In this document: positions 1-54,687 of the stretch, in pieces
Layout: every line of letters starts with the position of its first letter
How positions within the stretch are numbered: the stretch's first letter is position 1
Origin: a virus
DNA: 54,687 nt
IMG/VR virus record: IMGVR_UViG_3300030117_001005
Location: 1-54,687 of that record
Reading direction: 5' to 3' (one strand)
Translations under genes and position numbers: made by a program
The notes under the pieces: generated by a model
Databases searched by the model: none
The model's input: the letters and a program-made list of their open reading frames with translations, nothing else
What the model was told of the DNA's origin: nothing

Positions 1-1447
1 CTGATTCAGGTTTATAGTTAAGGATAACTCTTTGCATGTGTTTTCTAACACCAGTATCTCCAAAACTTAAATCAGGACTTCTATATCTAGCTAGTATTGC
101 TGTACCATCAAAAGTATTACCTTTTTCTTGCCTGTGGATGTAACCTGAAAAATCACCGTGTAATACTATAACATCTCCATCAACAACTAAAGCATCTGTA
201 GTTGCAGGTTTTACTCCACGTATTTCAGAAAACTCAAACCTATCTGCTCTCCTAACACAGATAATACCTCTTGTTAAATTTTCCCCTTGTCCTGCTTTTG
301 AAAAAAATATTCTGTACTGTGTTTTATCTGGTATTACTACACTTTCAAATACTGTTGAGTCTTTAATGTTAGCATCAAATATAGACTGCACATTTTGTGT
401 AATAGCACCAAGAGCCGTATCACCAATTCTTTCAGTAGCAGCAACAGTTCTGAGTCCGTCAGGACCAAGGAATAGCAAGTCACCTGCAAACTCTTGGATA
501 GTGTCTTTGTTTACACATCCAATATCTCTAGTAACTGGTTGTATAGCAAAGTCACTGAGAGTAGATCCTGTCATTTTAAATATTCTGTTTTCACAAAATA
601 TAAATAAAGAATCCCTAAATACTTTTAGTCCGACAATATTATCATCTACTTTGATAGTTCCTGCACCGTCACCAGATTGAAAACCGTCTTCGTCAAAAGG
701 TTCACTAAATACTAATGTTTGTGGTGTAGTAGACTTACCTGCGTAAAACATGTGGTTTTTAAAAGCTACAACTATTGTAGATCCTGATACAGAGCTTTCA
801 CTAACATCTGTTGCTGATAAAGAAGAATTAAAAATAGTTGGAGCATTTGCACCATCAACAACTATGATCTTTTCGTTACCATCAAAGTTGTATCTTTCAA
901 AACTGTACTTACCTGCACTTGTTCTACCAGTGTCTCTTTCAGTCCAAGACTCTGAGACTACATCATCAACAGCATGATTAGCAGCAGTTGTACTTGTAGC
1001 AGCACGAGTTACTCCTGTAAAAGTAGTAGAAGTAACACCAGTATACGTAAATAACTCATCGTTAATCTGTAACGTTCCACTAGAAGAAAATCCTGTGGTA
1101 GAGTCTACAGTAATAGTTCCAGATCCTGTCATACCTGTAGTAGAAACAATTTTAACTGCAAGCTCAGTAGATGCAGAACTAAATATCTTCTCACCTCTAG
1201 CTGCTAATATTTTATCTGCAAAGTTAGCAACCATCAAAACTTTTTCACTAGCGTCAGATGTTTGAGGTAATTGTTGATTTACATATTTACGAAAACCATT
1301 TATTCTCCTGTAACCACCCTCAATGTCAGGCTCAAAGTTTTCTAACTCTAAAGCTTCTCCAGGTTGCATTAGAAACGTAGAACGATTTAAAACTAAACCA
1401 CCCTCACAGTTAAATGCTGCAGGTTGAGCTTGAGAATAGTCTGGCAT
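1..1447 (-). CDS. Tail/head-tail structural protein, 3' end beyond left edge
   Basis: The frame opens at an ATG at 1447 (MPDYSQAQPAAFNCEGGLVL) and stays open for 482 codons to base 1, so the C-terminus lies outside the window. It directly follows the 312-residue tail protein, with the ATG sharing a base with that gene's stop. Its place after capsid and adaptor genes and its beta-rich composition suggest a short-tail tube or stabilisation protein of the T7 gp12 / P22 gp10 type; this is inference. Around 961-1152 it carries a small beta module (core FSSSGTLQINDELFTYTGV, ending near STTAANHA) also present in the upstream gene. Structural role fairly sure; exact component uncertain. Confidence 0.75.
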   Translation of the reverse strand, partial: MPDYSQAQPAAFNCEGGLVLNRSTFLMQPGEALELENFEPDIEGGYRRINGFRKYVNQQLPQTSDASEKVLMVANFADKILAARGEKIFSSASTELAVKIVSTTGMTGSGTITVDSTTGFSSSGTLQINDELFTYTGVTSTTFTGVTRAATSTTAANHAVDDVVSESWTERDTGRTSAGKYSFERYNFDGNEKIIVVDGANAPTIFNSSLSATDVSESSVSGSTIVVAFKNHMFYAGKSTTPQTLVFSEPFDEDGFQSGDGAGTIKVDDNIVGLKVFRDSLFIFCENRIFKMTGSTLSDFAIQPVTRDIGCVNKDTIQEFAGDLLFLGPDGLRTVAATERIGDTALGAITQNVQSIFDANIKDSTVFESVVIPDKTQYRIFFSKAGQGENLTRGIICVRRADRFEFSEIRGVKPATTDALVVDGDVIVLHGDFSGYIHRQEKGNTFDGTAILARYRSPDLSFGDTGVRKHMQRVILNYKPES

Positions 1448-2385
1448 TAGGAAACTACTCCACCTGCAAAGTTAGCAGAACCTCTAGGGGCAAGTATAAC
1501 TGTAGATCGTATATATTCATACTTGTTAATAAGTAGGCTCTGCATGTTTTTAATACCTTGCTCAAACCTAGCAAAGTTTAATTGATATTGTTGTGTTTCA
1601 CCTCGATACTGATAAACAAAAGCAGCAGCCCCATCTACAATTACTGGTGCAAACCTATCTGGAATACTCGTAGTGTCTCCGTGTGCTGATAAATCAGATG
1701 GAAATGTAAAGTAATCAAATATAAGTGTGTATTGTTTATCTGGATAAGGGTACACTAAATAATTGTTATCAGGGGTTCTAACTATATTTCTAGGAACACC
1801 ACCACCATCAAACTGTGTTACCGTTGTGCCATCTGCATGTGTAGCTGCAGTTGTGCTACTAGCTCCTCTAGTGCAACCTGTAATATCGTTACCTGAAACA
1901 CCTGTATAAGTTATCTGCTCACCACCAATATAAACAGTTCCTGAAGATGAGAAGTCACTAGTAGACGTTAGAGTAAGAGTTGTTACAGAACTTGAGTGTG
2001 ATCCGTTAAGAGTTGTTGTTGCAACATCATCCTCTTCACTAGGATAACCTTTTTCTATGTACTCATTGTAATTAAGAACTGTTAAATTATTTCCTGCAGC
2101 GTTAACATCACTATCTTTTTTAATTCTAGCTGTGGCATAGTCTATTGATTTAGTGCTAGTTGGTACAGTGTATCTACACACACCTGGGGTTAGAGTAGAA
2201 GTATTCTGTGCATGGTTAAAAGAATACCCAAACTCTCTTTGATTTATATATCTGATAGCTTCATTAACAGCGTTTTGACACTGTACTTGAACACCTCTAG
2301 CATTAGCAAAAGTAGTAGAAGTAAGTGTTACTTCGTTCATTCTTGTAATTACATCGTTAGTTAACGAGAGAAATGTCAAAGCCAT
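1447..2385 (-). CDS. Tail adaptor-like structural protein (gp11/tail tubular A-like)
   Basis: A 312-residue protein encoded after the capsid and the 178-residue protein. The N-terminal part is helical (LTNDVITRMNEV, then VNEAIRYINQREFGYSFN) and the C-terminal half contains YPYPDKQYTLIFDYFTFPSD and a terminal helix, a layout typical of podovirus head-to-tail adaptors. An insertion at residues about 123-188 (FSSSGTVYIGGEQITYTGV, ending near STTAATHADG) is a small beta module repeated in the next gene. The family assignment is inferred from position, size and secondary-structure pattern; no diagnostic motif is visible. Confidence 0.65.
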   Translation of the reverse strand: MALTFLSLTNDVITRMNEVTLTSTTFANARGVQVQCQNAVNEAIRYINQREFGYSFNHAQNTSTLTPGVCRYTVPTSTKSIDYATARIKKDSDVNAAGNNLTVLNYNEYIEKGYPSEEDDVATTTLNGSHSSSVTTLTLTSTSDFSSSGTVYIGGEQITYTGVSGNDITGCTRGASSTTAATHADGTTVTQFDGGGVPRNIVRTPDNNYLVYPYPDKQYTLIFDYFTFPSDLSAHGDTTSIPDRFAPVIVDGAAAFVYQYRGETQQYQLNFARFEQGIKNMQSLLINKYEYIRSTVILAPRGSANFAGGVVS

Positions 2386-2407
2386 ATTTTTTCCTTAGAT
2401 AAGCTAA

Positions 2408-2429
2408 AGGGGCAAGTCTCCCTGCCCCT
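2408..2429 (-). terminator. Hairpin after the 178-residue structural gene
   Basis: A 7-bp perfect stem (AGGGGCA/TGCCCCT) with an 8-base loop lies between the stop at 2440 and the next start at 2385. On the minus strand the stem is followed only by a weak T-containing stretch, so it may be a partial terminator or an mRNA-processing/stability element rather than a full stop. Confidence 0.45.
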
Positions 2430-2439
2430 AAAGTTTTAG

Positions 2440-2976
2440 TTATGCTAGTAGATCACGATCCACTTCAGTCGGAGCACGTCCACCTCTAGCACCTGTGTCA
2501 ATGCAACATGCAATAACACGTAGGATACCAGATGTAACATCTGCAGAGGAAGCAATTAACTTAACGTCAATTGTGTCTGTAGTTGTTACGTGTGCAGTAA
2601 ACGTATCCGCAGCAGCAGTATTTACGACCATAGTTTGACCGTTTGTACCACCTGCTAGGAATCCAGTTGAAGTAACATCACCACCATCAACAATATCATC
2701 ACCTGCTGCAAAATCAATATCTACAGTTGGAGATGATCCGTTAAAAGCAGTCTCAACTTCAGCACCTGCAAACAACACCATAGTGTTAGCAGGAATTTCT
2801 AGAAGTTGAAAGATATCCCCATTTGCACAGGAGTATCCGTCTTCTACCATCTTGGCAATGTCCAAACGTGCTTCACGCATGTACATTCCCATCGCTTGAT
2901 AACGTGAGGTAGCTGCTGCAATGCTGTTAGAATCAACACCTACAGTAGCTGAGGAAGTCATATCATAAGTAGCCAT
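2440..2976 (-). CDS. Virion protein downstream of major capsid (possible head decoration)
   Basis: A 178-residue protein beginning MATYDMTSSATVGVDSNSIA. An N-terminal helical part (SRYQAMGMYMREARLDIAKM) is followed by a beta-rich, Thr/Ala/Asp-rich domain. It starts 14 bases after the capsid stop, in the slot where many phages place a decoration or head-completion protein. I do not recognise a family; the role is inferred from position and composition. Confidence 0.6.
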   Translation of the reverse strand: MATYDMTSSATVGVDSNSIAAATSRYQAMGMYMREARLDIAKMVEDGYSCANGDIFQLLEIPANTMVLFAGAEVETAFNGSSPTVDIDFAAGDDIVDGGDVTSTGFLAGGTNGQTMVVNTAAADTFTAHVTTTDTIDVKLIASSADVTSGILRVIACCIDTGARGGRAPTEVDRDLLA

Positions 2977-2990
2977 AAGTCAATCCTCCC

Positions 2991-4064
2991 TTACGCTGCG
3001 TTGTATTTAGCAGTAACCAAGGCTTCTGGCCTTAGTATTTTTCTGCCGTATAGGTGCATACCACGAACAATGTCAGCAAAGCTGTCAGGGTCACGATATG
3101 TTTCAGTCTTACTGATCTGCTCTGCAGTTGCTACTGCTGAGTCATGACCTGCAACAATAACACCAAAGTTACTGTTTTGGTTTGCAGAACCTGTAGTTCC
3201 TGAACCTGTTCCTACTGAAGGAAGGTTTGAAGAAACATACATTCTGAAACCGTGCATGTTGTTCAGTACTAGACCATTACGTAGAGCACCTGATTCACCG
3301 TAATCAGCATTTAAGAACCTTGAGTCCTCATCTGCTAAGATTTCCATGAATACTGGATCTACAACTAACCATCTACCTTGTGAGTCAACTTGTTGTTGAT
3401 CTAACAAACGTTTCATACGTGATATAATCATCGCAGGAGAAACGGTTGCTGTTGGTAGTGCTGTTGCACCTGGTAGACGTGCTGCTACAGGAATTGAGTG
3501 ATCTCCTGCAGAAGACGTTGTGATGTTACCAAATGAAGACTTGATAAGTTTCATTGAAGATAACAACTCGTCAGAACCTGCTGTTGATACAGCTTTAGTT
3601 CCGTTTACTACGTCATTCGCTGTACCTGCAACTGAGTGTAGAGCAGACTGTTTAAAACCTGATAGATAGCCAAGAACTTCTTGGTCATGCTGATCAGCTA
3701 AACGATATGCTGCACGATCTGTTGCAAGCTGCATAAAATTCGCATGCGAATGCGCCTCTTCTATATCGTCAATTTTAAAAGCGTAGTAGTTTGCTTTATC
3801 AACAACAAGAGAGAAGTCTTCGTCATCAAGGTCTTGTGCTGAAACCTGTGTACCCCTTGCGTAGGCACTCACAGAAATTTCTGGCTCCTTGATGATTTTC
3901 ACTGTATCACCTTGGGCAGCAATCTCCCCAAAATAATCAGAGTTAGTTATGTCTCCTACTACAGTACTCTTGCGGAAAGCAAGCTGTACTTTTTTGGAGT
4001 AGATTACGCTAGAAAAATTCCCGTTGGGAAGATTTCCGTAACCCGATGCGGTTTGAAAAGCCAT
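2991..4064 (-). CDS. Major capsid protein
   Basis: A 357-residue protein that forms the icosahedral shell. It follows the acidic scaffold gene and has the T7/P22-type coat pattern: N-terminal FSSVIYSKKVQLAFRKSTVV, then a beta stretch (DTVKIIKEPEISVSAYARGT), a long helix with DRAAYRLADQHDQEVLGYL, the loop WLVVDPVFMEILADEDSRFL and a basic C-terminus (GMHLYGRKILRPEALVTAKY). The upstream 214-base gap holds a strong sigma70-like promoter and a 5' stem-loop, fitting extra expression of the most abundant virion protein. The order portal, scaffold, capsid supports the call. Confidence 0.9.
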   Translation of the reverse strand: MAFQTASGYGNLPNGNFSSVIYSKKVQLAFRKSTVVGDITNSDYFGEIAAQGDTVKIIKEPEISVSAYARGTQVSAQDLDDEDFSLVVDKANYYAFKIDDIEEAHSHANFMQLATDRAAYRLADQHDQEVLGYLSGFKQSALHSVAGTANDVVNGTKAVSTAGSDELLSSMKLIKSSFGNITTSSAGDHSIPVAARLPGATALPTATVSPAMIISRMKRLLDQQQVDSQGRWLVVDPVFMEILADEDSRFLNADYGESGALRNGLVLNNMHGFRMYVSSNLPSVGTGSGTTGSANQNSNFGVIVAGHDSAVATAEQISKTETYRDPDSFADIVRGMHLYGRKILRPEALVTAKYNAA

Positions 4065-4201
4065 GATTAAATCCTTCCATGATATTTGGCTTAATTGAGC
4101 TAAACACCTTGAAAGAGGCTGAACGTTCTAGGGTAACACATAAGTGGGCCTATACTTGCACAGGTAAGTCTTTTTTTGTAGTTTATGCTTTTATTTGAAA
4201 A

Positions 4202-4245
4202 GTATCTTTGAAGGTAGTCCATATAGGAGGCTTCAATAAAGATAC
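4202..4245 (-). repeat. Inverted repeat forming a 5' stem-loop in the capsid mRNA leader
   Basis: GTATCTTTGAAG (4202-4213) pairs with CTTC-AAT-AAAGATAC (4231-4245), giving 12 paired bases with a 3-base bulge. On the minus strand the hairpin begins at 4245, within a base or two of the start point predicted from the -10 box at 4251-4256. A 5'-terminal stem-loop of this kind can protect mRNA from 5'-end-dependent decay; that role is inferred. Confidence 0.6.
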
Positions 4246-4250
4246 ACGTA

Positions 4251-4278
4251 GTTATATAGAAGACTCTTAAAGTGTCAA
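4251..4278 (-). promoter_or_regulatory. Sigma70-like promoter for the capsid gene
   Basis: On the minus strand TTGACA (4278-4273, full consensus) and TATAAC (4256-4251, five of six) are separated by 16 bases. The -35 box abuts the stop codon of the scaffold gene at 4279 and the predicted start is near 4244, about 180 bases before the capsid ATG. It is one of the best host-type promoters in the window. Confidence 0.7.
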
Positions 4279-5214
4279 CTAATTAGATACGTCATAGATA
4301 AATTTACCTTTTTTCATTGCTTCAGCAATTTCATCTTGACGCTCCTCAAACTCCTTTGTTGACATTTTAGCTACGTCAGACTCTTTTATTTGGCCTGAAG
4401 CACCCTTTGCGTCAATAGAAGTACGAGTTCCTTTGGTAACGGTAGAAGCTGCAGCCTTTTTGCTATCACGCTTGTCTGCTACACTAATACCCTTATCAAC
4501 TTTATAAAGATCAATAACACGAACAACTGAAGCAGGATCATCTGAGTTTTCGTACAGTGCATCCTTAACCCATTTGGGTTGTTCATCTACCCAGTTGTGA
4601 AACTCATCTGAAGCTTTTAATTCGTCAAAGTCATCGTGAGACTTACGTATGACGTTTTCAGCTTTTAATCTTAGAGCTTCGCTGTGTGCATCATCTAATT
4701 CTTTTAATCTTGATTCAGCTTTACTAAACATCTGTTTAGCTTTTTCTTCTGCTATCTTGTTAAAGATACCTGCTACATCAGGATATTGTTTTGCCCACTC
4801 ATCAATCTCTTCAGGAGTTTTTGGTGGTATTATTGTGTCTGATGCCTTACGCTTTTCAAGAGCTTGTATTCTTTCGTTCCACTCTTTTTCTTTTTCTTGC
4901 ATGTGTCTACGCAAGTCACCGTAACGTTTCTTAAAAGATTTTTCTTCAGCACTTAGTCCTGAATCATCTTCTTGTGTTTCGGTTTCCTCTGTGGCTTCTT
5001 CTTGTTTGGTATCGTCTGTTGCTTGAACTTCGGTGTCCTCAGTATTCTCGCCACTGGGTTTATCTTCAACAACTTCTTCACCTCGAGCCTCTGCTTCTAG
5101 CTTGGCAATCTCTTGCTCTTCTTCTTCCATACGCTTTTGTTTTTTTGCGTGGTTGTATCCACGATCTACAAAACCTGCTGTTTTAGGTTTTTCTACTTCT
5201 GTTAATTCAGGCAT
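4279..5214 (-). CDS. Capsid scaffolding protein
   Basis: A 311-residue, strongly acidic, helical protein directly before the capsid gene, where it would guide procapsid assembly and then leave the head. The N-terminal third is Glu-rich (KRMEEEEQEIAKLEAEARGE), followed by predicted coiled coil (KKRYGDLRRHMQEKEKEWNE; ERIQALEKRK) and a long helical middle; the C-terminus has KESDVAKMSTKEFEERQDEI, a common ending of podovirus scaffolds. Position and composition support the call; no enzymatic motif is present. Confidence 0.85.
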   Translation of the reverse strand: MPELTEVEKPKTAGFVDRGYNHAKKQKRMEEEEQEIAKLEAEARGEEVVEDKPSGENTEDTEVQATDDTKQEEATEETETQEDDSGLSAEEKSFKKRYGDLRRHMQEKEKEWNERIQALEKRKASDTIIPPKTPEEIDEWAKQYPDVAGIFNKIAEEKAKQMFSKAESRLKELDDAHSEALRLKAENVIRKSHDDFDELKASDEFHNWVDEQPKWVKDALYENSDDPASVVRVIDLYKVDKGISVADKRDSKKAAASTVTKGTRTSIDAKGASGQIKESDVAKMSTKEFEERQDEIAEAMKKGKFIYDVSN

Positions 5215-5236
5215 ATTTTTTCCTTTTCTGTTGGGG

Positions 5237-5250
5237 TCAGCCGTAGCTGA
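5237..5250 (-). other. Small intergenic mRNA hairpin with TACG loop
   Basis: Between the 1169-residue gene and the scaffold gene the minus strand reads TCAGC-TACG-GCTGA. A C(UACG)G tetraloop belongs to the extra-stable UNCG class. No T-run follows, so a processing or stability element is more likely than a terminator. Confidence 0.4.
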
Positions 5251-5262
5251 GTAGCCTTATAA

Positions 5263-8200
5263 TTATTTCTTTGCCTTTCTTTTTTTCCTTTGCATCAGTC
5301 CACCTTTGTTAAATGCTCCTGATCCAGAACCTGAGGGTCCAATACTTTCTTGTCCAGTTTCCTCTATTGTAGAAGCCTCTCCTGATCCGATAGATGTTGC
5401 ACCTGCTGCAGCAGCCTCAGCAGCAGCCGCAGGAGAAACACCTGCATTTACACCTGCAGCAGCAGCTTGAGAAGCTGCAATAGGATCAACTCCCTCAGAA
5501 GCATTAGAGTAAGCAAGTCCTGCAGCAGAAGAAGCGTCAGTTGCAGAAGAAAAATCAGGTGCAGGTTTAGGTGCAGAGACTGCTGAAGTTTCTGGATCTT
5601 TAGATGGAACTATCTCTTTATCTATACTAAAGATATTGTTTACTAAGTCTTTGTCTTTTTGAAGATCAGCAGCAATCTTGTCACCGTCAATCCAAGCATT
5701 AGGAAGAGAGTTAAGAACTGGATTCTTAGAAACAAAATCTTTTGCTTTATTTGATAAGGTATTGTACAAATCCATGTTACCTTGAGCTTTAGCAAGTTCT
5801 GCCATAGCGTTAACTCTTGCTACACTAGTGCCTAACTTAATGGTGTTGATTAGATTATTAGCTTTTCCTTGTAGGTTTTCTTCTGCCCACTCTTCAGGAT
5901 TTGTAATATTTTTTGCCCAAGCATTAGGGTCTTTTGGTTCTGGATCTGGTGTGCCACCACCTCCACCACCGCCTCCTCCTTTAGGAGCACCCTCAATGGC
6001 TTCTGCTAACGCAGGTGAACCCTGTAAATAATAAGGTGGTTGAGTAAACTTAACATCAGTAGGGGGTGTTACTACACCATTTACATATGTAACAATTTTT
6101 ATGTCAGAAGTATTAGTTGCGTTAACATATGTTTTAGTTGAGGTAACACTAACAGGTTTCTGAGTAGGCTGTTGATACTGACTGAACCCTACAGTTGAAA
6201 AATTCATGGGAGTAAACGTATTTTGTACAGGTTGTCCTGTTGTTGCTGTGTTAGTACCAGTTTGAGACTGTTGACCTAGCATAGCAGGACCAGTGTTAGC
6301 AGCTACAGGTTGTGCAGGTGGAGCATTGGTCATAGGTTGACCACTCATGTTCTGTTGTACTTGTTGAGGAGACATTGGATCACCACCAATCCTGCCTGTG
6401 TTTTCCATAGTCTGTAGACCAGACTTTGCTTGGTTACGTAAGTTCTCAAAGAAGTTTACTCCGTAGTACCTAAGAACATCAGCAGGAACAACATATTCAC
6501 CTTCGGATAACATGGCAGGAATATCATCTCTTACTTCTTTGGCTAACGAGCCTGGAGGTATATCATTACCTGAGACAGGATCTTTAGTCATGCCATCATC
6601 TTTAAACACCATTTGCATTTGATCTTTCATTGCTGTACCACCTTCATTAAACATTCTTAGTTTACCATCTCTTGTCCTTACAGCCATTTGCTTCATTTGA
6701 GAGATAGTGGGTTTCTTTACATTTTTAGCTAGTACAAGAGGACCAACTTGAATTACTTCATCTGCTTCAAATACAGGAGCACCAGTTTTTTTATTGTAAA
6801 AAGCACTTCCACGATAAGGATTCATTCCTATCTGTGTCCACTCTTCTGAACCTGAAGCTATTATCTCAGCAGCTTGTCGTTGTAAATCATAAGGATCTTC
6901 AGGTTGATACTCTCCAAAGATACGAGCAATAGTAGCTTTACCTTGAGGTTTAGGAGCATCTTCTCCTGTAGCTTGAACAAGTCTTTTGCCTCTAGCAATA
7001 TCAAGGGCTGTCTTAGGATCTGAACCAAAGTTAATATTTTTTAGTCTAATAGCTTGTCCGTATCCAACAACACTACCTGACTTTTGATTACCATCATGAA
7101 TAGAGACTACCCATGTATCATAGTCATCATAGGCAGGGATATCTAATCTAGAAGATACTACTTGCCCTTTATCTAAGTCTTTTCCTTTAACACCTATGAT
7201 AGGATACTTTTTAGCTTTTTTACCTAATGCTCCTGTTATCTGAGTAAGACTAGGCATCATGTCTAAGACTTGCTCTGCAGTAAACTCTTGTGGATCAGGT
7301 ATAAAATCTTTTATTCTTTGCCTAGCTTCTTTAGAAGTAATTTCACCTTCTAGTAAATCAGATGCTGCCTTTTTTGATCCTTCAGGATTCTTTTGTCTTT
7401 GTGACTCAGGTAGTTTATTTTCTTTACGCCACTGCTCTAGTGCTTCAGAATCTTTAATAAGTCTTTCTGCTTCTTTTGCATCTGCAGCTTTATCAACTAG
7501 TTTTGTACTAGTTTTTCGTATTATAGTTTTACCTACTTGACCTAAGCCAGGAATCATACCTACAGCTTCACTAGCAGCCAACATACCTATCTTAGCTAAA
7601 CTAGGATCTTCTTCTTGTAACTCTTCTTTAATATCTCTTATAGTTGTTGCAGTGCTAATGCCTGGAATACTTTCTAGGGCTGCTTTTCCTAAAGCTTTTA
7701 CAGTTTCACTTGTTTCTTCTGGGTCAACAACTGTCACACCGTAGGATCTAGCTAAGTCAAGCTTTTCCATTTGATCATCTTGAGTTAAACCACCTTCGGC
7801 AAATCCTAATTTTTTACGTAACCTACCCATAAAACTTAAATGACCATAAGGAGTAGCTCTAGGTGGTTCTACTTCTTTTAATATATCTTCGGCTGCTTGT
7901 ATTAAATAACCTACACCACCAAATTGTGGATTTTTTTTGCCAAGAACTCCTGATCCTTGACGTTGAAAATTTTCTATATTTTTTAATGAGTTTTGATCTA
8001 AAAACTTTTCTTTATTATCCCTACCCATATTTTCTAAATTAGGGTAATTCCAAGCATCATCTACAAAGTCAAAATATTCTGTATAAAACTCATCTTTATC
8101 TGGATCTTTAGCTATTTGCTCAAGAGTTTCTAAAGCTCGTCTACCATATTTCCTACGAAACTCTTCAGCACCTATTTGATTCTTATATTCAATAAGTCTA

Positions 8201-8772
8201 TCAAAACCTCTGTGAGTCATTTCATGCGCCCAAACTCTAGGGCTTCCTACATCTGTATCTACAAAAATATCATCTGGAAGTGCTTCGTCAGATTTATTTT
8301 TAGGAACAGCCATATCCCCTAAAAGTTTTGCTTGAGATGGAGTATTTCTAGAATAAATATAAAATGCATTATCAAATAATTCAGGAACTGCAGTTAATCC
8401 TTTACTATAATAATATAATAACTCGTCTTTTAACTCCTTATCATTAAATATTTGCAAATCATCACTGACTTTTGTTTTTAAAGTAGGTGTAGACATAATA
8501 TAATCTACATAACCTTCTACGTTATTAAAGTCTGTTACTTTATCTGTACCTGTTGTGTTTTCAAACCCCAACCTAGCAATAGGATTTTTTATTAGTTCTT
8601 TATCTAAACTCCACCTAAACTCTAAATCACCAAATTCTTTAGCAAGATCTCTAGGTCTTTTTTCTATAGTCTTTGGACGTATGGATTCTGTAACAGCACC
8701 ACTCTCTCTTTTAACATTTCCTACAGGAACATCATCTGGTCTTGGTTTAGGCTTGATCTGGTTTAGGTCCAT
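5263..8772 (-). CDS. Large multidomain virion-associated protein with HExxH zincin motif
   Basis: A 1169-residue protein between portal and scaffold. In order: a region with WAHEMTHRGF, giving an HExxH zinc-protease signature at residues 183-187; FAEGGL at 324-329; a hydrophobic stretch (ESIPGISTAT; EAVGMIPGLGQVGKTI) near 366-417; a domain at about 530-690 (SRLDIPAYDDYDTWVVSIHD, WTQIGMNPYRGSAFYN, DEVIQVGPLVLAKNVK) resembling large-polyvalent-protein-type domains; FNEGGT at 708-713; a phage 'SEGEYVVPADVLRYYG' domain near 757-772; a low-complexity tail with nine consecutive Gly; and FNKGGLMQRKKRKAKK at the C-terminus. These parts look like a fusion of genes that could be separate. Co-ejection or head maturation roles are inference. 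Confidence 0.7.
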   Translation of the reverse strand: MDLNQIKPKPRPDDVPVGNVKRESGAVTESIRPKTIEKRPRDLAKEFGDLEFRWSLDKELIKNPIARLGFENTTGTDKVTDFNNVEGYVDYIMSTPTLKTKVSDDLQIFNDKELKDELLYYYSKGLTAVPELFDNAFYIYSRNTPSQAKLLGDMAVPKNKSDEALPDDIFVDTDVGSPRVWAHEMTHRGFDRLIEYKNQIGAEEFRRKYGRRALETLEQIAKDPDKDEFYTEYFDFVDDAWNYPNLENMGRDNKEKFLDQNSLKNIENFQRQGSGVLGKKNPQFGGVGYLIQAAEDILKEVEPPRATPYGHLSFMGRLRKKLGFAEGGLTQDDQMEKLDLARSYGVTVVDPEETSETVKALGKAALESIPGISTATTIRDIKEELQEEDPSLAKIGMLAASEAVGMIPGLGQVGKTIIRKTSTKLVDKAADAKEAERLIKDSEALEQWRKENKLPESQRQKNPEGSKKAASDLLEGEITSKEARQRIKDFIPDPQEFTAEQVLDMMPSLTQITGALGKKAKKYPIIGVKGKDLDKGQVVSSRLDIPAYDDYDTWVVSIHDGNQKSGSVVGYGQAIRLKNINFGSDPKTALDIARGKRLVQATGEDAPKPQGKATIARIFGEYQPEDPYDLQRQAAEIIASGSEEWTQIGMNPYRGSAFYNKKTGAPVFEADEVIQVGPLVLAKNVKKPTISQMKQMAVRTRDGKLRMFNEGGTAMKDQMQMVFKDDGMTKDPVSGNDIPPGSLAKEVRDDIPAMLSEGEYVVPADVLRYYGVNFFENLRNQAKSGLQTMENTGRIGGDPMSPQQVQQNMSGQPMTNAPPAQPVAANTGPAMLGQQSQTGTNTATTGQPVQNTFTPMNFSTVGFSQYQQPTQKPVSVTSTKTYVNATNTSDIKIVTYVNGVVTPPTDVKFTQPPYYLQGSPALAEAIEGAPKGGGGGGGGGTPDPEPKDPNAWAKNITNPEEWAEENLQGKANNLINTIKLGTSVARVNAMAELAKAQGNMDLYNTLSNKAKDFVSKNPVLNSLPNAWIDGDKIAADLQKDKDLVNNIFSIDKEIVPSKDPETSAVSAPKPAPDFSSATDASSAAGLAYSNASEGVDPIAASQAAAAGVNAGVSPAAAAEAAAAGATSIGSGEASTIEETGQESIGPSGSGSGAFNKGGLMQRKKRKAKK

Positions 8773-8956
8773 TTACTTCATCCCTTAAAAACTTTAATCT
8801 ACGGAATGCTCTTGCTTCACCCTGTAGTCTGAACAAGTCTTCTTGTTTTATAGTTTGTTCCATTTGAATATGAACGTGGTTAAGTCTTCGATCCAGTTCA
8901 TCATTAAACGAGTTCCATAGTTTGTTGTCATTCACTAAAGGTTTTAAATTATTCAT
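8747..8956 (-). CDS. Small helical protein between portal and the 1169-aa protein
   Basis: A 69-residue, largely helical protein (ELDRRLNHVHIQMEQTIKQE; GEARAFRRLKFLRDEVNG). Its start overlaps the portal stop by 4 bases and its end overlaps the next gene by 26 bases, indicating translational coupling. T7-type phages often carry a short coiled protein next to the portal; I cannot assign a function. Confidence 0.7.
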   Translation of the reverse strand: MNNLKPLVNDNKLWNSFNDELDRRLNHVHIQMEQTIKQEDLFRLQGEARAFRRLKFLRDEVNGPKPDQA

Positions 8957-11064
8957 CCTTGTCCTTGTCCTGTGTTAGCAGGAAACCCAGGTTCACCAGG
9001 GGTAGGAACAGAGCCTGTACCTACTTGTCCACCACCAGATCCTTGAGTATCTTGTGCTTGTGCTCCTGCAGGTACTCCTTGTTGTGGTGGTGCTGCCTGT
9101 GGAGGTGGTGGATTTTCTGCTTGAAATTTCTTTAAGATCTCAGCTTGTATAGCTGCATCCGTCATTGAGTTTGCAACCTTATCAGGATCAAGATTCATAG
9201 AGTTTGCAATCTCCCTGATAATATAATCCATTTTTGCGAAAGGTGCAAGAGCAGGGTTCTGGACAACACCAAGAAACTGCATGAGCCTTTGACTACGAAC
9301 TTCGTTAGCCATAAGAGAGTTTGTGCCTTCTGCTTTTACTTCTAAGTCACCTTTTATCTCAGGATCAAAATCAAACTGCATGTTAAAACTAAAGAAAGCT
9401 TTTGCTAGTGGTGATAATAAATAATCGTCTATATTTTTAACAACAGTACGTATGCTACCGTTGGCAGCAGACATAAGCATAGAAATACCAGAAGCAGTAC
9501 GACCCACTCCTTGTATGCCTGTTTGACCATGAGCGAAAGATGGAAAGCCAGTTGACTCATCAGATAATACCCTTGCTTTATCAAACATCTGCATGTTTTC
9601 GTTACTGACATTAGGAAACTTAGTACCAAAGATAGCCTGTCCAGGAGCACCTCCTTGTCTACGAAACACTTTGCCAGGATACACAGATAAGTCTTGTCCT
9701 GGAACTAAGTTAGTTTCGTCTACTTCAATAAGCAAGTTGCCTGATAATGCAGCGTTATCCACACTCATTCTCATAAAACCATTCATAAGAGTTTGTGTGT
9801 CATCCATGTTTTCAGCAATACCCACACCAAAAAAGCTGTAAGGATTTACTTCGTAAGGCACAGCATAGTACGGAAGTATAGCAGGGTTAAAAGGGTTCAT
9901 TACAAGACGTATAACTTGTCCGTTACAAATCCAAATGTTTACTGATACTTGGTCTTGATCTTTTATTTCTTTTGGAATTTCTACGTCATGACCTTCTAAA
10001 ATATCTGTGTCTACGTAACCCCAGAACTCAAGAACGTTAAACCTTTCAGCTTTTGTTTCTTGATCTGCATCTTCCATGACTTGTTCCCACCATTCTTTAT
10101 TGTAGGACTCACCAATTCTAATTGCAGTATCTATGGCGTTAGATCTAAAGAAAGGTCTGTTTTTTAAACCTCTCATTTGTGACCTAGACATTTTATGTCG
10201 TTCAATAACGTACTCAGCCTCATCCATGTTATTAGCGTCAGGATCAGGATAAAAGTTCCATATACTTACAGAACCAGTTTGAGGAATAGTTTTGTACATT
10301 GGGGAGTAGTTGCCTTGATCATCCCAGTTAGGATATTCTTTATCAAGAGCAAATGGGCCTTTCATTATGCCTGTACCAAACAGAGCAGTTTCAAAGGCTG
10401 TGTTACGCAATTGTTTGCTTGCGTTGGATTCGTCTAGTTGATCATGGATTTTCTTTTCCATCTTTTTAGCTGCTACCATAGCAGGATGATAACTAGGTTG
10501 TGATGGTGTTTGTCCTTCACCTTCTCTAAGATCGTCAATGACAGGCTCTAGTTTATTACGTAAACCTCCTAGTCTTTCTCTTAGATCAATTATAGTTTCT
10601 CCAGGCTGTAACTTTGTATCATCAGGAGTAAGACCTTGTGAAGTAGCTTCTTTTATCTGAGGATTTGTTTCAAAGTGTACAGCTTCTGCTACACCGTCAG
10701 GGAGTTTAGTAGGGTTAATTGAGATAGGAAACTTGTGATTTCCAAATAAAACATCAACAATTTGACCGTAAGCTGCAAGAACTTTAGTCTTAGTTACTTT
10801 AACAAATACTCTAGATTTTTCTGTGGAAGTAAACTGTACGTCAGGACCATAGATACCTCTGTAATTCTGATAAGATTTAATCCATCTTTGTTCGTCAGAG
10901 TATCTAGCCTTTTCAGCTTTGGAATATCTTTCTTCTACAAAACCTAGAATAGTTCCTGTTGCAGGATCACTGCTTAATTTATCATCACTAGTATCTTCTA
11001 TATATGAAGAGTTATCTTCATCCATTGATAGTTCATCTGTGTCAAAAATATCGTCTTCTTCCAT
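8953..11064 (-). CDS. Portal protein (head-tail connector)
   Basis: A 703-residue protein next to the large terminase, fitting the dodecameric DNA channel of podoviruses. Visible features are an acidic N-terminus, KARYSDEQRWIKSYQNYRGI, the wing/stem region with NAFETALFGTGIMKGPF-like text and SVSIWNFYPDPDANNMDEAE, YYAVPYEVNPYSFFGVGIAE, VGRTASGISMLMSAANGSIR and a Pro/Gln/Gly-rich C-terminal tail. These match the P22/SP6-type portal pattern. It starts 9 bases after the terminase stop. The disordered tail is long but common in this group. Confidence 0.88.
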   Translation of the reverse strand: MEEDDIFDTDELSMDEDNSSYIEDTSDDKLSSDPATGTILGFVEERYSKAEKARYSDEQRWIKSYQNYRGIYGPDVQFTSTEKSRVFVKVTKTKVLAAYGQIVDVLFGNHKFPISINPTKLPDGVAEAVHFETNPQIKEATSQGLTPDDTKLQPGETIIDLRERLGGLRNKLEPVIDDLREGEGQTPSQPSYHPAMVAAKKMEKKIHDQLDESNASKQLRNTAFETALFGTGIMKGPFALDKEYPNWDDQGNYSPMYKTIPQTGSVSIWNFYPDPDANNMDEAEYVIERHKMSRSQMRGLKNRPFFRSNAIDTAIRIGESYNKEWWEQVMEDADQETKAERFNVLEFWGYVDTDILEGHDVEIPKEIKDQDQVSVNIWICNGQVIRLVMNPFNPAILPYYAVPYEVNPYSFFGVGIAENMDDTQTLMNGFMRMSVDNAALSGNLLIEVDETNLVPGQDLSVYPGKVFRRQGGAPGQAIFGTKFPNVSNENMQMFDKARVLSDESTGFPSFAHGQTGIQGVGRTASGISMLMSAANGSIRTVVKNIDDYLLSPLAKAFFSFNMQFDFDPEIKGDLEVKAEGTNSLMANEVRSQRLMQFLGVVQNPALAPFAKMDYIIREIANSMNLDPDKVANSMTDAAIQAEILKKFQAENPPPPQAAPPQQGVPAGAQAQDTQGSGGGQVGTGSVPTPGEPGFPANTGQGQG

Positions 11065-11073
11065 AGGAAATCC

Positions 11074-12660
11074 TTAATAACCAAAAGTGGGATCTGAAGC
11101 TTGAAAGCCTGATCTTTGAGAAGCAGGATCAAAATCAAATACGCTGCTTCTTGGACGTGTCATTACACCGTATCTAAGTGCGTCATACAAATGATCTTCT
11201 GCGTGAGTGTCTACATCTTCAGGATTTTTTTTATCTAAAGGTATAGACGGTAGTTGAGAGATAAGATTTGTGCAGTTATTAAATATAACAAGCCTTGGCT
11301 CTTCCGTAAATTCGTCCACTTGCAATCGTCTGTGTATCTCGTTTTTACCTGCTACCCTAGAACCTTTTGATCTGTCAGATGGCCTCCAACGGCAACCTTT
11401 CATAATCATTTGTTCTGCTAAACTAGGACCAGTGTCACCACGATTATGCCAAAGAGAAGAGTCTAATACTCCGTACCTTAGTTTCTCTCCGTCTTCAATG
11501 TCCAGGATCATGTCAGCCAAATCAGTAGCAATTACCTTAGAAACGTATAGCTCTCTGTAGACTATTAGCTGTTCAGATCCTGGAACAACTGCGAACCAGA
11601 CAACACCAGTATAAGATCCGTATCCGTAGTCACAAGCTCTAAATCGAGTCCAGTTACTAGGTACTTCATAAGGATCTACTACGTGGATACGCCTGTTAAA
11701 CTCTGGAAAAGCTGCACCTTCATTTATATCCCAATCCCCTTCAAGCAACTGTCTTCTTTGATGTTCTGGTAAAGACAAAAGATTTGCTTCGTACATACCA
11801 TCTTCAGACAGGTAGGGATTATCAAATAACGTAGCAGGAATAAACTTTCTTTTAAATAAAGGTTCACCTTCCCTGCTATGACCTTTAGGCCACTTTATTA
11901 TTTCTCCGTTTTCGTCTGTTGCCCAAAAAGATTTGTCTGGTTTACTTGGGTCAATAAATATTTTTTTTACCCATCTGTGTCCTGGCCCCCCAGGGTTGCT
12001 TGTGGCTCTCATGTAGAGAGGAAGTCCACTGGCTTTTGTAGCACGTAACCTTGAACGCATATATGTCCAAGCGTAGTCTGTAGGCCATTGGGTTAACTCG
12101 TCAAAGCCTATCCAGTTAAAAGCTTGTCCTTGGTATCTCATAACATCATCATCACGATCAAGGTATGACATCCAAAGTGTTGCACCGTTTGGTGCTACCC
12201 AAGTCTTATCTCTTTCCATAAACTTTATTCCTGGCACAGCCTTTGGATAAAGTTGTTTGCTTACAGAAATAAGTTCTCGTAGCTCTTCTGTACTCCTACG
12301 AACAAGTAGCATTCGTGCATGTGGATTCGTAAAATATCTAACTGGATCAGCCACCAACGAAAACGACTTACCCCCACCTGCTGCTCCTCCATATAGAACC
12401 TCTTGTTCTGTAGCTGCTAAGAACCTAGTCTGTGGTCCTTTATTCGGTTGGAATATTACCTCTTGTCTGTCCACAGAAGGGGCAACACTCCCCTCTTTCA
12501 AGTTTGATGTAGTCCTCATCTGTGGTGAGACTTCTGGTATTTCTACCACCAAGTCTTTCTTTTTCGATCTTCTGGCTTTTCCTTGCCGCTTCTTTGTATT
12601 TTTTGGCATACTGCTTGTAGTTTGAGGAAGCTCTACGCCTTTTTTCTTCCATTCTGACAC
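11074..12660 (-). CDS. terL: Terminase large subunit (packaging ATPase/nuclease)
   Basis: A 528-residue DNA-packaging motor. Walker A is GGAAGGGKS at 91-99, Walker B IGFDE at 184-188, and RNase H-like nuclease acids are near D344 (ACDYGYG), D400 (GVLDSS) and D489/D493 (EDHLYDALRYG). A FQPNKGPQ motif near 70-77 precedes the ATPase core. The annotated start is GTG at 12660, with internal ATGs at 12609 and 12522. Any start that keeps FQPNKGPQ overlaps the upstream gene, which ends at 12440 in another frame, so the true N-terminus is uncertain. The enzyme call itself is firm. Confidence 0.93.
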   Translation of the reverse strand: MSEWKKKGVELPQTTSSMPKNTKKRQGKARRSKKKDLVVEIPEVSPQMRTTSNLKEGSVAPSVDRQEVIFQPNKGPQTRFLAATEQEVLYGGAAGGGKSFSLVADPVRYFTNPHARMLLVRRSTEELRELISVSKQLYPKAVPGIKFMERDKTWVAPNGATLWMSYLDRDDDVMRYQGQAFNWIGFDELTQWPTDYAWTYMRSRLRATKASGLPLYMRATSNPGGPGHRWVKKIFIDPSKPDKSFWATDENGEIIKWPKGHSREGEPLFKRKFIPATLFDNPYLSEDGMYEANLLSLPEHQRRQLLEGDWDINEGAAFPEFNRRIHVVDPYEVPSNWTRFRACDYGYGSYTGVVWFAVVPGSEQLIVYRELYVSKVIATDLADMILDIEDGEKLRYGVLDSSLWHNRGDTGPSLAEQMIMKGCRWRPSDRSKGSRVAGKNEIHRRLQVDEFTEEPRLVIFNNCTNLISQLPSIPLDKKNPEDVDTHAEDHLYDALRYGVMTRPRSSVFDFDPASQRSGFQASDPTFGY

Positions 12661-12946
12661 GTTTATATAACCCTACATGTGATATGTCTCTACCAGATTG
12701 GTCAGATAACCACTTGGCTACTTGCCTGACACTGTAATCTTGAAGAAACCTTTTTGCTTTTTCTAAAAGTTCTAATTCTTCAGGGATAGGAATAAGAAGC
12801 ATGTCATCTTCTTTGTCCTGTTTATAACCAAAGGGTACGTGTCTTCCTACTCTTATAATCGGATACCACTCTCCCAGTTTTCCTTGCAGCGGTATTTGCC
12901 AATCTACTTTGGTTGGATGGTCTGCTTCAGTCGCTCTTTTACTCAT
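12440..12946 (-). CDS. Terminase-associated helix-turn-helix protein
   Basis: A 168-residue protein between the small and large terminase genes. It has LLIPIPEELELLEKAKRFLQ, then a helix-turn-helix-like segment SVRQVAKWLSDQSGRDISHV and a basic helix (NYKQYAKKYKEAARKSQKIE). The C-terminus has GECCPFCGQ with one CxxC. In related marine phages I recall such a segment joined to the terminase N-terminus; here it overlaps that gene by up to 221 bases and needs a +1 shift to join it. It starts 8 bases inside the previous gene. DNA recognition for packaging is inferred. Confidence 0.65.
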   Translation of the reverse strand: MSKRATEADHPTKVDWQIPLQGKLGEWYPIIRVGRHVPFGYKQDKEDDMLLIPIPEELELLEKAKRFLQDYSVRQVAKWLSDQSGRDISHVGLYKRVRMEEKRRRASSNYKQYAKKYKEAARKSQKIEKERLGGRNTRSLTTDEDYIKLERGECCPFCGQTRGNIPTE

Positions 12947-13301
12947 TATCTTTCGCAGGTAGAATAAACAAAGGTTCTGATGTTTTTACTTCTACTTTAT
13001 CTGTTTTAGTAAAACCTGCACGATCTAAAATATCTTTTGCTGCTAACATTTTTTCTTTTACACCTAGATCTGTAGGATCTTTCATAACAGAAAACATAGT
13101 ATACGCAGCTTTTGTTGATGATTGTGCTATAAATTTTTTTGTTAGTTCTGCTATCTCATCTGTGAGACTGTTTACTATTTGTGTAGAGGCAACACCGTCA
13201 GAGTAACCTGCTAGTTTTTTTGCTTTTACAGGATCTCCTTGAGCTTCTTCAAATAGAACGTCAAGGAACTTCTGTTGTTTCTCTGTTAGTTGTTTTGCCA
13301 T
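12939..13301 (-). CDS. terS: Terminase small subunit
   Basis: A 120-residue protein starting at ATG 13301 (MAKQLTEKQQKFLDVLFEEA), chosen because it overlaps the preceding TAA as TAATG; the longer frame to 13373 would lie in the upstream gene. The pattern LTEKQ..FL, DPVKAKKLAGYS, SLTDEIAELTKKFIAQSSTK, MLAAKDILDRAGFTKTDKVEV matches the small terminase family that recognises phage DNA and loads the large subunit. The end overlaps the next gene by 8 bases. Confidence 0.8.
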   Translation of the reverse strand: MAKQLTEKQQKFLDVLFEEAQGDPVKAKKLAGYSDGVASTQIVNSLTDEIAELTKKFIAQSSTKAAYTMFSVMKDPTDLGVKEKMLAAKDILDRAGFTKTDKVEVKTSEPLFILPAKDNE

Positions 13302-13756
13302 TATGCCACCATGTAAAGTATAAATCCTAGAGTACTTGCACCAACTAAAAGAATAACACCTGATATACCCCAAGTAATTATTGCTTCAATCATTTCTGCT
13401 TTACGATACTCTTGTTCTTTCTTTTGTTTTCGTATCCTGCCCTCAGTCGCCACTAGCTCATCCCAAACCGATGGCCCATACGTAAAACTGATCCAGTCTT
13501 TTAGCTCCTGACGCATGGCCTCTGCTTTCTTTTTAGCAGTGAATATTTCTAAAGCTTCTGCTTCAACAGAACCTCCCATAGCTTTCCACCAAGGGGGGTT
13601 CTTATTCTTTTGTTCTAAGTAGGCTAGGTCACTCATGCTACTAGCCCACTGATTTAGTTGACCACCCATTTCTTGAAGATCTTTTCCGAACTGGAAGCCT
13701 TTCTTCAAAGCATTGAACGCTACGGTAGCTCCACCGATAATTGTTACTGGGTCCAC
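13301..13756 (-). CDS. Membrane-anchored hypothetical protein with C-terminal TM segment
   Basis: A 151-residue protein: an N-terminal Gly/Ala-rich segment (VTIIGGATVAFNALKKGFQF), a charged helical middle (KKKAEAMRQELKDWISFTYG; EGRIRKQKKEQEYRKAEMIE) and a C-terminal membrane segment (ISGVILLVGASTLGFILYMV). Its stop overlaps the small terminase start. The form is common in marine phages; function unknown. It is a possible membrane or head-completion protein, but I cannot support either. Confidence 0.7.
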   Translation of the reverse strand: MDPVTIIGGATVAFNALKKGFQFGKDLQEMGGQLNQWASSMSDLAYLEQKNKNPPWWKAMGGSVEAEALEIFTAKKKAEAMRQELKDWISFTYGPSVWDELVATEGRIRKQKKEQEYRKAEMIEAIITWGISGVILLVGASTLGFILYMVA

Positions 13757-13807
13757 GAGCCTCCTCCCAAAGTACTCCTAGTATCATTAAAGAACTGATT
13801 GTGTTTT

Positions 13808-13972
13808 TCAAAGAGGTTTACCTGTTAAGATAACCCTCTCTATATCACACCTGCCTATACCTAAGTCTCGTAGCTCTCTGTCAGTCATCTTGTAAAGCTG
13901 CATACGTGCAATCTTACGTCTGGCTGACTCTGCTCTTGCTTCTACTAATCTATTGAAAAACCTTTTAAACAT
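13808..13972 (-). CDS. DUF1127-family small protein
   Basis: A 54-residue basic protein starting at ATG 13972, preceded by AGAGGA seven bases upstream. The C-terminal half KMTDRELRDLGIGRCDIERV is the signature of DUF1127, short Arg-rich proteins abundant in alphaproteobacteria and reported to affect RNA, phosphate and carbon metabolism there. The N-terminus MFKRFFNRLVEARAESARRK is an amphipathic basic helix. It sits alone in a 306-base gap with its own promoter-like sequence and a stem-loop that includes the ribosome binding site. This suggests a host-derived regulator under separate control. Confidence 0.8.
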   Translation of the reverse strand: MFKRFFNRLVEARAESARRKIARMQLYKMTDRELRDLGIGRCDIERVILTGKPL

Positions 13973-13975
13973 TTT

Positions 13976-14015
13976 CTATCCTCTGTGTGTGTTAGCCCTA
14001 ACTGGCTGAGGATAG
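13976..14015 (-). promoter_or_regulatory. Stem-loop covering the DUF1127 ribosome binding site
   Basis: CTATCCTC (13976-13983) and GAGGATAG (14008-14015) are a perfect 8-bp inverted repeat. On the minus strand the downstream arm GAGGATAG contains the Shine-Dalgarno core AGGA and ends four bases before the ATG. A nested AGCC/GGCT pair can extend the fold. The hairpin would hide the ribosome site, so translation may depend on RNA opening, a trans factor or temperature; this is inferred. Confidence 0.6.
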
Positions 14016-14028
14016 TTATATTCAAGTA

Positions 14029-14057
14029 GTTATATCAGAGTAGTGACAAATATGCAA
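14029..14057 (-). promoter_or_regulatory. Putative promoter upstream of the DUF1127 gene
   Basis: Minus-strand TTGCAT (14057-14052) and TATAAC (14034-14029) are spaced by 17 bases. The -10 sits in ATATAACTA, nearly identical to the capsid promoter's TATATAACTA. A second ATATAACTA copy lies 14 bases downstream. The -35 match is weak (three of six), so confidence is moderate. Confidence 0.45.
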
Positions 14058-14062
14058 CCCCG

Positions 14063-14296
14063 TTATGATTTGTTCTTTGGTTTTGTAGTCCAAGCTTCGT
14101 TAACATCAGGTGTAGAGGGATCATCTTTTATGTAGTGACCCTTCTCATTTCGAGCACGTACTTTTTCTGTTTCAGGTTTGTCTTGATTCATAATAAACTC
14201 TAATACAGCAGGATCTTTGGTGTGCCACTCTCCATGAATGTACTCAGCAAGAACAGCACCATATTGATCAACTACTTTTTCACCATCTAGTTTCAT
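14063..14296 (-). CDS. Small conserved phage protein of unknown function
   Basis: A 77-residue hydrophilic protein with EYIHGEWHTKDPAVLEFI and a C-terminal RARNEKGHYIKDDPSTPDVN. The latter segment recurs in marine phage proteins as I recall them, but no function is known to me. It overlaps the upstream gene by 4 bases (ATGA type), so it belongs to the same operon of small structural-region genes. Confidence 0.7.
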   Translation of the reverse strand: MKLDGEKVVDQYGAVLAEYIHGEWHTKDPAVLEFIMNQDKPETEKVRARNEKGHYIKDDPSTPDVNEAWTTKPKNKS

Positions 14297-14913
14297 CTTT
14301 TACCTCTTCTAGTCATACCACCACCGTAAAACATTCCTTTCTTACGATAGTCAGTCATTCCACCTTTAGCATACCCTTTTTTCTTTTTTTGTAAGCTACC
14401 TTTAGAATTTCCGTACCTAGTGCTTTCTGTTCTGCCTGGACCCATCTTATAGGCTTCTAAAGCTCTTGCTCTATTTTTGTACTTGTCTTTGTTCTTTTTG
14501 TACCATTCATCAAACTTAGTAGCTTTTGCTAAACCTTCTTCAGCAACCTTTTTAACTTTAGCTACTTGCTTAGATTTAGCTTCTCGCTCTCCGATGCTTT
14601 GTTTAGGTTCTTTACCTTTAGTTGGGATAGTAAAAGCAGGAGGTAATTTTTCAACTGTAATAACATCCTTTGCTGAACCTGGACGTATTCTAGGTTTCAT
14701 TGAAGACTTAGGAGCACCACTAATATCTTTGCCTTTGTTGTTAGCCCAAGCTGTCAGAGCAGAACCTTTGTACTTACCCTTGTTTCTTTTTTTCCAAGCG
14801 TCTAAATCTTCTTTTGTTACAGCAAGCATCTTCTTGCCTTGCTTGTTCATGTAATACATTGATCCTGCTTTTTTAGCAGCAGCAATTGTTTTATAATCTT
14901 TATATGAGGCCAT
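14293..14913 (-). CDS. Basic Lys-rich protein with Gly-Gly motifs
   Basis: A 206-residue basic protein. The ATG at 14913 (MASYKDYKTIAAAKKAGSMY) is preferred over an upstream codon at 14991, which would overlap the previous gene. It has several Lys/Ala-rich blocks (KEDLDAWKKRNKGKYKGSA; EWYKKNKDKYKNRARALEAY) and ends with KKKKGYAKGGMTDYRKKGMF and a terminal GGG. The C-terminal KGYAKGGM matches the repeats of the next gene upstream. A DNA-compacting or virion internal role is possible; function is not known. Confidence 0.65.
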   Translation of the reverse strand: MASYKDYKTIAAAKKAGSMYYMNKQGKKMLAVTKEDLDAWKKRNKGKYKGSALTAWANNKGKDISGAPKSSMKPRIRPGSAKDVITVEKLPPAFTIPTKGKEPKQSIGEREAKSKQVAKVKKVAEEGLAKATKFDEWYKKNKDKYKNRARALEAYKMGPGRTESTRYGNSKGSLQKKKKGYAKGGMTDYRKKGMFYGGGMTRRGKR

Positions 14914-14917
14914 TGGA

Positions 14918-15355
14918 CTAATCCTTGTTATAAGTGTCAGGAGCTTTTTTGATCCCTGTGTTAAGAGGACCAGAAGACTTAACCATACCACCTACGTTGT
15001 AAGTAGCTACTGTACCGCCTTTAGCGTAAGCTTTCTTTTTCATGTTAGCTCCACCTTTAGCCATGCCTTTCTTTTTCATCATAGCACCGCCATTAGCCAT
15101 GCCCTTTTTCTTTTTGGGCATACCACCTTCGTTCATGTAACCCATCTTGTTACGAACTGATTCAGGTAGTTTTTTAAGACCAGTTTGGTTAGCACTAGGA
15201 GCTTTTAATCCTCCTGCTGCGTAACCCTTTTTCTTCATGTTGACACCGCCCTTAGCCATGCCTTTTTTCTTCATGTTGACACCACCCTTAGCCATGCCTT
15301 TCTTTTTCATCATAGCACCACCGTTAGCCATGCCTTTTTTCTTCATCTTTTTCAT
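14918..15355 (-). CDS. Tandem Lys-Gly repeat protein (MKKKGMAKGG)
   Basis: A 145-residue very basic protein made mostly of seven copies of a 10-12 residue unit, (M)KKKGMA(K/N)GG, in two clusters separated by LKAPSANQTGLKKLPESVRN. A further MNEGGM and AKGGTVATYNVGGMV follow. Low complexity with strong charge suggests nucleic-acid or membrane contact. The same A/K/N-GG unit ends the neighbouring 206-residue protein and occurs singly in large virion proteins. Its start overlaps the upstream gene by 4 bases. Confidence 0.7.
   Translation of the reverse strand: MKKMKKKGMANGGAMMKKKGMAKGGVNMKKKGMAKGGVNMKKKGYAAGGLKAPSANQTGLKKLPESVRNKMGYMNEGGMPKKKKGMANGGAMMKKKGMAKGGANMKKKAYAKGGTVATYNVGGMVKSSGPLNTGIKKAPDTYNKD
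14990..15352 (-). repeat. Coding tandem repeats of the KKKGMA(K/N)GG unit
   Basis: The DNA repeats a unit reading on the plus strand like CCTTTAGCCATGCCTTTCTT, with copies near 15050-15075, 15245-15275, 15285-15310 and 15325-15350. The repeats are near-identical in DNA, including silent positions, which points to recent expansion by slippage or recombination. Confidence 0.6.
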
Positions 15356-16041
15356 TTATCTTCCTCACTATTAATACTATACAAATTATTAAAGACTCGT
15401 TGCGTATCCCATACGTAGTCCACGTTTTCTTTTGAGTTATAAATATTCTGGTTTGGTTTAAAGTCTGGTGCACCTTGACCTGTTTCAAACCAAGCAGGGT
15501 GAGTTACTCTCACTCTATTGTTGGGTAACGCAACAATGTTACCTGTGTACTCCCCTGCATCCAACAACTCAAGTACGTGAGATTGTTTGTGCTGTGCAGG
15601 ATCGTCTGCTACTTCATTGTCAGTATAATCAACAGTGAAGTAATACTTTGCAGGATAGAACTGCCCATCTACTTTTGCTATCCAAGGGGCAGGACTAGCT
15701 CTTTCTAATTTGTATACTGAGTGTGTATGCGACATACAATCCCAGGGTTGTGCTAAATACGGTGGTAATTCTTCAGGCCACTCTTCTAAAGGTGTGTCTG
15801 CTACGAGTGCTGTAAGAGGCATCCTTGCCCACATTGCACCACCGTGTACGTTCTCTGAGCCATCAAAGTCCGACTCACAACCAGTAAATAAAACTTGAAA
15901 ACTTAGAGTTCTGTTTGGCATGGTGGTTACACCTATAACCATACAATGTAAAAACTCTCCGTGATAGTCTTCAAAATTCTTTGTGTATTCTCTACGTACC
16001 CATGCTTTGAAGTACGGTATGCTACTTTGTAGATACGGCAT
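15352..16041 (-). CDS. Conserved phage protein of unknown function
   Basis: A 229-residue protein. The ATG at 16041 (MPYLQSSIPYFKAWVRREYT) is preferred because the longer frame from 16089 lies further inside the upstream gene; 20 bases of overlap remain. The sequence is compact and globular (HCMVIGVTTMPNRTLSFQVL; HGGAMWARMPLTALVAD; VDGQFYPAKYYFTVDY), rich in aromatic residues and well ordered. It looks like a conserved marine phage protein, but I know no function. It does not resemble the basic small proteins around it. Confidence 0.7.
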   Translation of the reverse strand: MPYLQSSIPYFKAWVRREYTKNFEDYHGEFLHCMVIGVTTMPNRTLSFQVLFTGCESDFDGSENVHGGAMWARMPLTALVADTPLEEWPEELPPYLAQPWDCMSHTHSVYKLERASPAPWIAKVDGQFYPAKYYFTVDYTDNEVADDPAQHKQSHVLELLDAGEYTGNIVALPNNRVRVTHPAWFETGQGAPDFKPNQNIYNSKENVDYVWDTQRVFNNLYSINSEEDK

Positions 16042-16327
16042 CTTTTTTGTGTTTCCTTCGCAATTCTGCTTTAGCTTGTTTAAAGACATTTGCTATTGCT
16101 GTCTTGCCCATAACCTTAGCACGTTGCTCTGCTACGGTCAATATTTGGATCTTTCTTGCGTAAGGCTTCTTTAACTTTTTTACTTTTGCTACTGTAGCTT
16201 TGGCATCAGCCATTGTAGCAAACTTGATCGATACCGTGTCTTTAGGGTTTTCATCCGTGTATAGTCTACGTCCAGACCCTTTAGGTTTTTTACCTGTTCC
16301 TACTTTTGGGTCTTTTTGCTTTGCCAT
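16022..16327 (-). CDS. Basic conserved phage protein (KPKGSGRRLYTDE type)
   Basis: A 101-residue basic protein: KVGTGKKPKGSGRRLYTDEN, then FATMADAKATVAKVKKLKKP and a helical C-terminus. Similar text occurs in many marine phages, with no function known to me. It overlaps genes on both sides, typical of tight packing here. Nucleic-acid binding is plausible from charge alone. Confidence 0.7.
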   Translation of the reverse strand: MAKQKDPKVGTGKKPKGSGRRLYTDENPKDTVSIKFATMADAKATVAKVKKLKKPYARKIQILTVAEQRAKVMGKTAIANVFKQAKAELRRKHKKDAVSTK

Positions 16328-16583
16328 TACTTACTACCCCACCTTTAGCGGCTCTAAACTTTCTTGTCTTTTCCGCTATCTTTTTAGGTTGTGCCACAAA
16401 CTGTTTACCTGCAGCCTTTCCTTTTCTTTTAGCTTTTGTTGTGGCTGCATACTCACTGCTGCTAAGAGATTTAATAGCTGCACTAGGTAAATACCGTTCA
16501 CCAGTCTTAGAACTGGGCTTGCCACTCTTTGTGCGCCATTTTTGTTTAGTCCATTTCTTAAGAGACTTCTGTGGGGCTTTCAC
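16290..16583 (-). CDS. Basic protein resembling DUF5872
   Basis: A 97-residue very basic protein. Its core KKWTKQKWRTKSGKPSSKTG, ERYLPSAAIKSLSSSEYAAT and KGKAAGKQFVAQPKKIAEKT resembles DUF5872, found in phages and giant viruses (recalled, not searched). It overlaps both neighbours. A DNA-binding or packaging-accessory role would fit the charge but is unproven. Confidence 0.65.
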   Translation of the reverse strand: MKAPQKSLKKWTKQKWRTKSGKPSSKTGERYLPSAAIKSLSSSEYAATTKAKRKGKAAGKQFVAQPKKIAEKTRKFRAAKGGVVSNGKAKRPKSRNR

Positions 16584-16873
16584 GACTTGTAGCCTCCACC
16601 TTTGGCTTTGTATTGTTTGGCTAACATTTGAGCTTTACGAGCAGACCATTGACCAGGGCTACCCCCTTTGCCACCTGCTTTGATCCTGTTGAATAGGTTT
16701 TTACGCATAGTTGGTTTAGTGTAATTACCTGCTTTGTTAACTGTACTACCACCGCTAGACATTCCAACTGCTTTTTTTAAAGTCTTTGCTTGACCTGCGT
16801 GTGTTTTTGAGGCTTTGCTTAAACCTTTAATTACTTTTTTTACTTTAGTTTTATTTTGTTTTGATAAAGCCAT
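16580..16873 (-). CDS. Basic conserved protein (NKAGNYTKPTMRK type)
   Basis: A 97-residue basic protein whose C-terminal half, VNKAGNYTKPTMRKNLFNRI then GGSPGQWSARKAQMLAKQYK, resembles a short conserved protein of phages and large DNA viruses; function unknown. The N-terminal half is Lys-rich (KQNKTKVKKVIKGLSKASKT). It overlaps the next gene by 4 bases. Confidence 0.7.
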   Translation of the reverse strand: MALSKQNKTKVKKVIKGLSKASKTHAGQAKTLKKAVGMSSGGSTVNKAGNYTKPTMRKNLFNRIKAGGKGGSPGQWSARKAQMLAKQYKAKGGGYKS

Positions 16874-16878
16874 TGTCT

Positions 16879-16974
16879 TTATGCCTTACAATTACAATCA
16901 GGCCCACAGTTCTTATTTAAAATAGCACACCCTATTCTTTTAAAATATCTCCAAAACCATTTTATTATTTTCAT
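16879..16974 (-). CDS. 31-residue Cys-rich microprotein
   Basis: A 31-codon frame starting at ATG 16974, overlapping the upstream stop as ATGA, and ending 5 bases before the next gene. The N-terminus is basic and aromatic (KIIKWFWRYFKRI), suggesting a membrane-contacting helix; the C-terminus CGPDCNCKA clusters three Cys. Coupled translation and lack of other coding sense in the gap support it. Metal binding is possible. Confidence 0.5.
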   Translation of the reverse strand: MKIIKWFWRYFKRIGCAILNKNCGPDCNCKA

Positions 16975-17165
16975 AGTGAAACTCCTATTTCAATCTTTTG
17001 ACAATCTGGTATAGCTAGGTATCCCTGTTGTTGAAAATATCTAGCTACTATCATTGCCTCTTGAGCACATGCTTCCTCTGTAGTAAATGTTGCAGTTTTT
17101 TTTACCATGATTTCGCAAGACAATGCTGCAGGTGTACTACAGAGGAGCATAAATGCTATCCACAT
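16971..17165 (-). CDS. Small exported protein
   Basis: A 64-residue protein with a clear N-terminal export signal (MWIAFMLLCSTPAALSC), probably cut near ALS/C, followed by a short mature part with two more Cys that could form a disulfide. It starts in the previous stop (TAATG) and belongs to the lysis/envelope group. Function unknown. Confidence 0.65.
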   Translation of the reverse strand: MWIAFMLLCSTPAALSCEIMVKKTATFTTEEACAQEAMIVARYFQQQGYLAIPDCQKIEIGVSL

Positions 17166-17554
17166 TAGAAACTGACCGTAGCCCCTACTGTTACGTCACC
17201 AAACTCTAAATCTGAATCTGTTGACACTTCGGTATACAGACTAATGTTTGTGCTAGGCACAGTGTAGTCTGCTGTAAAATCTAAGCCTTGAAAGATGTCT
17301 CCTTCGTCAAGAGTCAACATATCAATATCAGTAGACATTGTTAGGCCAATACCCATAGCAGATAAACCTGCTGATGGTGTCATTTCCCATTCCCAATCTT
17401 CTACCCCTGTTGTGTAGTTAAGATCTGAGGACGCACCAAACGATATAGTCTGACCTGCTACTGAGAAGTCTTTTGAGTAGGATGCAGTTGCCATTATAGC
17501 AGCCAATCCTACCCATGCTGCTACTACAGCTATTTCTTTTTTGTTTAACATCAT
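17165..17554 (-). CDS. Small outer-membrane beta-barrel-like protein
   Basis: A 129-130 residue protein. ATG 17554 (followed by another ATG) is chosen because the longer frame overlaps the upstream gene. There is a signal peptide (EIAVVAAWVGLAAIMATASY), then alternating hydrophobic strands (VAGQTISFGASSDLNYTTG; ISLYTEVSTDSDLEFGDVTV) and a terminal GATVSF ending in Phe, the hallmark of outer-membrane barrels. A phage-coded surface barrel could block superinfection or alter the envelope; both are inference. Confident as exported beta protein, less so for the barrel. Confidence 0.65.
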   Translation of the reverse strand: MMLNKKEIAVVAAWVGLAAIMATASYSKDFSVAGQTISFGASSDLNYTTGVEDWEWEMTPSAGLSAMGIGLTMSTDIDMLTLDEGDIFQGLDFTADYTVPSTNISLYTEVSTDSDLEFGDVTVGATVSF

Positions 17555-17561
17555 TTTATTT

Positions 17562-17879
17562 TTAAGATCCTTTAACCCATTTTTTAGAAGGAGATTTTGT
17601 TTTAGAAGCACTCCATTTAACTTTGTTTGCCCAATATGCTGCAGACATTTTACCTTTTGCTATGTTCTTTGCGTGTCTCGATTTAAAAGCTTCACGCTGT
17701 CCTGCAGTCTGGTTTGTCTTTACACCTTTTTGCCCGAACTTTATATATTTATATTTACCTCCTTCAGATGCCATTACGTGGTGGGATTTACCACTACTAT
17801 CATTTAACCTTTGCGGTTTGTTGACACCCTTGAGGCCAACAGCTTTCATTTTGTTTTTGACACGCTCAGGTACAGCCAT
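17562..17879 (-). CDS. Basic conserved phage protein (HAKNIAKGKMSAAYWANKVKW)
   Basis: A 105-residue basic protein. PERVKNKMKAVGLKGVNKPQ, GGKYKYIKFGQKGVKTNQT and a C-terminal helix with AKNIAKGKMSAAYWANKVKW resemble a protein of many marine phages. It directly abuts the spanin-like gene (TAA then ATG). Function unknown; an internal virion or DNA-contact role would fit. Confidence 0.7.
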   Translation of the reverse strand: MAVPERVKNKMKAVGLKGVNKPQRLNDSSGKSHHVMASEGGKYKYIKFGQKGVKTNQTAGQREAFKSRHAKNIAKGKMSAAYWANKVKWSASKTKSPSKKWVKGS

Positions 17880-18242
17880 TTACTTGTACCTGTCGTACTT
17901 CGGATTATCTTTTCTTCCAAACAATCTCAAAACAAAATCTGTTATACCTCTAATCATTTCTGTCGGTGTTGGCAAGAGCCAACCTAAAATTAACAGCAAT
18001 ATAACCCAAGGAGGTATGTTGGTGTTGATAATGTCTAAGTTTTCCACAGTTCCTGTCTCTACTTCTTTTTTTATTACATCTCTTCCTGCTGTAGTGTTTT
18101 GTTCAACACTCATTACAGCTTGTCTATTCTCAGCACCTATCTGTGCGTTAGAATTTACTGTAGGACCTCCTGATCCTCCTAACGGAAGCAGAGTACTCAA
18201 ACCACAACCAGATAAGAATAGAACGAGTATTAACCATCTCAC
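17880..18242 (-). CDS. Candidate unimolecular spanin (lipoprotein with C-terminal TM)
   Basis: A 120-residue protein from a GTG at 18242, preceded by AGGAG seven bases upstream; ATG 18263 is an alternative. The N-terminus RWLILVLFLSGCGLS has a perfect lipobox with lipid-anchored C13. A periplasmic stretch follows, then a membrane segment PPWVILLLILGWLLP at about 78-92 and a charged tail. Outer-membrane lipid anchor plus inner-membrane segment in one chain is the T1 gp11 u-spanin plan, which fuses the two membranes at lysis. The neighbouring peptidase supports this. The tail after the membrane segment is longer than expected. Confidence 0.6.
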   Translation of the reverse strand: MRWLILVLFLSGCGLSTLLPLGGSGGPTVNSNAQIGAENRQAVMSVEQNTTAGRDVIKKEVETGTVENLDIINTNIPPWVILLLILGWLLPTPTEMIRGITDFVLRLFGRKDNPKYDRYK

Positions 18243-18246
18243 TACA

Positions 18247-18453
18247 TTACTCCTGCTTATCATCTTTGTTAAAACAATCAAACTGTAAGCCTAAGTACTC
18301 GTTTTCTTCGTACTTTTCCCAGTTTGCTTTCTGAGCAATTATCTGACACTGATGCTCAGTGAACAGTTCTTGCATGATGTACTGATTACCTGTGTAGACC
18401 CACTCTTCACCAGTGTTTCCCCACAGACTTATAACTAGTACAAACTCTTTCAC
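18247..18453 (-). CDS. Small unknown protein in the lysis group
   Basis: A 68-residue acidic protein (MKEFVLVISLWGNTGEEWVY, then a Cys-containing second half). It shares one base with the peptidase stop and its own stop contains the ribosome site of the spanin-like gene. The short hydrophobic N-terminus could be an export or membrane-contact segment. No family recognised. Confidence 0.65.
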   Translation of the reverse strand: MKEFVLVISLWGNTGEEWVYTGNQYIMQELFTEHQCQIIAQKANWEKYEENEYLGLQFDCFNKDDKQE

Positions 18454-18920
18454 TACATCAATTCAAAGTGGGGAGCATCGATGAAGGGTCTACGCCCCTG
18501 GCTTCGTCTTAGGTCTACGTATGCCATCATGGCATCTTCTGCGCTGCCTGGGTAAGATCTTATATCTCCTTCACTCCAAGCTGCTCCCCATTTGATGCTG
18601 CATCCAACCTCTTGGGCAGCCTTTTTAAAAGCGTCACAAATATTGTCGTACAAGTTTAGTTCCCAAGAAACATCAGAACCAACATAAGCTACTACGTCAA
18701 CTGCGTGACTAAAACCGTCATCTTGTAATAAATGTTTAGATCGCATAGTCTGAGATCTTCCTGCAGCTACGTTAGCCTTTTGCTCGTCTAAGGTTCTTAC
18801 ACCCTGCGTCACTCCAAAGTCTACATCTGTCAGTTGGATAGCTCTTTCAACTACTGCTGTCATATCTGGGTGTACACCCTCTAGTCTGTCTAAAGATCTT
18901 TGACTTAATCTAAAACTCAT
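18453..18920 (-). CDS. Endolysin: M15/VanY-type L-alanyl-D-glutamate peptidase
   Basis: A 155-residue protein with the single-domain phage M15 peptidase layout: GVTQGVRTLDEQ, SKH at 61-63, HAVDVV with D75, and PHFEL with H151, giving the expected H/D/H zinc site. It would cut the peptide stem of peptidoglycan. A few extra residues (LLQDDGFS) separate the first His from AVD compared with the usual short spacing. It overlaps the EF-hand membrane protein by 4 bases. No signal peptide, so release would need the holin-like neighbour. Confidence 0.85.
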   Translation of the reverse strand: MSFRLSQRSLDRLEGVHPDMTAVVERAIQLTDVDFGVTQGVRTLDEQKANVAAGRSQTMRSKHLLQDDGFSHAVDVVAYVGSDVSWELNLYDNICDAFKKAAQEVGCSIKWGAAWSEGDIRSYPGSAEDAMMAYVDLRRSQGRRPFIDAPHFELM

Positions 18921-19246
18921 CTCATGTCCTTCTGCATTGCTACTCTGTTGCCCATTGGTTTACCTGCCATGTATGCTGTAGCTCCCATGTACGCTGCTAC
19001 GATACCAGTTTGAGCAATGTAAAATAGCCCAAGCAAATCTGCTAGGGCTGCTACTCTTGTGTCTGACATTAACGGTGTGAACAAAACGACTGTAAAACCA
19101 ATCATCATCACCATAGCTATCCAAGCCATCTTCTTTTGAGACTCAGCTTTTTCTTCTCGTAACTCAACCTCGAGCATACGTTCTTTCATTGCTACTTCTT
19201 CTGTTGTGATCTTACCATCACCATCAATGTCAAAGTCTACTACCAT
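18917..19246 (-). CDS. EF-hand membrane protein, holin candidate
   Basis: A 109-residue protein whose N-terminus contains a textbook EF-hand loop (DIDGDGKITTEE, acidic ligands at positions 1, 3, 5 and 12), then a charged helix and two hydrophobic segments at about 40-59 (AWIAMVMMIGFTVVLFTP) and 68-95. It lies directly before the peptidase with a 4-base overlap, the usual holin place. Calcium binding by such a loop is established; calcium-controlled hole formation is inference. It could instead be a virion membrane protein. Confidence 0.6.
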   Translation of the reverse strand: MVVDFDIDGDGKITTEEVAMKERMLEVELREEKAESQKKMAWIAMVMMIGFTVVLFTPLMSDTRVAALADLLGLFYIAQTGIVAAYMGATAYMAGKPMGNRVAMQKDMR

Positions 19247-19249
19247 CTA

Positions 19250-19516
19250 TTACTCCACAACTTCTTTAGTTCCACAGACACGTTCATACACCATGTCTCC
19301 AACATAAGCTTCAGCCCATTTGTTTTCAGTGAAGGTACAAAACGTCCACAGATCATTTACGTCTAGGTCTAACAGTTCTAGTTGTTGTTGTTGTTCTGAC
19401 ACTTTTATTTGTAAGTGTTCTATATCGTGAACTAAGTTACTGATATACCAGACTAAAGCGACTAACTGTACAGCCATTGCAAAGACAAGAGCTACTGGTA
19501 TTTTAAAACCGTCCAT
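19250..19516 (-). CDS. Membrane-anchored coiled-coil protein (lysis group)
   Basis: An 88-residue protein with an N-terminal membrane helix (IPVALVFAMAVQLVALVWYI) followed by a periplasmic-type coiled coil (HDIEHLQIKVSEQQQQLELL) and two Cys. The plan is that of an inner-membrane spanin or a pinholin regulator. It lies three bases after the previous gene and three before the next. Exact role not known. Confidence 0.65.
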   Translation of the reverse strand: MDGFKIPVALVFAMAVQLVALVWYISNLVHDIEHLQIKVSEQQQQLELLDLDVNDLWTFCTFTENKWAEAYVGDMVYERVCGTKEVVE

Positions 19517-19519
19517 GTA

Positions 19520-19774
19520 TTATTCCCAATCTCGTTTTCTGTCAGGATCTAGAACGTCTTGTTTACGTAAAAAACCTTCGAGGTACATAGATCTTTCCAT
19601 TCTGTCCAAAGATACCCAGTGTCCTGTAGATTCGTAGTAAGCTCTTCTAACATAGAACACGTCAGATCGGGGAATGTGTACCCTTTTTAACTTGTTCTCG
19701 TTTTTTTCAGCTAAAGCTTTGTAGAACTCTTTGAGTACTGAGTCAGACTCGAAGTACTTTACTCTTTTGTTCAT
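19520..19774 (-). CDS. First gene of the left minus-strand operon, unknown function
   Basis: An 84-residue charged protein (VHIPRSDVFYVRRAYYESTG; SLDRMERSMYLEGFLRKQDV). It is the promoter-proximal gene of the lysis/structural operon, with the promoter near 19961-19990. The C-terminal SLDRMERSMYLEGF pattern looks conserved, but I know no function. A small regulatory or structural role is possible. Confidence 0.6.
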   Translation of the reverse strand: MNKRVKYFESDSVLKEFYKALAEKNENKLKRVHIPRSDVFYVRRAYYESTGHWVSLDRMERSMYLEGFLRKQDVLDPDRKRDWE

Positions 19775-19886
19775 GATAATTACTTGTGTTGCGTAGTTTT
19801 ACGTAAAGTATCCCACAAGTCAACAGCATCGTTCCAATTTTCTTTCAGAAAATAGACAACAAAAAAAGGAATGTGGGGTACTATTA

Positions 19887-19953
19887 GTAATACTTTAAGT
19901 ATTATTGTTAATATTAATTAATTATCATTAATAATAAATACTAAAAGTATTAC
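19887..19953. repeat. Long AT-rich imperfect inverted repeat
   Basis: The arm at 19887-19913 (GTAATACTTTAAGTATT...) is complementary to 19926-19953 (...AATACTAAAAGTATTAC) over about 27 bases with a few mismatches and one gap. Each arm is itself partly palindromic. The structure is followed on the upstream side by the minus-strand promoter, so transcripts would start at its base. It may also be an origin or a cruciform site. Confidence 0.65.
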
Positions 19954-19960
19954 TTCTAGT

Positions 19961-19990
19961 ATTATATACTATTAGTTATACACGCTTCAA
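19961..19990 (-). promoter_or_regulatory. Promoter of the left minus-strand operon
   Basis: Minus-strand TTGAAG (19990-19985) and TATAAT (19966-19961, full consensus) are spaced by 18 bases; a TATAACTA motif like those of the capsid and DUF1127 promoters lies between. Predicted start about 19954, at the edge of the inverted repeat, some 180 bases before the ATG at 19774. Confidence 0.6.
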
Positions 19991-20057
19991 GTTTAAAACA
20001 AGGACAATACAGGCAAAGTGACAAGATGTCACACCTTTCTCTTCATCATACTTAAAC

Positions 20058-20478
20058 ATATACCCTTTGACCTAGTAATAATCAGCAGCTTTCCCTGGGA
20101 ATCAAACAGGTAATACTTGTTGTTTTTCTTAAACAGTTGCATATCACTAGTTATACCCCCATTCAATTATTGTTCAACTGTAAACCACATTAATTTAAAA
20201 GTGGTTAACAGACTAAAAATACCCATATCTGTCATTGAGCATGTACACGTAACGTATACCCCCTACGTGGCGCATGCCCGACCCCTCTATATAGTTTAAT
20301 ATTGAACTATTTTTATCTCATATCGTTTAAAACTGAACAAAATCCAGGTGAAAACTAGTTTAACATTAAACTATTTATTTATCGTTATTCGTTTAGTATT
20401 AAACTTTTAGAAGCAAGCGCATTACAGCAAGTTTTATGCATACCCCTATCTTAAGCTTACACATTATATATATACCCC
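20058..20478. repeat. Dispersed TATACCCC motifs
   Basis: Copies: ATATACCC (20058-20065), TATACCCCC (20152-20160), TATACCCCC (20255-20263), CATACCCC (20439-20446) and TATACCCC (20471-20478). On the minus strand each reads GGGGTATA, so they point toward the late genes. They may be binding sites for a phage regulator or a phage-specific promoter element. Confidence 0.5.
20172..20404. promoter_or_regulatory. Array of 14-bp palindromic operator-like sites
   Basis: Sites: GTTCAACTGTAAAC (20172-20185), GTTTAATATTGAAC (20294-20307), GTTTAAAACTGAAC (20325-20338), GTTTAACATTAAAC (20358-20371) and GTTTAGTATTAAAC (20391-20404). They fit the near-palindrome GTTTAA-N2-TTRAAC. The last four are spaced by 31, 33 and 33 bp, close to three helical turns, placing them on one DNA face. 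This is the pattern of a cooperative repressor/activator array or origin iterons. Confidence 0.7.
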
Positions 20479-20691
20479 TCTAGAGAACGTGCACATTGCC
20501 GGACATTTCCTAGCAAATCACTTACTAATTTCCGGTGCTTTTTTAGGTAACCAACAAAAAATTATTTTCTTGATCGCTGCTAACCTATTGAATCGATTGA
20601 ATTTTATAATTTTGCAATTAACCTGGTTTTCAATTATTGTGCTTTTAAGCAGTCAAGCTGCGACCCATTTTAAAAGAAAGGTAAATTAAAA

Positions 20692-21303
20692 ATGTATAAA
20701 AGAGATACCAAAGCAATAATAGAAATATGTGAACAAAGACAATCAGTCTTACCAGTTGCATTATTTGTGCTTACAACTATTCAAGCAGGTTTAAGTACTT
20801 GCAAAAATCAAATAAAAGACTGCAATCAAGAGGGTTCAAACTCTAGATTTTTGTGGGGTAAAAAAGCCGAAGGATTAGAGTTTGTTAAAAAGCATGACGC
20901 TTTCCTATTCGGTAAAATCCAACACATTAAAGAAACGTTAGGTACTGAAAGTGTTGAAGCTTGCACCAAAGCAATAGAACTATTTTTACCAGTACCAAAT
21001 CTAGGTATGGTTAAATCAGCATTTGTTGCACAATGCTTAGGGTTTAACGTAGCTTGTATAGACAGCCACAATTTAAAAAGATTAGGTATGGCAGAAAGCA
21101 AGGTTAAACTTGGCAATGTTAAACCAGAAACCAAACGCAAAAAAATAGAAGCTTATGTAGCAATGACGCAAGAACAAGGTTCCGAATATTGGTGGAATAG
21201 TTGGTGCGATTATGTAGCAGGTAACCAAGCAAATAGATCCTTAGATAACGGGGATATAGTTTCTAGATATCATGTGGAATGTGTTGACCTAGTAAACGTG
21301 TAA
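20692..21303 (+). CDS. Conserved early phage protein with helix-hairpin-helix-like segment
   Basis: A 203-residue protein, first plus-strand gene after the control region, with GAAAGG upstream of the ATG. The segment IELFLPVPNLGMVKSAFVAQ followed by CIDSHNLKRLGMAESK looks like a helix-hairpin-helix plus a conserved D-x-H-N-x-K/R motif seen in uncharacterised marine phage proteins (recalled). DNA binding or a DNA-glycosylase-like fold is plausible; no catalytic claim is made. The C-terminus has WWNSWCDYVAG. Confidence 0.65.
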   Translation: MYKRDTKAIIEICEQRQSVLPVALFVLTTIQAGLSTCKNQIKDCNQEGSNSRFLWGKKAEGLEFVKKHDAFLFGKIQHIKETLGTESVEACTKAIELFLPVPNLGMVKSAFVAQCLGFNVACIDSHNLKRLGMAESKVKLGNVKPETKRKKIEAYVAMTQEQGSEYWWNSWCDYVAGNQANRSLDNGDIVSRYHVECVDLVNV

Positions 21304-21315
21304 CTTGTTATTTTA

Positions 21316-21344
21316 TTGGTGGCATTCTTTTGGAGTGTCACTAA
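21316..21344 (+). terminator. Intergenic hairpin after the first early gene
   Basis: GTGGCATTC (21319-21327) pairs with GAGTGTCAC (21333-21341) with two G-T pairs and a 5-base loop, extendable by three pairs (TTG/TAA). No T-run follows, so read-through or processing is as likely as termination. Confidence 0.35.
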
Positions 21345-21403
21345 ATAAGACAACAACAGAAACGGAATAAATAATTATGGTTCAAATATTAAGGAAGGAT
21401 AAA

Positions 21404-21646
21404 ATGATACAGTTAACGGAAAGTATGCTTAAGAATTGGTTAGAGCAAGGCTTGTACACCTACGAAGGTTTAAAAGAAACTTTTGAACTAATGATAACTG
21501 ATAAGGAAAGCGAGATTGAAAAGCTTATTAATCAACATGGTGAAGGGGTACGTCCTAGCTTTGTATCAACAGATATAGTTTGTTTACATAGTAGCATTCA
21601 CAATTATACTGAAGCTTTAAAAATGTTAGAAAGGATTAAAAAATGA
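21404..21646 (+). CDS. Small unknown early protein
   Basis: An 80-residue protein. ATG 21404 is chosen because AAGGAAGGA lies 5-13 bases upstream; the ATG at 21377 lacks this. The helical sequence (NWLEQGLYTYEGLKETFELM; IHNYTEALKMLERIKK) has no recognisable domain. The stop overlaps the next ATG. Confidence 0.6.
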   Translation: MIQLTESMLKNWLEQGLYTYEGLKETFELMITDKESEIEKLINQHGEGVRPSFVSTDIVCLHSSIHNYTEALKMLERIKK

Positions 21647-21861
21647 GTGTTGAATTTAACGTAAATGATTTGGTTTTAGATAAGCAAAAACTAATTAATT
21701 TTGCCAACCGAATTGAACAAGTACAAAGGGAAGCAGGTTCAAGCTTTTCTACTGAGCACCAAAAAGATACAGCATTATCACTATTATGTGATATCAATAA
21801 CAGGTTAGAAGAAATCTGTTCTGACTTAAATAAATGGTATTGGTATGGGAGGCATAAATAA
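21643..21861 (+). CDS. Small unknown early protein
   Basis: A 72-residue, mostly helical protein (LINFANRIEQVQREAGSSFS; DINNRLEEICSDLNKWYWYG). It overlaps the preceding gene by 4 bases and the following gene by one, so the three are translationally coupled. No family recognised. Confidence 0.6.
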   Translation: MSVEFNVNDLVLDKQKLINFANRIEQVQREAGSSFSTEHQKDTALSLLCDINNRLEEICSDLNKWYWYGRHK

Positions 21862-22091
21862 TGAGACTTACTTCAAGGGATTGTTACCCTAGTTGGGAAA
21901 CCCAGAACGTTAGCATCTGGATAAACCACGATCCTAATTTATACGAATTTACCTACAGGCTATTGTCTAAGCTTGGATTATATAGAGCATCCAAAGAATT
22001 AGATAAGAACTTACGAGGTACTTTAACCCCTGATGGTGCAAGGTTTACCTATCAGGCTATTCTATACACTTTGTCAAACATGGAGGTTTAA
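21861..22091 (+). CDS. Small unknown early protein
   Basis: A 76-residue protein with an aromatic N-terminal part (SRDCYPSWETQNVSIWINHD) and a helical rest (LYRASKELDKNLRGTLTPDG). It shares a base with the preceding stop. No function assigned. Confidence 0.6.
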   Translation: MRLTSRDCYPSWETQNVSIWINHDPNLYEFTYRLLSKLGLYRASKELDKNLRGTLTPDGARFTYQAILYTLSNMEV

Positions 22092-22093
22092 TT

Positions 22094-22486
22094 ATGACAA
22101 AATTTGATAGATCAACTCTAAGAGCTTTACGTTCTGACTTGGATGAATTGTTAGCAACATTCAATACCGATAAGCACGATATCAAAATAGAACTTGGTAA
22201 CTGTACTTATTCGGATGGTGAGGCAACCTTCAAGCTTAAGGTTACAAAGAACGGAGCTAAGACTAGGGTTCAAGAACTTACTGAGCAAATGGCTAGGCTA
22301 GAAGAATTAGATTTATCCAAAATAGCTAAACTAGGTGGGGATGACTACAGCATAGCTGAGTTTAGACCTAAAGCATCCAAGCGTCCTTGGTTAATCACCA
22401 AGCTTAAAACAGGTCAGCTATACACTGTGGATACCAACACAGTAAAGCGACACTTTAGCGTCAAGCCTAACGTGTTTAGCACCTAA
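22094..22486 (+). CDS. Conserved unknown early protein
   Basis: A 130-residue protein: a helical N-terminus (TLRALRSDLDELLATFNTDK), a beta-rich centre (IKIELGNCTYSDGEATFKLK) and a C-terminal SIAEFRPKASKRPWLITKLK with TGQLYTVDTNTV. The arrangement resembles conserved marine phage early proteins of unknown function (recalled). The gene is followed by a hairpin terminator. Confidence 0.65.
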   Translation: MTKFDRSTLRALRSDLDELLATFNTDKHDIKIELGNCTYSDGEATFKLKVTKNGAKTRVQELTEQMARLEELDLSKIAKLGGDDYSIAEFRPKASKRPWLITKLKTGQLYTVDTNTVKRHFSVKPNVFST

Positions 22487-22500
22487 ATAATTATTGTTGA

Positions 22501-22535
22501 TGGTGGGGCATATTTTTAGGCTCCACCACTTTTAG
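22501..22535 (+). terminator. Rho-independent terminator-like hairpin
   Basis: TGGTGGGGC (22501-22509) pairs with GCTCCACCA (22520-22528) with one G-T pair and a 10-base loop, followed by CTTTTAG. It separates the small early genes from the methyltransferase. Confidence 0.6.
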
Positions 22536-22550
22536 AAAAGGATTATTGAT

Positions 22551-23774
22551 ATGAATGTACTAAGCTTATTTGATGGCATGTCCTGTGGACAGATAGCCCT
22601 AAAAAAATTAGGTATACCAGTTAAAAACTATTTTGCTTCTGAGATTGACAAGTTCGCAATTAAGGTAGCCGAAGCAAACTTTCCTGACATGATACATTTA
22701 GGTGATGTCCAGAATGTTAAGACTAGCGGTCAACATTTGTTAGATGAATTTGATTGCGGTCACAAAATTGATTTGCTTATTGGTGGTTCACCTTGCCAAG
22801 GGTTCAGCTTTGCAGGAAAGCAATTAAACTTTGACGATCCTAGGTCACAACTATTCTTTGAATACATACGATTGTTGAAAGCTTTAAAACCTAAATACTT
22901 TATGTTGGAGAATGTTAAAATGAATAAGCAATCCCAACAGATTATTACTGATTACTTAGGTGTAGAACCTATTGAAATAAACAGTAACCTAGTGTCTGCT
23001 CAAAACAGGCGTAGGTTATATTGGACAAACATACCAGTAGACGGATTGCCAGAAGATAAAGGGATAGTTCTAGCTGATATCCTAGAAGACGGATACACCG
23101 ACAGAGAAAAGTCTTATTGCTTGGATGCAAGTTACTACAAGGGTGGTGGTGCTAGTAATGTCAGACTGTATTTTGAAAAGAGTAGAAGACAGATTGTCTT
23201 TGGTTCTGGAATGAACGTAATAGGTACTGCTACTGATATCAAAGGCAGGGAAAGCATACGCAGGGTTTACGGTGTTGATGGTAAAGCACCAACATTATTA
23301 GCTACTACTGGTGGTAATACCCAACCAAAGGTAGCCGTGAAGGGTGCTAGGATAGTGAACCGTAGGCTAGACAAAGATGGTAAGCGTAAAGACTACGACA
23401 GAACTATTGAACCAGTAGCTAGGTTAGAACTACGCAAGGATGATAAGGGTGGTTGCCTGACTACTGTACAGAAAGACAGTGTACTTGCTTTTCCTAAGAT
23501 ACTTCAGAGAGCCAGAGGGTTTAACAAAGGTGGTCTGAAAGCTTTGGACGGTAAGACACCTACCATTAGCACAAGTGCATGGGAGCACAACAATCACCTG
23601 ACACTTGACGAGGGTACAACATGGCGAAAGCTTACCCCAGTGGAGTGTGAGAGACTTCAGACTGTGCCTGACGGATACACTAACCACGTTAGCAATACCC
23701 AAAGGTATAAGATGCTAGGCAATGGTTGGACTGTGGATGTAGTCAAGCACCTATTCAAAGGGTTGGTTCAATGA
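22551..23774 (+). CDS. DNA (cytosine-5)-methyltransferase
   Basis: A 407-residue enzyme that methylates cytosine C5 using S-adenosylmethionine. Motif I is LFDGMSCG (6-13), motif IV GGSPCQGFSF with catalytic C82, motif VI ENV (120-122) and motif VIII QNRRRLYW (Q151-R153-R155); the target-recognition region follows, and motifs IX-X end with ECERLQTVPDGYT. No cognate restriction enzyme gene is adjacent, so it probably protects phage DNA against host restriction or marks it. The next gene overlaps the stop by 4 bases. Confidence 0.92.
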   Translation: MNVLSLFDGMSCGQIALKKLGIPVKNYFASEIDKFAIKVAEANFPDMIHLGDVQNVKTSGQHLLDEFDCGHKIDLLIGGSPCQGFSFAGKQLNFDDPRSQLFFEYIRLLKALKPKYFMLENVKMNKQSQQIITDYLGVEPIEINSNLVSAQNRRRLYWTNIPVDGLPEDKGIVLADILEDGYTDREKSYCLDASYYKGGGASNVRLYFEKSRRQIVFGSGMNVIGTATDIKGRESIRRVYGVDGKAPTLLATTGGNTQPKVAVKGARIVNRRLDKDGKRKDYDRTIEPVARLELRKDDKGGCLTTVQKDSVLAFPKILQRARGFNKGGLKALDGKTPTISTSAWEHNNHLTLDEGTTWRKLTPVECERLQTVPDGYTNHVSNTQRYKMLGNGWTVDVVKHLFKGLVQ

Positions 23775-23911
23775 AAAGATATTATGTAGAGTACCGTCTT
23801 TTTGAATGGGAAAAAGACACTTACCATTTTTATATGATGGCTTACAGCCCAGAACAAATTCGTGAAATGATGGATGTTTACGAACTGGTTTTTGTAGATC
23901 AAACAGATTAA
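23771..23911 (+). CDS. 46-residue unknown protein coupled to the methyltransferase
   Basis: ATG 23771 overlaps the methyltransferase stop (ATGA), so this start is preferred over one 45 bases upstream inside that gene. The product is aromatic and acidic (YYVEYRLFEWEKDTYHFYMM; MMDVYELVFVDQTD). Its function is unknown; similarity to antirestriction-type acidic proteins is only compositional. Confidence 0.6.
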   Translation: MKRYYVEYRLFEWEKDTYHFYMMAYSPEQIREMMDVYELVFVDQTD

Positions 23912-23925
23912 GGAAGGATCAACTA

Positions 23926-24123
23926 ATGAATGATGAAGACTTAGAAAGAGAAGCAAGAGAAGCTTTTGACGGAGCAAAGAGAGCCTTAATCTATGACTAC
24001 ATGTACATGGGTACTGAGATAGGAAGAGATAACCTAGAGTATATGGGGTTCAAACATATTGAGACTAGGGAATACATAAAGATACCCAAGTGTGGGATAG
24101 CATTTAGAAAGGATATAAAATGA
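23926..24123 (+). CDS. Small unknown protein
   Basis: A 65-residue charged protein (EREAREAFDGAKRALIYDYM; KHIETREYIKIPKCGIAFRK). An AAGGA ribosome site lies upstream of the ATG and the stop overlaps the next start. No domain recognised. Confidence 0.6.
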   Translation: MNDEDLEREAREAFDGAKRALIYDYMYMGTEIGRDNLEYMGFKHIETREYIKIPKCGIAFRKDIK

Positions 24124-24335
24124 TTAGGAAAGATGAAGTAGAAGCTTACAACAAACACTATAAACATCTGAGGGGGGCAAAGATACTAGAGTTTTATATG
24201 GAGCAATGTAAGTATAATCCAGAAGAATTTTGGCCTACCTTTAGGATGCAAAAAGGTAATGACGTGTTTAAGTTTGTACTCTCGCAAGACCCAGAGGGTA
24301 ACGGTGGTGGCTTTGCTTTCATAGAGGATTTATAA
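24120..24335 (+). CDS. Small unknown protein
   Basis: A 71-residue protein (EVEAYNKHYKHLRGAKILEF; GNGGGFAFIEDL). It starts in the preceding stop by ATGA overlap. The C-terminal FVLSQDPEGNGGGFAF is beta-like. No function assigned. Confidence 0.6.
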   Translation: MIRKDEVEAYNKHYKHLRGAKILEFYMEQCKYNPEEFWPTFRMQKGNDVFKFVLSQDPEGNGGGFAFIEDL

Positions 24336-24336
24336 A

Positions 24337-24540
24337 ATGGGGTACAGAGAGACTGAATTGGTAAAGGCTGTTGATGTTTACTCTGATAGCTTGGATGAAA
24401 AGACTTTGAGGGAGTACGTCTACAATGACTTACTGGAAAAGTATGACAAGGTAGACTACGAAACAATAGATGCTTTCATTGCCATGACAAAAGAAATGGT
24501 AAGCCTCAAAGATATATTGGATGAAGAGTTAAACAAATGA
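24337..24540 (+). CDS. Small acidic unknown protein
   Basis: A 67-residue acidic helical protein (TELVKAVDVYSDSLDEKTLR; DYETIDAFIAMTKEMVSLKD). It starts one base after the previous stop and overlaps the zincin gene by 4 bases. No family recognised. Confidence 0.6.
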   Translation: MGYRETELVKAVDVYSDSLDEKTLREYVYNDLLEKYDKVDYETIDAFIAMTKEMVSLKDILDEELNK

Positions 24541-24911
24541 TGAGAGTTTATTTCTTAGGTAGGTTCTCAAAAGTAAAAGAGGATTTAATCTGTCAGCTAG
24601 TAAGCTTTTGTCAGGAGCAAATGTTTCCAGATATTGATGACGTACTCTTGAACTTTGAAGGGATACTTCCCAAGTATAACGACTATCACGGTGATTGTTT
24701 GTACGAGGAAGACAACGAGTTTACTATCAGGCTCAACAAGCGATTGACTATTCCGCAGCTTGAAATAACTTTATGTCATGAGATGGTACACGTTAATCAG
24801 TACCTGAGGGGAAAGGAGATGGATGATACCTCACCATACTTTGAGAGGTGGCAAGAGAAAGAAGCCCACCAAAAAGAATTAGAACTACAAACTATTTTTC
24901 ATTCGCAATAA
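24537..24911 (+). CDS. SprT-like zinc metallopeptidase-type protein
   Basis: A 124-residue protein with HEMVH at residues 81-85 (HExxH zinc site) and a downstream EKEAHQKE near 107-114 that could supply the third ligand. The layout resembles short SprT/zincin phage proteins, which are DNA-associated or protein-cleaving; the substrate is not known. It begins inside the preceding stop. It is the second HExxH protein in the window, unrelated by eye to the virion one. Confidence 0.65.
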   Translation: MMRVYFLGRFSKVKEDLICQLVSFCQEQMFPDIDDVLLNFEGILPKYNDYHGDCLYEEDNEFTIRLNKRLTIPQLEITLCHEMVHVNQYLRGKEMDDTSPYFERWQEKEAHQKELELQTIFHSQ

Positions 24912-24930
24912 AGAAAGGATTGATTGAGAA

Positions 24931-25248
24931 ATGATAGAAGACAAAACCTACAAAATCCAGGTGGGAGATTACAACGATGCAGTAATCTATGTTTACTCCC
25001 ACAGAAACAAGATCATTAACCCAAAGGATAGTGAAGACAAACACAAGTGGAAACACTGGAAAGAAGTTGAAACAGTAGTGCCTATCAACTGGGATATGTA
25101 CGGTGATGACAGAGAAGAACAAATAGATTTGCTTCATCAAAAAGTTAAAGCCGTTGCTAGTGCTTTAGCAGAACTTTATTCACGACATATAGACTACGAG
25201 ATAGGTGTTTGCTACACCATGAACACAGACCAGTATGTAACTATTTAA
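24931..25248 (+). CDS. Unknown early protein
   Basis: A 105-residue protein with beta-like N-terminus (YKIQVGDYNDAVIYVYSHRN), a middle with KHKWKHWKEVETVVPINWDM and a helical C-terminal part (KAVASALAELYSRHIDYEIG). No known domain. An AAAGGA ribosome site precedes it. Confidence 0.6.
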   Translation: MIEDKTYKIQVGDYNDAVIYVYSHRNKIINPKDSEDKHKWKHWKEVETVVPINWDMYGDDREEQIDLLHQKVKAVASALAELYSRHIDYEIGVCYTMNTDQYVTI

Positions 25249-25269
25249 AAAAACAAGGAGAAACTAAAA

Positions 25270-25515
25270 ATGAAAACAAGAAACTTTTGGACGTTAAGAA
25301 TTAGTGATTGGTTGCCAGAAACAAAAGAGTACAAAGAAAGATACACAAGGTACTTTGGGTCTAGCCTCAAAGCTAGAAGGGCAGCAATTAAACACATCAC
25401 AATTATTAAGAACGAGAACAAGATTAACACTGTGGATTACAGTAAATCTTTCTATTCAATATCAGCAGACAGTGGGAGTGTACACTGCATCATTCAAAAG
25501 GAGATGATAGAATGA
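25270..25515 (+). CDS. Small unknown protein
   Basis: An 81-residue basic protein (RNFWTLRISDWLPETKEYKE; YFGSSLKARRAAIKHITIIK). An AAGGAG site lies upstream and the stop overlaps the next gene by 4 bases. Function unknown. Confidence 0.6.
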   Translation: MKTRNFWTLRISDWLPETKEYKERYTRYFGSSLKARRAAIKHITIIKNENKINTVDYSKSFYSISADSGSVHCIIQKEMIE

Positions 25516-25871
25516 GAGTAACATTAGAAAACGCAAAACGAGTAAGACTGGAAGCATTTGCGGCAGCCGTAGTAGCAACTCAAAAATATATTGACGAGGT
25601 GCTTAAAGGTGAAGATGCTTACACTTGTGGATTTGCTTGGGTCACAGTTGATCCTAAGCACAAGGGCAACACCAAGGAAGGAAGACAAGAAAGAAAAATC
25701 TTTGCTGCCCTGGATTTACAAAAAGATTGGACTGAGAAAAGATTTCAGTGGTGGAACCCAAGCAAGTGTTACTTCCAAAACATAGACTGTAAGGAACAGG
25801 GTGCTCTCGCTGCAGCCAAAGTTTTAAAGAGTTATGGTTTGGATGCTTGGATGGGGTCAAGGTTAGACTGA
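25512..25871 (+). CDS. Conserved unknown phage protein
   Basis: A 119-residue protein with FAWVTVDPKHKGNTKEGRQE, DLQKDWTEKRFQWWNPSKCY and KEQGALAAAKVLKSYGLDAW ending GSRLD. This regular pattern resembles a conserved protein in many marine phages (recalled); function unknown. The following small gene starts in its stop (TGATG). Confidence 0.65.
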   Translation: MRVTLENAKRVRLEAFAAAVVATQKYIDEVLKGEDAYTCGFAWVTVDPKHKGNTKEGRQERKIFAALDLQKDWTEKRFQWWNPSKCYFQNIDCKEQGALAAAKVLKSYGLDAWMGSRLD

Positions 25872-26023
25872 TGCCAAAGATATATCAGATCAACATCCAT
25901 GATAGAAGTGATAACCTCTTTGCTTTTTACTCTACTAAAAACAAGAACGAGGTTGATCGATTGGTCAAGAAATTTTTAAGAGTGAAAGGAGTATCAGTGG
26001 AGGTAAAGATAATAGGTGGGTGA
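25871..26023 (+). CDS. 50-residue unknown protein
   Basis: Starts at ATG 25871, overlapping the preceding TGA, and ends at 26023. The product is basic (KIYQINIHDRSDNLFAFYST; VDRLVKKFLRVKGVSVEVKI), with a ferredoxin-like beta-alpha-beta rhythm. It is well coupled and probably real; no function. Confidence 0.55.
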   Translation: MPKIYQINIHDRSDNLFAFYSTKNKNEVDRLVKKFLRVKGVSVEVKIIGG

Positions 26024-26087
26024 AGCTATAGCCTTAATAGCCTGGATTGCTTTTTTTGTCTGGGCTTACTATCAACTGTATGGGTGA
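26016..26087 (+). CDS. Possible 23-residue membrane microprotein
   Basis: A GTG-initiated frame overlaps the preceding gene by 8 bases and encodes one hydrophobic helix (EAIALIAWIAFFVWAYYQLY). GGAGG lies about 10 bases upstream. The strong hydrophobic bias supports it, but length and start codon make it tentative. Confidence 0.35.
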   Translation: MGEAIALIAWIAFFVWAYYQLYG

Positions 26088-26130
26088 GGCAATCTGCCAT
26101 ACTTGAAATGTAAATTACAACTTACAACTA

Positions 26131-26216
26131 TTACTTAAGGTATTACTTACAGTTAATTATAATTATGTTGTTATTAATATTATTATTAATATAACTTGTA
26201 GTATTACCTTAAGTAA
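26131..26216. repeat. Second AT-rich inverted repeat
   Basis: TTACTTAAGGTATTACTTAC (from 26131) is matched by GTAGTATTACCTTAAGTAA (ending 26216), with an 11-bp perfect outer stem and an imperfect inner part, enclosing a palindromic ATTAATATTATTATTAAT. It resembles the element at 19887-19953 in base content and AGTATTAC words. It lies between early genes, upstream of the gene at 26232; it may be regulatory or an origin-type element. Confidence 0.55.
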
Positions 26217-26231
26217 ATAATGGAGGCCGTA

Positions 26232-26432
26232 GTGACAGAAGAAGAATTTAAGGTAGCATTAGCAACCATGAATGAAGAGACTGAAGAAGAAACTCTTCAA
26301 AGGGTGCTAGTAACAAATGTTGAATTGTTTGAAAGACTACTAGAACTCCACGAGTTCTTAGAAGAAAATGATTTAACTCAAAAGGATTTCCAGAAATGGA
26401 AAAAACAAAAGTATGAGAGGAACTACCATTGA
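26232..26432 (+). CDS. Small acidic coiled-coil protein
   Basis: A 66-residue acidic protein from GTG 26232, chosen because GGAGG lies five bases upstream, the same spacing as the gene at 33698; the in-frame ATG at 26220 lacks a ribosome site. The sequence is helical (EEEFKVALATMNEETEEETL; ELFERLLELHEFLEENDLTQ). The stop overlaps the next start. Confidence 0.55.
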   Translation: MTEEEFKVALATMNEETEEETLQRVLVTNVELFERLLELHEFLEENDLTQKDFQKWKKQKYERNYH

Positions 26433-26656
26433 CTATCTACATACCTGAGCCAACAACAATACTATTGATTGTGTTGTCTTTTCTCGCAGGGTTTCTGTAC
26501 AAAAGATACAGAGACAACGAGGATGTGGCTGATGCTTTTGATGAAGGGTTTGAGAAGGGGGCAGAAGCCGCAATCAACACTGTTAGTAGAGTAACAGGGA
26601 GGAATATTGCGGATGAATTATACGGAGAAGTTTTGGACAGACGATCCTCACGATGA
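26429..26656 (+). CDS. Small protein with N-terminal membrane segment
   Basis: A 75-residue protein from a TTG at 26429 overlapping the preceding TGA (TTGA). The N-terminal TTILLIVLSFLAGFLYKRYR is a membrane helix with positive flank; an acidic Ala-rich helix follows (DAFDEGFEKGAEAAINTVSR). Function unknown. Confidence 0.5.
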   Translation: MTIYIPEPTTILLIVLSFLAGFLYKRYRDNEDVADAFDEGFEKGAEAAINTVSRVTGRNIADELYGEVLDRRSSR

Positions 26657-26685
26657 CGTATCTCATTGGATAGGAAGGATATAGA

Positions 26686-26871
26686 ATGAGACATTTAAAC
26701 TACGAGAAAGAAAAGGTTGTTGCTATACAACAATATATCATAGACCTACAAAAAGATATAAGTGACCTCGAATGGGAAGGAGAAAACAAGAAAGCAGACA
26801 ACCTCAAAAGAATATTGTCAGATGTTATAGAACAAAGAGACAAGGGGGAAGTATGGTATCCTATGTTTTAG
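26686..26871 (+). CDS. Small helical unknown protein
   Basis: A 61-residue charged helical protein (VVAIQQYIIDLQKDISDLEW; ADNLKRILSDVIEQRDKGEV), with AAGGA upstream. Its 3' end overlaps the following gene. Function unknown. Confidence 0.55.
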   Translation: MRHLNYEKEKVVAIQQYIIDLQKDISDLEWEGENKKADNLKRILSDVIEQRDKGEVWYPMF

Positions 26872-27056
26872 ATGGAAGTAATGACATGGAAGTATATTTC
26901 CAGGATGAATTGCCACTTAATCACGAGCCTAGCTTAGACCATTGGGCAAAGATTATAGCAGAAGGTGAGATGGAGGACGGTGGTACTAACTGGGATTATG
27001 AATACGAAAGAGCATGGCACTCTTTGGATGCCGAATATAATTATAGTTATGTGTAA
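26853..27056 (+). CDS. Small acidic unknown protein
   Basis: ATG 26853 is chosen after a GGGGGAAG ribosome site; a longer frame from 26772 lies inside the previous gene. The product is 67 residues, very acidic and aromatic (DMEVYFQDELPLNHEPSLDH; EGEMEDGGTNWDYEYERAWH), which resembles DNA-mimic composition, without firm evidence. Confidence 0.55.
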   Translation: MVSYVLDGSNDMEVYFQDELPLNHEPSLDHWAKIIAEGEMEDGGTNWDYEYERAWHSLDAEYNYSYV

Positions 27057-27070
27057 AGAAAGGACAATTG

Positions 27071-27325
27071 ATGCTTAAATTATTTTATACTCTACTCGTT
27101 ATTGAGTATGTTGTTGACGATCAAGATGTGTCAACCAGTGTTATTTTCCCAAGCGAACAAGGATGTTATGAGGCTATGGGTGATGGAGTAATGGATGATC
27201 TATATGATGTTATTGCTGATACTTACGGCAAAGAAATTATGATGTATTGTAAAAGAACACCGTTTACTTCTGGTGTGCAGTCCTACATAAAACCTAAGAT
27301 AAGACCTTACGAAAAAACAGATTAA
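27071..27325 (+). CDS. Small, possibly exported protein
   Basis: An 84-residue protein from ATG 27071 (an adjacent TTG is not preferred). The N-terminus MLKLFYTLLVIEYVV is hydrophobic, perhaps a weak signal or membrane segment; then an acidic domain with two Cys. No family recognised. Confidence 0.55.
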   Translation: MLKLFYTLLVIEYVVDDQDVSTSVIFPSEQGCYEAMGDGVMDDLYDVIADTYGKEIMMYCKRTPFTSGVQSYIKPKIRPYEKTD

Positions 27326-27337
27326 GGAAACAATGTA

Positions 27338-27511
27338 ATGATGTACATACTAATATGGATGCAGTTGTTTAGCACACAGTCGGTTGAGTACTACCAGTTA
27401 GGTAACTACGCCACACTGGAAGAGTGTCAGATTGAACTGAGCAAAGCAGCCAAGATGATAACACACAAGTCAGAGACAGTAGCTTGCCTAGAAGTAGAGG
27501 TACAACAATGA
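27338..27511 (+). CDS. 57-residue unknown protein
   Basis: Starts at ATG 27338 after an AAGGAA site and stops at 27511, overlapping the next ATG by 4 bases. The hydrophobic start (MYILIWMQLFS) may be a signal; the body (NYATLEECQIELSKAAKMIT) has two Cys. Shape and size resemble the gene at 27071, suggesting a family of small exported proteins. Confidence 0.55.
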   Translation: MMYILIWMQLFSTQSVEYYQLGNYATLEECQIELSKAAKMITHKSETVACLEVEVQQ

Positions 27512-27711
27512 AGGGAAAAGCACCAAACGAATTGGCAGAGATAGAAGCCAAGAAAACTTTTGAAGGTTTCATCAAGTGGATGAAGACATCCTTCTACTGG
27601 ATCATGGCAATCTTAGTTATCCTAGCTTGGTGTAACTTTGGCACTGATACTGAGACAGGTAGCCAATACAACGGTGAAGTATACGCACCGATGAACATAG
27701 GGGAAAAATAA
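27508..27711 (+). CDS. Small membrane protein
   Basis: A 67-residue protein from ATG 27508 overlapping the preceding TGA. A basic N-terminus and amphipathic helix (APNELAEIEAKKTFEGFIKW) precede one membrane segment (FYWIMAILVILAWCNF) and a polar tail. Function unknown. Confidence 0.6.
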   Translation: MKGKAPNELAEIEAKKTFEGFIKWMKTSFYWIMAILVILAWCNFGTDTETGSQYNGEVYAPMNIGEK

Positions 27712-27714
27712 AAA

Positions 27715-27795
27715 ATGAAATTAACATTAACTGTTTTGTTTTTAATGTTTGTAGCAGCATCTCCATTTTTGTATATGCTCGTTGAGGGTATTTAA
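27715..27795 (+). CDS. 26-residue membrane microprotein
   Basis: ATG 27715 to TAA 27795 encodes a nearly fully hydrophobic peptide (KLTLTVLFLMFVAASPFLYM). The next gene starts at the base after its stop, so the two are coupled. Very short but placed like a real gene. Confidence 0.4.
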   Translation: MKLTLTVLFLMFVAASPFLYMLVEGI

Positions 27796-27945
27796 ATGAG
27801 TGAGCAATACTGCACCACAAAAGGATTGGGGTGGGCATTTATTATCTGTTCGTTTTTAATCTTGGGTGTTCCTGTGCTGATGTGGTTAGCCTTGGAAGGG
27901 GCTGACTGGTATCAACGATTTGATTTAATGAACCCGATGTGGTGA
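27796..27945 (+). CDS. 49-residue membrane protein
   Basis: Starts immediately after the preceding stop. It has a polar N-terminus with Cys, a membrane helix (GWAFIICSFLILGVPVLMWL) and an acidic/aromatic tail (EGADWYQRFDLMNPMW). Three consecutive small membrane proteins here suggest an early envelope-directed function. Confidence 0.5.
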   Translation: MSEQYCTTKGLGWAFIICSFLILGVPVLMWLALEGADWYQRFDLMNPMW

Positions 27946-27950
27946 AGTCA

Positions 27951-28199
27951 ATGCAACCAAAGGGAGTACCTTGTCATATCCGTATCAAACATGCACCAAC
28001 AATAAAAAAACCAGGGAGGCAATGTAGATTATACGGAAAAACCTTTGACAGTATAGCTGAAGCTGCTAGATGTTTTAACATAAGTTATAGTTGGGCAGTG
28101 GAGCAAGTTAATAACGGATGGAATATGGAAGACTTCCCAAAGAAATCCAGAAGAAAGCTTTTAGAAAGGATTGATAATGAAAGCAGTAGTAAAGAATAA
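27951..28199 (+). CDS. Small DNA-binding-type protein (NUMOD1-like HTH)
   Basis: An 82-residue basic protein from ATG 27951 (GGTGAAG upstream). GKTFDSIAEAARCFNISYSW resembles the NUMOD1/AraC-like helix-turn-helix pattern of homing-endonuclease-associated DNA-binding domains. No nuclease domain is attached. It overlaps the primase-helicase start, so it could be a small regulator or a remnant. Confidence 0.55.
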   Translation: MQPKGVPCHIRIKHAPTIKKPGRQCRLYGKTFDSIAEAARCFNISYSWAVEQVNNGWNMEDFPKKSRRKLLERIDNESSSKE

Positions 28200-29775
28200 C
28201 GGAGAGATATCACATCAGCCGTGTCCGTATGAGGATTGTGCAAGCAGTGACGCATTTAGTTACAACATAAACCAGAAGGTTGGTCACTGTCATTCATGCG
28301 GTAGAGGCTACCCTGGATCACATAAAAAATTTGATTGGGCTGAAGCAACCTATCCACCGCCACCGCCAAAGGTGGACTTACACAAGACCAAGGTTATCAG
28401 TGGTAGGTTTGATGGTATACGAGGACTAAAAGAAAAGACTGCTAAACTTTTTAATATTCAAGTTCAGTACGGAGAAAATAACACCCCAGTAAGATACGCC
28501 TTTCAGTACCCTAATGGTGCTGTTAAGTATCGTGGTTATCACGAAAAACGTTTCTTCTGGAAGGGCAAAGGTCAGAACTCTTTATTTGGTCCTGATTTTA
28601 ACGCAGGATCTAGCAAACGTATTTACATAACTGAGGGTGAGTTTGATGCCGCCAGTTTGTACGAGGTTATGGACGGTGCTTACCCAGTTAAGTCTTTGCC
28701 AAGCGGATCGATGTCCGAAACTTTCATAAAAGAAAACCATAAATACTTAGACTCGTTTGAAACAGTGGTCTACGCAGGGGAATTGTCTGATGCAACAGGT
28801 AAAGCTGCAGCACAAAAACTTTATAACTTGATGCCAGAAAAGTTTTACTACGTTCCTATGTCCAAGTGGAAGGATGCCAACGAGTTCTTAATGAACGGTG
28901 ATGCTGAAGCTTTGAAGTGGGCAGCATTTAAACCCCAGAGATATTCCCCAGATAACTTTTTTGTTGGTGATCTAGCTATCAAAGAAGCAATAGAAACAGA
29001 GAACCCTTACGAGTACACCCCAACTGGACATACTGGCTTGGATGATAAGATGCGTGGTCTTGTTAAGGGTGGACTAACATTTATCAAAGCACTCAGAGGT
29101 CAAGGTAAGACTGAACTAGTCAGATACTTTGAAGTAGGATTGTTACGTCAAGGAACTAAGGTAGCAATGCTACACATGGAAGAGATGAAGGGTACAACCT
29201 ACAGAGGCATGGCAACCTACGAACTAGGTAAGAATGTCCGAACAAAAGAAGATGCTGAAGCAAACGGATTTACAGAACAACAAGTAATAGATGCCGCCCA
29301 AAAGTTAGGTGGTGGTGACAAGTCTGTTGTGTTCTACATGGAAGGTCATGACGATCCTATGATGGTTCTTGATTATGTAAGAACGTCAGCCACAGTTTAC
29401 GGTGCTGAGTACATCTTTATAGATCACGTTCAACGCCTAGCCTACCTGTCAAACTCTGGGGTGGATGCCGCCACTAGTACACTAACTACCATTGGTGCTA
29501 GGATGGCGCAGCTTGCAAAAGAGTTAAACATTGGTGTCGTATTTATCTCTCAAGTTAACGATGATGGACGAACTAAGTATGCATCTTCACTGGAAGAGGA
29601 AGCTATTATTTGTATCAAACTCAGTCGTAACGTTGAGTCAGAAGACGAAACTGAACGCAATACCACCCAGTTTATTATTGACAAGAACAGACCCTTTGCA
29701 AAGTTAGGTAACTCAGGTTCAGTATATTATGATCCAGATACTACAATACTTGAAGAGGTAGTATTCCAAGTATGA
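28177..29775 (+). CDS. T7-like primase-helicase
   Basis: A 532-residue bifunctional replication protein; ATG 28177 follows AAAGGA. N-terminal zinc ribbon C16, C21, C38, C41; Toprim-like domain with ITEGEFDAAS (about 151-160); RecA-type helicase with Walker A RGQGKTEL (308-312 core), Walker B IFIDHVQ (D416-H417) and FISQVNDDG. It would unwind at the fork and prime lagging strands. The usual Toprim DxD reads ELSD, so the first Asp is Leu (residue 203), which may affect metal binding. The polymerase gene overlaps its end. Confidence 0.92.
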   Translation: MKAVVKNNGEISHQPCPYEDCASSDAFSYNINQKVGHCHSCGRGYPGSHKKFDWAEATYPPPPPKVDLHKTKVISGRFDGIRGLKEKTAKLFNIQVQYGENNTPVRYAFQYPNGAVKYRGYHEKRFFWKGKGQNSLFGPDFNAGSSKRIYITEGEFDAASLYEVMDGAYPVKSLPSGSMSETFIKENHKYLDSFETVVYAGELSDATGKAAAQKLYNLMPEKFYYVPMSKWKDANEFLMNGDAEALKWAAFKPQRYSPDNFFVGDLAIKEAIETENPYEYTPTGHTGLDDKMRGLVKGGLTFIKALRGQGKTELVRYFEVGLLRQGTKVAMLHMEEMKGTTYRGMATYELGKNVRTKEDAEANGFTEQQVIDAAQKLGGGDKSVVFYMEGHDDPMMVLDYVRTSATVYGAEYIFIDHVQRLAYLSNSGVDAATSTLTTIGARMAQLAKELNIGVVFISQVNDDGRTKYASSLEEEAIICIKLSRNVESEDETERNTTQFIIDKNRPFAKLGNSGSVYYDPDTTILEEVVFQV

Positions 29776-31733
29776 GAATAGTTGTCAGTGATATAGAGAC
29801 TAACGGTCTTGAGGATAGTGACAAGCTATGGATTTGCGGTGGTAAAGATTTAAGCACTGGTAAAATAAAAAGGTTTGATAACTGCCATGAAGATCCAGTT
29901 GCTAAGGCTGAAGCTATTAAGTGGTATGAATCAGCAGACCTGATTGTTGGTCACAACTTTGTACAGTTTGATGCACCGATGCTAAACAAACTTTTAAAAC
30001 CAGGTATTATAGATCCAAGAAAGATTGTTGATACTGTTATTATAAGTAGGTTAGTTGATTACAACATAGCTATCCCAAAGGGTGCTCAGTATCCTCACAG
30101 CCTTAAGGCTTGGGGTATAAGATTAGGTAAACATAAAGGAGATTTTAATGATTTTTCTAGATACAGTGTTGAGATGGTTGACTACTGGTATCAAGACATC
30201 GAGGTTACAAGTTCTTTGTATGAGCATTTCCATGATATTATTTGGGATGCTGATTGGACTAAATCATTAAGAACAGAACACGATGTACAGATAGAACTGG
30301 TACGGACTCAGTACTACGGTTTTTGTTTTGACAAACCAAAGGCTGAGTTTCTTCTTAACTCAATACAAACAAAAATGAAAACTTTAGAAGAACAATTTCA
30401 AGTAGACTTCCCACCTAAACTTACGGAAGTAAACAGAATAAAGTACCGACTAAAGAAAGACGGAACTGAAATGTCTACCGTCACAAAAGCAAAACAAAAA
30501 TATGGTATGACACACATTGAAGGAGAAGATCTAATCTGTTCTGACTGGATTAGCTTCAACCCTGGATCAGTCAAAGATCGTATTGATGCACTGTGGGAAG
30601 CCAAGTGGAAACCAGTAGATAGAACAAAGACTGCTATAGAGTTTTCAAGAACTAAAGTTGGTGACCCTTGGAAGAAGTCAATTGCTTCTATGGATCAAGA
30701 ATTTTACGACAAAAAGAAAGCTCACTTGGATGTTTACGGATACACAGTTTCAGAGGCAAATCTTAGCACACTTCCTGACACAGCACCTACAGGAGCAAAA
30801 GCTCTAGCCCAGTGGTTGACACTTGAAGGTAGGCGTTCCTCACTGGTGGAGTGGCTAGGACAGTGTGGTGAAGATTTAAGGATACACGGTAGCATCAACA
30901 ACATTGGAGCATGGACAGGACGATGTTCTCACAAAGATCCTAACACTGCTAACATATCCTCTCCGTTTCATGGTGAAGCAAAGACTGCGGTAGAACAGGT
31001 AAAGAAACAATTTGATTTGCACTTACGTGCTTGTTGGACTGTACCATCAGGCTCTTGGTTAGTTGGTACGGATGCTGACGGTATTCAGCTGCGAGTGTTA
31101 GCAGATTATCTTTGGAGACATTTTGATGCCGATCAATATGCTCAAGCTATCATGACAGGAAAGAAAGAAAACGAAACAGATATCCATAACGTAAACAAGA
31201 AAGCTTTGAATGTTCCTAATGGTACAAGGGATATGGCAAAGACTTTTATTTATGCTTGGTTACTTGGAGCAGGGGTAGCAAAGACAGGACAGATACTTAA
31301 CGTAAGTATGATGGCGGCAACCCAAGCACGTACTCGTTTTGAAATGAGTATTGATGGTTTATATAATTTAAAGAACCAACTTGTACCCTACGTTGCAGAG
31401 CAAGGATATTTTACTGGGTATGATGGACGTAAAGTTCCAGTACCTAACGCACACAAAACCTTGGCAGGTATGCTACAAAATGGTGAAGCTTGTTTGATGA
31501 AGCACAGTCTACTCAAGTGGCACGACAAAGCTAGGAAAGAAGGTATTAACTTTAAGATGGTTGGTTTTATTCATGACGAATATCAAGTGGAGGTAACAGG
31601 AACAGAAGAAGAAGCTAAAAGGTTGGGTCAGATACAAGCTGACTGTATGTTAGAAACTGGGGAAGACTTAGGCTTTAAAATACCTACGCCAGGATCATAT
31701 GATATAGGAAAAAATTGGGCTGAAACCCATTGA
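29772..31733 (+). CDS. Family A DNA polymerase with 3'-5' exonuclease (T7 gp5-like)
   Basis: A 653-residue replicative polymerase. Exo I D7-x-E9, Exo II N62/D67 and Exo III Y138-x3-D142 are intact. Motif A is GTDADGIQLR (D434), motif B R486-x3-K490 with Y494 at the E. coli 762 position, and motif C H601-D602-E603. Two positions are unusual: the Pol I Glu710 equivalent is Gln439 and the Tyr766 equivalent is Leu498. Tyr at 762 is known to lower dideoxynucleotide discrimination. The gene overlaps the primase-helicase by 4 bases. Confidence 0.95.
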   Translation: MRIVVSDIETNGLEDSDKLWICGGKDLSTGKIKRFDNCHEDPVAKAEAIKWYESADLIVGHNFVQFDAPMLNKLLKPGIIDPRKIVDTVIISRLVDYNIAIPKGAQYPHSLKAWGIRLGKHKGDFNDFSRYSVEMVDYWYQDIEVTSSLYEHFHDIIWDADWTKSLRTEHDVQIELVRTQYYGFCFDKPKAEFLLNSIQTKMKTLEEQFQVDFPPKLTEVNRIKYRLKKDGTEMSTVTKAKQKYGMTHIEGEDLICSDWISFNPGSVKDRIDALWEAKWKPVDRTKTAIEFSRTKVGDPWKKSIASMDQEFYDKKKAHLDVYGYTVSEANLSTLPDTAPTGAKALAQWLTLEGRRSSLVEWLGQCGEDLRIHGSINNIGAWTGRCSHKDPNTANISSPFHGEAKTAVEQVKKQFDLHLRACWTVPSGSWLVGTDADGIQLRVLADYLWRHFDADQYAQAIMTGKKENETDIHNVNKKALNVPNGTRDMAKTFIYAWLLGAGVAKTGQILNVSMMAATQARTRFEMSIDGLYNLKNQLVPYVAEQGYFTGYDGRKVPVPNAHKTLAGMLQNGEACLMKHSLLKWHDKARKEGINFKMVGFIHDEYQVEVTGTEEEAKRLGQIQADCMLETGEDLGFKIPTPGSYDIGKNWAETH

Positions 31734-31789
31734 CAACCTACTATCACAACACTATGTATTACAGTATTAATGTTTAGAAGGAGGGCAAC

Positions 31790-32311
31790 ATGCCATCAAC
31801 ACAAATGGATATCAAGGGAACAATCGAGTGGGCAAAAGTATTTGAGTCCAACCGTGACCAAAACGAATGGAACACCGAAACAAACGGTGAATACAAAGTA
31901 ACTGTTATCACTGACAAGAAGACTGCTAAGGCTCTTGTTGATGCAGGGTGCAAGAAAAAGATTGAAGAAGTAGAAGGTGGTCACAAGATTACTGTGTCAC
32001 GTCCTCACACTGGCGCACAGGATTGGATGGGTGGATCACCTATCGTAGCCGATGTTACTGGTAAGTCTTGGGATCTTCAAGAAAAAGGTCTTATTGGTAA
32101 TGGTAGTAAGGGAATAGTTAAGGTTGAGGTGTACCCTACAAAGATGGGAACTGGTACACGACTAGTTGGACTTCAAGTCCTAGATCATGTGGTCTATGAA
32201 TCAGAAGGTGGTAACTCCCAACCACGTCAAATGTTTCAGGATCATTCAAAGAGTTCTGGAGGTTCTAAGTCTTCCTCCCAACAAGAACCACAGGACTCAA
32301 TACCCTTCTAG
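31790..32311 (+). CDS. Single-stranded DNA-binding protein-like
   Basis: A 173-residue protein after the polymerase, with a very strong AAGGAGGG ribosome site. A beta-rich core (GEYKVTVITDKKTAKALVDA; GIVKVEVYPTKMGTGTRLVG) fits an OB-type fold like T7 gp2.5, and the disordered Ser/Gln tail ends in DSIPF, nearly the bacterial SSB C-terminal DDDIPF that docks partner proteins. Function is inferred from position, fold pattern and tail. Confidence 0.75.
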   Translation: MPSTQMDIKGTIEWAKVFESNRDQNEWNTETNGEYKVTVITDKKTAKALVDAGCKKKIEEVEGGHKITVSRPHTGAQDWMGGSPIVADVTGKSWDLQEKGLIGNGSKGIVKVEVYPTKMGTGTRLVGLQVLDHVVYESEGGNSQPRQMFQDHSKSSGGSKSSSQQEPQDSIPF

Positions 32312-32343
32312 GTTTTTCAATATCCTTTCTCCCTAGAAGAATT

Positions 32344-32388
32344 AGCCTCCACCCTTGTTTGTAAAGTTTCTTAGGGTGGGGGCTTTTA
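32344..32388 (+). terminator. Rho-independent terminator
   Basis: GCCTCCACCCT (32345-32355) pairs with AGGGTGGGGGC (32373-32383) with one G-T pair and a 17-base loop; an outer A-T pair and TTTT follow. It separates the replication core from the nuclease/nucleotide genes. Confidence 0.7.
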
Positions 32389-32407
32389 AAAATAAAAAGG
32401 TAAGACT

Positions 32408-33274
32408 ATGAAAACTATAGACACACTCGTAAAAGACATGGAGGAAACCATCCAAGGATTAAACGGATGGGATCATATAATAAGTCTTAAGATGGGTGAT
32501 AGAATAGCTAAGGCAGCTACCCTAAGATTCAGAGCACCACAAAAACCAAGAAGATATTTGTCGTTCTCTTCTATCGGTAGTCCTTGCAAAAGAAAACTTT
32601 GGTATAAAATAAACGAACCTGCAGCGAGTAAACCTGCTTCTCCATCAGATTTACTTAAGTTCTTCTATGGCGATATGATTGAGGAATTAGTACTCTCTAT
32701 CGTTGAAGCGTCTGGTCACCGTGTTGAAGGACAACAGGATCGTTTAATCATCAATGACTTAGCAGGTCACAGGGATGCGGTTATTGATGGTATGACAGTG
32801 GATGTTAAGTCTGCCTCCCCTTACTCGTTCAAGAAGTTTGCTGAGGGTAGCTTAAGGGATAATGATCCTTTTGGTTATATCAGTCAGCTTAGTTCTTACG
32901 TGTATGCTGCTAGGACTGATCCACTGGTAAAGAACAAAACACACGGAGCTTTTCTTGTTGTTGATAAAGTAGGAGGAGACATATGCTTAGATGTGTATGA
33001 TTTTTCTGAAGAGATAGAACAAAAAGAAAAAGAAATAGAGCAAGCAAAGACAATGGTATCAGGTATTATTCCTGACAGGGGATACGAACCAGTTCCTCAA
33101 TCAGCAACAAGCCCCAACAAAAAACTTCATCCTTCTTGTGGGTGGTGTGAGTTTAATAAGAAGTGTTGGCCTGAGACAAGAAGGTTTGTTTATAAAACAG
33201 GTGATGTCTTGTTGGTTGACGTTGTTAAACCACCTAATGTTCCAGAAGACTTTACCTATCATGACCAAGAATAA
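32408..33274 (+). CDS. Cas4/RecB-like PD-(D/E)XK exonuclease
   Basis: A 288-residue protein. Conserved nuclease pattern: D123 in HRDAVIDG, D132-V-K134 and QLSSYVY (Q160/Y164). Four Cys (C60 in SPCKRKLWY; C244, C247 and C253 in CGWCEFNKKC) match the iron-sulfur cluster of Cas4/AddB-type nucleases. It likely processes DNA ends in phage recombination. No CRISPR genes are nearby, so a stand-alone phage role is inferred. Endonuclease I overlaps its end by 14 bases. Confidence 0.85.
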   Translation: MKTIDTLVKDMEETIQGLNGWDHIISLKMGDRIAKAATLRFRAPQKPRRYLSFSSIGSPCKRKLWYKINEPAASKPASPSDLLKFFYGDMIEELVLSIVEASGHRVEGQQDRLIINDLAGHRDAVIDGMTVDVKSASPYSFKKFAEGSLRDNDPFGYISQLSSYVYAARTDPLVKNKTHGAFLVVDKVGGDICLDVYDFSEEIEQKEKEIEQAKTMVSGIIPDRGYEPVPQSATSPNKKLHPSCGWCEFNKKCWPETRRFVYKTGDVLLVDVVKPPNVPEDFTYHDQE

Positions 33275-33656
33275 GTACAGAGCATCAGCAATAAAAGCAG
33301 GGTATCGCTCAGGTTTTGAGGATGATGTTGCCAGAGAACTACGCTCAAAAGATGTAGGGTTTGAATACGAAAAAAATAAGATCAAGTGGGTTGACATAAA
33401 GATCAGAACGTATACACCTGACTTCGTTTTAGACAACGGTATTATCATAGAAACAAAAGGACGTTTTGTTGCTAATGATAGACGTAAGCACAAAGAGATA
33501 GCAAAACAATTTCCTGAACTAGATATTCGTTTTGTTTTCCAGAACAGCAGAGCCAAACTTTATAAAGGTGCTAAGTCTTCCTACGGAGATTGGTGCAAGA
33601 AGTACGGCTTTCGATACGCAGAAAAATCTATTCCTGATGAATGGACAAAAGAATAG
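33261..33656 (+). CDS. Endonuclease I-like Holliday-junction resolvase
   Basis: A 131-residue protein from ATG 33261; a longer frame from 33138 would lie inside the preceding gene. Catalytic residues E20, D54, E64 and K66 correspond almost one-to-one with T7 endonuclease I (E20, D55, E65, K67), and KLYKGAKSSYGDWCKKYGF matches the family's C-terminal part. It resolves branched DNA before packaging. Confidence 0.92.
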   Translation: MTKNKYRASAIKAGYRSGFEDDVARELRSKDVGFEYEKNKIKWVDIKIRTYTPDFVLDNGIIIETKGRFVANDRRKHKEIAKQFPELDIRFVFQNSRAKLYKGAKSSYGDWCKKYGFRYAEKSIPDEWTKE

Positions 33657-33697
33657 ATTGACGTAAAAAATTTAGTCTATATAACTTGGAGGTTCTC

Positions 33698-33853
33698 GTG
33701 TTGTTTGAATTGACAATGCTATTGGATGTTGATCCTGAAGCAAACTTTATTGCTTCGGACAGTATAAAAAAGAGTCTTGAAGAAAGAATTCAGGACACCA
33801 TATATGATTTAGATGATGTTAAAATAATTGAGATAGATGCAAAGGAGAAGTAA
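33698..33853 (+). CDS. 51-residue unknown protein with GTG start
   Basis: A GTG at 33698 follows GGAGG by five bases. The product is acidic and helical (VDPEANFIASDSIKKSLEER), ending KIIEIDAKEK. The stop overlaps the MazG-like ATG (TAATG). Function unknown; strong ribosome site and coupling support it. Confidence 0.6.
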   Translation: MLFELTMLLDVDPEANFIASDSIKKSLEERIQDTIYDLDDVKIIEIDAKEK

Positions 33854-34230
33854 TGTTAACACGACAAGACCTAGAAGACATGGGATATTTTGAAGCCTTT
33901 CAATCAACAGAACCAATTAAGTTAGAAGACTATGCTGAGTGGGTAGAAAATAAAATGATTACCACTGGTGATAAAAGATTCCTAGAAAATACAATGGGAT
34001 TGATAGGGGAGACAGGAGAGTTCTTTGAGAAGCTAAAGAAACATAAGAGAGATGACACACCCCTAGATAAACAAGGTGTCACACTGGAAGCAGGGGATAT
34101 GTTCTTTTATTTTATAGCTATACTAAATCTTTTAAATATAAAGCTTGATGATGTTGTAAAAGAAAATATGAAAAAGCTAGACAGCAGAGAGAAACGTGGA
34201 ACAATAAAAGGATCGGGAGATTACAGATGA
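33853..34230 (+). CDS. MazG-like nucleotide pyrophosphohydrolase
   Basis: A 125-residue protein with the MazG metal-binding pattern: E53-x-x-E56 (GETGEFFEKL) and E79-x-x-D82 (LEAGDMFF), followed by a helical LDDVVKENMKKLDSREKRGT. Such enzymes hydrolyse nucleoside triphosphates and in phages may adjust dNTP or (p)ppGpp pools. It overlaps the ribonucleotide reductase gene by 4 bases, supporting a nucleotide-metabolism role. Confidence 0.85.
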   Translation: MLTRQDLEDMGYFEAFQSTEPIKLEDYAEWVENKMITTGDKRFLENTMGLIGETGEFFEKLKKHKRDDTPLDKQGVTLEAGDMFFYFIAILNLLNIKLDDVVKENMKKLDSREKRGTIKGSGDYR

Positions 34231-35984
34231 ACATACCAAACGTAGAACAGGATTATGGACCAACCTTAGAAGTTTCAAAGTGGGTTCACGAAGAGAAATA
34301 CAGAGGCCAAGGAGAAACATTTAAAGATGCTATGACTCGTGTGGCAGAGGCTCTCAAAGATAATGAAGGTCACTTCAACAACTTCAGAACAATATTATAC
34401 AATCAACGTTTTCTTCCTGCAGGTCGTGTACAGTCAGCTATGGGAGCACCAAGACGTGTAACCCCTTACAACTGTTTTGTGTCTACAACTATTGAAGATA
34501 GTATGGACGGGATCATGGACGCTGCAAGACGTGCAGCAGAAACAATGAGATTAGGTGGTGGTATTGGATACGACTTCTCTACCCTACGTCCTCGTGGTGC
34601 AATGATTAAATCTTTGGAGTCAAAGTCCTCTGGTCCTTTATCTTTCATGGGGATCTTTGATGCAGTCTGTAAGACAATAGCTTCTGCAGGTCACAGACGT
34701 GGAGCACAGATGGGTGTGTTACGTGTTGACCATCCTGACATTGAAGAATTTGTTACAGCTAAGAACAACATGACTTCCCTCACAGATTTTAATATTAGTG
34801 TTGGTGTTACTGACAAGTTTATGACAGCAGTAAAAGAAGGTACTGACTTTGATCTAGTGTTCAACGGAGAGGTACGTAAGACAGTCGATGCTCGTGCTCT
34901 TTGGGATAAGATTATGAGGAGCACTTGGGATTGGGCAGAACCTGGTATTCTTTTTATTGATCGTATTAACAAAAAAAATAATCTACACTACTGTGAAACA
35001 ATAGCAGCAACAAACCCTTGTGGTGAACAGCCCTTACCTCCTAATGGTGCGTGTCTTCTTGGCTCGTTTAACTTGGTTAAGTACGTTGTAGATCATGATG
35101 GCAAGTACGTGTTCAACATGAACCAACTTCGCAATGACATACCTCATGTTGTCAGAGCAATGGACAACGTTGTAGACAGGGCAACCTATCCCTTAAAAGA
35201 ACAAGAGCTAGAAGCTAAAAGTAAAAGGCGCATGGGTCTTGGTATCACTGGTGTAGCCAACGCTATAGAAGCACTAGGATTTGAGTATGGAAGTGATCGT
35301 TTCTTACAAACCTTAGAAGAAATAATGGGTGTTATAAGAGATGTGGCTTACACAACTTCTGTTGAACTTGCTATGGAGAAAGGTGCATTTCCTCTTTTTA
35401 GAAGAGAGTATCTTGACTCTGAATTTGCAAAGACGCTGCCTGATCATATAAGAAATCTTATAAGTGAGTACGGTATTCGTAACAGTCACCTGTTATCTGT
35501 AGCTCCAACAGGAACTATAAGTTTGTCAGCAGACAACGTTTCATCTGGTATTGAACCACCTTACAATCTTTTCTACGACAGAAAGATTCAAGAGTTTGAC
35601 GGTGAAAGAACTGAGAGAGTAGAAGACTACGGCTATCGTGTCTTTAAAGTAGCAGGTAAAACAGCTAACGAACTGTCAGTGTTTGACCATGTTAAAGTTC
35701 TTAATGTTGCTTCAAAGTTTGTTGACTCTGCTTGTAGTAAGACTTGCAATGTTGGTGATGATGTAACCTGGGAAGACTTTAAAAAGATTTACATGGATGC
35801 TTATGATGGTGGTGCTTCTGGATGCACAACTTTCAGAGCATCAGGTAAACGTATGGGAATACTTAGCTCTTCTTCATCTGAAGAAATAGTAGAAAAAGAA
35901 GTAGTTGAAGAGACACAGGACTTTGTAGATGAAGGTGGTGCTTGCTACTTTGATCCTACAACAGGACTGCGTAAGTGTGAATGA
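34227..35984 (+). CDS. nrdJ: Class II (B12-dependent) ribonucleotide reductase
   Basis: A 585-residue enzyme reducing ribonucleotides to deoxyribonucleotides. The active-site N263-P-C265-G-E267 is intact, with thiyl Cys265; C83 and C276 form the expected reducing pair and C573/C584 the C-terminal shuttle. GTISLSADNVSSGIEPPY is the conserved loop. No small radical subunit or glycyl-radical domain is present, so the adenosylcobalamin class is inferred. The phage thus depends on host cobalamin. Confidence 0.93.
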   Translation: MNIPNVEQDYGPTLEVSKWVHEEKYRGQGETFKDAMTRVAEALKDNEGHFNNFRTILYNQRFLPAGRVQSAMGAPRRVTPYNCFVSTTIEDSMDGIMDAARRAAETMRLGGGIGYDFSTLRPRGAMIKSLESKSSGPLSFMGIFDAVCKTIASAGHRRGAQMGVLRVDHPDIEEFVTAKNNMTSLTDFNISVGVTDKFMTAVKEGTDFDLVFNGEVRKTVDARALWDKIMRSTWDWAEPGILFIDRINKKNNLHYCETIAATNPCGEQPLPPNGACLLGSFNLVKYVVDHDGKYVFNMNQLRNDIPHVVRAMDNVVDRATYPLKEQELEAKSKRRMGLGITGVANAIEALGFEYGSDRFLQTLEEIMGVIRDVAYTTSVELAMEKGAFPLFRREYLDSEFAKTLPDHIRNLISEYGIRNSHLLSVAPTGTISLSADNVSSGIEPPYNLFYDRKIQEFDGERTERVEDYGYRVFKVAGKTANELSVFDHVKVLNVASKFVDSACSKTCNVGDDVTWEDFKKIYMDAYDGGASGCTTFRASGKRMGILSSSSSEEIVEKEVVEETQDFVDEGGACYFDPTTGLRKCE

Positions 35985-36196
35985 GTATACCTCATGTACG
36001 CAGGGGGATTGCTCCTAGATATGGGAGCACTCCATCCCCTTGTGAAAAAGTCTGTGAAATAGGTGACGATGGCTTATGCCTAGCCTGTAAAAGAACTGTT
36101 GACGAAATAAGGAATTGGCCTATAATGTCGGACTATGAGCAGGAACTTCTACTATGCGAGCTAAAACGGAGGCAGTATGTACAGAAGGAAATTTAG
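35981..36196 (+). CDS. DUF1289-like Cys-rich protein
   Basis: A 71-residue protein overlapping the reductase by 4 bases. PCEKVCEIGDDGLCLACKR places four Cys in the DUF1289 pattern, followed by DEIRNWPIMSDYEQ. The family is common in proteobacteria and probably binds metal or Fe-S; function unknown. Likely host-derived. Confidence 0.75.
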   Translation: MSIPHVRRGIAPRYGSTPSPCEKVCEIGDDGLCLACKRTVDEIRNWPIMSDYEQELLLCELKRRQYVQKEI

Positions 36197-36686
36197 AGCA
36201 GATGTTTATAACGAGGTCAACGAACCTTCAAAGCAAGCCCTTATAAAATATTTAAAAGCAGAAGGGCATGAGATATTATCAACAGAAGAAGATTATAATG
36301 CTGATGTTGTTTCAATAAAAGATGGTAATACTTACTATCATGAGGTGGAACGTAAAGCACAGTGGGGTGAAGATTATTTAGGTAATCGAGGTTTTACTTT
36401 GTTACCAGATAGTCGGTGGCCTTCTGAATGGGAAGAAGTTAGAATCCCAGGAAGAAAACAAAGATTAGTTAAAAAGTATCAGGACGAGATAGACAACTTG
36501 TTTTTCTACGTTCTTAACTGCGAGTATACTAAAGCTTGGAAAATAAAAGGAAGTCAGATGACTGATGATGTTATTAAGAAACCTTCCTTTGCAAGAGTTG
36601 ACAGGCGAGAGACATTCTATCATATACCTTACACTGAAGCCGAACTAATTATTATAGACAAGGAGAGTCATGATAGACAAACGTAA
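36177..36686 (+). CDS. PD-(D/E)XK-like nuclease-fold protein
   Basis: A 169-residue protein with D43 (YNADVVS) and E58-R-K60 (HEVERKAQWG), the D...ExK arrangement of restriction-like nucleases. KQALIKYLKAEGHEILSTEE before it gives the usual helix-strand start. Nuclease activity is inferred. It is the only restriction-type fold seen besides the Cas4-like and endonuclease I proteins. It overlaps both neighbours. Confidence 0.6.
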   Translation: MYRRKFRADVYNEVNEPSKQALIKYLKAEGHEILSTEEDYNADVVSIKDGNTYYHEVERKAQWGEDYLGNRGFTLLPDSRWPSEWEEVRIPGRKQRLVKKYQDEIDNLFFYVLNCEYTKAWKIKGSQMTDDVIKKPSFARVDRRETFYHIPYTEAELIIIDKESHDRQT

Positions 36687-36885
36687 ACAGGTTGGTGGTA
36701 CACATTACCAAAACCTTGCAATAGAACCTATTGATTATATCCTAGCAAACGAATTAGATTTTTGTGAAGGTAATGTTGTGAAGTACGTGTCTCGTTGGAA
36801 AAGTAAAGGGGGTATACAAGACCTACGTAAAGCTGCTCAAAATATAGAGTTCTTAATAGAAAGAGCAGAAGAAGAAAATGAGTAA
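36670..36885 (+). CDS. DUF3310-family protein
   Basis: A 71-residue protein: GGTHYQNLAIEPIDYILANE, FCEGNVVKYVSRWKSKGGIQ and DLRKAAQNIEFLIERAEEE match DUF3310, widespread in phages and part of T7 gp1.7, a nucleotide kinase. Here only the short form is present; activity unknown. Confidence 0.85.
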   Translation: MIDKRKQVGGTHYQNLAIEPIDYILANELDFCEGNVVKYVSRWKSKGGIQDLRKAAQNIEFLIERAEEENE

Positions 36886-37102
36886 AGATAATAAAAAAAC
36901 CCTTGAACAAGAAGCTCAAGAGTTTATGAAAGAAGAGATTCCTACTGGTGATATACCAAGTAGGGATTACTTTGCAGGTGCTGCACTGTCGGGTTTGCTA
37001 GGATCTGGAAAGTATCTACGATCAGAAGAGATTGTAAGCCAAGCATACAATTATTCAAAGCTTATGCTTGATTATAAAAAGAGTAGAGATAAATCTTCTT
37101 AA
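36878..37102 (+). CDS. Small conserved phage protein (SRDYFAGAAL type)
   Basis: A 74-residue protein. IPSRDYFAGAALSGLLGSGK and VSQAYNYSKLMLDYKKS follow a pattern common to small phage proteins in which an RDYFAA.A..GLL segment precedes an AY..AD..L helix; function unknown. It is the last plus-strand gene before the terminator. Confidence 0.65.
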   Translation: MSKDNKKTLEQEAQEFMKEEIPTGDIPSRDYFAGAALSGLLGSGKYLRSEEIVSQAYNYSKLMLDYKKSRDKSS

Positions 37103-37106
37103 ACTA

Positions 37107-37136
37107 AAACCCTCAGTTAAGTCTGGGGGTTTTTTT
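37107..37136. terminator. Bidirectional terminator at the convergent junction
   Basis: AAACCCTCAG (37107-37116) pairs with CTGGGGGTTT (37123-37132) with one G-T pair and a 6-base loop, then a T-run to 37136. On the minus strand the stem is followed by a T-rich stretch too. It lies between stops at 37102 (plus) and 37135 (minus) and can serve both operons. Confidence 0.8.
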
Positions 37137-40100
37137 ATTCTATCCCCAACCTTTTACCTGTTCCTCTAATATCTTTCTGGAATCTTTTTACCATGTCTTC
37201 AAGCATGTAAAGTTGGTTTACGTCCAGATCAAACAAATCTTTTTCAGAAACGTCAAAATATTTTAAAGCTTTTCTCAAACTTTGTTTTGAGCTTGCACCT
37301 TTTATAGAGAAGATAAGACTTGTTTTCTTTTCGTCTGGGTCTAAAGATTTTTTAAGTACTTCCTTAGTGTTTTTATTAGCTACTCTTAAAATAGCTTTAA
37401 CAGAGTTTTGCTTATCTTTTAAAGACATATTATCCCAATCATTATTATAAAGAACAATGTCAGCTAACATTTCTATTTGAGGTCTTACATACTTATTGTA
37501 ATGATTGATAGCTTCAGGAGATTTGTTTCTTATTCCTGTATCCCATTCAGGTCTACCAATATCGTTAAAAAGTTTTTGAATTGTTGAAGAAGGTTGAACC
37601 TCTCGATACCCTACAAGTTTTCCTATAGGTACAGGCATAGGTTCGTCTGACAAAGCTTTTTCCTTTTTGTCTTTATCTTCTTTTATACTAGAAAAAATTT
37701 CGTCTGTGTATCTTAATGAATCATTAATCCATTTAGTTCCTTGTTTCTTATCTACTACCTCGTAGTCCTCTCCCTTAAGCATGGCAATTGTTTGATTAAC
37801 TGGTTCAAGTCTTCTCGTAAAACCAGATACGTATTGAGATACAATCTCACCTAAAAACTGTCCTGTTAAATCAAGAAGTTCTTGATCTTCAAGATCTGCA
37901 GCTATCTGAAAACCTTTTATTACCGCACCATATGAGTCACCAAAGTCTCTTGTTAAAGCACGAGTACCAAAGTTGTCACCAAAAGCTTTGAGTAAATCTT
38001 GAGGAACTGCACCATCTCTGACTAAGTGTGCTCCCATTCTACCCATTAACATTGGTACATTTCTTGGATACTCATAAAGATAACTTCTTACAGAGCCATC
38101 TTCATCTCTATCTTCGTACCAAGCAAGACCCTCTTCTAGGTTCTGCATTTGTTTATAAGTTCCTATAGCAAGAGCACTGTATCCTACTGCTGATTTAGTT
38201 ATCAGATCTAAAGTGTCTCTCTTTTGTGCTGCTTCTCCACCTGCTCTTACTACATATTTATTAATTAAACTAATACCAGAATGATCAAACATAAAAGCTA
38301 CACTGTTATTCCAAAACTGACCAAAGGGAGCAAGAACCCCTATCCCTGGAACGTTTCTTACCTCTTCTATTCCGTTGGCTAACTTCTGTAAGTAACCATC
38401 ATTACCACCATACTTCTTTGAGAAGGTGTTACGTAAAGCATCTTGAACTGCTCTAGCTTCTATCTCTGCAAACTCTTTAAACATTTCTGTTCCAGGTTGT
38501 GATAAATACTTTACCAGTTCATCATCCTGTAAGAACTCCGCAAAAGTTTTTCCGTATTTTATTCTTACTTGTTTGTCTATTGCGTAAGCAAACTCTTGAG
38601 TCTTTGTAATAAAGTCCTGAGCTTTAACAGCGTACAAAGTTTCAAATAATTCATTAGTTTTTTGAACAAAGTTTTTATCTTTTATTTTGTCAGGGTTTAA
38701 CTCAAACTCGTCAAGTATACCTTTGACTTCAACACCACCGTTGAGATACCTAAATATTTCTCTTTGTGCCTCTGGTCTTACAGCCATGTAATCTAAAATT
38801 GTGTCCTTTGTTCCGTAAGGATCAACCATGTTTCTGACCTTCTGTCTTTGAAGATCCATCATGGACACAGCTAACTTTTTATATTTAGCAGCGTCCTCTG
38901 TATTACCTGCAACAGTTTTAATTAGGGCATTACCACTATACAGTGAGGCTCTAATCATATCAGAAATACTCTGGTTTATGGTAGCGGCTTTCCAACCAAG
39001 TATGTTTAATGCTGTTGTTCCTGGATGTGTAATAATAGATCTTATCAAAAGACTTTGAAAGTCTATTGCACCTTTCTTTACTTTTTCATAAGTAGTTTTA
39101 TTAACAGGATCTACTATAGCATCTGCTATTTGCTCAGGAGATGGATCTTCTAATCCAAGTTTAGTAAACAACTGCTTACCTTGTGACTTAACTTGAAGTA
39201 TTCTTCCACCTTCTGAAACAGCAGCAGCATCTAATTTTATAAACTCTTCAAAGTTAAAATCTTTTAGTTGATCTGATGACTGCTTTAAAATATCGTAAGC
39301 TTCAAGAACAATTTTTTTGTTTTCTTTTGACAGATCCTCAAAAGCGTTTCCTAAAAAATCTGTGAAGTTCATATCAAAAGGTTGTCTGTACCCTGCTTTT
39401 GCTAGTATCTGAACAAGACCTTCAAACCCTGCAGCGTCTGCTCTTTCTAGTTGAACATCTTTCTTACCATTAAAGAACATGACAGCAAACTCAGTATCAT
39501 AGTCAATAGAAGCTTTGGGATCGTCAGAAACTTTAGCTAACTCTTTACCGTCTGCAACTTTCTGCGCCCACCTACTAGTACTTTCCTTAAGCTTAAGTAA
39601 TGCTTGAGTTACGTCACCACTAGCAAGTATTTCTTTTCTTCGTTTCTTTGATACACTGTTAAGAGTGTTATCTAAATCTTTTTGAATCTCTGAGGATCGA
39701 TGTAACTCAATTGAGGCAAGAGGTATATTCTTTTTCTTACTTATAGCAATAAGACCTAACTGCAATCCACCACCAAGAGCACCAGTTGCTGTTGATAAAC
39801 CCGCTTGAAAAAAATCTAGATCATCTTTAAATCCTGAAGTAACCTCAGCTTGTTGTTGTGTAAGATCAACACCACCTGCAGCAGCCATGTCAAAGCCAAG
39901 GCTACCATAGATAGCTTTTCTGTCTGCTTTATCTAGTATTACTTTTCTTTTAGATTTTTGAAGAGCCTGTTGTAAAGCTCTCTGTGTTGCTTCTCTTTGA
40001 ACTCTTTCAACAGCAGTTTTCTTTAATCCTTGTTTAGCAGCATTGTTAGCAGCTAGTTTACCTGCTCTAAAAGCTACTCGCTTTGCACCTTCTATTGCTG

Positions 40101-40596
40101 CTCTAGAACCACCTGCAGCAAACAACTTACCTACACCAAGAGACACTAAGTTTACTGGGTCAACAACAATAGCTCTTGCGTAATCACCTACAGCATCTAG
40201 CTTCTCTCCTAATGTCCTGTCCTTACTGAAAGCACCACCAAGACTGTCAAACAACTTGTAAGCTTGAGCAGCCTTTGCACGTCTAGCATCAAGCTCGTCA
40301 CCTTCCCCTGAGTTAAGATGTGTCAACTCAGTAAGAGCAACAACAGATTGACCTGCGTTAAACTTCCTCATTTGATTTATGTAAGAGTCAATAATCTTTC
40401 TTTTGTCGTACTCAGTTTCTTCCATACCGAATCGATCAGACATATAATCTTTAATGACGTTGTAGTTATCATCAAGTGATAACGTTTCAATAAGAGAAAG
40501 ACCCTCCTGCTTTTCTATTTCAGGGGGTCTTTCCGTACCTCCACCTCCCTGGAAATACTCATCTATTTGTTTTTGACGTTCTTGGTAAGTGCTCAT
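37135..40596 (-). CDS. Very large internal virion (ejection) protein
   Basis: A 1153-residue protein, last gene of the right minus-strand operon. The N-terminus QKQIDEYFQGGGGTERPPEI is followed by helical regions, a Gly/Ala-rich segment (VDPVNLVSLGVGKLFAAGGS), Lys/Arg/Gln-rich helices (QREATQRALQQALQKSKRKV) and a long C-terminal helical part. Size and place match T7 gp15/gp16-type internal proteins that are ejected with DNA. No transglycosylase motif is seen here; that activity is in the gene at 42090. Confidence 0.75.
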   Translation of the reverse strand: MSTYQERQKQIDEYFQGGGGTERPPEIEKQEGLSLIETLSLDDNYNVIKDYMSDRFGMEETEYDKRKIIDSYINQMRKFNAGQSVVALTELTHLNSGEGDELDARRAKAAQAYKLFDSLGGAFSKDRTLGEKLDAVGDYARAIVVDPVNLVSLGVGKLFAAGGSRAAIEGAKRVAFRAGKLAANNAAKQGLKKTAVERVQREATQRALQQALQKSKRKVILDKADRKAIYGSLGFDMAAAGGVDLTQQQAEVTSGFKDDLDFFQAGLSTATGALGGGLQLGLIAISKKKNIPLASIELHRSSEIQKDLDNTLNSVSKKRRKEILASGDVTQALLKLKESTSRWAQKVADGKELAKVSDDPKASIDYDTEFAVMFFNGKKDVQLERADAAGFEGLVQILAKAGYRQPFDMNFTDFLGNAFEDLSKENKKIVLEAYDILKQSSDQLKDFNFEEFIKLDAAAVSEGGRILQVKSQGKQLFTKLGLEDPSPEQIADAIVDPVNKTTYEKVKKGAIDFQSLLIRSIITHPGTTALNILGWKAATINQSISDMIRASLYSGNALIKTVAGNTEDAAKYKKLAVSMMDLQRQKVRNMVDPYGTKDTILDYMAVRPEAQREIFRYLNGGVEVKGILDEFELNPDKIKDKNFVQKTNELFETLYAVKAQDFITKTQEFAYAIDKQVRIKYGKTFAEFLQDDELVKYLSQPGTEMFKEFAEIEARAVQDALRNTFSKKYGGNDGYLQKLANGIEEVRNVPGIGVLAPFGQFWNNSVAFMFDHSGISLINKYVVRAGGEAAQKRDTLDLITKSAVGYSALAIGTYKQMQNLEEGLAWYEDRDEDGSVRSYLYEYPRNVPMLMGRMGAHLVRDGAVPQDLLKAFGDNFGTRALTRDFGDSYGAVIKGFQIAADLEDQELLDLTGQFLGEIVSQYVSGFTRRLEPVNQTIAMLKGEDYEVVDKKQGTKWINDSLRYTDEIFSSIKEDKDKKEKALSDEPMPVPIGKLVGYREVQPSSTIQKLFNDIGRPEWDTGIRNKSPEAINHYNKYVRPQIEMLADIVLYNNDWDNMSLKDKQNSVKAILRVANKNTKEVLKKSLDPDEKKTSLIFSIKGASSKQSLRKALKYFDVSEKDLFDLDVNQLYMLEDMVKRFQKDIRGTGKRLGIE

Positions 40597-41549
40597 TCTT
40601 GTTCGTCACCTTGAAAAAGTTCAGCAGTTCCGTCTGGAAAGTAAGCCGTGTTTGATAGAGCCGCCCTGTAAGTTGGTCTGGTATTAAACCAGTTCTGAGC
40701 AATGTCTGGATGTACTAACATTAGTTGGTAATAATATTGATAAGGATCACTGCTGTATTCTCTTTGTATTTTTAAAAGCTCTTGATAATTTTGATCAATT
40801 TGATTTTCTATTTCTTCATTTGAAGCATCTGCTTTTTTAGCAAGCAAGTCCTGCATTTCATTTTCTATCCAAGTATCATACGACTTGTATATTTGATCTC
40901 TTGCATCAGTAAGTAATTCTCTGTCACCTCCTGACAAAAGACCTAGATCAACCTTAGTTCTTGAATCTTCTTTTCTTCCCTTTACAGGTGAAGCAGACAT
41001 ACTAGCAAAAACATCAGCACCAGTTATGTCACCAAAGATACTCTCAGAATATGCATCATACATAATATCTTGTGATGATTTTTCCCCAAACATTTTTTGT
41101 AGTAAGTTCTGCTCAACCTGCTCTGGCCTTTCTCCCATATCTCCTTTAACAAAGTAAGGAGTAGCTTTCTTAATTAACTCTGACGGATTTATATCTCCCC
41201 CTTCAAAATCTGAAGCCACCTCAACAGCTTGTTTAAGAATATTTGATGTAAGTCTACCCTCTTCCTCTGCTGTTTGTGCAGCTTTAGCAAGCCTAAGAAC
41301 TTCTCTTGGGTTGTCAATAAGCAAAGCATTAATAGACCTGTCATCTAGATCTTTAGACTGTAAGTAATCAACAGATCTCTCAAGTAAATCACGAAACTTA
41401 TTTACTTCTTGCCTACGTTCAATGCCACGTTGGGTGAGGTACTCTTTTATCTTATCCTTTTTTTCTCTCGTGTACTTCCTATTCTCTTTCATGTCCTCAG
41501 CTAAACCGCCAAGGAAAGCACCTGCAGTAACCCTACCAAAAAAACCCAT
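40593..41549 (-). CDS. Virion-associated helical protein
   Basis: A 318-residue protein between internal virion genes. The N-terminus is Gly/Ala-rich (FGRVTAGAFLGGLAEDMKEN), then charged helices (EYLTQRGIERRQEVNKFRDL; QDLLAKKADASNEEIENQID). It overlaps the next gene by 4 bases. Probably a component of the ejected internal core; inferred from position. Confidence 0.65.
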   Translation of the reverse strand: MGFFGRVTAGAFLGGLAEDMKENRKYTREKKDKIKEYLTQRGIERRQEVNKFRDLLERSVDYLQSKDLDDRSINALLIDNPREVLRLAKAAQTAEEEGRLTSNILKQAVEVASDFEGGDINPSELIKKATPYFVKGDMGERPEQVEQNLLQKMFGEKSSQDIMYDAYSESIFGDITGADVFASMSASPVKGRKEDSRTKVDLGLLSGGDRELLTDARDQIYKSYDTWIENEMQDLLAKKADASNEEIENQIDQNYQELLKIQREYSSDPYQYYYQLMLVHPDIAQNWFNTRPTYRAALSNTAYFPDGTAELFQGDEQE

Positions 41550-41553
41550 CTTA

Positions 41554-42090
41554 TTACCTCGCCATCAGACCTTTAGGTGTATCTTCAACAACATCATCAT
41601 CCATCATATCAGATTCTTCACTGGGTTCTGCTTCTGATGTTGCTGTTTCACTTATCTCTTTTAAAAGTTCAAAACCCTTATCACGTTCTTCTTCAGGAGT
41701 TTTGTCAACAGCCCTCACCAACATAGCAGCTTTTTCTGTTGCTGATAATTCTTCTTTATCAAAAGTTTCTTTGTATTCTACACCTGCAGCGTCAGCCATT
41801 TTCATTACTGCTTTACGGACTACACGTTCAATTAACAAACTCTTGTCAATATCGTGTACACCTTTTCCTACAGCACCTGTCATCATTGAATCAGTAAGAA
41901 CCTTTACTGGTATACCCATATCAAGAGCAAAGAAAATATTATCTATTACTTCTGGATCAGAGATCCTATCAAGATGGTATCTTACTGCTTCATTAGGTTC
42001 TGTTATTTCTGGGGGTCTTTCCCAAGGATAATTCTTTGGTTCATCTGTTAGGGCTTGCCCTGGAATAGGTCTGTTAAATACTTCAGACAT
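41554..42090 (-). CDS. Virion-associated protein of unknown function
   Basis: A 178-residue acidic helical protein (PIPGQALTDEPKNYPWERPP; DAAGVEYKETFDKEELSATE). It sits between the transglycosylase and the 318-residue gene in an operon of internal virion proteins. No domain recognised. Confidence 0.65.
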   Translation of the reverse strand: MSEVFNRPIPGQALTDEPKNYPWERPPEITEPNEAVRYHLDRISDPEVIDNIFFALDMGIPVKVLTDSMMTGAVGKGVHDIDKSLLIERVVRKAVMKMADAAGVEYKETFDKEELSATEKAAMLVRAVDKTPEEERDKGFELLKEISETATSEAEPSEESDMMDDDVVEDTPKGLMAR

Positions 42091-42908
42091 TATACTTCAC
42101 CTCTGTAAAATTTAATAATACTTCCTACCGTAGCATTTCCATCTTCACCTGCCCATTTAGGATTTGCTTTTAGTTCTTTACTTCCTTTTCTGTAGACTAC
42201 AAAATCTTTGTCTTTGTCTCTTGCTGAAGGTGCAGCAATCAACAGACCTAAAGGAACTGACCCATTGTAGTCTGCATAATTCCATCGATCTAAATATTTT
42301 TCTAGAGCGTTTAGCTGATCTACTGGATTTTTAGAACTATTTAATTTTTTAATGTTAATTCCTGCTTCTTTAGCAGGTGTTGCTAATATTTGAAACATGT
42401 TCTTTGCAGCAGGGTTAGTCATAAGACTACTTTCTTTAGCACCAACCATAAGTATTTCACGTTCAGGTATACCATACTTTTCTGATAGCTCTGTCAACTT
42501 AGCAGAAAATCTTTCGTCTTCTTTTAACTCTTTTATGGTGTCAGAAAAATCGTCTAGGTCTTTATCAAAAAAATACTCTGCTCCTTTAGGACGGTTAGGA
42601 ATACTTTCTTCCATGTCATCTGTGTCCATGTCACTAAAATCAAAATCTTTTTCAAGATCGTCATCCCAAGTTCCGTAGAACTCAGACAAAGCTTCGTCTG
42701 CTTTAGAATCATCAACAGAAGCACTAGTTTTTAAAGCGTTTCTTACACCCCTTCTAGCCTCTTCCATTTTTGCTTTAGTCTCGTTTCTTCCCATAAGACT
42801 TCGTTGGGTAGTCTCAGCTTTGTTAGCTTGTGCTGCTCCTTTCCAATTCTCTAAAATCGCAGCATGTATTGAAGCTGCTTGTGGTTCTTTATCTGGAGGT
42901 AAACTCAT
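42090..42908 (-). CDS. Virion lytic transglycosylase
   Basis: A 272-residue protein whose C-terminal half has a soluble-lytic-transglycosylase pattern: EREILMVGAKESSLMTNPAA with catalytic E159, then KNMFQIL, and a downstream Tyr/Asn segment (LEKYLDRWNYADYNG). Such domains cut glycan strands so the phage can pass DNA through the wall; in T7 the domain is part of gp16, here it is a separate gene. It overlaps its neighbours by one base. Confidence 0.75.
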   Translation of the reverse strand: MSLPPDKEPQAASIHAAILENWKGAAQANKAETTQRSLMGRNETKAKMEEARRGVRNALKTSASVDDSKADEALSEFYGTWDDDLEKDFDFSDMDTDDMEESIPNRPKGAEYFFDKDLDDFSDTIKELKEDERFSAKLTELSEKYGIPEREILMVGAKESSLMTNPAAKNMFQILATPAKEAGINIKKLNSSKNPVDQLNALEKYLDRWNYADYNGSVPLGLLIAAPSARDKDKDFVVYRKGSKELKANPKWAGEDGNATVGSIIKFYRGEV

Positions 42909-45900
42909 TATCCTATCCCTACTATACTTTTAAATACTTCTTTTAAGAAATTACCTGAGTTTGCTGCTGCTTGTATATCAGCTTCTAACTTTGCTGCTTC
43001 TTTGACACCTTCTATCTGTAACTTTTCAAGGACAACAGCATTAGCTCTTTGAGCGTTGTTCTCTGAGATCTGAAAGGCCATTGAAAGAATGTCTCTTTCT
43101 CTCATCCATATCTCATCTAACGCCCTCATAGTCAACCCATTTACGCTCTGAGCATAAGCCATGTTAGCCTCGTTTGCTGCAGCAGAATTTATGGTTGCAA
43201 TGTTCTGTCTCCACTGAGCATTTGCTTGTGCCACAGCAAGATAGTTCTGAGCGTTAAACCTTTCTCTTACATCCTGTAACTCAGCATTAAACTCTAGCAA
43301 CGTGTTTATTTCGTCAGCGTTAAACTGTTGCATTGCGTTGAGTTGGGCAGCATTGAACTGATTGACTGAAGCTTTGAGGTTAGCAAAGAACTGGTTTGCT
43401 TGGTTTTCAGAAGTAGCATTAAACTGATTTACTGCGTTCTCAGCAGCACTATCAGACAATATTGAATTAATTAGTGATTGTTGTTTAAACAAAGCTGATT
43501 GTTGATCGTTAGACAAGTTAGCCATGTCAACTTGTAAAAAGTTCTGAGCGTTTTGTACTTGTGCTTGCTGTCTGTTGTTAAGGTTAGATATGTCAAGCTG
43601 AGATATGGCAGCAGCCTCAGCCATAACTACAGCTTGTCTGTTAGACAGATTCTGAAGTTGCATGGTGTTAGCAGCCCTAGAGTTTTCTAAGGCTATCTGT
43701 TGATCTGCAGTAAACTGCAGGTTAGCAATCTCAGACACAGTAGTAGCATTTTTTACTTTAGCTTGGAAAGCTTGATCAAACTCAATACCTAAGAACTTAG
43801 CACGTTGTTCAGCTTTAAACAAAGCCATCTGCTGTTTGTTACCTGCGTCTATTTGAGCAATAGGCAATGCGGCTTCCATAGCAGCCTGTACAATAGCTTG
43901 TCCTGCAAGAGATGAAGCACCAAGACCACGTTCTGCTAAGACTGCTGTAGCTCTTCTCATAGATCCTGCAGCCCAAGCAGGTGTGTTACCACCTTCAAAC
44001 TGTTGCATCAAAGAAGCTAGTTCATCTTGAACTGTAGCAGCCTGTACTTCACCAGTTCCAAATGTTGCTGATACTTTTCCTTGATCAACACCAGTACCAA
44101 CAACAAGCTCTCCGTTTGGACCGGTGCGTAGTTCACGAGTAGGAGCATTCTCAACGTTAAGAGCAGAACTCGTTACCCCTGCTAATCCAGAAACACCAGA
44201 AGTATTTTGTTGTTGAGCAGTGATAGTGCTAGAGGGTTGATCCAGATTAGCAGCACTCATTGTTGAAGTTGCTGACTTTATAGCAGTCTGTGTTTTGTCA
44301 GCACTAATGTCTGCTGCTCTTTTTTCTGTGGGTGCATCAGCTACCACACCAGTACCCATTTGAGCTATTTCATCTCTGCGTACAATAGGAGCTACACCTA
44401 GTGACTGACCTGCAGTAGCTTCTATTACAGATCCGTAAGTATTAGGATCTATGTAAGTAGTTGGTGATGCAGCTATTGCACCTTGAGGTGCTCCATAAGC
44501 TTGAGCAACAAGATTTCTTTGAAACTGACCTAAATCTTCTTTTGTTACTTGTTGCTGAGTATTTATTCCACTCTGATTTATGTCTGCTGTCTGTGGGGGC
44601 ATAGGAAAAGTATCAACAATTGGGCTTGTATCTACATTTGCTGCATATGCTGCTGCATTTGCTGCCGCATTTGCCGTAAGTTGGTCTACGTCTGCTGCAT
44701 TTTTGGCTGCGTTAGCTTCTGCTAGTGTTGCAAATAACTGTGAGAATCTACCGTCAGGATACTGTATCTTAAACTGTGTACCATCTTGAACAACAAAACC
44801 ACCTGGAGCATAACTCTGTACCATACCACCTTGGGAAAAATATCCCTGTTGTTCCATTTCATCTCGCAATTGGTCAGCTTGCTGTTGTTGTGTAGATTGT
44901 GTAGTCTGTGTGTTGGCCTGAGTTTTAGGAACTAAATAGTATCCTGCAGGAATAGGTTGAGATGGTTTACCGTTGATATGTTGAATATACATAGTCATAC
45001 CAAAACTATTTCTGTATAGCCTCATTTCAAAAGTAGGTGCTAGATTTTGATTAAACTGTTCTTGTGGAGTTTGGGGTTGATAGAATTGTTGTTGTTGATT
45101 AGCTCTAGCAATAAAACTATCTTCTTGGTTTTCTAGCCCTTGTTGAAACGTAGGTATTTGTTGTTGAGTTACACCTGTCATAGCAGGAGTTGAAGTTCCT
45201 ACATTGCTTGTTCCTGCTAGTGGTGTTGAGATGTAACCAGTAGTGTTTGGAGTAAAGAAGCTACCAGTCTGCCCTGTGGCTGCTGTAGGATCTTGAGCAA
45301 TATCTATCTGAGCAGTTGGATTAAGAGATGTGGCAACACCATCAGCACCTAAAAGTTTAGCATCATCTTCTTCTAATATTTTTAATTTCTTTAATATTTC
45401 AACCCACTGTAAAGAGTTGTACAAATCACCAGTAGCATCAACTTGATATTGTTGATTTATAGCTTGTTCTTGATCTAAATATTTTTTATCGTAGATACCG
45501 TCAAAATCACCTACTGGTTTTAAAGCTATACTTTCTTTACCTGAATCTTTTAAAAGGTTTTGAATAAGAACTTGGTTAGCAAGGTTATCGTTAACCATAA
45601 ACCTGTATTCTTCACCAGTTTCTTCATCGATCTGACCTGCGTATGATTGTAAATTCTCAGAAGTACTTTCTAAATACCCGTAGTCTTGAGCGACTTCATA
45701 AGCGTTAAGATAAGCGACTGCTCCTGCATCCCTAGGACCACCTAAAGTAGAGTTATCATAAAATGTTTCATTATTTCCTACCTCGTATCCGTATTCTCTA
45801 AGTAAACCCTCAACACTATCTATTTCTCCTGCTTCCCCTGTTCCAGGAGAATTTAAAGGTGTATCTTCAGTTAAACCTGCAGCTACTTTTAACTCGTTAA

Positions 45901-46327
45901 GAGTCTCTGTTGCAACACCAGTAACACCAGAGAGATATACTGCATCAGCTAAGTTTGCTACTGCGTCATCAGCAGAAGTTTCTTCTTCTGTTGGTGTTTC
46001 TTCTGCCTCTGCCTCTGCTGCCGCTGCGGCTGCTGCTGCTGCTGCTGCTTCTGCGGCTGCTTTTCTACGTGCTCTTTTCTTACGTCTTTTTTTAGCTCTT
46101 CTAGAAGCTGCTGCTGCATATTCTCTTGCAGCACTCGCATTGCTAGATGAACTACTTGACTCAACAGGATCTTGATTTTGCCCTGTTACATTTCCTTCAC
46201 TATCTGTAGTAAAAACAACAGGGTTAGTAGGGTTGTTTAATACAGTACCTGTTGCTAATGTTGCCCCTGTAGGTATTTGTGTTACTGAAGAATTTGCATT
46301 ACTTGGATTTACATTTTGTTCAGGCAT
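42908..46327 (-). CDS. Very large Gln/Ala-rich virion protein
   Basis: An 1139-residue protein. The N-terminal third contains a strongly basic stretch (RRAKKRRKKRARRKAAAEAA) leading into a poly-Ala run, then acidic sequence. A globular part near residues 440-470 (FEMRLYRNSFGMTMYIQHIN) is followed by GYFSQGGMVQSYAPGGFVVQ. The last 350 residues are Asn/Gln/Ala-rich helices (NQFNAAQLNAMQQFNADEIN). Size and position among ejection-type genes suggest an internal virion protein. The Gly-Gly motifs match those of the 1169-residue protein. Confidence 0.7.
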   Translation of the reverse strand: MPEQNVNPSNANSSVTQIPTGATLATGTVLNNPTNPVVFTTDSEGNVTGQNQDPVESSSSSSNASAAREYAAAASRRAKKRRKKRARRKAAAEAAAAAAAAAAAEAEAEETPTEEETSADDAVANLADAVYLSGVTGVATETLNELKVAAGLTEDTPLNSPGTGEAGEIDSVEGLLREYGYEVGNNETFYDNSTLGGPRDAGAVAYLNAYEVAQDYGYLESTSENLQSYAGQIDEETGEEYRFMVNDNLANQVLIQNLLKDSGKESIALKPVGDFDGIYDKKYLDQEQAINQQYQVDATGDLYNSLQWVEILKKLKILEEDDAKLLGADGVATSLNPTAQIDIAQDPTAATGQTGSFFTPNTTGYISTPLAGTSNVGTSTPAMTGVTQQQIPTFQQGLENQEDSFIARANQQQQFYQPQTPQEQFNQNLAPTFEMRLYRNSFGMTMYIQHINGKPSQPIPAGYYLVPKTQANTQTTQSTQQQQADQLRDEMEQQGYFSQGGMVQSYAPGGFVVQDGTQFKIQYPDGRFSQLFATLAEANAAKNAADVDQLTANAAANAAAYAANVDTSPIVDTFPMPPQTADINQSGINTQQQVTKEDLGQFQRNLVAQAYGAPQGAIAASPTTYIDPNTYGSVIEATAGQSLGVAPIVRRDEIAQMGTGVVADAPTEKRAADISADKTQTAIKSATSTMSAANLDQPSSTITAQQQNTSGVSGLAGVTSSALNVENAPTRELRTGPNGELVVGTGVDQGKVSATFGTGEVQAATVQDELASLMQQFEGGNTPAWAAGSMRRATAVLAERGLGASSLAGQAIVQAAMEAALPIAQIDAGNKQQMALFKAEQRAKFLGIEFDQAFQAKVKNATTVSEIANLQFTADQQIALENSRAANTMQLQNLSNRQAVVMAEAAAISQLDISNLNNRQQAQVQNAQNFLQVDMANLSNDQQSALFKQQSLINSILSDSAAENAVNQFNATSENQANQFFANLKASVNQFNAAQLNAMQQFNADEINTLLEFNAELQDVRERFNAQNYLAVAQANAQWRQNIATINSAAANEANMAYAQSVNGLTMRALDEIWMRERDILSMAFQISENNAQRANAVVLEKLQIEGVKEAAKLEADIQAAANSGNFLKEVFKSIVGIG

Positions 46328-46338
46328 ACTTTAATTCC

Positions 46339-46593
46339 TTATTTTCCCATTGTCATCCATACCGCACCTGCAATAAATGTCAGGACTCCAACGGTAGTCA
46401 TTTTTACTACTGTAGATCTTATAGATCTGCGTGTATCTCTCCACGCTTCTATGAGATTACGCATCTCTATTATATCTTTTGCAGCATCATCATCAAGTAG
46501 CCCAATAGAACGCAGTGCTTCTTTAGCACCACGACTAGCTGCGTTGTCTAGCATCTCTTCTAGTTCTTCTGGGGTAAGTTTGATGTCACTCAT
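46339..46593 (-). CDS. DUF6127-like protein with C-terminal membrane segment
   Basis: An 84-residue protein: LTPEELEEMLDNAASRGAKE, then IGLLDDDAAKDIIEMRNLIE and a C-terminal membrane helix (KMTTVGVLTFIAGAVWMTMG). The layout resembles DUF6127, found in alphaproteobacterial phages and prophages. Function unknown; the membrane segment would allow a holin- or injection-related role. Confidence 0.7.
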   Translation of the reverse strand: MSDIKLTPEELEEMLDNAASRGAKEALRSIGLLDDDAAKDIIEMRNLIEAWRDTRRSIRSTVVKMTTVGVLTFIAGAVWMTMGK

Positions 46594-46795
46594 TTACATT
46601 CTCTAGTGATTTAGATAGCATACTTATAAATGCTTCTCGTCCTACGTTAAGTTGATCAACATTAAACTTAGCACTTTTTAATTTACGGTCTAAGTCTTGT
46701 ATATGGTTCAACATACTCTTCTGTTGATCTGTTAAGTCTTCTGCAAAATATTCTTTGTTGTTGATAATAACTGGGGTTTTTTTATCTTTTCCCAT
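46586..46795 (-). CDS. Small DUF6447-like protein
   Basis: A 69-residue protein: VIINNKEYFAEDLTDQQKSM then HIQDLDRKLKSAKFNVDQLN. The 'NxKEY..EDL' start plus helical hairpin resembles the DUF6447 family (recalled). It overlaps its neighbour by 8 bases. Function unknown. Confidence 0.65.
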   Translation of the reverse strand: MGKDKKTPVIINNKEYFAEDLTDQQKSMLNHIQDLDRKLKSAKFNVDQLNVGREAFISMLSKSLENVNE

Positions 46796-46796
46796 T

Positions 46797-47663
46797 TTAT
46801 TTCTCCTTTGTTTTATCCTCCAACTGAGGCGTGTTTGTTAAAGATGTTTTATCTAATATGTTAAAACCACGACTGTTAGCAAAGTCACCTGGACAGTGCG
46901 CCCACTTGTCTGCACAAGCCTCTAGCCACTGTACTGTGTGGTGATGCTCTGGTGCTTTACCTTCTTGCACTAATTTGTTCTCCCACTCTAGGTAAGCAAA
47001 CACTTCAGCCTGTGCCTGTGCTGCATTGATACCAAGGTCAAACAAATAGATCATGTTACCTTCATCAATGACACCCTGTCGTGGTCTTGCACTGTTAAGT
47101 GCTTGCTTCATGCAGGTCATAATATGGTACTTGATTTCTTCTAACTCGTAGTCTTCTTCTGTTAGTTCTTCTTTACCTATCTTTTCCATCAGGTTGTCGT
47201 ATTGGTTTGTAAAAAAGTTTAGCTTACGTACTGCACCTTCAACATAACCACGAGAGCTTGCAGCCTGTGCTTGCTTCTCTGTTATCTTAATCTCTAGCAT
47301 CTCTTGCTCTAGTGGGTCAGTTTCCTTTAGTAACTTACGTTCTAGCTTTTTTAGTTTTACTTCGTCTTTTTTCATCTTGAAGTAAGACTCTTGTAGTGCA
47401 GACTTAGTTTTTTCTATCTCAGCTAGACTGTGCTTAATAGAACGTATCGGTGTAATAGCTGTAACATCTAGTGTTACACTCATCATCTGCGAGTGAGACT
47501 TATAGAAGTTGCTTGATGCCTGTCGTATAGCAGGAGCGTGTTCTTTTATGTTAGCCAACATAGATTTGTATTCAGGCTTTGACATTGGTAGCTGAATGTC
47601 TATGTCTTGTGTGACCAGTTGTGTCTGATCCTCGTTATAAGTTTTTGATAAGTCTTTTAACAT
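46797..47663 (-). CDS. Conserved structural-region protein of unknown function
   Basis: A 288-residue protein with a long coiled coil (KDEVKLKKLERKLLKETDPL) and a C-terminal part rich in Trp, His and Cys (HHTVQWLEACADKWAHCPGD). A similar arrangement occurs in marine phages next to tail fibre genes (recalled). It starts downstream of the 718-residue fibre and could be an assembly chaperone or fibre-related protein; no firm assignment. Confidence 0.6.
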   Translation of the reverse strand: MLKDLSKTYNEDQTQLVTQDIDIQLPMSKPEYKSMLANIKEHAPAIRQASSNFYKSHSQMMSVTLDVTAITPIRSIKHSLAEIEKTKSALQESYFKMKKDEVKLKKLERKLLKETDPLEQEMLEIKITEKQAQAASSRGYVEGAVRKLNFFTNQYDNLMEKIGKEELTEEDYELEEIKYHIMTCMKQALNSARPRQGVIDEGNMIYLFDLGINAAQAQAEVFAYLEWENKLVQEGKAPEHHHTVQWLEACADKWAHCPGDFANSRGFNILDKTSLTNTPQLEDKTKEK

Positions 47664-47678
47664 TTTAATCCTTTTGTG

Positions 47679-49835
47679 TTATGCGATTGCGTAGAAGATA
47701 TATGTTTCACCAGATTCATTTAAAACTACCCCTCCAGTTTGATTAATTGTAAAACCACTTTCAAGAGGATCTATAAAATCATATCCACCACCTTGAGCAT
47801 TCATTGCATTTAATTGTAAATAATTATCATTACCTGCAACAAGCCCACGAGTTGTATCAAAAATTACCCAACTACCTGTAGCATCTACATTTTTGATTAA
47901 AACAAACCTAGCACCAGTACCGCCACTAAAACCACAGTCTATGTTTTGACTAGAGCCGTTTCCAGTATAGCTTCCCAACTTGGATACACCTGCTGCAGTA
48001 GCAAAAAGGTAGGCTATGTAGGTTTCTGAAGATTTATTTACTGCATTTCCAGTACCTACAGTAAAAACTGATGACGTTGGTGCAGTATCATTAAAATAAG
48101 TTGCGGTATCAAATTCTGCAGAATTGCTGTTTAACTCTAAACCGTAATCTTCTGGATCAGTGCCACCGTTTGCACCTTTATGATACACAGCCCAATTTTG
48201 CGTAGAGCTTCGCATTTTTATCCACATCATTTCTGGTGCTACACCAAGGTTGTGGGTCACCGTTCTTGCACTTCCTGTGCCTGTGTATGCAACAACGTCA
48301 AAATAACCTCTGGCTCTTTTCCACATCCATGAAAAATTATTTACATCTGAATTAGTACTTGAACCAATCCCTTGCATTTGGTCAAACGCATAAGCACTTC
48401 CACCATAAGCTTGCTCATCTGTATTAGCATCTAAAAAAAGAGTTTCTACTTTACCACGCAGTCTATCGTAAGTGTACCATTGTGTACTTGCTGTAACGTC
48501 TGATCTATTAGTAAACATATCTACTGTAAATCCTGCTTGATATGCAGGGGGTGGACTATTTTGACCCCGTTCACCAATAGCAAACACATCAGACGCTGTA
48601 GTTGGGGTTTGCATACCACCACGTCTTATTGCTATATAGATGTAGGTGTTGCCATTTCCATTTACATTATCGTTTGCTCTTTTAAGTTGAAACCCACTTG
48701 CGTTAAATTCTACTAAGTCAGAACTTGTTTGCTCATCATTTGCTGAGTTAGGTGATAGAGAGTTATCATTTCCACCAGTAAGCACGCCTCTCATATTATC
48801 AAGTATAAATGATGAGTTTCCACTTGCATCTGTGTGTTTTATAAAAAGCCATTGAGGTTCAAATCCTAAATCAATAACTGGTCCTGTAGTTGAATTATTT
48901 CCAGTATAACTTCCACACTTAATAATGTCCTGATCTCCAGGTTCACCAAAGCCCCCATCATCGTTGTTGTGTGCGAATAAATAGGCTACATAGGTTGCTC
49001 CATTAATATTGCTTAAAACTGCGGCAGGACTGTTAAGACCATTAGTATGATCACCTGCATTTAAATAAAAATGAGTAGCGTCAGAAACACCACTACCGTT
49101 TCTAAATATAGGAAGATAGTTAGATCCTGATGGGGATGCATCCTGATATTCTGAATCAGTTGAGTTAAGTTTAGTTAAATAATTAGTTCTATCTTTGTGT
49201 TTTATCCACCAATCACTTGAATCATCTGTACGTTTAATAATAATTACATGAGGAGCAACACCAAGATTATGAGGAATAGCTTTTGAATATAAATTACCAT
49301 CATTGTAATTTCCATCCCCAGTATACGTCACAACATCAAAAAACTTAGGCTGCTTTCTAAAAGTCCAAGAAACATATTCTGCACTATTAGTATTTATACT
49401 TGCATCAGCCCCAATACTAAAACCATTATTATTAAATGCAGTTACAGCATCTGAAGGACTATAAGCTCGTTGGTTATTATTTGATCTAAGCCTCCCTCCA
49501 GTACCTGTTCCTCTTTCAGTATCATACAAAGTGTGATCACCATTTGTACTGCTATCACGTCTTTTAGTCCAAACTAAGCCACCACTACCACTAAGGTTAA
49601 TATTATTAGTTATTGTTTGTGTGCCACCATTTCCATCATATAAATGAGTGCTAAACAAACCATCAACAAAAGCAGCAGGGTCAATGTTAGCTGCGTTAGG
49701 CCAGTTACCACCTTTGATAAGATCTAGTGCTTCATTAATATCCCACACACCTGACGCTTTACTAGTTTTAAAGTTACCATCAGGTACTACTTTACTAGCA
49801 GATATAACGTTAGCTGTGAAGTCTCTAGTTGTCAT
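47679..49835 (-). CDS. Tail fibre paralogue 1
   Basis: A 718-residue beta-rich protein with repeated structural blocks such as SGGLVWTKRRDSSTNGDHTL, VSWTFRKQPKFFDVVTYTGD, HNLGVAPHVIIIKRTDDSSD and YVAYLFAHNNDDGGFGEPGD, the last two occurring twice in variant form. The order closely matches the 748-residue gene at 50790, so the two are paralogues. Its N-terminus (ANVISASKVVPDGNFKTSKA) has no FN3 domain. It likely binds a receptor or polysaccharide. Confidence 0.8.
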   Translation of the reverse strand: MTTRDFTANVISASKVVPDGNFKTSKASGVWDINEALDLIKGGNWPNAANIDPAAFVDGLFSTHLYDGNGGTQTITNNINLSGSGGLVWTKRRDSSTNGDHTLYDTERGTGTGGRLRSNNNQRAYSPSDAVTAFNNNGFSIGADASINTNSAEYVSWTFRKQPKFFDVVTYTGDGNYNDGNLYSKAIPHNLGVAPHVIIIKRTDDSSDWWIKHKDRTNYLTKLNSTDSEYQDASPSGSNYLPIFRNGSGVSDATHFYLNAGDHTNGLNSPAAVLSNINGATYVAYLFAHNNDDGGFGEPGDQDIIKCGSYTGNNSTTGPVIDLGFEPQWLFIKHTDASGNSSFILDNMRGVLTGGNDNSLSPNSANDEQTSSDLVEFNASGFQLKRANDNVNGNGNTYIYIAIRRGGMQTPTTASDVFAIGERGQNSPPPAYQAGFTVDMFTNRSDVTASTQWYTYDRLRGKVETLFLDANTDEQAYGGSAYAFDQMQGIGSSTNSDVNNFSWMWKRARGYFDVVAYTGTGSARTVTHNLGVAPEMMWIKMRSSTQNWAVYHKGANGGTDPEDYGLELNSNSAEFDTATYFNDTAPTSSVFTVGTGNAVNKSSETYIAYLFATAAGVSKLGSYTGNGSSQNIDCGFSGGTGARFVLIKNVDATGSWVIFDTTRGLVAGNDNYLQLNAMNAQGGGYDFIDPLESGFTINQTGGVVLNESGETYIFYAIA

Positions 49836-50770
49836 TATTGAAGTCCTCCATGAGCAGAACTAAACCCACTATTACAGCTATCTGTAGTTGCTAATAAATT
49901 ACCAAAACTAGCAGAGTTACCTGCACTAGCTATTGTTATAAACTCTATTGATGAACGCAAACCAGAACTGTCACCTCCTCCCATAACTCCACGAGTTGCA
50001 TTAGAAGTAGATGCAAGCCTACGTGTAGCTGCTGAAAGATCACCAAAATCAGTAACGTTACCAGTAGTGTCTGTAGTAACAAACTCTAGTACATTAGAGT
50101 TATAACCCCCTGTAAAAACAGTTCTAGTTGCATTAGAAAGAGCATCACCTTGTTGTCTAGCAGAACTCAAGTCACCAAAGTCTGTGGAGTTACCTGTGGA
50201 ACTTATAGTAAAATATTGAATACGGTCAGTAGCACTTGATTCAATACCACCACCTACTAACATACGGACACTACTTCCTGCTCCTGAAGGAGAGGTATTT
50301 GCTGCTGCAAGATCACCGAAGTCTGTAGCATTACCTGCACTAGCTATTGTTACGTAATCTACCACATCTGATTTACTACCTGTATCACCACCTGCAACCA
50401 TACCTCTAGTAGAACTTGAGTGACCTGCACACTCTTCTCTAGCCACTGTTAAATCACCGAAGTCTGTAGCATCTCCTGTAGTTACAAAAGTTATAAAATC
50501 TATTATGTTTACTGGGCCACCATCACCGCCTCCAACTACACCTCTGGTTGTACTACCAAAACCTGCACCTTTACCTCTTTGAGTTGTAAAATCACCGAAG
50601 TCTGTAGCATTACCTGCTGTAGCTACACTAAATGTTTGTAGCCCACTAGCGTTACTAATAATAGCAATACCATTTGCAGCACGAGTTGCAGGACTTATAT
50701 TATCTGCACTCCAATCTGAAGAGTACTGTATTTGTGTTGTGAGTGACCACACGCCATTATAGTTAGGCAT
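49835..50770 (-). CDS. Beta-propeller tail-associated protein
   Basis: A 311-residue protein built of six repeats of about 45 residues, each with (A/S)TDFGDL or a variant, then a turn with xxTRGxxGGG and a strand like VTIASAGNATD. The N-terminal strand (TFSVATAGNATDFGD) and the C-terminal partial repeat could close a six-blade ring. It sits between the two paralogous fibres and probably forms a receptor-binding head. Its ATG shares a base region with the following gene. Confidence 0.7.
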   Translation of the reverse strand: MPNYNGVWSLTTQIQYSSDWSADNISPATRAANGIAIISNASGLQTFSVATAGNATDFGDFTTQRGKGAGFGSTTRGVVGGGDGGPVNIIDFITFVTTGDATDFGDLTVAREECAGHSSSTRGMVAGGDTGSKSDVVDYVTIASAGNATDFGDLAAANTSPSGAGSSVRMLVGGGIESSATDRIQYFTISSTGNSTDFGDLSSARQQGDALSNATRTVFTGGYNSNVLEFVTTDTTGNVTDFGDLSAATRRLASTSNATRGVMGGGDSSGLRSSIEFITIASAGNSASFGNLLATTDSCNSGFSSAHGGLQ

Positions 50771-50789
50771 TATTTATTAATCCTTTGTG

Positions 50790-53036
50790 TTATGATGGGT
50801 CATTAGCTATTGCATAAAAAATATAAGTTATACTATTGGCATTTACCTGTAGAGCAGAAGTATGATTTAATTTAAACCCACTAGAATCAGGTTCAATTAA
50901 ATTATGATAATCTTGAGAAGGTGAACCATCTGGTATTTGAGCATTAGTTAGGTTTAATCGTAAAAGTTCTGCTTTAGTAGACGTAAGACCTCTAGCGGTA
51001 TCAAAAATTTGCCAGTTAGTGCCATTTGAATTTGCATCTTTAATCAATACAAACTTAGCTCCATTAGTAAATCCACAGTCTATAACACGATCAGATGCTG
51101 CATTTCCAGTATAGCTTCCCACCTTGCTTACACCTGCTACGGTAGCAAAAAGATAGGCTATGTAGGTCCTACTAGAATCATTTACTGAATCATCAGTGCC
51201 TAAAGTAAACACTGAAGATGTGGGTGTTGTGTCGTTCCATCGTGCAGAGTTTGTTGAAACTGGAGTGTCATTATTTAACTCCATATATTTAGTATTTCCT
51301 AATGCTGAATGATAAACTTGCCAATGACTAGCATTACTTCTGCTTTTTACCCACATCATTTCAGGCACTGCATCTAAATTATGAGTTATAGTTCTATTGC
51401 TTCCGTTACCTGAGTAAGCAACCACATCAAAATAACCTCTGGCTCTTTTCCACATCCAACTGTGGGCATCTGTACCACCCCAATCAGAATCAATGTGACC
51501 ATCCATAAAGTCAAAACCTGCCTCACTTGCATTAGCTTCAGCAGCCGTTGAATTTGTTGCTAAATACTTCTCACCCATATGTCTTGCGTAGTTATACCAA
51601 TCGCCAGTAGCACCTGCTGATTTTACAAGAGCCATATCCACAATGTGATTGCTATCAAAGTAAGGAGCACTGCTACCTTTTGTATCAATAGAAAATACAC
51701 TAGACGCTACAGTAGGAGTTGACATACCAGGTCTACGTATTGCCACGTATATGTAGCTGTCACCATTGCCGTTTACATTTGTGTTAGAGTTTGTAAGATC
51801 AAATCCTGTTGCTGTAGGGTTTATCCAGTTTTGAGAACTCATTTCTGCGTTAGATGAATTAGGAATTAAACCAAAATCGGCATCGCCCATTGCCATCCCT
51901 CTCATAACGTCAAAAATATACCATGAAGCTGAAGAATTTGTTCTTTTAATCATTACCCATTGAGGCTCAAACCCAAGACTAACACTATTTAGTGAAGAAC
52001 CATCACCAGTGTAACTTCCACACTTAATGATATCTTCACTATCTGGACCAAACCCACCGTCACCGTCATTGTGTGCAAATAGGTAGGCTACATAAGTAGA
52101 ATTATTTTCATTATGATAAGTTATATTGTCTGGACCACCTAATTGAAATTGTGTAGTGGTAAAACCAGATGCTTGACCAAAAACTCCACCATTACTACCG
52201 CCACTATAAGTAGCTTCTTGAGTATTTATAAATACTGATTGATAGTCACTAAAAGTTCTATGCCAATTTATCCAACCTGCTACCGAACCACCGCTTGTTT
52301 TCTTTACCATAACGTGTCCTGGAACAGATCCTAAATTGTGACTTATGTTTCTATAATTAGTTCCATCTCCAGTGTATGTTACAATATCAAAAAACTTAGG
52401 CTGCTCCCTAAAGGTCCACCCAACATATTCGTAAGTATTGCCATTAACAGCAGTTGAGCTACCTAAAGCAAAACCATTTGAGTTAAATGCACTTAATCCA
52501 TCAGCTAGTTCAGATTGTGCATTTGTATCATCAGACAATATTCTATAAGCAAAACTCGATCCTTTTCCTCTTACAGTATCAAAAAGACCGTTAACAAGTG
52601 CTTGATCTCGTGATTTAATCCAAACTAAACCACCTTTATTAGATAGATCAATATTATTTGTAATTGTTTGAGTTGAACCATTACCATCCCATAGGGTAGT
52701 CTGAAACAAACCACTAATAACTTCTGCAAGAGGAGTAAAACTAGCACTAGCTGCACTGGCAGCAGATGTACCATAAGCATTTCTTGCGTAAACTCTAGCT
52801 GTGTAAGATGTGTTGTTAGTTAAACCAGTAATAGTTATAGGTGATGAACTACCTGTAGCTCCAATACCATCGTTAGTTGTTGCAACATATTCTGTAATAG
52901 CAGACGTGCCTACATCAGTAGGTGCAGTAAATGCTATATCTGCTTGTGTTGAACCTGCACTAGGTGTACCGATAGTTGGTTCATCAGGTGCATCTAATCC
53001 ATCAGTGCCTATAAAACCACCGTTGTATCTGGGCAT
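50790..53036 (-). CDS. Tail fibre paralogue 2 with N-terminal fibronectin type III domain
   Basis: A 748-residue protein. Residues about 14-103 form an FN3 domain (DEPTIGTPSAGSTQADIAFT; ITITGLTNNTSYTARVYARN). The rest repeats the fibre paralogue 1 plan (GGLVWIKSRDQALVNGLFDT; HNLGSVPGHVMVKKTSGGSV; YVAYLFAHNDGDGGFGPDSE). The FN3 module is a known adhesion or spacer domain in phage proteins. Divergence between the paralogues suggests different receptor specificities. Confidence 0.8.
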   Translation of the reverse strand: MPRYNGGFIGTDGLDAPDEPTIGTPSAGSTQADIAFTAPTDVGTSAITEYVATTNDGIGATGSSSPITITGLTNNTSYTARVYARNAYGTSAASAASASFTPLAEVISGLFQTTLWDGNGSTQTITNNIDLSNKGGLVWIKSRDQALVNGLFDTVRGKGSSFAYRILSDDTNAQSELADGLSAFNSNGFALGSSTAVNGNTYEYVGWTFREQPKFFDIVTYTGDGTNYRNISHNLGSVPGHVMVKKTSGGSVAGWINWHRTFSDYQSVFINTQEATYSGGSNGGVFGQASGFTTTQFQLGGPDNITYHNENNSTYVAYLFAHNDGDGGFGPDSEDIIKCGSYTGDGSSLNSVSLGFEPQWVMIKRTNSSASWYIFDVMRGMAMGDADFGLIPNSSNAEMSSQNWINPTATGFDLTNSNTNVNGNGDSYIYVAIRRPGMSTPTVASSVFSIDTKGSSAPYFDSNHIVDMALVKSAGATGDWYNYARHMGEKYLATNSTAAEANASEAGFDFMDGHIDSDWGGTDAHSWMWKRARGYFDVVAYSGNGSNRTITHNLDAVPEMMWVKSRSNASHWQVYHSALGNTKYMELNNDTPVSTNSARWNDTTPTSSVFTLGTDDSVNDSSRTYIAYLFATVAGVSKVGSYTGNAASDRVIDCGFTNGAKFVLIKDANSNGTNWQIFDTARGLTSTKAELLRLNLTNAQIPDGSPSQDYHNLIEPDSSGFKLNHTSALQVNANSITYIFYAIANDPS

Positions 53037-53048
53037 TATTAATTACCT

Positions 53049-53411
53049 TTAGTCTACTAGAAGTTCGTAACTAACCAAGTATGTTAGATCACTGTTAGCA
53101 GAAGCTGTAACAGCGAGTAAATCTGTTTCATCTAAATAAAATCCGTTATCTTTACCTACAACAACTAAAGTTGCATCAGCAGGTACAGATATTGTGTTAG
53201 CTATCTTAACATAGTTTGATCCGTTATCTACACTTACCTCAACGGTAATGTCAGCAGCATTTGTACCATCTATGTTTGATATCATTAACGTGTTTATCTT
53301 TGCACAGTTTTCTGCAGGTACATCAACGATGTCTGCTCTACTTGTTGTTACCGCACCAACTGCTACTTTTGGAGTAATAGTCGCTACATTAATTATATTT
53401 GGGGTTGCCAT
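53049..53411 (-). CDS. Small beta-sandwich fibre-associated protein
   Basis: A 120-residue protein with repeated strands (INTLMISNIDGTNAADITVE; VSVDNGSNYVKIANTISVPA; LDETDLLAVTASANSDLTYL). The pattern suits an immunoglobulin-like fibre attachment or tail-tip protein. It is encoded between the repeat-bearing fibre and the FN3 fibre. Function inferred from context. Confidence 0.7.
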   Translation of the reverse strand: MATPNIINVATITPKVAVGAVTTSRADIVDVPAENCAKINTLMISNIDGTNAADITVEVSVDNGSNYVKIANTISVPADATLVVVGKDNGFYLDETDLLAVTASANSDLTYLVSYELLVD

Positions 53412-53426
53412 TTACTTTTACCTTTC

Positions 53427-54687
53427 CTATCCAAATACTATTGCCATAGCAATGGCAAATCCTTTAGTGGCAGCACTACCTGCAGCATACGTTTTTATAT
53501 CTGATGCAGGAATAGTTTTCATTGTTCCACCGTCATTAACTACAAAACCGTCAGCATCTGCTAATGTTATTGAACCACCAACAGAAGTATCACCATCTAG
53601 TAAGTTTAGTTCTGACGCTGTTGCTGTAACACCATCGAGTATGTTTAGTTCTGCTGTTGTAGAAGTCACACCGTCAAGTATGTTTAATTCAGCAGTAGTT
53701 GCTGTAACACCGTCAAGTATATTTAGTTCTGCTGCTGTTGAAGTTATAGCAGTTCCGTTTATTGCTAGTTTATCTGTGACAACGTTAAACGTACCATTGT
53801 CTTCTATCCTAGCTACCTCTGTTCCATCTCTTTGTTGAAAAATAATATCTTTAGCATCTACAACAGGTCTAATAATTACGTCACTAGATGAGTTAGTAAT
53901 CCTAAGTATCTCTGTGCCATCATCTTGAAACTTAAAGTCACCACCGTCTGCGTCAAGGATAATATCTCCTGCTACATCTACTGTCAAGTCTCCAGAACTG
54001 AGATCAATCTCTGTTCCGTCAATAGTAATATTATCTGCAACTAAACCACCATTAGCAGTTAATTTATCTACTTGTAAATCTTCGTGGCTAGAACCTAGTT
54101 TTAACTCAAACTTTGGACCTGTAGTATTATAAGTAAACGTAGCATCATCACCACTACCACCTTCTATTGTAATACCTGCACCGTTGATTACAGCAGATGT
54201 GCTGTTACCACTATCAAGAACAATGTTGTGATCGTTAAGATTTACTGTTGTAGAGTTTACCGTTGTAGTTGTACCCGATACAGTTAAATCACCTGTAACT
54301 GTAAGGTTGTCTGCTACTGTAACCTCTGAGGTGCTGTGACCTAGTGTAATAGCTGTACCAGATATACCTGTGCCGATAGAAACAGACTCACTGCTGTTAG
54401 CTGTGTCAATTATAAGATAGGCATCTGAGCCTTGTTTAATTGTAAACGCAGTGGCTGAGTTATCAGATACAGCGACATTAATATCCGTACCATCAGCACT
54501 GATAGAATCTAGAGCAATATCACCAACGTTGGTAATGTCGTTATCACCAAAACTAGTAGCACCCATTGTTTTATTTGTAAGTGTTTGTGTTGCTGTCGTA
54601 CCAACTATCTCTTGATCACCACCTGCAGGAAGAGTTAATACGTTAGTAACAGAAGCTGAGTGTGGTTGTGACTTAACTGTTTGACCA
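53427..54687 (-). CDS. Repeat-bearing tail fibre, 5' end beyond right edge
   Basis: The frame is open to the right edge; the ATG at 54566 is only an internal Met, because upstream in frame the text TTATQTLTNKTM is a typical mid-fibre motif. It contains GDLTVSGTTTTVNSTTVNLN, VNLNDHNIVLDSGNSTSAVI and, near the C-terminus, four copies of a 13-residue unit TAELNILDGVTAT. Such repeats form a triple-beta-helical shaft. The gene is first of the right operon seen here, so its promoter is outside the window. Confidence 0.85.
   Translation of the reverse strand, partial: GQTVKSQPHSASVTNVLTLPAGGDQEIVGTTATQTLTNKTMGATSFGDNDITNVGDIALDSISADGTDINVAVSDNSATAFTIKQGSDAYLIIDTANSSESVSIGTGISGTAITLGHSTSEVTVADNLTVTGDLTVSGTTTTVNSTTVNLNDHNIVLDSGNSTSAVINGAGITIEGGSGDDATFTYNTTGPKFELKLGSSHEDLQVDKLTANGGLVADNITIDGTEIDLSSGDLTVDVAGDIILDADGGDFKFQDDGTEILRITNSSSDVIIRPVVDAKDIIFQQRDGTEVARIEDNGTFNVVTDKLAINGTAITSTAAELNILDGVTATTAELNILDGVTSTTAELNILDGVTATASELNLLDGDTSVGGSITLADADGFVVNDGGTMKTIPASDIKTYAAGSAATKGFAIAMAIVFG
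53590..53740 (-). repeat. 39-bp coding tandem repeats in the fibre gene
   Basis: Four 39-base repeats encode TAELNILDGVTAT and close variants. On the plus strand the copies share ACACCGTCAAGTATGTTTA-type text. They are protein repeats, not CRISPR: unit length equals the period and there are no unique spacers. Confidence 0.75.

Follow-up and report, generated by a model that had tools for sequence, protein, structure and literature searches.

A phased array of putative host pyruvate-node operators in a phage early control region

The stretch of viral DNA analyzed here, the window, comprises all 54,687 nucleotides of IMG/VR record IMGVR_UViG_3300030117_001005. Between the start of its leftward operon at 19774 and the start of the rightward early genes at 20692 lies an array (20294-20404) of four palindromes of the GTTTAA-N2-TTRAAC type. 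They start at 20294, 20325, 20358 and 20391, giving start-to-start distances of 31, 33 and 33 bp. The array is phased, it recurs in unrelated phages, and its motif and flanks agree with those of sites in the host group, the roseobacters. The best explanation, and on sequence grounds a reasonably probable one, is that the palindromes are four operators of a host pyruvate-node transcription factor that controls the phage early region. We infer that one host protein binds both the phage and the host sites and that this binding regulates early transcription.

The array and its surroundings

The four sites differ in quality. Site 1 (20292-20309, 14-bp core 20294-20307, TAGTTTAATATTGAACTA) is kept in relatives. 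Site 2 (20323-20340, core 20325-20338, TCGTTTAAAACTGAACAA) is the most degenerate of the four; its counterpart in CRP-9, L015 and L017 is a perfect palindrome. Site 3 (20356-20373, core 20358-20371, TAGTTTAACATTAAACTA) matches the 18-bp host consensus in full, and site 4 (20389-20406, core 20391-20404, TCGTTTAGTATTAAACTT) completes the array. The initial annotation counted five sites. The additional one (20172-20185, GTTCAACTGTAAAC), 122 bp further left than site 1, deviates from the motif at a near-invariant position, and only the nearest relatives retain it. It would be a weak site at best.

The consensus GTTYARNNYTRAAC, which was fitted to the window's own sites (the relatives are independent of the fit), has six matches in the window, four of them inside 111 bp. 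Under a second-order Markov model of the full window 0.16 such sites are expected, and in 400 trials of this model two sites less than 130 bp apart never occurred. For the intergenic region, a Markov model built on that AT-rich sequence itself predicts ~0.004 sites. The four-site array with its 31/33/33-bp spacing is thus confirmed, the strict motif being far above Markov expectation. The initial annotation had proposed to compare the motif with its chance frequency, and the outcome depends on stringency: the strict motif is enriched, whereas the annotation's own pattern with three mismatches allowed is not (190 seen versus 195 expected). The signal therefore resides in the strict motif.

A conserved non-coding block at 20201-20279 (GTGGTTAACAG...CTGTCAT...CGTATACCCCC...GTGGCGCATGCCC) is common to HMO-2011-type phages with and without the array, and may serve as a promoter or for packaging. 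A leftward sigma-70-like promoter (TTGAAG-N18-TATAAT, 19961-19990, minus strand), predicted by consensus match only, lies about 300 bp left of the array. Many relatives have leftward promoters ~230-440 bp left of the array that are strong by consensus match, at up to 12 of 12 positions. No rightward promoter was recognized by sequence consensus next to the array. The leftward operon begins with the gene of an 84-aa protein (19520-19774, minus strand), and the first rightward, early gene encodes a protein of 203 aa (20692-21303, plus strand). The early genes differ strongly among array phages. A small leftward frame of 37 aa (20029-20142) is found between the array and the 84-aa gene and has relatives in several array phages. 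In a set of 63 metagenomic contigs, breaks are concentrated immediately beyond the array in the direction of the early genes, as they would be at the border of a hypervariable region.

Conservation and phasing in other phages

Related phages have the array too, in 76 contigs, where it separates the first leftward gene from the early genes. Loss of the spacing in close relatives, which the initial annotation took as grounds for rejecting the array, was not observed; L012-L017, L079, CRP-9 and CRP-13 retain distances of 31, 31-33 and 32-33 bp. Between phages, the sites are 88% identical and spacers of equal length 65%. When 2.9 million viral contigs were scanned for pairs of sites separated by 29-35 bp, 100 stretches were found, most with three or more sites, although some of the contigs are related to one another and the array counts are not all independent. 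Neighbor distances in 60 non-redundant arrays of the window's phage group are 20-24 or 29-35 bp and never 25-28 bp. A second scan that permitted any distance of 20-50 bp found only 23, 28-34 and 42 bp. These spacing classes (about 22, 28-35 and 42 bp) fit two, three and four helical turns, so that the sites stand at integral turns and keep that arrangement in relatives. The distances are compatible with the proposed binding of dimers on one face of the DNA.

The exact motif is nearly confined to the array in 16 array-bearing records, and the reversed pattern used as a control gave one match in 25 records. The array is also present in contigs that lack the related array region, including the large contigs G019-G021 and the 39-kb G023. 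Positions left free in the scan are informative. T at -2 occurs in 92% of the HMO-2011-like sites and 90% of the unrelated-phage sites; the centers are mostly pyrimidine-purine (TA, CA or CG), and the sequence outside is A-rich. Because the HMO-2011-like and the unrelated phage sites agree outside the search pattern, the full motif as read from these sequences is an 18-bp dyad, TAGTTTAA-YR-TTAAACTA, and a single DNA-binding protein probably serves all the array phages.

Phages carry two to five sites. CRP-1 and CRP-2 are without this array though they infect the same strain, and the array is therefore not obligatory. Extending the search to the order around G238 added no pairs. An open literature search brought up no mention of the array.

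Host sites in front of pyruvate-node genes

Among 385 Alphaproteobacteria genomes, six contain the 18-mer TAGTTTARYRYTAAACTA and none its control. In these six genomes the site is upstream of pdhA (three), an aceE-type E1 gene (one), or a nitroreductase-like gene followed by a MarR gene (two). One of these genomes comes from a family that 16S places in the roseobacters, at 95.4-95.7% to Sulfitobacter, Ruegeria and Tritonibacter. With one mismatch allowed, 100 of 150 genomes of this family have one to four sites, as against four genomes hit by the reversed control; no site was recognized at this threshold in 50 of the 150. Among 50 distinct host sites, 46 could be assigned to a gene: 23 precede pdhA, nine lpdA, nine maeB (malic enzyme), four the nitroreductase and one aceE, leaving four sites without assignment. 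Representative pdhA, maeB, lpdA and MarR genes were confirmed in Pfam; the nitroreductase has no Pfam match and is named from sequence only. Most host genes have one site each, and a database-wide scan of bacterial genomes for two perfect sites missed the host sites because they are mostly single.

The window's site 3 is a full match to the host dyad, and sites 1, 2 and 4 are variants of it. The agreement extends to flank positions -6 to -3, which no search had used: there the mean total variation between host and phage sites is ~0.10, compared to 0.35-0.43 for LacI-type sites. The host sites were read in roseobacter genomes, which may not include the window phage's own host. Of the possible binders listed in the initial annotation, it is the host factor to which the host sites and the flank agreement point.

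We propose that the host regulator would bind as dimers, cooperatively and on one DNA face, to copies of TAGTTTAA-YR-TTAAACTA spaced by about three helical turns. Located where the leftward operon and the rightward early genes diverge, the bound array would control early transcription. The phage would thereby have gathered several phased copies of a pyruvate-node site of the kind found before pdhABC, lpdA and maeB, so that its early control region would probably be repressed or activated according to the central carbon status of the host.

Two host proteins are candidates for the regulator. One is the MarR protein adjoining the nitroreductase, which is present in 18 of 20 site-bearing genomes but also in 13 of 18 site-free ones. 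The other is GapR/CceR, though its reconstructed targets differ. In L330, L331 and L329 a Tat-exported nitroreductase-like gene has two sites of the phage motif upstream, separated by 21-24 bp; in L330 and L331 a MarR gene follows it, and autoregulation there is possible. An open literature search found neither a report of this roseobacter motif nor a name for the regulator of the pyruvate-node regulon.

Alternative explanations

The phage itself could encode the binder, a repressor or activator of the early/late switch that profile searches missed, with the array as its operators. The likeness of the array to host sites would in that case reflect a phage protein taken over from the host regulator or imitating it. 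The array does sit in a divergent control region, and dyads of 14-18 bp at two or three helical turns resemble temperate-phage operators in size and spacing. A small DNA-binding protein could also hide among the early genes, which are small and mostly without a family match. Yet Pfam and PHROG scans of the early genes gave no candidate binder, searches of the phages with HTH_3 and LacI gave no match above the cut-off, and an association analysis over whole genomes found no gene that is common to all array phages and none that tracks the array. The 84-aa gene is the array's most constant neighbor (76 of 111 loci). Its family is, however, universal in these phages, array-free relatives included, and it was not found near the arrays of unrelated phages. 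The 84-aa protein has no sequence match, and its model (mean pLDDT 84) has no fold match. It was rejected as the binder, near-identical recognition-like segments adjoining different motifs in L018 (TGTGATCACA) and L101 (GTTTAA). The two phage proteins put forward by the initial annotation fare no better: the one at 27951 (27939-28199) resembles NUMOD1 only weakly, and the DUF1127-like protein (13808-13972) has a counterpart in array-free phages. No phage-encoded DNA-binding repressor thus emerged, and host metabolic genes have this extended motif in front of them. A phage-encoded regulator is unlikely, though by no means negligible.

The host-site evidence serves equally a decoy, in which the array titrates the host regulator and shifts host pdh and malic-enzyme expression rather than controlling the phage. 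Few copies per genome are multiplied by many genomes per infected cell, and each array offers multiple high-quality sites where a host promoter usually has one. A decoy has no need of phased spacing, however, nor of a fixed position, while the array is always in the same control region, between divergent genes in several groups; we regard this function as quite improbable.

The initial annotation also considered origin iterons, which would be bound by a replication initiator. The AT-rich divergent region does coincide with the minimum of cumulative GC skew, though the skew also tracks gene orientation. A link to the Cobavirus-type polymerase and primase was perfect in a first set of phages. 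It was broken by G005 and G008, which combine the array with HMO-2011-type replication genes, and by the cobaviruses ICBM2, CRP-4, CRP-5 and SIO1, which are without the array despite a related polymerase and primase. Many relatives replicate without the array. Because the array accompanies different replication modules, is absent from cobaviruses having the window's module and is present in unrelated phages, iterons are disfavored and this function is very doubtful.

A packaging or genome-end signal is highly improbable. Of the 63 array contigs, 18 have their end no more than 261 bp from the array on its early side, the array adjoins terminase-like genes (named by eye) in some unrelated phages, and the terminal repeat of ICBM2 sits in the corresponding region. 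But the contig ends, though enriched, are scattered rather than fixed, which is what the border of a hypervariable region would produce, and a physical genome end at the array was rejected; several full-length contigs span the region, and array-free relatives exist.

Operators of a sugar-type host regulator of the LacI family, like those beside GTTTAACGTTAAAC pairs in enterobacteria and enterococci, share the 14-bp core and have a similar spacing of 29-35 bp, but are strongly disfavored by flank comparison and scarcely credible, since the bacterial pairs have T at -2 in ~30% and T-rich flanks as against 90-92% and A-rich flanks in phages, and since phage centers are TA, CA, CG and others, not CG alone. 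Such pairs, 29-35 bp apart and next to LacI-type regulators and sugar transporters, were seen in L190-L215, which comprise enterobacteria, enterococci and some marine proteobacteria.

A second operator at the same position

In CRP-603, CRP-1, CRP-345 and L018 the array is replaced at the same place by another motif, TTGTGATCACAA, and in CRP-13 and L035-L037 both motifs are present. Phased TTGTGATCACAA copies are found at or beside the array position in L010 (3105-3222), L018 (5617-5704), G002, G003, G004, G006, CRP-13 (L281), CRP-1 (L325) and CRP-345 (L324), with pair distances mostly of 32-33 or 44-46 bp. In roseobacters, TTGTGATCACAA occurs upstream of a GntR/FCD regulator gene (two genomes), a succinyl-CoA-synthetase-type ligase and fumarase. 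It was found in 19 of 61 genomes and its reversed control in none, an enrichment that is less certain because the reversed control contains CTAG, which is rare in bacteria; several of the host matches fall inside predicted frames. In R. sphaeroides, TCA operons including that of succinyl-CoA synthetase are predicted targets of the GntR protein RSP_0981 (PMC4344238), whose counterpart is likely the TTGTGATCACAA regulator, judging from the genes that carry the motif. TTGTGATCACAA differs from the array motif in the window.

More broadly, several unrelated marine phage lineages may plug early control into host central-carbon regulators through phased arrays, exchanging or combining TAGTTTAA-YR-TTAAACTA and TTGTGATCACAA operators at the same position, a generalization that we offer tentatively, at somewhat under an even chance. 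If this two-operator reading is true, the timing of infection would be gated by the pyruvate or TCA status of the host. Control of the array by a host regulator would give marine phages that infect roseobacters a direct molecular link from host central carbon metabolism to phage gene control. It is testable with CRP-9, CRP-13 and their host strain, all of which have been isolated in culture. The sites also point to a roseobacter pyruvate-node regulon of pdhA, lpdA and maeB.

Comparison with known systems

GapR/CceR (RSP_1663) is a global carbon regulator of Rhodobacteraceae that belongs to the LacI family (PMC4052901, PMC4344238). It resembles the putative regulator of the array-type host sites in its link to central carbon metabolism; malic enzyme and PdhAB are among its predicted targets in R. 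sphaeroides (PMC4344238), and a cceR mutant of Paracoccus has reduced malic enzyme (PMC11323563). Its reconstructed regulon, with a 20-bp palindrome, consists of zwf, edd, fba, gap, eno, pykA, pckA and mdh (PMC4052901), whereas genes of that regulon were recognized at none of the 46 assigned host sites, a comparison made by target genes.

The roseobacter pdhA, lpdA and maeB operators share with the array the 18-bp dyad, the center preference and the A-rich flanks. They are mostly single, whereas the phages have two to five phased copies in front of phage genes. The operator sets of temperate phages of the lambda/434 type are similar in having several dyads, cooperative spacing and a location in a divergent control region, but they bind a phage-encoded repressor, and HTH_3 and LacI searches found none in the array phages. 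Phage control regions also use sites for host factors, for example LexA and IHF, and the array is like these in that a phage would be using the sites of a host transcription factor. Unlike LexA- or IHF-type sites, those of the array are multi-copy, phased, putatively recognized by a central-carbon regulator and shared by unrelated marine phages.
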